Shown piece by piece: positions 1 through 24,909 of a stretch of 24,909 nucleotides of DNA (position 1 is the stretch's first letter; the number at the start of each line of letters is the position of its first letter). A program made the translations under genes and the position numbers. The notes under the pieces were generated by a model. The model did not search any database and was not told the DNA's origin. It saw only the letters and a list, made by a program, of their open reading frames with translations. Source of the stretch: Spirogloea muscicola (lineage: Eukaryota; Streptophyta; Zygnematophyceae; Spirogloeales; Spirogloeaceae); contig WELB01000013.1 of the NCBI GenBank assembly GCA_009602725.1, positions 595,532 to 620,440 of the forward strand, read 5' to 3'.

Positions 1-130
1 CCCCCCTTTCTCTCCCTCTCTCTCTCCCTCTCTCTCTCTCTCCCTCTCCCTCTCTCCCCCTCTCCAACTCTCAGGACTGCCGCACCCAATTTTCGTCCCC
101 CTCCCCCGCCTCCCTCCCTCCTCCCTCCCT
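1..130. repeat. CT-rich low-complexity tract
   Basis: The first 130 bases are almost entirely C and T on the plus strand, built from irregular CT, CCCT and CTCC runs. This is a polypyrimidine microsatellite. No coding sense is visible and the tract probably continues to the left of the window. Confidence 0.85.
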
Positions 131-503
131 CCGCCTGCAGGCCGCACTGCAGGCGGGGCGCCGCGGCCTGCCCCCGACTTAAGGTTAGGTCCGCGCCTGC
201 GCATGAGGGGGCCGAGGGTTCGAACCCGGCGACCCGCAGGTTCCGCTGCCCGGACCGGGGTTTCGCGGCTGTTGCGTAGCTCACTTCGTGTAGTACGCGC
301 GACCCGGCGGATCACGTGCCGCAGCAAGCGCGGGCCAGATTAACTGGTGGCTGGGAGAGGCCAGCCCAAGGGAATGGACAAGGTCCGAAGGAGCCGGAGT
401 GCTAAGGACTGAGACAGCAGCAAGCGGACTCTCAGTAAGCTCTAGTCAGTAGATGCAAGTCTGAATAGCTAGCAGGCGACGTGCCGCGCTGTGCTTAAGA
501 TGA

Positions 504-668
504 GAGAGAAGGCGCGCGGAGCGCAGGAAATCAAAGGGAGGCCCAATTCAAGCCAATACATTGTGCAGGCAGAATTCAGTGCAGGATAAACGGGGCTATA
601 TAAGAACGGAGCCCTATGCTAATGTGCCTAAAGTAACGGGGTGACATTGGTACCTACGGGTGAGCACA
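504..668 (+). repeat. Dispersed repeat A, copy 1 (promoter-like module)
   Basis: About 165 bp that match 15181-15340 in the same orientation, with small indels. Shared blocks include GAGAGAAGGCGCGCGG at the left end, AAGCCAATACATTGT in the middle and ACGGGTGAGCACA at the right end. Similarity stops sharply on both sides. The copy holds a CCAAT box (553-557) followed about 40 nt later by TATATAA (597-603), as in a core promoter. It could be a solo LTR fragment, another mobile-element remnant or a duplicated promoter. No terminal inverted repeat or target-site duplication was recognised. Confidence 0.8.
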
Positions 669-1080
669 TGCGAAGATGCAAGATGGAAATGTATGAGGGT
701 CCAGCGTCAACCTGCATTGCTGGCCACGAAGTGGGTAGTGCAGAGCAGAGTGGATTGCAGCACTACTTCAATGACAGCCGCTGCGATCACCTCCAACCAG
801 CCGCAATTCACATCTTTGGTTGCATAGGGAATTGTGTCCATATATGACTGGAGTATATTGCTAGATTACGATGTGCGCGACGTGAAGATGTGCATCCGGC
901 TGAGATGGGCTTGCTGCAGGCTATTTGTCGATCTTGCACCGTCGTTTGTTAGCTTATGTACAGCGAGCTCAGGCTCATGCTTTACCAGAAAGCTTAGCGG
1001 CTTAGCTGGTGGCAGAAGTGCTTGATATATCTGCCGCACATATCAATAACCAACCTTTACTTGCTGACCCGTGGTAAAGA

Positions 1081-1165
1081 GCGGGTTGGCTCAGCAGCAG
1101 GTGATGTACATCTGTAGGTGTGCTTGCCTGTGTATCTAGCCACTCAGGCCCTCCATTACTCGATA
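1081..1165 (+). repeat. Dispersed repeat B, copy 1
   Basis: About 85 bp related to 8069-8157 in the same orientation. The longest identical block is GCTCAGCAGCAGGTGATGTA, and a second similar block runs through CTCAGGCCCT to the end. Hand alignment of the 78-bp core gives about 15 mismatches, roughly 80 percent identity. The nature of the element is unknown. Confidence 0.7.
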
Positions 1166-1997
1166 CAAGCCTTCCCCACGTAGCAGCGACTGCTTTACAG
1201 GCATCGCCCCCACTGAAAGTGCCCTTTCTTCTTTGGACCTGGCCTTTCACAGCCCTCGCCCCCTTCATAGAACCTGCTTTGAATGCCACAGCCATTGCCT
1301 GCTTTGCAACTTCTCTCTAGGAGCTTCTACTCTTGCGCTGCTCCTCATCATCCCCCTCCTCCAGCTGGCCAAGCCTTCTCGCTCCGACCATGCTTGGCGT
1401 GGCGCCTGCTTATCTTGGGCCACATGGTTATGCTCAGCCACAGAAGCCATTGGATGAGCGCCTCCGTTCGGGGTTCCCTTGGAGATACAATTTGCATTTG
1501 GTGATGGAAGCACAGTCCACAGTTCATACTTTTATGCACCATTGGCTTCTGATTTGAGCACTTAGACATAGCTATCATCTGACAGTACTCAAGTCTTGTA
1601 GCAGACATTGTGCGATAACAAAGCCCTTTCGGATCTTTAGAACCAGGTCACTCCTCCATCATCCTATCCTTGTCTTCTTCTCGTACTTTCACTTGTCCTT
1701 CTCGGCTTACATCAGTAGCTCTCAGTAAGTATGCAGAGCTGTAAGCAAAAGCTCACATCGTCCACGTAGCAATTGCTCGGTAGTCAGCCCCCTTACCAGA
1801 ATATGCATAATGTGGGGATTTCCTATATATATAAGCGCGTCATGTACTGGTAACTTAGCGTGTTGCCGGAACTTATTTTGTTGCTGCAGCGATCTTATGT
1901 GACTTACCCTTCACTGGTGTCCTAGTCTCGTCCTTTGCTGGCCTCTCAAGCTGATCAGCGGCTACACAAGGAGGCAATAAAATTTCCTGGAGGCTTT

Positions 1998-2660
1998 TTA
2001 TGTCACGCTACCGAATGCGTCTCTCCACGTCGCTGTAGTGGTTCCAATGGCTTGCCTTGCACGACCGAGATGGTCGTGTGCTTGTAGCAGTCTCACAACC
2101 AATGCACAGCGGGCTTGCTTTCCTCTTCTCCCCCTCAGCTCATCTGATTTACCATTGCTGACCAGACGTACTGTATAGCACACGGGCATACTGAGTAGGC
2201 CCTGAGCTCCCCAGCCTGCAGCATCACTTAGATTTGGATTCACTGCCAAAACCCCGTCTGCCATGCATGGCAGGCTTTCACATCCGCCCTTGTACATCAG
2301 TAGCTGCTCCTCCAAAGCCTCCCGCCCAGGCTCAGCGCTGACTGGCGGCGCCGTTTGCTCTGACAAGCGGACGAGGATTGGAAGCAGCAGCAGGGCATTG
2401 TGATAGATTGGCCGGGTGGCTAGCCGCCCCGGAAGACCCCCAGCCTGGCGTGGTATGGCCAAGAGGTGGTTGACCCTGAGAGCTGGTGAAAAGACTGTGA
2501 GGATCAGCGCAGAAATGAGCAACTGCGGAGCAAATGTTAGTGCTGCCATTGTGATGCCAGTGGCAGCTGTGACCAGACAGGCCGCCCAGTTCAACAAGAA
2601 TGGGCTCACAGTCTCTTTTTGACGGAGGGAGGGGTCAAAGGCTTGTGGGACTTCACTAGC
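1998..2660 (-). CDS. Unrecognised hydrophobic reading frame, possible exon(s) of a membrane protein
   Basis: A minus-strand frame stays open from about 2660 to a stop at 1998, roughly 220 codons. It is the longest unexplained open frame in the first 3 kb. The upstream part contains two adjacent hydrophobic stretches (around LLNWAACLVTAATGITMAAL and PQLLISALILTVF) and a third (NALLLLPILV), so up to three membrane segments are possible. The only start near its head is GTG at 2609, and a plausible acceptor (CCCACAAG) lies just upstream, so it would be an internal or last exon rather than a whole gene. I do not recognise the family. The C-terminal half is low in family-like features and may be read-through beyond a donor (for example at AGG|GTCAAC). 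It could be chance. Confidence 0.3.
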   Translation of the reverse strand, partial: ASEVPQAFDPSLRQKETVSPFLLNWAACLVTAATGITMAALTFAPQLLISALILTVFSPALRVNHLLAIPRQAGGLPGRLATRPIYHNALLLLPILVRLSEQTAPPVSAEPGREALEEQLLMYKGGCESLPCMADGVLAVNPNLSDAAGWGAQGLLSMPVCYTVRLVSNGKSDELRGRRGKQARCALVVRLLQAHDHLGRARQAIGTTTATWRDAFGSVT

Positions 2661-3150
2661 TCAGGCTAGAGTCTGTGTGACTACTGAAGTGTCTGGCTTT
2701 GACATTTACTTATGTACTACTTATCACCTCACTTGAAGCCTGGTGCCGTAAGACATATAATGAGTACTATCTTTTTCCATTGGGGTTGTCAGGGTGCATT
2801 CAACACATCTTACTGTTGCTGAAAGCGACCATTGCTTTAAAGAAGTAGGTTATGTATTCTGAAGAATGGAAGGAAGGGTCTTCAAAGGTACTCTGCGAAG
2901 ATTTGGGACCACGTTGAAGCAGTTGTAAGATCTTCACTTATGAGAGGGAGGCCCACTGCTTGTTCCTTGTTGACCGCAACGCGTTCCATAACATTCCGTG
3001 ATGGGAGAAGAGCATATTCATGGCACAAGTGATAATGCAAGAGTTGTCTTTGCAGGCAACCCTCCTGTCTTTGCAGAAGAGCTGCAGCCGAGCACCCTGA
3101 GGGTGGGTGCTCGAATATGCTCTCAATGACGGCGGCAACAATCCAAAGAA
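2661..3150. other. Intergenic region including the AspRS 3' flank
   Basis: This stretch lies immediately downstream of the aspartyl-tRNA synthetase stop codon and should contain its 3' UTR. I found no TGTAA polyadenylation motif on the minus strand here. No recognisable coding sequence is present. Confidence 0.5.
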
Positions 3151-6100
3151 TCAATGTGAAAGAGGTCTGTGCTCCACTGTCGAGGCCAGAGAGAGCTCCT
3201 TGAGTTGCACTGGGTCGACTGTGGAGGGTGCATTGGTAAGCAGGCACTGAGCAGTGGTGGACTTGGGAAACGCAATGACGTCCCGAATTGAGGACGTTCC
3301 AGCCAGCAGCATCGCCAGCCGGTCGATGCCATAAGCGATGCCCCCTGCGTAATATCCATGAACGGAATCAACACATTAAGAAGAGCAGCCTCCGCTCCTC
3401 AGATTTGAAGTTGAGGCTCAATCCCCACAGACCCTGAAAGCTCCTGCATTTCTGCATCTCGTAAAGAGATTTGCTGCTCGCACACTGCCCGAAGTCAGTC
3501 TGTGGAGCATGCAGATCCTGCTCACCATGAGGCGGAGCCCCCAAGTCAAATGCCTCCAGAAGGTAACCAAATTTCTCCTCTGCCTGAAATTCAATTAGCA
3601 TTTCCAATCAGCAGATGCCCGCTTCTGAGGAAGTCTCTGAAGCAGACGTAGTCCTTACACTCCTGTCTGTTCCGGAGAAGAAAGTATCCTACTAGTGGAC
3701 CTCAGCACATACCACAGTCGATGACATGCCTATGATGTCAAATACTTTCTCCTGGATGTGGCGCTGAAAGATGCGCAAGCTGCCACCTCCTATCTGTGCA
3801 GCACAGTAGTCAAAAGCTTGATGTCTCAAACATGTCCTCACACATTCTTCGAGGTTAGCTGGTGATGCCCATCTACTCTGAGAGTATGAAGATACTTGAT
3901 GGGCTATGTGCAAGTCGAATGTATCAGAACTTGGAAATGTATACCTCAACTCCATTGTAGACAAGGTCATAAGCCAGAGCTCTGGCTGTGCTGAGGTCGT
4001 CCAAGTCCTCTGGATGTGGAGCAGTGAATGGGTGATGAAGTGCCTGACCACATGGTGACGTAGGGTGTCAGGCCGCAGGTTCGTCATATACTCCAACAAA
4101 AGTATTTGGCAGTACACACAGAGTTGCTCTGTTTGCTATGTAATCAGGGACGGCACTAGCAGCACATTCAGCAAGGGCCTGCCGAGTTTAATTTGCCAGT
4201 GACCTCCAGTCGCTGCTCCTCCACATTCCACTCAAACATTGGGAAATCGGTCACCCACAGAATCGCATGTTCTGCCTGCAAATTTGCACGCCAGGAGTTC
4301 GGCAAACTGAATGAGGAGCCTAAGAGCCAAGATGCACAATGAAGTCGGACGTAGATGTCTGTGACGCTGCAATGCTTCTGAGTGCATCTACAAGACAAGG
4401 ACCCCACCAATTGAGACGAGGCTGTGAAGATCTATACAAGAGGGCAGCAGCTTACTGAATGTTTTCTGAACCTGGTCAACGAAGAGGGTAAGACACCATC
4501 CCTTTACATTGACCCGCATGGCAAGGAAGAGTATCAGGTGAAGACCAGCATACCTCGTTCAACAACCCCAGGTTGCGAGCTAGATAGTTGCGAAGACGGT
4601 CAAGAGTCTTGTTCACCAGCGCTACTGGCCCGGCTGCAATGAGGACCAAGTCTCCAGTGGTGGCACCGCAGCGCTCCAGAAAGTCAGCCCTGCGCACGGG
4701 AGTGAGGGCTGCCGCGACCGCAGGGATGGCATCGATTTCACCTAAAACATCAGACATGTAGGTTATGAGAAGTGTAGAAATCACTCATTACCTTGTGGTG
4801 TCCTGCCTGCAGACCTTGTTCATCACGAATTATTTAGGAGAAGCAGGTTGCGTCAAGTGGTGGGCCGTGCTGTGTGTGGACTTTAGAAAGAGCTCAGAAA
4901 GAATATGACTGTTGAGAGGAGTGGCAGTACTCTTACCTCCTTCCAGCACCTTCATGTAGGCAATGCCTCGGGACCCAGCACTGACAGCCTCCTGGAACAC
5001 GTCACCCTTCTTCAACCGCGTTGTGGACACCTTGCCGGATCCCCCCGGCACTGTGATGGCCTTGACCAGGCCGCTATCAGATATGGCCCCAGAGAACACC
5101 TTAAATGTTGAGTCCTTGACGAGGTCAGATACCTGCAACACACGTAGGAGTGTTGTTACGCTGTCCTGACAAGCTCTAGTAGGCCTAGCAAATAATACAA
5201 TATAATTGTGTAAGACGTGTTTCCAGCACAGCCCGTGTTCCCAATGTGGCATTATGTTGCAGCAAAAGCAATGAGCCATAAATCTCACATCGACACACTC
5301 CATGCCAAATCGGAGGTCAGGCTTGTCGGAGCCGTAACGGTCCATGCAGTCCTTGTAGGTCAGGCGCTGAAATTGTGGGGGCAGCTCCACGCCTTTGACT
5401 TCCTTAAAGACCTGTGAGATACGTGCAAGCCTGACAACGTCATTCAGGATGAGAAATATCACGAGGTAATGCGAACAAACTTGTTGCAGAATAGCACACA
5501 CGCAGGATTGCAACAGCTGGCCCTGATTCTGAACTTAAGATCGAGTTTTACAACCAGTTGCCAGGGGTTCACGTTAAGAAGACAGTCATTCAAAATCACA
5601 AGACAGTCCTGCGACAGGCTACCGTTGAAATTTGGTAACTGCAGTGGCAGCTACAGGCAGGCAAGCATCACCAACGTGGCGAATGAGGTCCTCATTGACG
5701 GCAAGCATGTCCTCCCACGGCGTGAAAGCCAGCTCCATGTCAAGCTGCGTGAACTCTGGCTGCCGATCCGAGCGCAGGTCCTCGTCACGGAAGCACCTAC
5801 CAGAGTTGCAGCAAGGGCTCTGTAAGACAACGTTTAGACCTGCTGCTTCTCCTGCGTTCGCCACCTTTGCGTACCTATGGAGTGGCATGGCCAGTGGTTC
5901 GCCGTGCCATGAGTTGTCCTTTGGTGCTCAAATCATCATCAAATTCATGAGCATAGCATGCTCAAGGACTACAACGCACAGACATCCATTGGCAGGGCTA
6001 GTCCCTGGGGCACCAAATGGAGCGAGCGAAAACGGGCTGCCTGAGGTATACCTGGCGATCTGGTAGTATCGGTCAAAACCAGACACCATAAGCATCTGCT

Positions 6101-7861
6101 TGAAGAGCTGAGGGCTTTGCGGCAGCGCGTAAAAATGCCCCGACTGTGCAAGCACAGCATGTGACCAGTGCAGTTGGTCAGTCTGCTGACGGTCTGCAAT
6201 CTCGATCAAGTGCAAGCTCTAAACTCAGACTCTGAAAGAGGTGCATAACCCACGGGGGAGAAGCTCCGCATAGAGGACCAGCAGAGGTAAGACGGATACA
6301 GAGACAACACTCCTATATGAAAAGCAGAGGGACAACCTGCACACGCGATGGTACCAGAAAATCTCTGGCCCCCTCTGGCGTCGACCTCGTGAGAATGGGT
6401 GTCTCTATCTGTGTGTGCAGTAGAGGCAATGCCGCGTAAGCAACACCATCAAGACTTTGACACATACGCAGGTTAACGGAGCGCCTTAAATGCGTAGACA
6501 GGGTTTGCAACCCACAAGGCTGGACACACCTCCACAAAGCCAAGGACGTCCTCAAGGTACCGCCGCAGCGCCTTGACAAGCTGGTGCCGCAGCCGCAAAT
6601 TGCGGCTCATCTCCAACCGTCGCAGGTCCAAGTGGCGATACCTGCGCCGTGCGAGGTACAAAGCTCAGAGCTGAAGTAGGGCTGATGCCACGTGTGTGGA
6701 AGCCAAAACAGATCTGACATATTTATCAGGTTCAGCTGCAGCTGTGGTTCCGTATTATCAACGTTAAAAATGAACCCAAAGCATCAACCCTTCACTTTCC
6801 ATGTTATGCCCGGAGCCCTGACCTCTTTCTGCAGCAGTGGCTTTGACATAGTAAAAAGAGTGCTAAATATGTGGATTTTGTGTTGTTGAGTTCTGCTAGC
6901 GAGTGTCCCTTGAAAGGAGGTGGGTGATGGTAAACAGCAGTGCACCTGAGGCGCACCTCCTCACGCACATGGTCCACCTCGCCCTCGGCAATGGTCACTG
7001 GGAATGGCAGCGCGCCACGGACCACATTTAGCAACTGCAACGACTCTGCCACAACCTGCAGAGACGCCCACAAGCCATCCCCACCTGCAGAACGCCTCAA
7101 CACCAGCAGCTTTGTAGCGGACGTGGTGAGAGGCTAACATAAGTGGACCGCTGAAGATCATATTTAAGGAAGGCCGCCGCACCTCAATTTCGCCTGTTGC
7201 CATGCGGGGGTTTGCAAGGCCTTCGGGCCGCAGCCGCACTGTGCCCTCGACTGCAACCACGTACTCGATGCGCACACGCTCCGCAGCGTCATGGACTGCC
7301 GGAAAGCCAACGGGGTCTGTCGTCACCTGTGGGCCCGCAGTGGCACAATGCAGGAGCTGAGGTCCACCAGGCACGTCAAGGCCGAGCAGGCAGTGGTCGC
7401 AGTTAGCGGCTAAGGGTTAGGGTTCAGGATTTGAGGTTTAGGTGTCAGAGTTTAGTTTTAGGGTTTAGGGTTTAGGGTGGGGGGTGGGCAAGGGGAGGAC
7501 CTGCACGATGCCGGAGTCGTCCCGGAGGTTAACGAAGGCCACCCCGCCGTGGCTGCGCTGCGACGCCACCCAGCCGCACAGGCGGACGCGCGTGCCTGCG
7601 GCGGCAGCGCCCAGGTGGCCGCACTTGGCGGTGCGGCTGGCCCAGGCCATTGCCGGCTCCACGTCGGCAGCAGCAGCGGGCGCCGCGCCGCGGCTGCCTC
7701 GAGACGCGGCCCGGGGCGGCCCGGAGCGCACAGGCGATGCGGGCGAAGCCGCCGCCGCCGCCGCCGCCGCTGCGGCGGCAGAGGCTGCCCGAGGATTGGC
7801 AGCTCCATGGCGACCGCAGCGCGACCCCTGCCGCCGCAGCTCGCAGCAGGCGGGCGCTCAT
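3151..7861 (-). CDS. Aspartyl-tRNA synthetase, bacterial/organellar type, 15 exons
   Basis: Class II enzyme that charges tRNA with aspartate; the bacterial-type form in a nuclear genome is expected in chloroplast and/or mitochondrion. Exons in transcription order: 7861-7501, 7326-7183, 7055-6946, 6641-6530, 6408-6337, 6143-6052, 5796-5676, 5411-5289, 5132-4937, 4741-4554, 4275-4204, 4043-3945, 3793-3713, 3583-3526, 3344-3151; all introns are GT-AG. From the in-frame Met at 7650 the protein is 603 aa, near the bacterial length of about 590. It has an OB-fold anticodon-binding domain ([11 protein letters not shown]), QSPQ (205-208), motif 2 FRDEDLR (229-235), the bacterial-specific GAD insertion (from about 309) and motif 3 GIAYGIDR (541-548). 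The presequence starting at ATG 7861 ([17 protein letters not shown]) looks like a transit peptide but is out of frame with the enzyme. The join lies in a GC-rich alanine/glycine tract, so an assembly indel or missed micro-exon is likely. The end of the gene and exons 2-15 are certain; the start is not. Confidence 0.95.
7410..7477 (+). repeat. Interstitial plant-type telomere repeat (TTTAGGG) in AspRS intron 1
   Basis: Three perfect tandem TTTAGGG units occupy 7457-7477, preceded by degenerate units (TAAGGGTTAGGG, GGTTTAGG, GTTTAG) back to about 7410. The whole block lies in the first intron of the AspRS gene (7327-7500), a few bases from the donor. On the coding strand it reads CCCTAAA. The unit is the canonical telomere sequence of land plants and many green algae. 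Confidence 0.9.
7750..7779. repeat. GCC trinucleotide run
   Basis: A near-perfect GCC/GGC run inside the presequence region of AspRS. Depending on frame it encodes alanine, glycine or arginine. This is where the transit-peptide frame and the enzyme frame fail to meet, and such runs are prone to indels in cells and in assemblies. Confidence 0.8.
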
Positions 7862-9047
7862 GCTGGACTCCCCGCTCGCGTCGCAGAGCCGGGAGCTCGC
7901 CTGGACCCGCGAGGCGCTCGTCGCAAAATTCGGCACTGACGACAGCGTGCTCTTGCGGCGGCGGCGGCGGCGATGGCGGCGGCGAGGGAGCTGTTGCTAC
8001 TTCCGGGCCCTCCTCCTCCGGGCAAATACGCGAATGGATGGATCCGACGCGGCTGCTGCTGCCGGAGGCGGGTCAGCTATAGCTCAGCAGCAGGTGATGT
8101 ACACCTGTCAAAGAGCTTGCCGTTGTACTTGGCCATTCAGGCCCTTCGTTACTCAATACACACTCCATTCTTCCTGGTGCTGTGGAAGCCAGCCAGGTTC
8201 ATTCAGAGGGTGTTCTTAACTACTTTATCCGGAGAGAGAAGGGGAAGCCTTTCCAGGAAGACTGAAGGCGAAAGGGGCGAGGCGATGGCCGTGAAAGGAA
8301 TGAGCAGGGCACTGCGAAGCATCAAGGCGCACATATCAGGAAAGCTGGACGCTCAGATAAGGGCAGCTTGCTCGCAGCTAAGATGAGGTGCACATGGCAA
8401 GCACAGTTGGGCTCCATTGCTGCACGGGAAAATTGATTTGCTTTGCGGGTACGTGTGAGGGCTTCCGTCGTGGAGATAGTACTTGCTGAGCTTATACCTG
8501 TTACTACCTATCTAGTGCAGAGTCTTTTGTCGTTAGGCATATGGTTGCAGTATGGCAGCCCAGTATCTCTTCCTCCTTGTTTCAGATGCCGTTATGTCCA
8601 CAGCCAGACTCTGATAAGTATGACGTGGTGCTTGTGAAACAGCTACATTGCATAGTGTTCTGGTTGCACTATCACGCTGTTGCTTTTTGACGCTTTGACA
8701 ACCTGCAACACAGTACTGGACGTATGCATGAAAGAAGGTATTTAGTGTGTGTGCAAGTCTCCGGCATTCAAGTTTCCGAGGTCGCCCTTGCCAAGCCCCA
8801 ATCCAATTCTACAATGTTGATATGCTGGACAGGTGGTCATGCTTGGTCTTTTATCACCTTGCAAAGCACCTCAACTCGCCCAAAACACTCATGAACATTC
8901 AAGCACCGGATAATGCTCAAGCTCAACCCCAACTTGCCGATGGCAAGTGTAAACATGATAATAATACACGTTAATATACAAATAATCAGACAACAAGCTC
9001 GTCCTGACACAATTTTATATGAGTCATGAGCTGGAACAGCTCTCATA
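7862..9047. other. Intergenic region upstream of AspRS and downstream of the ABCA2-type gene
   Basis: Both flanking genes are on the minus strand, so this 1.2-kb stretch should contain the AspRS promoter and the 3' UTR of the ABCA2-type transporter. The part next to AspRS is very GC-rich with CGG runs (about 7955-7985); the rest is AT-richer. It holds repeat B copy 2 (8069-8157). No clear TATA box for AspRS and no minus-strand TGTAA for the transporter were found. I recognise no gene. Confidence 0.5.
8069..8157 (+). repeat. Dispersed repeat B, copy 2
   Basis: Second copy of the sequence at 1081-1165, same orientation, sharing GCTCAGCAGCAGGTGATGTA and the CTCAATAC/CTCGATAC right end. It lies about 200 bp upstream of the likely AspRS start, so it may be in or near that promoter. 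Similarity fades on both sides. Confidence 0.7.
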
Positions 9048-12000
9048 TCAATTAACAGGAGCTGCAACTGGAAGGGGAGATGCAATACCATTGGCTCTAT
9101 ATGGCATTGGTGAAGAGATGGAGGCTATCTTTAGATTGCCTTCCGTATCCTGCGTCCAGAATACCTCAACCATCAAACCAGCCGGATTTTCTGGTGATAT
9201 TGAGTTTGGGACGGCAACGAGGCGGCATCCCAATGGGACCTGCAGGCAAAGGCATGGCAGAAATACTGAAGGCAGCTGCTTAAAGAAGAAGCAGGTATTG
9301 AGGCAAAGCAATACAGGTATATAGATATATATTAGAGAGTAAGTGCTTAGTTTAATCTAAGATATATCTAACTGCTGCTTTCAGTTACTGCTTTGCCTTG
9401 GTGATGCACAACTTACATGCAAGGTGGTGAAGTCATTCATGTAAAAGTCCTCGAAGCGGGACTCCGATGATGTGTTCTCTAGTTCAGCTTCCTGGGCTAT
9501 CTTCAGAAACACCTCCTCCAAAGTTGTAAGAGATAGCTGACAGTCACTCACACCCAACGTAACTCTCCTCTCCTGCAGGGCTGCGAAGAAGCTCTGCACA
9601 ATGGATTTGAAGAAAATTCTTGGTCAGAGCATGAATCCAGCTTGACAAGGTCTTGGAGAGACACTCGTGAGGGCGGTGTATTGCTGGGCTAGATAGCAAC
9701 ACATGAACATACAAGAAGCAACTTAGCAAAGAAAGACGCTCACAGTAAGTCGCGGTTCAAGTTGTCTGGGAATGAGAAATCTGATGTAAGGCCCGGAGTT
9801 GCTCGTTGGCTCTATGCCCAATTGCTGCAGACACACGCCACTCTGTCATGTTGCAGGCCTTGAAGACCAGGCTTTGTATACAAGACTCGCACATTCGTCA
9901 TCCCTCTGAAGCTCCTCCACATTTAGGGGGGACGTAGCAAGTCTTCTGTGAGAGTTGTCAGCGTACTAGTACCCTGCAAAACTCAATCGACAATACTCAC
10001 CTCCTTCACAAAGTCCTTCACAGCCACTGCCCGCTGGGCTTCAGCCGCAGCCTGGCCAGCCAAATCCGTGTCACTGCCAACCTTGCGAGGGCCAAGAGCC
10101 CGCACGGAGAGGTTGAGGATGTAGCCCGCCCCAAACTTGGTCTTCAAGTGGATGGATGTCCCCAAGCATCTTACTCGCCCTCTGGCCATGATGGCAATCC
10201 TGTCGCCCAGGACGTCTGCCTCCTCCATGGAGTGTGTGGTAAGGACAACAGCTCGGCCCTTCTTAGCGGACTCGAGGATGTCCCACACATGCCGCCTTGT
10301 CACAGGGTCCATGCCAGTCGTCTGCTTGACACACGATATGCCACACTATGGAGACCTGTCAGATTCACGTAATAAATAGCTTAGCTACTCTTATGCATGT
10401 AGGCTCTCGCAGGTCTGAGCATATTGGAGTGCCATGTCACTGATTGAGCAGTATGGAGGTAATCAACAAGCGCAGAAGAAGCGGACCGGCTCATCAAGAA
10501 AGACGATTTCAGGATCGCCTATCAATGCCACGGCAACGCTAAGCCTACGCTTCATGCCCCCGCTGTAGCTCCCTGCTGGGACGTTGGCTGCCTCAGTCAA
10601 TCGAACTCTTGACAGGAGGTCTTCTGTTTCCTGTTCAAAGAATAGTAGAGCAAGCTTGCAATCAGTTGCTTGAAGCACGTTGCCATACTAAAAATATCTG
10701 TCAATATTTTATGAGGCTTCCATAATAAGCAGATGGCTTGCGGGGGACCTAAGTAAGAACATACAAGATGAAGCTGGCTGCTGGGAAGGCCCTTTATGAG
10801 CGCAAAGAGTCTCAGGTGCTCCCGCCCTGAGAGGCTGTCCCACAGGATGTCAAACTGCAACATGCAGCCATGATGGGTCAGAGCATTCAAGCTGAGCACA
10901 GGCAGCGCAGACTATATTGGAGTGTTGGCGATGAAATATTTTGAGGAAAATTACAGTCCTAAATAAGAGATCTCGAACATTACTTTGCAGAGGCCTTTGC
11001 CATCACCTACGAAGCTGGACTCAAGGACTTGGGCAGTGGTCAATCTGAGACAGTCTACCTGAGGGCAGACACCCATCTTGCTTCGAATGCGCGTCATGCC
11101 TGCAGGGCTCTTGATGGAGTCACCACACACCAAGGCTGGATGGGATGCCACCAGGTCACAGGAACTCAGAGATTGCTGTCTTACAAACTGACTAGGCTAG
11201 GCTGCATAGTGCAAATGTGCGCATCGTGGTTTATTGATAAAACATTTCCCACAATTGACACATATTGCTCCAAGCAGTTGCAAATGGGCTTTCCCAAATG
11301 AAAAGAGTCCTTGCACAAGCTCTTGTAGACCACATGCTTGCAAATGTGTGTTAGGCTTTGTTAAGGCTGCCATTGTACAGCAATGACATTCGAAGAGGCC
11401 TCCTGGGCTGTACAACTAAAGGCTGAGATGCGGCAACAGATTGAGGTCAGTCCGAGCTATGCAGGCAGTATCACAAGGAGGGGGCATTTGTTGATTAGGA
11501 GGGCTCACCATCGCCGCCTGTGGAGGGGATGATGCCCGTGAGGCAGTGAATGGTGGTGCTCTTGCCTGCGCCATTGGGCCCCAGCAGGCAGAAGAGCTTC
11601 CCTCGCTCCACATTGAACCAAGCCCCCTGCAAGGGGACACCAGCTCAGAGCTCAGAGGAGCAGGGAGCTCAGAGGAGCTCAACTCCATGTCAGTTGCCTG
11701 CTGTTTAACCACGTGCACTGAAGGTGTAAAGTTATGAAATTGTTTCACCAACCTTGACGGCTTGGAAGGGCGGCAAGGCTCGATAGCGACAGCAGCCTGT
11801 GCGCTTGCGGGACCCAGCGAAGGTCTTCGCCAAGCCGCGGAGCTGCACAGCAACCGAGGGGTCAAGCGGTGCGCCGCGCCGAGCCTGCTCCTTTATGTTC
11901 TCCTCCTCCAGAGCCACGTCGGCGTCCACGTCAATCGCATCGACCTCAGCACCAGGCCTCGCTACTTGGCCTCTCCTGCCGCAGCAGCCGCAAGCCTTCC

Positions 12001-14666
12001 CTGCAAACTTGCACAAGCGCCCAGGGCTCATGAGGCAGCGCGCCTCGGCAGCAGGTTGGCGATGTCAGCGCATTGAGTCAAAGCAAAGGGTCGTGTAAGC
12101 AGAAAGAGCTCAGAGCATGACAGACCTTCTGTGGTAGCCCCGGAGCGGCCAAGCCAGTAATTTGGTGAGACAAAGAAGAGCCAGGGTCTGCGGACGCCAC
12201 TGTCATTGGGGAATACGTTGTCGAAGTACAACGCCAGGACGACCCAGATGACGAACGTCACAATCAGCCACTTGTAGATCACCGACTGCGCACGAGTGGC
12301 ACGAGCTGGAGTGATGACTCTGCCTGACATCACAATATCATTTAGCAGGCCAAAATGGTTTTGTATCAAATGGCAAAGCCTCCACCATGTCAAGACGAGT
12401 ATGATGGACTGACCAAGGTGATCACGCACTGGTCGTCGCGAGGAGGGCACTGGTCAAAATTCGACCAGTTGGTACCAGGGTCCTGTGGCGTGGCGGTTGT
12501 GTCACCCAGGTACTTGAGCCCGATCGTCAGCAGGTTTGGTGGGAAGACCGACCACACCCACCACAACACATCCGCAAATTGCTTGTCGTACGGAAACCCA
12601 AACTGCGTGATGAGCTGAAAGGAGCAGAGCAGTCGAAGGAGCGGCCGATTGTCAGCTGTGAAATGCTCAGTAACACACCTGGTCTTTGCAATGGGAACCA
12701 GAGAGCAAGCTGACGCTGCATCGTAATAGAGCACCTCGGTGATGAAGCCAACAATGAAGATGCTGAATCCAAGGGTTGTCGCAGACGAGGACGCCTGCAG
12801 GAAGGCCGAAAGCATGAACGCAAACCCGATCTGCATGCGACAGTGAGGGGCCCCTCAGGAGCATCAACACACAAACATCGGCTGCCAAGCTTCACAGCAC
12901 CATCATGTTCAAAACTCTTCCAGTTGCATCCTCAACGCAGTCCAACCACGGTTGCAATCCAGAGTCGTAGACAGAGAGCGCCAGACCCCAAGAAGGCAGA
13001 AACTCGGCGCTTTGATCAAACAGACGGGGGGCTTTGGCATGGACCATATTGAGACCGAAGAGGAAGAAGAAGATGTAGAGCACGCTGAAGTCGTTGTGGC
13101 GGAAGAAGTCGAACTGGAAGGCGAGGCCGAAGAGCACGAGCAGCAGGGCCCACACGGCCGCCAGCACCGCCTCCCACAGCAGCCACGTCAGCCAGTAGGC
13201 TGACTGCAGCAGGCCCATTGTCGCCATCGCCTGTGCCACGAACATTGTCCACCACGCCCGCCGAGCCCGCAAGCACGTCAGTGCGCGCCGCTTGTCAGGA
13301 AGCTCAATGGCTGGGAAACTCAATGGCTGGCGTTCAGTGATGCTGGCACCACAGATTCATCGCTAAAGTCGTAAGCGGGCTGCTAATGCATGGAGGTGGA
13401 GGACTTGGGGACAGGGCACCCAAGTGGCAGCAGCACCTGACGCAGGTGAAGTTCCTTCTCGCGTACAATTGCGCTGATCTGAATGACAAACCCAAACATG
13501 GCAGCAGCAAACAGGAAAGTTGGCCCGATGGTGGCCACCTCCGAGAACGTGTCAATGGCCGGGTGCGCGAACTCGCGGAAGCTCGGTGCCCACACAATGG
13601 ACCAATCTGTGCGAGGCACAGGCAGCATCGCCAACATGAGCAGAAGCACAAGGGGGCTATCACAGTGCCATCACCCTGCTGCAGGCAGCCTCCATCTGCA
13701 ACAGCACAGGGGCCGTACCTCTGGAGATGTAACGAGTGATCTCGCGCTCAGCGGCAGCCTGCAGTGGCAGCTGGAACTTGAAGTTGGGGTCTTGGAAGTT
13801 GCCGCGGTATGCTACAACTGTGGAGTTGCTTTGCAGCCCAAAGCCGATGCCACCATTGGCCAGCTCTCGCAGGTGCAGTGCAGCAGGTGCACGCAGCGTG
13901 TGAGCAGCCAGCCAGTCGTCCACGTCTGAGGGCGTCGCAAAGCCCAGGACCTTCATCAGGCGATGTCATTGCTGAGACATATTCAGGAGAGCTTGATTGT
14001 GAGCTAATGAAGTCCTACAAGTGGTAGCTAAGTCGGAGGGGGGGAGGAGGGAAGGGGGGGGTGGGAGAAAGCCTGGGAGAGGTGCTTGATGGTGGAGTGG
14101 CACGGAAGGAGAGGGAGGGAAGAGCAGAAGAGGGAGGAGAAAGGGGTACAGGGGAACCACAGCCAGTGGGCCGGACGAGCATAGCCATGCCAATCACCTT
14201 GGTCTGGAGGTCGATAGGCCGGCCATGGTTGTTGAGGGATATGTTGCGGACAAGCGAGGCGAGGAGCGCGGAGCCATTGCCACTCCAGAGGAAGTCATAG
14301 CAGGGCTTGCGGATGAAGTAGCCCTCCTCGCAGGCGGGAATGGGCGTCACGGCCTCGGGCCCGGGCGTGAAGAGGTTCTTGTAGCTGGTGTCGGTGGCGT
14401 TGTTGGCATCGATGGCCTTGCCGACCGCCCAGATGAGGAAGACGAAGAAGAGGGAGGAGCCCAGCTGGGAGCACCCGATCGGAGAGCGGAGACAAGGCCC
14501 AACGTCAGAGGAGGTGGAGGAGGGTGCCACTGAGCGTGGGAGCTGCGAGGATTGGCGGCCTCACCTGCAGCGCGGTGGAGGCCCGGTTGCGCCAGCTGAG
14601 CAGCGCGTTCTTGCCCAGCAGCGCGCGGCACTGCTGCAGGAACAGCGGCAGCCCGGCGGCGCGCAT
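9048..14666 (-). CDS. ABCA2: Half-size ABC transporter, subfamily A, ABCA2 subtype, 17 exons
   Basis: Probable lipid transporter with one membrane domain followed by one nucleotide-binding domain. Exons: 14666-14565, 14464-14198, 13950-13719, 13606-13437, 13230-13045, 12830-12735, 12614-12414, 12285-12126, 12000-11753, 11626-11509, 11135-11059, 10854-10765, 10630-10487, 10321-10001, 9824-9744, 9593-9417, 9239-9048; all GT-AG. The product is 953 aa. A cytosolic N-terminus ([13 protein letters not shown]) precedes TM1 (about 35-55), an outer loop, then TM2-TM6 between about 224 and 440. A Cys-rich, acidic linker leads to the NBD: Walker [10 protein letters not shown] (570-578), Q-loop CPQ (619), signature YSGGM (671-675), Walker B IVFLDEP (691-697), D-loop GMDP and H-loop His727; all catalytic positions are intact. 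The TTGMDP D-loop context and the C-terminal tail with [12 protein letters not shown] identify the ABCA2-like plant subtype. ATG 14666 is chosen because it begins a conserved N-terminus. It is divergent from the paralog starting at 15938. Substrate and membrane are unknown. Confidence 0.95.
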
Positions 14667-15937
14667 CGGAGCGGCGCCAGTGGTGAGTGGGAAGCGAGGA
14701 GCGCGACGGTGGCGGCGCCGCGAGCTCGCTCGCAAGGGACGGCCGCGCGGGCGCCTGACAGCCGGACCGATCGCTGGCCGGGGGGGGGGCCCCGTGTCTG
14801 TCACAGTGGTAACGACACAATGGTATCTCTCAGCCACCTTAATTAGCATGGTACCTCGTTTCGCGTAGCCCCACTACTTGCAAAACCTTTTTGCCGTCAC
14901 AGCCTCGGCTTCACTTGGCAACCCTTGCGGTTCGCATGTCCGCCCGCCTTCCCAGCTCCCCCCCCGGCATGGGGCCGCGTCGGCCCGCCCGGCCGGGCGG
15001 CAGCTCGGGCGAAGGTTCCTGCCGGCGCCTACGCCCCGCGCGCTCCCGGGGGACCAGGCCCTCCCGCCGTCTCGCAGATGGGCGACGGGCCGAGCGGACG
15101 TTGGGCCAGCCACGAGGATCCCCCCCCCCTCCGCCTCCTCGGCAGCTTCTCTCCCACTTCCTCGCTGCCTCCCCCCCGGTGAGAGAAGGCGCGCGGGGCG
15201 CATGAATTGAAAGGGAGGCCAATTCAATTCAAGCCAATACATTGTTCAGGCAGAGTCGAGTGCAGACTAAACAATGCTACATAATACGGAGACCTAATCT
15301 AAGGTACCTAAGATGACATTAGTACCCACGGGTGAGCACAAACAAATCTGACAAGCTAACTTGGGGAGCTGGAGCGCCGCCACGAAAGCCNAGCCAGCCC
15401 AGTAAGGAAAAGTGGACGAGGCCCATCCGGCCGCGCCAGGGATCACCCCGGCAGCCTTCCCCGCCCTGCGTCTCCCCCGGCGGGCCCGCAGCAGCTTCGC
15501 GCCGGGCGCCGCGCCCGCGCCCCGAAGCGGCGCGGCAGCGCGTGCGCGGCTGCCGGGAGGCCGCGGAGCAGCGGCGCGGGCGGGGGCAGGGAGGGCCGGG
15601 AGAGCTTGGACAGCGGGGAGCGCGAGGAGCGAGGGAGGACGGGGGCGGGACGTCTGTACGGGCTGCGGAGCGCGACTGCGTCCGATGCGGCTGCGGAACT
15701 ACGGATGATGCAGGAGCGACGGATGATGTAGTCGCGGTAAAGCGCGCGGAGGAGCCGGTGGTGCTGGACGAGCGGCTGCACAGCGGCGCCTGCTCCGTGC
15801 TCTCGCATGTGTCGACGAGCGGCCGTGTAGTAGGCGCGAGCCAAGATCTCCCCGCTTCCCCCTGGAAGCGGCCAGCTGGGAGCTGCTCCCACGGACTCTC
15901 AGCGGGAGCGCAGACGTGCGGACGCTGCCCAAGCACT
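14667..15937. promoter_or_regulatory. Shared upstream region of two divergent ABCA genes
   Basis: This 1271-bp stretch separates the start codons of two head-to-head transporters and must contain both promoters. Long GC-rich segments (about 14690-15180 and 15420-15700) flank a moderate-GC block containing repeat A copy 2, which has CCAAT (15234-15238) and a TATA-like TACATAA (15278-15284) about 40 nt later, facing the plus-strand gene. One base is undetermined (N at 15391). Long frames across 15332-15937 are by-products of high GC. Transcription starts cannot be placed from sequence alone. Confidence 0.6.
15181..15340 (+). repeat. Dispersed repeat A, copy 2
   Basis: Second copy of the 504-668 sequence, same orientation, with small insertions (for example an extra AATTC unit near 15220) and substitutions. 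The left end GAGAGAAGGCGCGCGG and right end ACGGGTGAGCACA are kept. It lies in the region shared by the divergent ABCA genes, about 600 bp upstream of the plus-strand start codon. The CCAAT box is conserved, while the TATATAA of copy 1 is TACATAA here. Confidence 0.8.
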
Positions 15938-18900
15938 ATGGACGAGAGCCGGCTTGCAGCACGCCGCAATCAGCTGCGCAGCACGTTCGGCACACAGGCC
16001 AACGCGCTCACCCGCAAAAACCTCGCCTTCCAGGTGCCGCAGTGAACCCTTTTTGCTTCCTCCTATGTGCACCTCGCCAGGCCCAGTGCACGGATTCCTG
16101 AGCAGTGCGAGAGGGGTGGCAGTCGTGAGAATCACAAAGCCGATCCTCACGACTCCTGGCCCCGTCTTATATGCTGCTGACGTGCAGAAGCGGAACTGGA
16201 AGTCGAACTGCAGACTGGTCAGCGCGCCGATCATTCTGTGCCTCGTCCTGGCAATCATCCAGGCTGCTATCAACGGCCTGCTCAGCGGCTCTAAATACAA
16301 GGCGAGGATGATGATACTCCACCTTCTCTCCCTCCTTCCACGTCCCTCCTTCTCCCTTTCCCACTCTCTCCCACAACAGTGCCGTGTTTTCAGCTATCTT
16401 TCCATTATTGGACCTTCCATCCTCGCTCATTCTCCTCTGGTCCCTCTCATTGCGCTGGCCCCTCACACCTTTCAAGCTGTGGATATCACTTTGTGACGTC
16501 GGGCGCAGTGCGGCTGCAAGTGCGTGGAGTACGACTCGAGTAACCCCAGCAAGTGCATTGACAAGCGGTGCGGCCTTGAGGTGGGCACCCGCCCTTGGTC
16601 GACTCCTTGGGCAGCAGCACAAGAGGTCTCCTCTCGCTTGGTGCTTTCGAGCGAGTGCGGCACGAGGGCTGGCAGCTGACAGGTCACCCTCCTCGTTCTC
16701 TGTCCTCCAGTACTCAGACAACGACCAGGTGGCTTACTGCGGCGTGCCGCACCCGACGGAGTGGCCTGCAGTGCAGCAGGTGGCGCAGCCGAAGTATCGC
16801 GCCGCCGAGACGCCAGCTGACGACCCTTTCCCATACCCTGGTTACCCACCGTCAAGCTGCCGCAGCAGCAGCAATGCCGCGAGCGAATGTCCGGCCACGC
16901 TGCTCTACACCGGGGCCAATCGCACTACTGCCGACGGTGAGTGCTGGTGCTGCTCGCCCGCCCTTGGCTGCTGCCTCTGCCGGATTAGTCGGCGCCTGAA
17001 CCAGCAGCCATCTGCGGGGCCTGCAGCTCTTGCAGGCCACTTGCTTCAAGATCCAGCGGGGCTCGCGACCCTGGTACAGGCAGCGGCCAACAACAGTGAC
17101 GACCTGCAGCTCTTGCTGGCCCAGCTGATCCCAGTGAGCCCTCCACCAAACAACCTCTACTCCCAACCCCCTTCTCACAGCTGTGGCGTGGCCACAGCTG
17201 TAACTGATGCAAGCTCCCCCAGACAGCGGTGGTCGGTCACAGGCTTACACTACCGCTGTCGCTGTCGATGCCGCTTGCCGCGTGCAGGCATCGGGCACGT
17301 ATCCGTGGTCAACGCTGTACTACGAGTCGGCAATCACAGCGTACGGATTTCAGGGGGGCTCACCTTTGTACGTGCTGCGGCACACGTGTGCCGGCCTGCG
17401 CAGCGGCGTCAACATCACCATTCCCATCGTTGGAAATATTACTGCCGGCATTTGTGCGTGTGCCAATCTTGACCCCTGCCGAGGCACCCACTGGCTCGCA
17501 CGCTCCATCCACCACAGTACTGGTTACTGCTCAGCCTCTGTTATCGTCGCGTGCTCTGCAGTCTTGCAGTGCTTGGAGGGCCTGGCGCTGTGGCGCAGCT
17601 CGGCAGCCGAAATCAATCGCGAGTTGTATGCGGGGTACTACAAAGCGAACGTGCCGCACCTCATTGATGAGGTTTCTGTTGGTGAGCTGCGAGCCCGTCC
17701 CCCTTCATCCTTGGCGGGATCTCCTAGAGCTTCACGGGTGTTCTTGAGTGACTCATGGGTCCATGCCTGCCGATCGTCTATTGCAGCATATGACTTCCAG
17801 GACACTGCGCCTGGGCGCTTTGCCATCAGCGTGCAGTACAACGAGACATTTGCAAACAAGTCAAGCGGTGGGGCGCCCAACAACTTGCGCCTACCTCGTG
17901 CACTCAATCTGGTCCGTGCAATGACCCAAGCTTGCTCAAGAGTGTCCGTGTTGACCAACAAGTCTGCGTAAAGGAAACAGCAAAGATTGAGTGGAAGCAG
18001 AGTCAGAGTCTGGTGCATGCAAAAGCGGCTGTGCCTTCAGCAGCAGCAATCTCCTGGCTGCTGCGAATGGGGACTGTGCAGGCAACAAATGCGTTCGCAC
18101 GGCTGGTGAATGGCGCGGCGGCGTCTGTGCCCCTGCTATTTGTCAAGGAGATGCCTAAGCCGTCGACAAAGCTGCGCCTTGACTTCTCCTCCCTCCTCGG
18201 CCCCCTTTTCTACATGTGGATCCTGCAGCTCCTCTTTCCTGTATAATCCTGCACTCTTGTGGACTTAATGGCTGCATGTTGTCGTACACCTACTTTCTAC
18301 TACATTTGCCTGCATTTTATTGTACTCATACCGAGGCATACAAGACTGGATCTCTTTATTAACCAGCACCTCATATTGTGCAACAAAGGTGATGGTAGGC
18401 CTGCTCGTGTACGAGCGGCAGAAGCACTTGCGCATCATGATGAAGATGCATGGCCTTGGCGATAAGTCCTACTGGCTGGTCTCGTACCTGTACTTCCTTG
18501 TCATCTCCTGCACCTACATCGCCTTTCTCATTCTTTTTGGATCCCTTGTTGGTATGCTTCCCTCTATGCAAAACGCTCCATCTGTGTTCCATACTACGAT
18601 GGACCGCTGTCTTCTGCATTGCACACATCCAAGTCCAAATGAATGTGCCATGCATTGTGCACATTGCAAATCATTAGAAGTAATTTCTCCACATTGTCTC
18701 CAACTCTCCTCAGCCCTGTAAGTTGTTGCCACAGAGGAAGGTGACCCCGGTCTTTTGACAGTTGTGTCTCTTTACAAGGACTATCTGTGACCCCCCTCAG
18801 CTGCTTTCACAGGCCTCAAATTCTTCCGCAAGAACGACTACGCGCTACAGATTCTCTTTTACTTTGTGTTTGCCAATTTTCAAATTGCCTTCAGCTTCTT

Positions 18901-21900
18901 CGCCTCTTCATTCTTCAGCAATGAGAAGACCGCCACAGGTTCTTGCTGGTCCCACGTGGACTCCTGCTTGACTCACATTGTTCAGAGCGATGCCTACTTT
19001 TCATACATGAAAGCTATTGCAACCTGACCCCTCGGAAACTCAAAACCTCACTCCTCATCGTTTTGCACTGCCATGGCTGGTTGTGTTGTGGATCACTTTG
19101 ATATCTCTTTGTTTCCTCGATCTCAGCGTCCCCTCATTGCCTGCAATACACACTTCAATGGTGCAGTCACGTGCTACTTGTATGTCTATGGTTCGGGCCT
19201 GCTCGGTGCCTTCCTGTTCCAGTTCTTCTATGAGGACCAGCATTTCTCTCGTGGGCACCTTGGCCACTACAACCACCTAACGAAAAGTGCATGGGACAAG
19301 TTCAATTATGTAAAGAGGATACATCCTTAGGTGCAGCCTTTAGAAACATACGACGGCGATTGTGGTGTACAGGCATTCTGGAGATACTATGCAGCCTGCT
19401 CTGTGAAGTTTTTATGACATAGTAGCATGTGCTGGGCAGCATTGCTGACAATGACTTGTCCTTTGAGGTGCAGGCGGTGCAGTATTTGCCATGGAACTTC
19501 TCCCGTGCTTTGCCCTGTACCGGGGGCTTTACGAGTTTGCGAGCTACGCATTCCTTGGGGACTACAATGGCACAGGGGGCATGGGGTGGAAGAACCTTGG
19601 CGATTCTGACAACGGCCTGCCTGTTGTGTTCGCCATTCTGGTCATTGAGTGGCTCATATTCTTGCCACTGTCCTATTACTTTGATCAGGTTCACAATGCA
19701 AAAGCTTTGTTGCCTTTTCCTGATTTAATGCAGCTGAATTGACACCCTCTTCCTTCAAAGCATACAGAGTGCTAAGTCAAGCCTCAGTTTCTCTTTCTTC
19801 AGGTAGCGGTCTCTTGGCAAGGGCAAGTAACTGGATGTTTAAAAATATTAATGATCACTAAAGATACAATGATCAACTCTCAGCATGGTACTCTCTCAAT
19901 GAACAATGCTGCTAAGGTGAGTCTCTGAATCCCCTTGTAATTCTGTGCAGGTGTTGGCAAGTGGGAGTGGCGTGAAGCGGCATCCGCTCTTCTTTCTGGA
20001 TCGCTGCCGACGGCGGGCTAAGGCCGACCAGCTGCTTAGCGACCGGCATGCCCAGAACTCGACTGGCCAAGTGGACATAGAGCTTGACCGACCTGACGTG
20101 ATGCAGGAGGCAAGTGTGATCAGTGATATGTTATAGACAACATGCTTTCTTCCCCTCGTTGGTTGGCGGCCAATGTACTTCCAGAATGCGCTCTCATGCT
20201 GTTGCGGTAGTGTATTTCTTCTGAGAGACCCCATGTCCTGGCTGAGACACGCTTCGTATCGAAGTCAGTTAATTGCTCACAGTGGATTCATATTTGAGCA
20301 GAGGGCAATGGTGGCGGAGTTGCTGGAGCGCGGCAATCTGGGAGGGCACGCCATCATTTGCGACGATTTAAGGAAGATGTACCCTGGACGTAATGGGAAT
20401 CCTGACAAGCTCGCCGTGCGGGGGATGTCCCTGGCCGTCTCGCGGGGCGAGTGCTTTGGCATGCTTGGCCCCAATGGCGCGGGCAAGACCTCCAGCATCA
20501 ACATGGTATGTGGCCCAAGCTCGTTGTCATCACTTCACTGCCAGTTGCTAACAGCAAAGAAGCATCACTGTGGGCTGTTGCAAAGATCTGTAAGCTTGTG
20601 CTTGATAAACAGTCCTTGATTTCTGGCTCCCCTCACCCTTGTAGATGATTGGGTTTCTGCCACCCACTTCTGGATGTGCTTGGATTGAGGGCTTTAGCAT
20701 ACTCGAGGACATGCCCAGCATTTACTCAATCATGGGTGTTTGCCCACAACATGAGTAAGTCTGCCAAGCGTACTGTCAAGCGACCCCTTGGTTTTCTGAG
20801 GATTACCATGACTACTATGATGACTTTCGTTTAGTAGATAACACCCCAAGATGCAGGCTGGCATGTAGACGTCCCTTGTGTTGATCGAGCTTTTTGTTGA
20901 CGACGGAGCTGCGCCGCTCTTCATAAATTTGCACTGGTTGCGATTGTCTTGCAACGTCTTGCAGCCTGCTGTGGGAGCAGCTGACTGCCAGAGAGCACCT
21001 CCTCTTCTACGGGAGACTGAAGAACCTGAGGGGTCCTGCCCTCCACCAGGCAGTCACCCAGTCCCTGCAGAGCGTCAACTTGCTCAGCAGTGGCGTGGAG
21101 AATAAGAAGGCTGGCACTTACAGCGGAGGCATGAAGCGACGGCTCTCCGTTGCCATCGCTCTCATTGGCAATCCGCTGGTGAGCATGCCTTTGATGGAGG
21201 GAAATTCCTCAATAGAGATTCTCTCCTTGATAGTGTCTGCATGTACAGTGTACATTCACGCCACCCTGGATGTACGAACTCACTGGCAGACAATATGACC
21301 TGCAGGTGGTGTACATGGACGAGCCATCGACTGGCCTTGATCCAGCTTCGCGTCTTAACCTCTGGAACGTGGTGAAGGAGGCAAAGAAGGACTGCGCCAT
21401 CATTCTCACCAGTATGCATCCTACGCCTTAGGCTACTCATGATTTCCAAGAAGATTGTTGCTGTCTATATGCTGCAGTTGTCAATCTGCAATGCTGGTGA
21501 ACAAAGTGCTTTTGAATTATTATGGCATTGTGAAAGCGCTCTGGCAGGCCTAATGTGAACACGTACAACACATGTAAGTAAATATCTGGTTCTTTTGATG
21601 CAGCACATGCAATGGATGAAGCGGAGGCGCTTTGTGACCGTATTGGCATTTTCGTGGATGGCCAGTTCAATTGCATAGGGAATCCCAAGGAGGTATAGAC
21701 TTATTTTGGTTGAGAAGCTGCCAACGTTTTACAAGCTGTCTCATGCATCTTGCTAGCCTGGTCTTACAGCTGTGGTCAGTAACGTAGGGTGCTGTTGGTT
21801 TCACTGAATGCTTCTCCAAGCCCTTGTCTTGGTTATGCTGGCTGATGATCATGCAGCTGACATCCCGGTATGGGGGGAGCTACATGTTCACCATCACAAC

Positions 21901-22374
21901 ACCACCAGAGCATGAGGCTGATGCTGCTCGGTTGGCGACCTCCCTCACTCCAAATGCCAAGAAGGTGTACAGCTTGTCTGGCACCCAGAAATTCGAGTTG
22001 CCTACCAATGAGGTAAGACAGCATGTAAGAGATATCTGAGTGATGAGGCCAGAGGTACTGGACATATTGACCTAGGCACTGGCCTTCACGTCTGGGTCAT
22101 GGCTAATACCGCCTGAGGTTGCTTCTGCTGCAAAGCTTATGTAAGATCGTGATGCTGAGCACAGTTGGACTGCACTACTTGAATGTTCGAGTCAAGTTTG
22201 AGCTGCAAGCATTTGGTGGCTGGCACGCAGGTGGAGATTGTTGATGTGTTTAAGGCCGTGGAGCAAGCCAAGCAAGCGATGCAAATCCAAGCCTGGGGCG
22301 TGGCCAACACCACCTTGGAAGATGTATTTATCACCATTGCCAAGGAGGCTCAGGAGGGGACTGTACTTTCTTAG
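15938..22374 (+). CDS. Half-size ABC transporter, subfamily A, ABCA3-12-like subtype, 21 exons
   Basis: Probable lipid or fatty-acid transporter, one membrane domain plus one nucleotide-binding domain, 984 aa as assembled. Exons: 15938-16033, 16188-16301, 16509-16580, 16711-16936, 17027-17133, 17288-17453, 17562-17681, 17787-17911, 18082-18240, 18389-18551, 18813-18938, 19167-19250, 19474-19688, 19951-20109, 20302-20505, 20645-20754, 20965-21178, 21306-21411, 21604-21692, 21857-22012, 22231-22374. TM1 is at about 45-65. A large outer loop begins with Cys-rich CGCKC and contains [11 protein letters not shown]2-TM6 follow (about 377-590). The NBD has Walker [10 protein letters not shown] (700-708), Q-loop Gln747, signature YSGGM (801-805), Walker B VVYMDEP (821-827), D-loop GLDP and H-loop His857, all intact. 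The STGLDPASR context and lack of the ENP-type tail separate it from the neighbour and fit the plant ABCA3-12 group (Arabidopsis ABCA9, a known member, moves fatty acids into the ER). ATG 15938 begins a conserved N-terminus. The least certain junction is 17453/17562. Two introns may have GC donors. Confidence 0.95.
16302..16508 (+). other. Probable GC-AG intron in the ABCA3-12-like gene
   Basis: Exon 2 ends in TACAAG and is followed by GCGAGG rather than GT. The acceptor GGGCGCAG precedes TGCGGCTGC. This splice gives SKYK joined to CGCKC, keeping the family pattern of a short segment after TM1 followed by a Cys-rich block. No nearby GT donor keeps the frame: the next GT downstream (CCAC|GTCC) is out of phase, and those upstream would remove TM1. 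Confidence 0.7.
20110..20301 (+). other. Possible GC-AG intron in the ABCA3-12-like gene
   Basis: The donor reads GAG|GCAAGT, the exact consensus of GC-AG introns, and the acceptor is TTTGAGCAG before AGGGCAATG. The junction gives DVMQE joined to RAMVAELL. A canonical GT-AG alternative exists 4 nt downstream (GCAA|GTGTGA with acceptor GCAGAG) and would add one alanine, so the GC donor is likely but not proven. Confidence 0.5.
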
Positions 22375-23032
22375 CAAACGACGCACCGGCATTTATTGAC
22401 CTTACGTCATACACAAGGCCAAAACACTGTCACACCTATTGTTTGTCACTAACGATTCTGCTCGAAGCTTCTATGCATGGGCACCTCTGCAGCAATATGG
22501 TGCTTGCGGTGGGAGACCACAAGACCTGGGATGGTCTGGTTATGCCAACGTACCAGTTTCTTATTGTTTCTTATTGTATTATTTTTTTCAGTGTACAAAT
22601 CGCCAGTGATCTGGCAGCCTTCCTTCAACATTCTTGATCCACAGAGGAAAGCATCGCTGCTATTTCTGTTTTGATCTGTGCAAACGAAGACAATTTGTCT
22701 TGCCAGCATCAGCAGCTAGTTGAAGCTCTGGTTGTTGTAGTTCTTTGTTGCTGATTTCAATAATTCGTGAACATACCTTTGCTTGTGCCCACGTACTTGT
22801 GCCAACTGACACATGTGGTCTGACCAGCGAGGACATGGCGTAACCACCTTCCTTCATCATCACGTCAATTCCTGAATTTCTTTAGCTATTACACAGCCTG
22901 GTGCCTAAGTGTCTGCGAGTTCTGTGTCAGCTCTCCAATGTCGTCACATCTTGCTAACCAGTTGTAGGACTTAGGCATATCTCCACCTCCACCTTGACTA
23001 AAAACTACGTGGCTTGGGCCTTTTGTTGTAGC
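22375..23032. other. Convergent intergenic region between ABCA and SOD genes
   Basis: The plus-strand transporter ends at 22374 and the minus-strand SOD ends at 23033, so both 3' UTRs share this 658 bp. It is AT-richer than the coding parts. I see no open frame of interest. No TGTAA motif was found on the plus strand for the transporter. Confidence 0.6.
22889..22893 (-). terminator. Candidate TGTAA polyadenylation signal of the SOD gene
   Basis: TTACA on the plus strand reads TGTAA on the minus strand, 140 nt downstream of the SOD stop codon. TGTAA is the usual green-algal polyadenylation motif. A 5-bp motif occurs often by chance, so this rests mainly on position. Confidence 0.35.
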
Positions 23033-24909
23033 TCAAATTGCCAGTTCATAACGAGCCTCCACATCCTTCCAGTTGACCACCTTCCATATGTTCTTCAGGT
23101 ACTCTGGTTTCACGTTCTTGTACTGTAAGAAAATACAGTAGCTTCCTTTAGTCACATTGCTCATTCACCTCTCTAGGTCATATGAAGCTTGAAACATTGT
23201 GGTCATGCCAAATGGGATTCTATTATTAAGCCATCCGGACAATGACTAAGGATATGGTGTGTTCCTAAACAGCAATTTGACCCTCAAATAAGATTCAATG
23301 TGACATGATTGATCAACCTGGAGGTAGAATGCGTGCTCCCAGACATCAACTCCGAGTAAAGGTGTTAGCCCTTGCATACTAAGTGGGTCCTGCCAGTAGA
23401 ATTATTTGACAAGCTCAGCTCATCAAATGCAATACCAATCACAATGAATTGATATGACCAAGGGCCACCCTGTGTCACTAGGGTCAAATCATCATTCATC
23501 ACTAAATACAGGTTGTAATGTTGATGCATGCGACCCAAGGCTTGATTGAAGTGGGTACTCCCTAGTATGTCAGATTGTGCTCCAAAATTCGTGCTAAATT
23601 TCTATAGGAGCCTCAGAGCGTACGGAATCCGTTTGCATTTCATTGATCCTTACGACATTCACTTGCAAGAGAAGTATGAGTTGGAAGATGAGCATGCCAT
23701 CTGCAGGGTTTTGCAGTCTATACCTGGTTGGCAGTTGTGGTTATGAGCAGCCGCTTCTTTTCAGGGTGAAGGCCAAGCCACTATCGTGATTCCCAAAGGA
23801 TTTGGAAATCAAAAGGGTAACTTAGTCAGGCGCTACAGAACGCTGATCTAGTAAGCATCAGAGGCACACACCGTGTCAGCTAACAGACAGCGAGCAGAGG
23901 CAGTAGCAGTGGTAGAGATTGCGATCTTCGTCTAGATCACAGTAGATACTAATAGACGGACTGAAAGAGAACGAATCTACTGGGCTCTCAGCTCAAGTAT
24001 ATCGGTGTCCTGCTGCTCACCACCCAGCCAGAACCCTGAAGGGCTGCTCCTGCTGCATTGAACTTCTCCTTGAAGCTGGCTAGGGACCCAAACTCAGAGT
24101 CAATTGCAGATGAGAGCTTACCGGAGGCCAGCTCTCCGCCGCCCTCCTGCAATGTAGTATGCACACGTGTCAGCAAAATTCTATCTCACCTTGATACAGG
24201 TATGCTTGTCTGATGCGCAAGTGTCGTTTGCAATGCTGCCTACTATTTAAGCTGCAGATAGAACATCTGCTTAAGTCTTACTCCATCTAGTGCTGAGCAG
24301 CCATAGAGGAAGAGTGCCGGCTGGGGTGCCCAACCTTGGGCGGCGCCAGATTTTGCCAGAAGATGGTGTGATTGATGTGACCTGCAGCCATTATATGATC
24401 GCTCAGGGAGGGCCCACATCGCTGCGAGCTTCAGAAAGGGCCAAGGCTTACACCTCGCCACGTCGGCAGACTGTGAGACGAAGTGCGCAAGCAGCAAACG
24501 ACACAGAACATGGCTACATCCGCTTAGTCTGAACGGGCTGGTCGTCGCTTCGAGCGAGACAGGACGTGACATCAGGCGCAGTAAGTAAGTGAAGGCAGGG
24601 TCAGGATGCTGGGGAAATCACCTCCGCCATTGAACTTGAGGGCGCCCTGGAGCGCAATCTCCGTCTCGAGGTCCTCGCTGCCGTGCGCCGCCTCCAGCTG
24701 CTCCAGCGCCTTGTTGAGGTTCGTGACGTACGTCTGGTGGTGCTTCTGGTGGTGCAGCCTCATGATCTCCTCGCTAATCACCGGCTCCAGCGCGTCGTAC
24801 TCGTACGGCAGCGCCGGCAGCGAGAAGCTGTGCGCGCCCCGCGACGGCGCCGCCGCAGCCGCAGCAGCGGCGGCGGCGGCGGCATGGCGTTGGCCGCCGG
24901 AGGCCGCCG
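23033..24909 (-). CDS. MSD1: Manganese superoxide dismutase, 5'-partial, 6 exons in window
   Basis: Converts superoxide to hydrogen peroxide and oxygen, most likely in mitochondria. Exons: >24909-24622, 24381-24335, 24146-24021, 23780-23724, 23389-23318, 23122-23033, all GT-AG; the stop is TGA. The frame stays open to the window edge, so the start codon lies outside. The visible N-terminus is a run of about a dozen alanines followed by [18 protein letters not shown], consistent with a targeting peptide and the start of the mature enzyme. Metal ligands are present: the first His of LHHQKHH, the His of GHINHTIFW, and the Asp and His of DVWEHAF. The second-sphere Gln lies in GAALQGSGW and the active-site Tyr in HHQTYV. 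The Gln position and GGGHINH (not an AAQ.WNH-type motif) indicate manganese rather than iron. The C-terminus [13 protein letters not shown] is complete. Only the 5' end is missing. The gene is convergent with the ABCA gene, with no evident functional link. Confidence 0.94.

Follow-up and report, generated by a model that had tools for sequence, protein, structure and literature searches.

Two half-size ABCA transporter genes of different subtypes lie head to head in the streptophyte alga Spirogloea muscicola

By modelling the exons by hand and checking the models against homologous copies we could show that the stretch of Spirogloea muscicola DNA analysed here (the window, 24,909 nucleotides of contig WELB01000013.1) contains two half-size ABCA genes, gene A on the minus strand and gene B on the plus strand, which are both complete and are arranged back to back (Table 1). 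The stop codon of gene A ends at 9048, that of gene B ends at 22374, and the two start codons are separated by 1,271 bp (14667–15937). The gene models and this distance agree with the preliminary description of the locus, in which two half-size transporters diverge from a 1.27-kb region. The genes themselves are of a known kind of transporter gene. We suggest that they form a divergent pair of two old half-size ABCA subtypes with an inherited neighbourhood, which encodes co-induced acyl-lipid transporters; we give this reading an even chance of being correct.

The exons of both genes are in phase throughout. Of the 36 introns 34 are of the GT–AG type and two of the GC–AG type, and both GC donors are also present in a second copy of the pair on another contig (C45, see below). 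Comparison with this copy makes it most likely that exon 5 of gene B begins at 17027 rather than at 17036, which would add three residues to the predicted protein and give 981 amino acids.

Table 1. Coordinates of the gene pair, its shared region and the predicted protein features (positions in the window)
Feature	Position	Strand	Description
Gene A	9048..14666	-	half-size ABCA (TMD-NBD), ABCA2/9/11-type, 953 aa, 17 exons
Gene A exons, first half	14565-14666, 14198-14464, 13719-13950, 13437-13606, 13045-13230, 12735-12830, 12414-12614, 12126-12285, 11753-12000	-	
Gene A exons, second half	11509-11626, 11059-11135, 10765-10854, 10487-10630, 10001-10321, 9744-9824, 9417-9593, 9048-9239	-	
Gene A transmembrane domain match	12228..13529	-	PF12698, residues 227-438
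Gene A nucleotide-binding domain	10318..11626	-	PF00005, residues 555-699
Gene A NBD motifs		-	Walker A 570-577; signature YSGGM 671-675; Walker B IVFLDE 691-696
Gene A H-loop histidine (727)	10232-10234	-	just past PF00005 match
Gene A subtype marker ABCA11_C, C-terminal	9173..9512	-	PF25158, residues 859-913
Shared divergent region	14667..15937	.	69% GC; single N at 15391; both promoters presumed inside
Gene B	15938..22374	+	half-size ABCA (TMD-NBD), ABCA12/10/3-8-type, 978 aa (981 if exon 5 from 17027), 21 exons
Gene B exons, first half	15938-16033, 16188-16301, 16509-16580, 16711-16936, 17036(or 17027)-17133, 17288-17453, 17562-17681, 17787-17911, 18082-18240, 18389-18551, 18813-18938	+	
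Gene B exons, second half	19167-19250, 19483-19688, 19951-20109, 20302-20505, 20645-20754, 20965-21178, 21306-21411, 21604-21692, 21857-22012, 22231-22374	+	
Gene B transmembrane domain match	18178..19674	+	PF12698, residues 372-581
Gene B nucleotide-binding domain	20419..21327	+	PF00005, residues 678-822
Gene B NBD motifs		+	Walker motif (10 protein letters, not shown) from 694; CPQH 739; YSGGM 795; Walker B VVYMDE from 815
Gene B H-loop LTTH	from residue 848	+	just past PF00005 match
Gene B subtype marker ABCA12_C, C-terminal	21881..22249	+	PF24526, residues 888-938

In both proteins PF12698 is followed by PF00005, and with this domain order and 953 and 978 or 981 amino acids they are half-size ABCA proteins of the plant type (ATH). 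The catalytic motifs of both nucleotide-binding domains (NBDs) are canonical. The best matches among solved structures are human ABCA3, ABCA4, ABCA1 and ABCA7, with E values for ABCA3 of 1.5e-142 (A) and 2.6e-134 (B) and for the first non-ABCA chain of 1.1e-47 (A) and 6.4e-47 (B). These human transporters as well as the full-size ABCAs of the alga itself (on C142 and C321) share the families of the transmembrane domain (TMD) and the NBD with A and B but, unlike A and B, carry two TMD–NBD halves in one chain. NCBIfam gave only generic ABC names for the pair, none of them above the cut-off among the matches listed.

A was at first classed as ABCA2-like and B as ABCA3-12-like by comparison with Arabidopsis sequences, which entered none of the computations. 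The assignment to two plant subtypes is borne out by the C-terminal Pfam families: PF25158 (ABCA11-like, C-terminal; E 7.9e-16) is found in gene A only and PF24526 (ABCA12-like, C-terminal; E 1.9e-23) in gene B only. The labels themselves were inexact, as in the available part of the relevant study AtABCA2, AtABCA9 and AtABCA11 together form the branch of A, and the remaining half-size AtABCAs form the other (PMC9605142). We infer that these two branches correspond to G3 (AtABCA2/9/11) and G1 (AtABCA3-8/10/12), respectively, of a further study that was accessible in part (PMC9164057).

A and B are only distantly related to each other, with 32% identity over 651 alignment columns and 31% overall. 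None of the 16 introns of gene A has a position in common with an intron of gene B; the closest two are one alignment column apart and differ in phase. The idea that shared intron positions would reveal a common intron-bearing ancestor was therefore dropped. Half-size ABCAs are also present in a pond-bin eukaryote, on JAIYDP010000259.1 (L012) and, within this bin, on contig C30 (L063). Its A type is 48% identical to A over residues 4–932 and contains PF25158, its two B types are 44.3% and 40.5% identical to B and contain PF24526, and the introns of its ABCA genes are mostly 32–38 bp long. In a tree with these A and B types as comparison, the A of the window groups with the pond-bin A and the B of the window with the pond-bin B (support 99.6/100 each). 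The alternative tree, in which A and B of the window are sisters against both pond-bin types, is rejected (delta lnL 102, AU p 1.5e-51). Branching by subtype first, as had been predicted, is thus upheld, and a recent local inverted duplication of a single ABCA gene is refuted by the tree test. Two B-type genes lie head to head in the pond-bin eukaryote and show that local inverted duplication can produce such a layout; given the tree, the low identity, the lack of common introns and the different C-terminal families, this origin is close to impossible for the pair in the window.

Among the best-scored candidates of the whole assembly PF25158 is found at three loci, namely on C13 (the window), C45 and C4, and PF24526 at two, C13 and C45. 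Thus, both B-type genes found adjoin an A-type gene, which is more than expected by chance. Neither family was reported among these candidates at the full-size genes of C142 and C321. Contig C45 carries a collinear homologous segment with the same head-to-head pair, and separate spliced alignment recovered 921/952 amino acids of A and 957/978 of B, without stops and with unchanged exon numbers. A third homologous segment on C4 contains A (799/831 from residue 123 on, no stops, exons 1–2 inside an N run) and has an N run at the expected place of B. Each of the two segments readable as a whole, the window and C45, contains one A and one B. As a side observation, the assembly has four loci at which RbcS genes look interrupted by an intron; together with many LHC matches these indicate the green lineage. 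The dN/dS values are 0.105 and 0.119 for A and 0.045 for B, and at the level of the compared coding sequences both genes are shown to be under purifying selection.

These copies also bear on the question whether the assembly has joined unrelated genes. The single N in the shared region and the N run beside A on C4 might raise such a suspicion, but the same junction with collinear flanks is present on a second contig, and we regard an artefact as very improbable. With a DNA identity of 86–91% to the window, C45 is nevertheless only a young witness to the linkage. Its counterpart of the shared region measures 1,923 bp compared with 1,271 bp, so that the spacing is not conserved: the two regions can be aligned over 724 bp next to A (87%) and over ∼500 bp next to B (81%), and additional sequence separates these parts.

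For Arabidopsis we assume that the half-size genes form clusters on chromosome 5 (AtABCA9-12) and chromosome 3 (AtABCA2 and AtABCA3-8), and that in all three pairs of neighbours the A-branch gene is in reverse and the B-branch gene in forward orientation, that is, head to head. By the order of the RefSeq numbers in the accessible parts of the gene lists (PMC3823996, PMC4304824; branches from PMC9605142), AtABCA2, AtABCA9 and AtABCA11 each adjoin a gene of the other branch (3/3). Thus, AtABCA9–AtABCA10 and AtABCA11–AtABCA12 in one cluster and AtABCA2 beside AtABCA3-8 in the other resemble the window, and the Arabidopsis neighbourhood of the two subtypes looks stronger than the preliminary description had claimed. 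In contrast to the single A and B of the window and C45, however, Arabidopsis has several copies of each type. In grape, VvABCA2 and VvABCA3 are given as located on the same chromosome with 23% similarity (PMC3823996, available portion).

In two other eukaryotes this arrangement was not seen. Chlamydomonas reinhardtii has seven ABCAs, among them CrABCA4 (Cre14.g613950, formerly CrABCA2) and CrABCA5, one for each half-size branch like A and B, according to the available text of PMC9605142. Unlike A and B these two are absent from the three adjacent ABC pairs named as duplicates in the accessible part of a Chlamydomonas survey, none of which is an ABCA pair. In the pond-bin eukaryote no B type was found on the 45-kb contig of A, the two types being on different contigs, and its divergent pair is B–B instead of A–B. 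The parts of the literature covered contain no stated linkage of the two half-size branches, and the available parts of surveys of soybean, pepper, peach and eggplant yielded no usable ABCA positions. Scans of viral contigs gave no pattern match for B-type genes, and for the A alignment 62 pattern matches with 0 relatives.

The proposal that the linkage was retained from an early duplication is therefore favored by the same pair on C45 and by the Arabidopsis accession order, but a general linkage is not supported by the Chlamydomonas survey, as far as accessible, or by the pond bin. The A–B linkage may plausibly be ancient, but is probably not general. Alternatively, both genes could be old paralogues that were joined by rearrangement here and independently in Arabidopsis, each product forming a homodimer and the neighbourhood being without function. 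This secondary adjacency would suit the absence of the linkage in the Chlamydomonas survey and in the pond-bin eukaryote, the unconserved spacing and middle of the shared region, and the catalytic motifs kept in both NBDs, with which A or B alone could form two working ATP sites. It would, however, require by coincidence that these two subtypes were joined twice independently, with one of the junctions recurring in both clusters of Arabidopsis, and the pair has been kept in a second homologous segment. We consider it a serious but less probable explanation than an inherited neighbourhood.

Adjacent genes for half-transporters had also raised the idea of an obligate or optional heterodimer, and an A–B heterodimer would be possible. 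In the strict form A and B would be the NBD1-like and NBD2-like halves of one obligate transporter, comparable to a split full-size ABCA. In NBD trees B groups with NBD2 of the full-size ABCAs and A with their NBD1 (92.7/94, or 89/85 with the pond sequences), A and B are adjacent and divergent at the only such loci among the best-scored candidates, and the Chlamydomonas branches share their expression trend in the accessible part of PMC9605142. The tree support is moderate, however, and the tests do not reject the reverse pairing of A with NBD2 and B with NBD1 (AU 0.086, or 0.163 with the pond sequences). A deep A+B clade had an AU value of 0.041 before the pond sequences were added and is not rejected after their addition (0.111). 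Furthermore, the TMDs of A and B alike resemble the first half of ABCA3 and not the second, and the pond bin contains a single A but two B types. No degenerate ATP site, as expected of an obligate heterodimeric ABC transporter, was found in the NBD motifs of A or B, which leaves room for a heterodimer as well; as both NBDs have their catalytic motifs, the sequence does not demand an obligate one. We think that the obligate form is rather unlikely. The literature, as far as available, names no dimer partner for half-size plant ABCAs.

The characterized relatives might give a hint on the function of the pair. In the accessible literature AtABCA9 and CrABCA4 are described as importers of fatty acids or acyl-CoA into the ER for oil synthesis, with an oil phenotype for CrABCA4 (PMC9123788), and AtABCA10 is reported to raise seed oil, to which AtABCA9 is likewise tied (PMC9605142). 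CrABCA4 of the A branch and CrABCA5 of the B branch are induced in parallel under nitrogen or sulfur starvation with a Pearson coefficient of 0.99 (PMC9605142, available part). Against an ER role, Cre14.g613950 has also been located at the plasma membrane and the Golgi (PMC8633747, in part). By analogy, A and B may be lipid transporters under common regulation, comparable to AtABCA9 and AtABCA10.

Thus, under the preferred reading of an inherited divergent pair, A (AtABCA2/9/11 type) and B (AtABCA10/12 type) would each be a TMD–NBD half that needs dimerization and would transport acyl lipids through an internal membrane, with the ER as the probable destination, in line with the reports on AtABCA9, CrABCA4 and AtABCA10. 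The shared region would carry both promoters and allow joint induction. The likeliest history is that the neighbourhood stems from an ancestor older than the species, perhaps from the one shared with land plants, and that it later disappeared from other lineages, Chlamydomonas among them. A bolder version, which we consider unlikely, is an ancient divergent A–B module that predates the divergence between green algae and land plants and whose products form a heterodimeric lipid importer of the ER; AtABCA9/AtABCA10, AtABCA11/AtABCA12 and AtABCA2/AtABCA3 would have descended from this module by duplication, and in Chlamydomonas the co-regulation of CrABCA4 and CrABCA5 would have been retained after loss of the linkage.

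The adjacency of A and B hints that both pumps may be switched on together and perhaps also work together. Should the linkage be accidental, A and B would simply be two ordinary transporter genes side by side. If, however, the subtypes adjoin each other in algae through to angiosperms and are induced jointly as oil accumulates, this would indicate one partner for each, and a direct test would become possible.

Two half-size ABCA genes, A and B, are complete in the window and diverge from a shared region of 1,271 bp between the gene models, as the preliminary description had stated (1.27 kb). The exons were placed by hand from open frames and splice sites, and 34 of the 36 introns have GT–AG ends; the other two, both in gene B, are GC–AG and are kept in the copy on contig C45 of the same assembly. 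When checked on gene B in the window, a purpose-written spliced aligner reproduced the hand model exactly, stop codon excepted. With this aligner the C45 copies of A and B show the same exon numbers as the window and no stops, and the same holds from residue 123 on for a copy of A on a further contig, C4. As comparison with C45 shifts the start of exon 5 nine bases upstream, gene B most likely encodes 981 aa. The next coding stretch 3′ of A, on the same strand, codes for an aminoacyl-tRNA synthetase of class II that contains a GAD domain and is probably an organelle-type aspartyl-tRNA synthetase. Between this gene and the end of A lie degenerate, chromosome-internal repeats of AGGGTTT, the plant-type telomere motif.

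Coordinates of the features (window positions unless a contig is named; G000, the assembly; C13, the contig of the window)
Feature	Position	Strand	Remarks
Gene A	14666-9048	minus	17 exons, 953 aa
Gene B	15938-22374	plus	21 exons, 978 aa in hand model
Shared region	14667-15937
GC–AG introns of B	16302; 20110		GCGAGG; GCAAGT
Short repeat elements	15181-15387; 502-668		first in shared region, second near left end of window
tRNA synthetase	about 4479-6218	minus
AGGGTTT repeats	7413-7478
2-kb segment	2801-4800		86% match on C4, 85% on C45
Relic of last two exons of A	G000:C13:519292-519860	plus	83/120 identical, one stop
Shorter A match	G000:C45:272041-272271	minus	residues 817-890, two stops
Pond B genes (contig L063)	4792-1533; 5321-8540	minus; plus

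Both genes are members of known families. They share the Pfam domains PF12698 and PF00005, and A carries in addition PF25158 (ABCA11-like C-terminal) and B PF24526 (ABCA12-like C-terminal); the closest solved structures to both are human ABCA3, ABCA4, ABCA1, and ABCA7. According to the available text of PMC9164057, plant ABCAs form three groups, half-size G1, full-size G2, and half-size G3, all termed ancient, and G1 and G3 are present in every species examined including Chlamydomonas and Volvox; that the two half-size types separated early is thus already published. In the part of PMC9605142 at hand, one half-size branch comprises CrABCA4, AtABCA2, AtABCA9, and AtABCA11 and the other CrABCA1, 5, and 7 and the remaining half-size AtABCAs. 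The earlier assignment to two different subtypes therefore stands (PF25158 versus PF24526), whereas its label "ABCA3-12-like" is inexact, as ABCA9 and ABCA11 group with ABCA2.

A recent local duplication as the source of A and B is rejected. The proteins are 32% identical across 651 alignment columns (31% overall) and none of the 16 introns of A falls at the position of a B intron. When GTDB contigs were scanned with A, 48 loci were obtained, one of which, JAIYDP010000259.1 (L012), is nearly full-length. Its bin, G001, is labelled Verrucomicrobiaceae, yet the three introns of 35–38 bp mark the contig as eukaryotic; introns on the eukaryotic contigs of this bin (L012, L063) are mostly 32–38 bp, and these contigs are contamination in the reference genome set. 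Two B-type genes lie together on a 9.4-kb contig of this bin; no LHC genes were found in the bin, which says little as the bin may contain only part of a genome. NBD trees were built from 17 sequences and from 20 sequences including the A and B genes of this pond eukaryote. In the latter, window A groups with pond A and window B with pond B (support 99.6/100 each), and a tree constrained to unite A and B of the window is 102 log units worse (AU p 1.5e-51). The result that the preliminary description named as refuting its idea, the two genes as each other's closest relatives, is thus not what the tree shows, and an ancient split of the two subtypes is supported. Deeper in the trees A stands beside NBD1 and B beside NBD2 of full-size ABCAs (92.7/94 with 17 sequences, 89/85 with 20), as if A and B were the two halves of a split full-size transporter. 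This reading is at odds with the transmembrane domains, which in both A and B resemble the first half of ABCA3, and the opposite pairing, with A beside NBD2 and B beside NBD1, is not rejected in either tree (AU 0.086 with 17 sequences, 0.163 with 20). A clade of A and B versus the full-size halves is rejected with 17 sequences by AU (0.041) but not by SH (0.065), and is not rejected with 20 (AU 0.111).

Nuclear RbcS is a mark of the green lineage. The assembly has RbcS at four loci, each as two separate matches as if split by an intron, and 68 LHC matches; thus, the organism belongs to this lineage and is probably an alga. Searches of the 153-Mb assembly scored the best candidates only, so that absence elsewhere is no proof; among these, PF25158 matches lie on C13, C45, and C4 and PF24526 matches on C13 and C45. 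A full-size ABCA is found on contig C142, and the pattern of hits on C176 and C343 resembles that on C142; C321 carries a second kind, to which C238 gives a partial match.

Over the stretch compared, C45 is collinear with the window from 4.1 kb to the right end with small gaps (pieces 86–91% identical) and has the pair in the same head-to-head arrangement. On C4 the collinearity extends from 2.8 kb until shortly before exon 3 of A, where a run of N begins (to C4:1074752) that covers the place where B would be sought, so that C4 speaks neither for nor against B. As far as can be seen, the pair is kept within the genome. Both genes are under purifying selection (dN/dS 0.105 and 0.119 for A, 0.045 for B). 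The shared region is not tightly conserved: it measures 1,923 bp on C45, and 724 bp next to A match at 87% and about 500 bp next to B at 81%. Its short repeat elements have further matches in C45 and C4, and part of the extra length on C45 matches such a stretch, inverted. With the region of gene A found on C13, C45, and C4, the 2-kb segment matched on both C4 and C45, and the hit pattern of the full-size ABCA likewise present on three contigs (C142, C176, and C343), there seem to be three diverged collinear copies, which look like three haplotypes or subgenomes at similar distances from one another. The relic on C13 lies some 85 kb past the 3′ end of A and the shorter A match on C45 some 88 kb past A, both inverted; they may stem from an old second copy of the A type whose decay preceded the divergence of the segments.

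In other genomes the evidence for linkage is mixed. RefSeq numbers run consecutively from AtABCA2 (NP_190357) and AtABCA3 (NP_190358) on to AtABCA8 (NP_190363), and AtABCA11/AtABCA12 (NP_200977, NP_200978) and AtABCA9/AtABCA10 (NP_200981, NP_200982) are likewise paired in the accessible parts of PMC3823996 and PMC4304824, the latter giving At3g47730 for AtABCA2. If these numbers follow gene order, all three A-branch genes of Arabidopsis would have a B-branch neighbor, and the position of AtABCA2 beside AtABCA3–8 given in the preliminary description agrees with them. Each of these pairs is presumably also divergent. Grape VvABCA2 and VvABCA3 are both on chromosome 17 with only 23% similarity, distance and branches not being given in the text available (PMC3823996). 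A published survey of Chlamydomonas counts 69 of its 75 ABC genes as dispersed and, in the part available, names three small-scale pairs, which are ABCC, ABCB, and ABCG. On the 45-kb pond contig that carries A, the A gene itself is the one place with a B-type match. The two B genes of the pond eukaryote stand head to head on their own contig; divergent ABCA pairs can thus also arise locally. For an ancient linkage, as proposed in the preliminary description, Arabidopsis speaks in favor and Chlamydomonas and the pond eukaryote against; such linkage is no more than plausible, and not general. No published account of adjacency of the two half-size branches was found in the literature searched.

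Each product has one TMD and one NBD, and half transporters have to dimerise (PMC9605142, as far as available), so both products must do so; the ATP-site motifs are intact in A and in B and homodimers are thus possible. In the excerpts at hand, AtABCA9 and CrABCA4 (formerly CrABCA2) are said to bring into the ER fatty acids or acyl-CoA needed for oil (PMC9470853, PMC9123788), AtABCA10 of the B-branch increases seed oil (as cited in PMC9605142), and CrABCA4 and CrABCA5, one per branch, rise together under N or S starvation (r 0.99; PMC9605142). A contrary localisation at plasma membrane and Golgi is given for Cre14.g613950, which is CrABCA4 (PMC8633747, in the part available). In our reading A and B may act on one lipid route and might be induced jointly through the shared region to the benefit of both, and an A–B heterodimer would be one way to account for such a joint role. 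The adjacency of the two half-size branches is a modest observation, which renders the dimer question testable.
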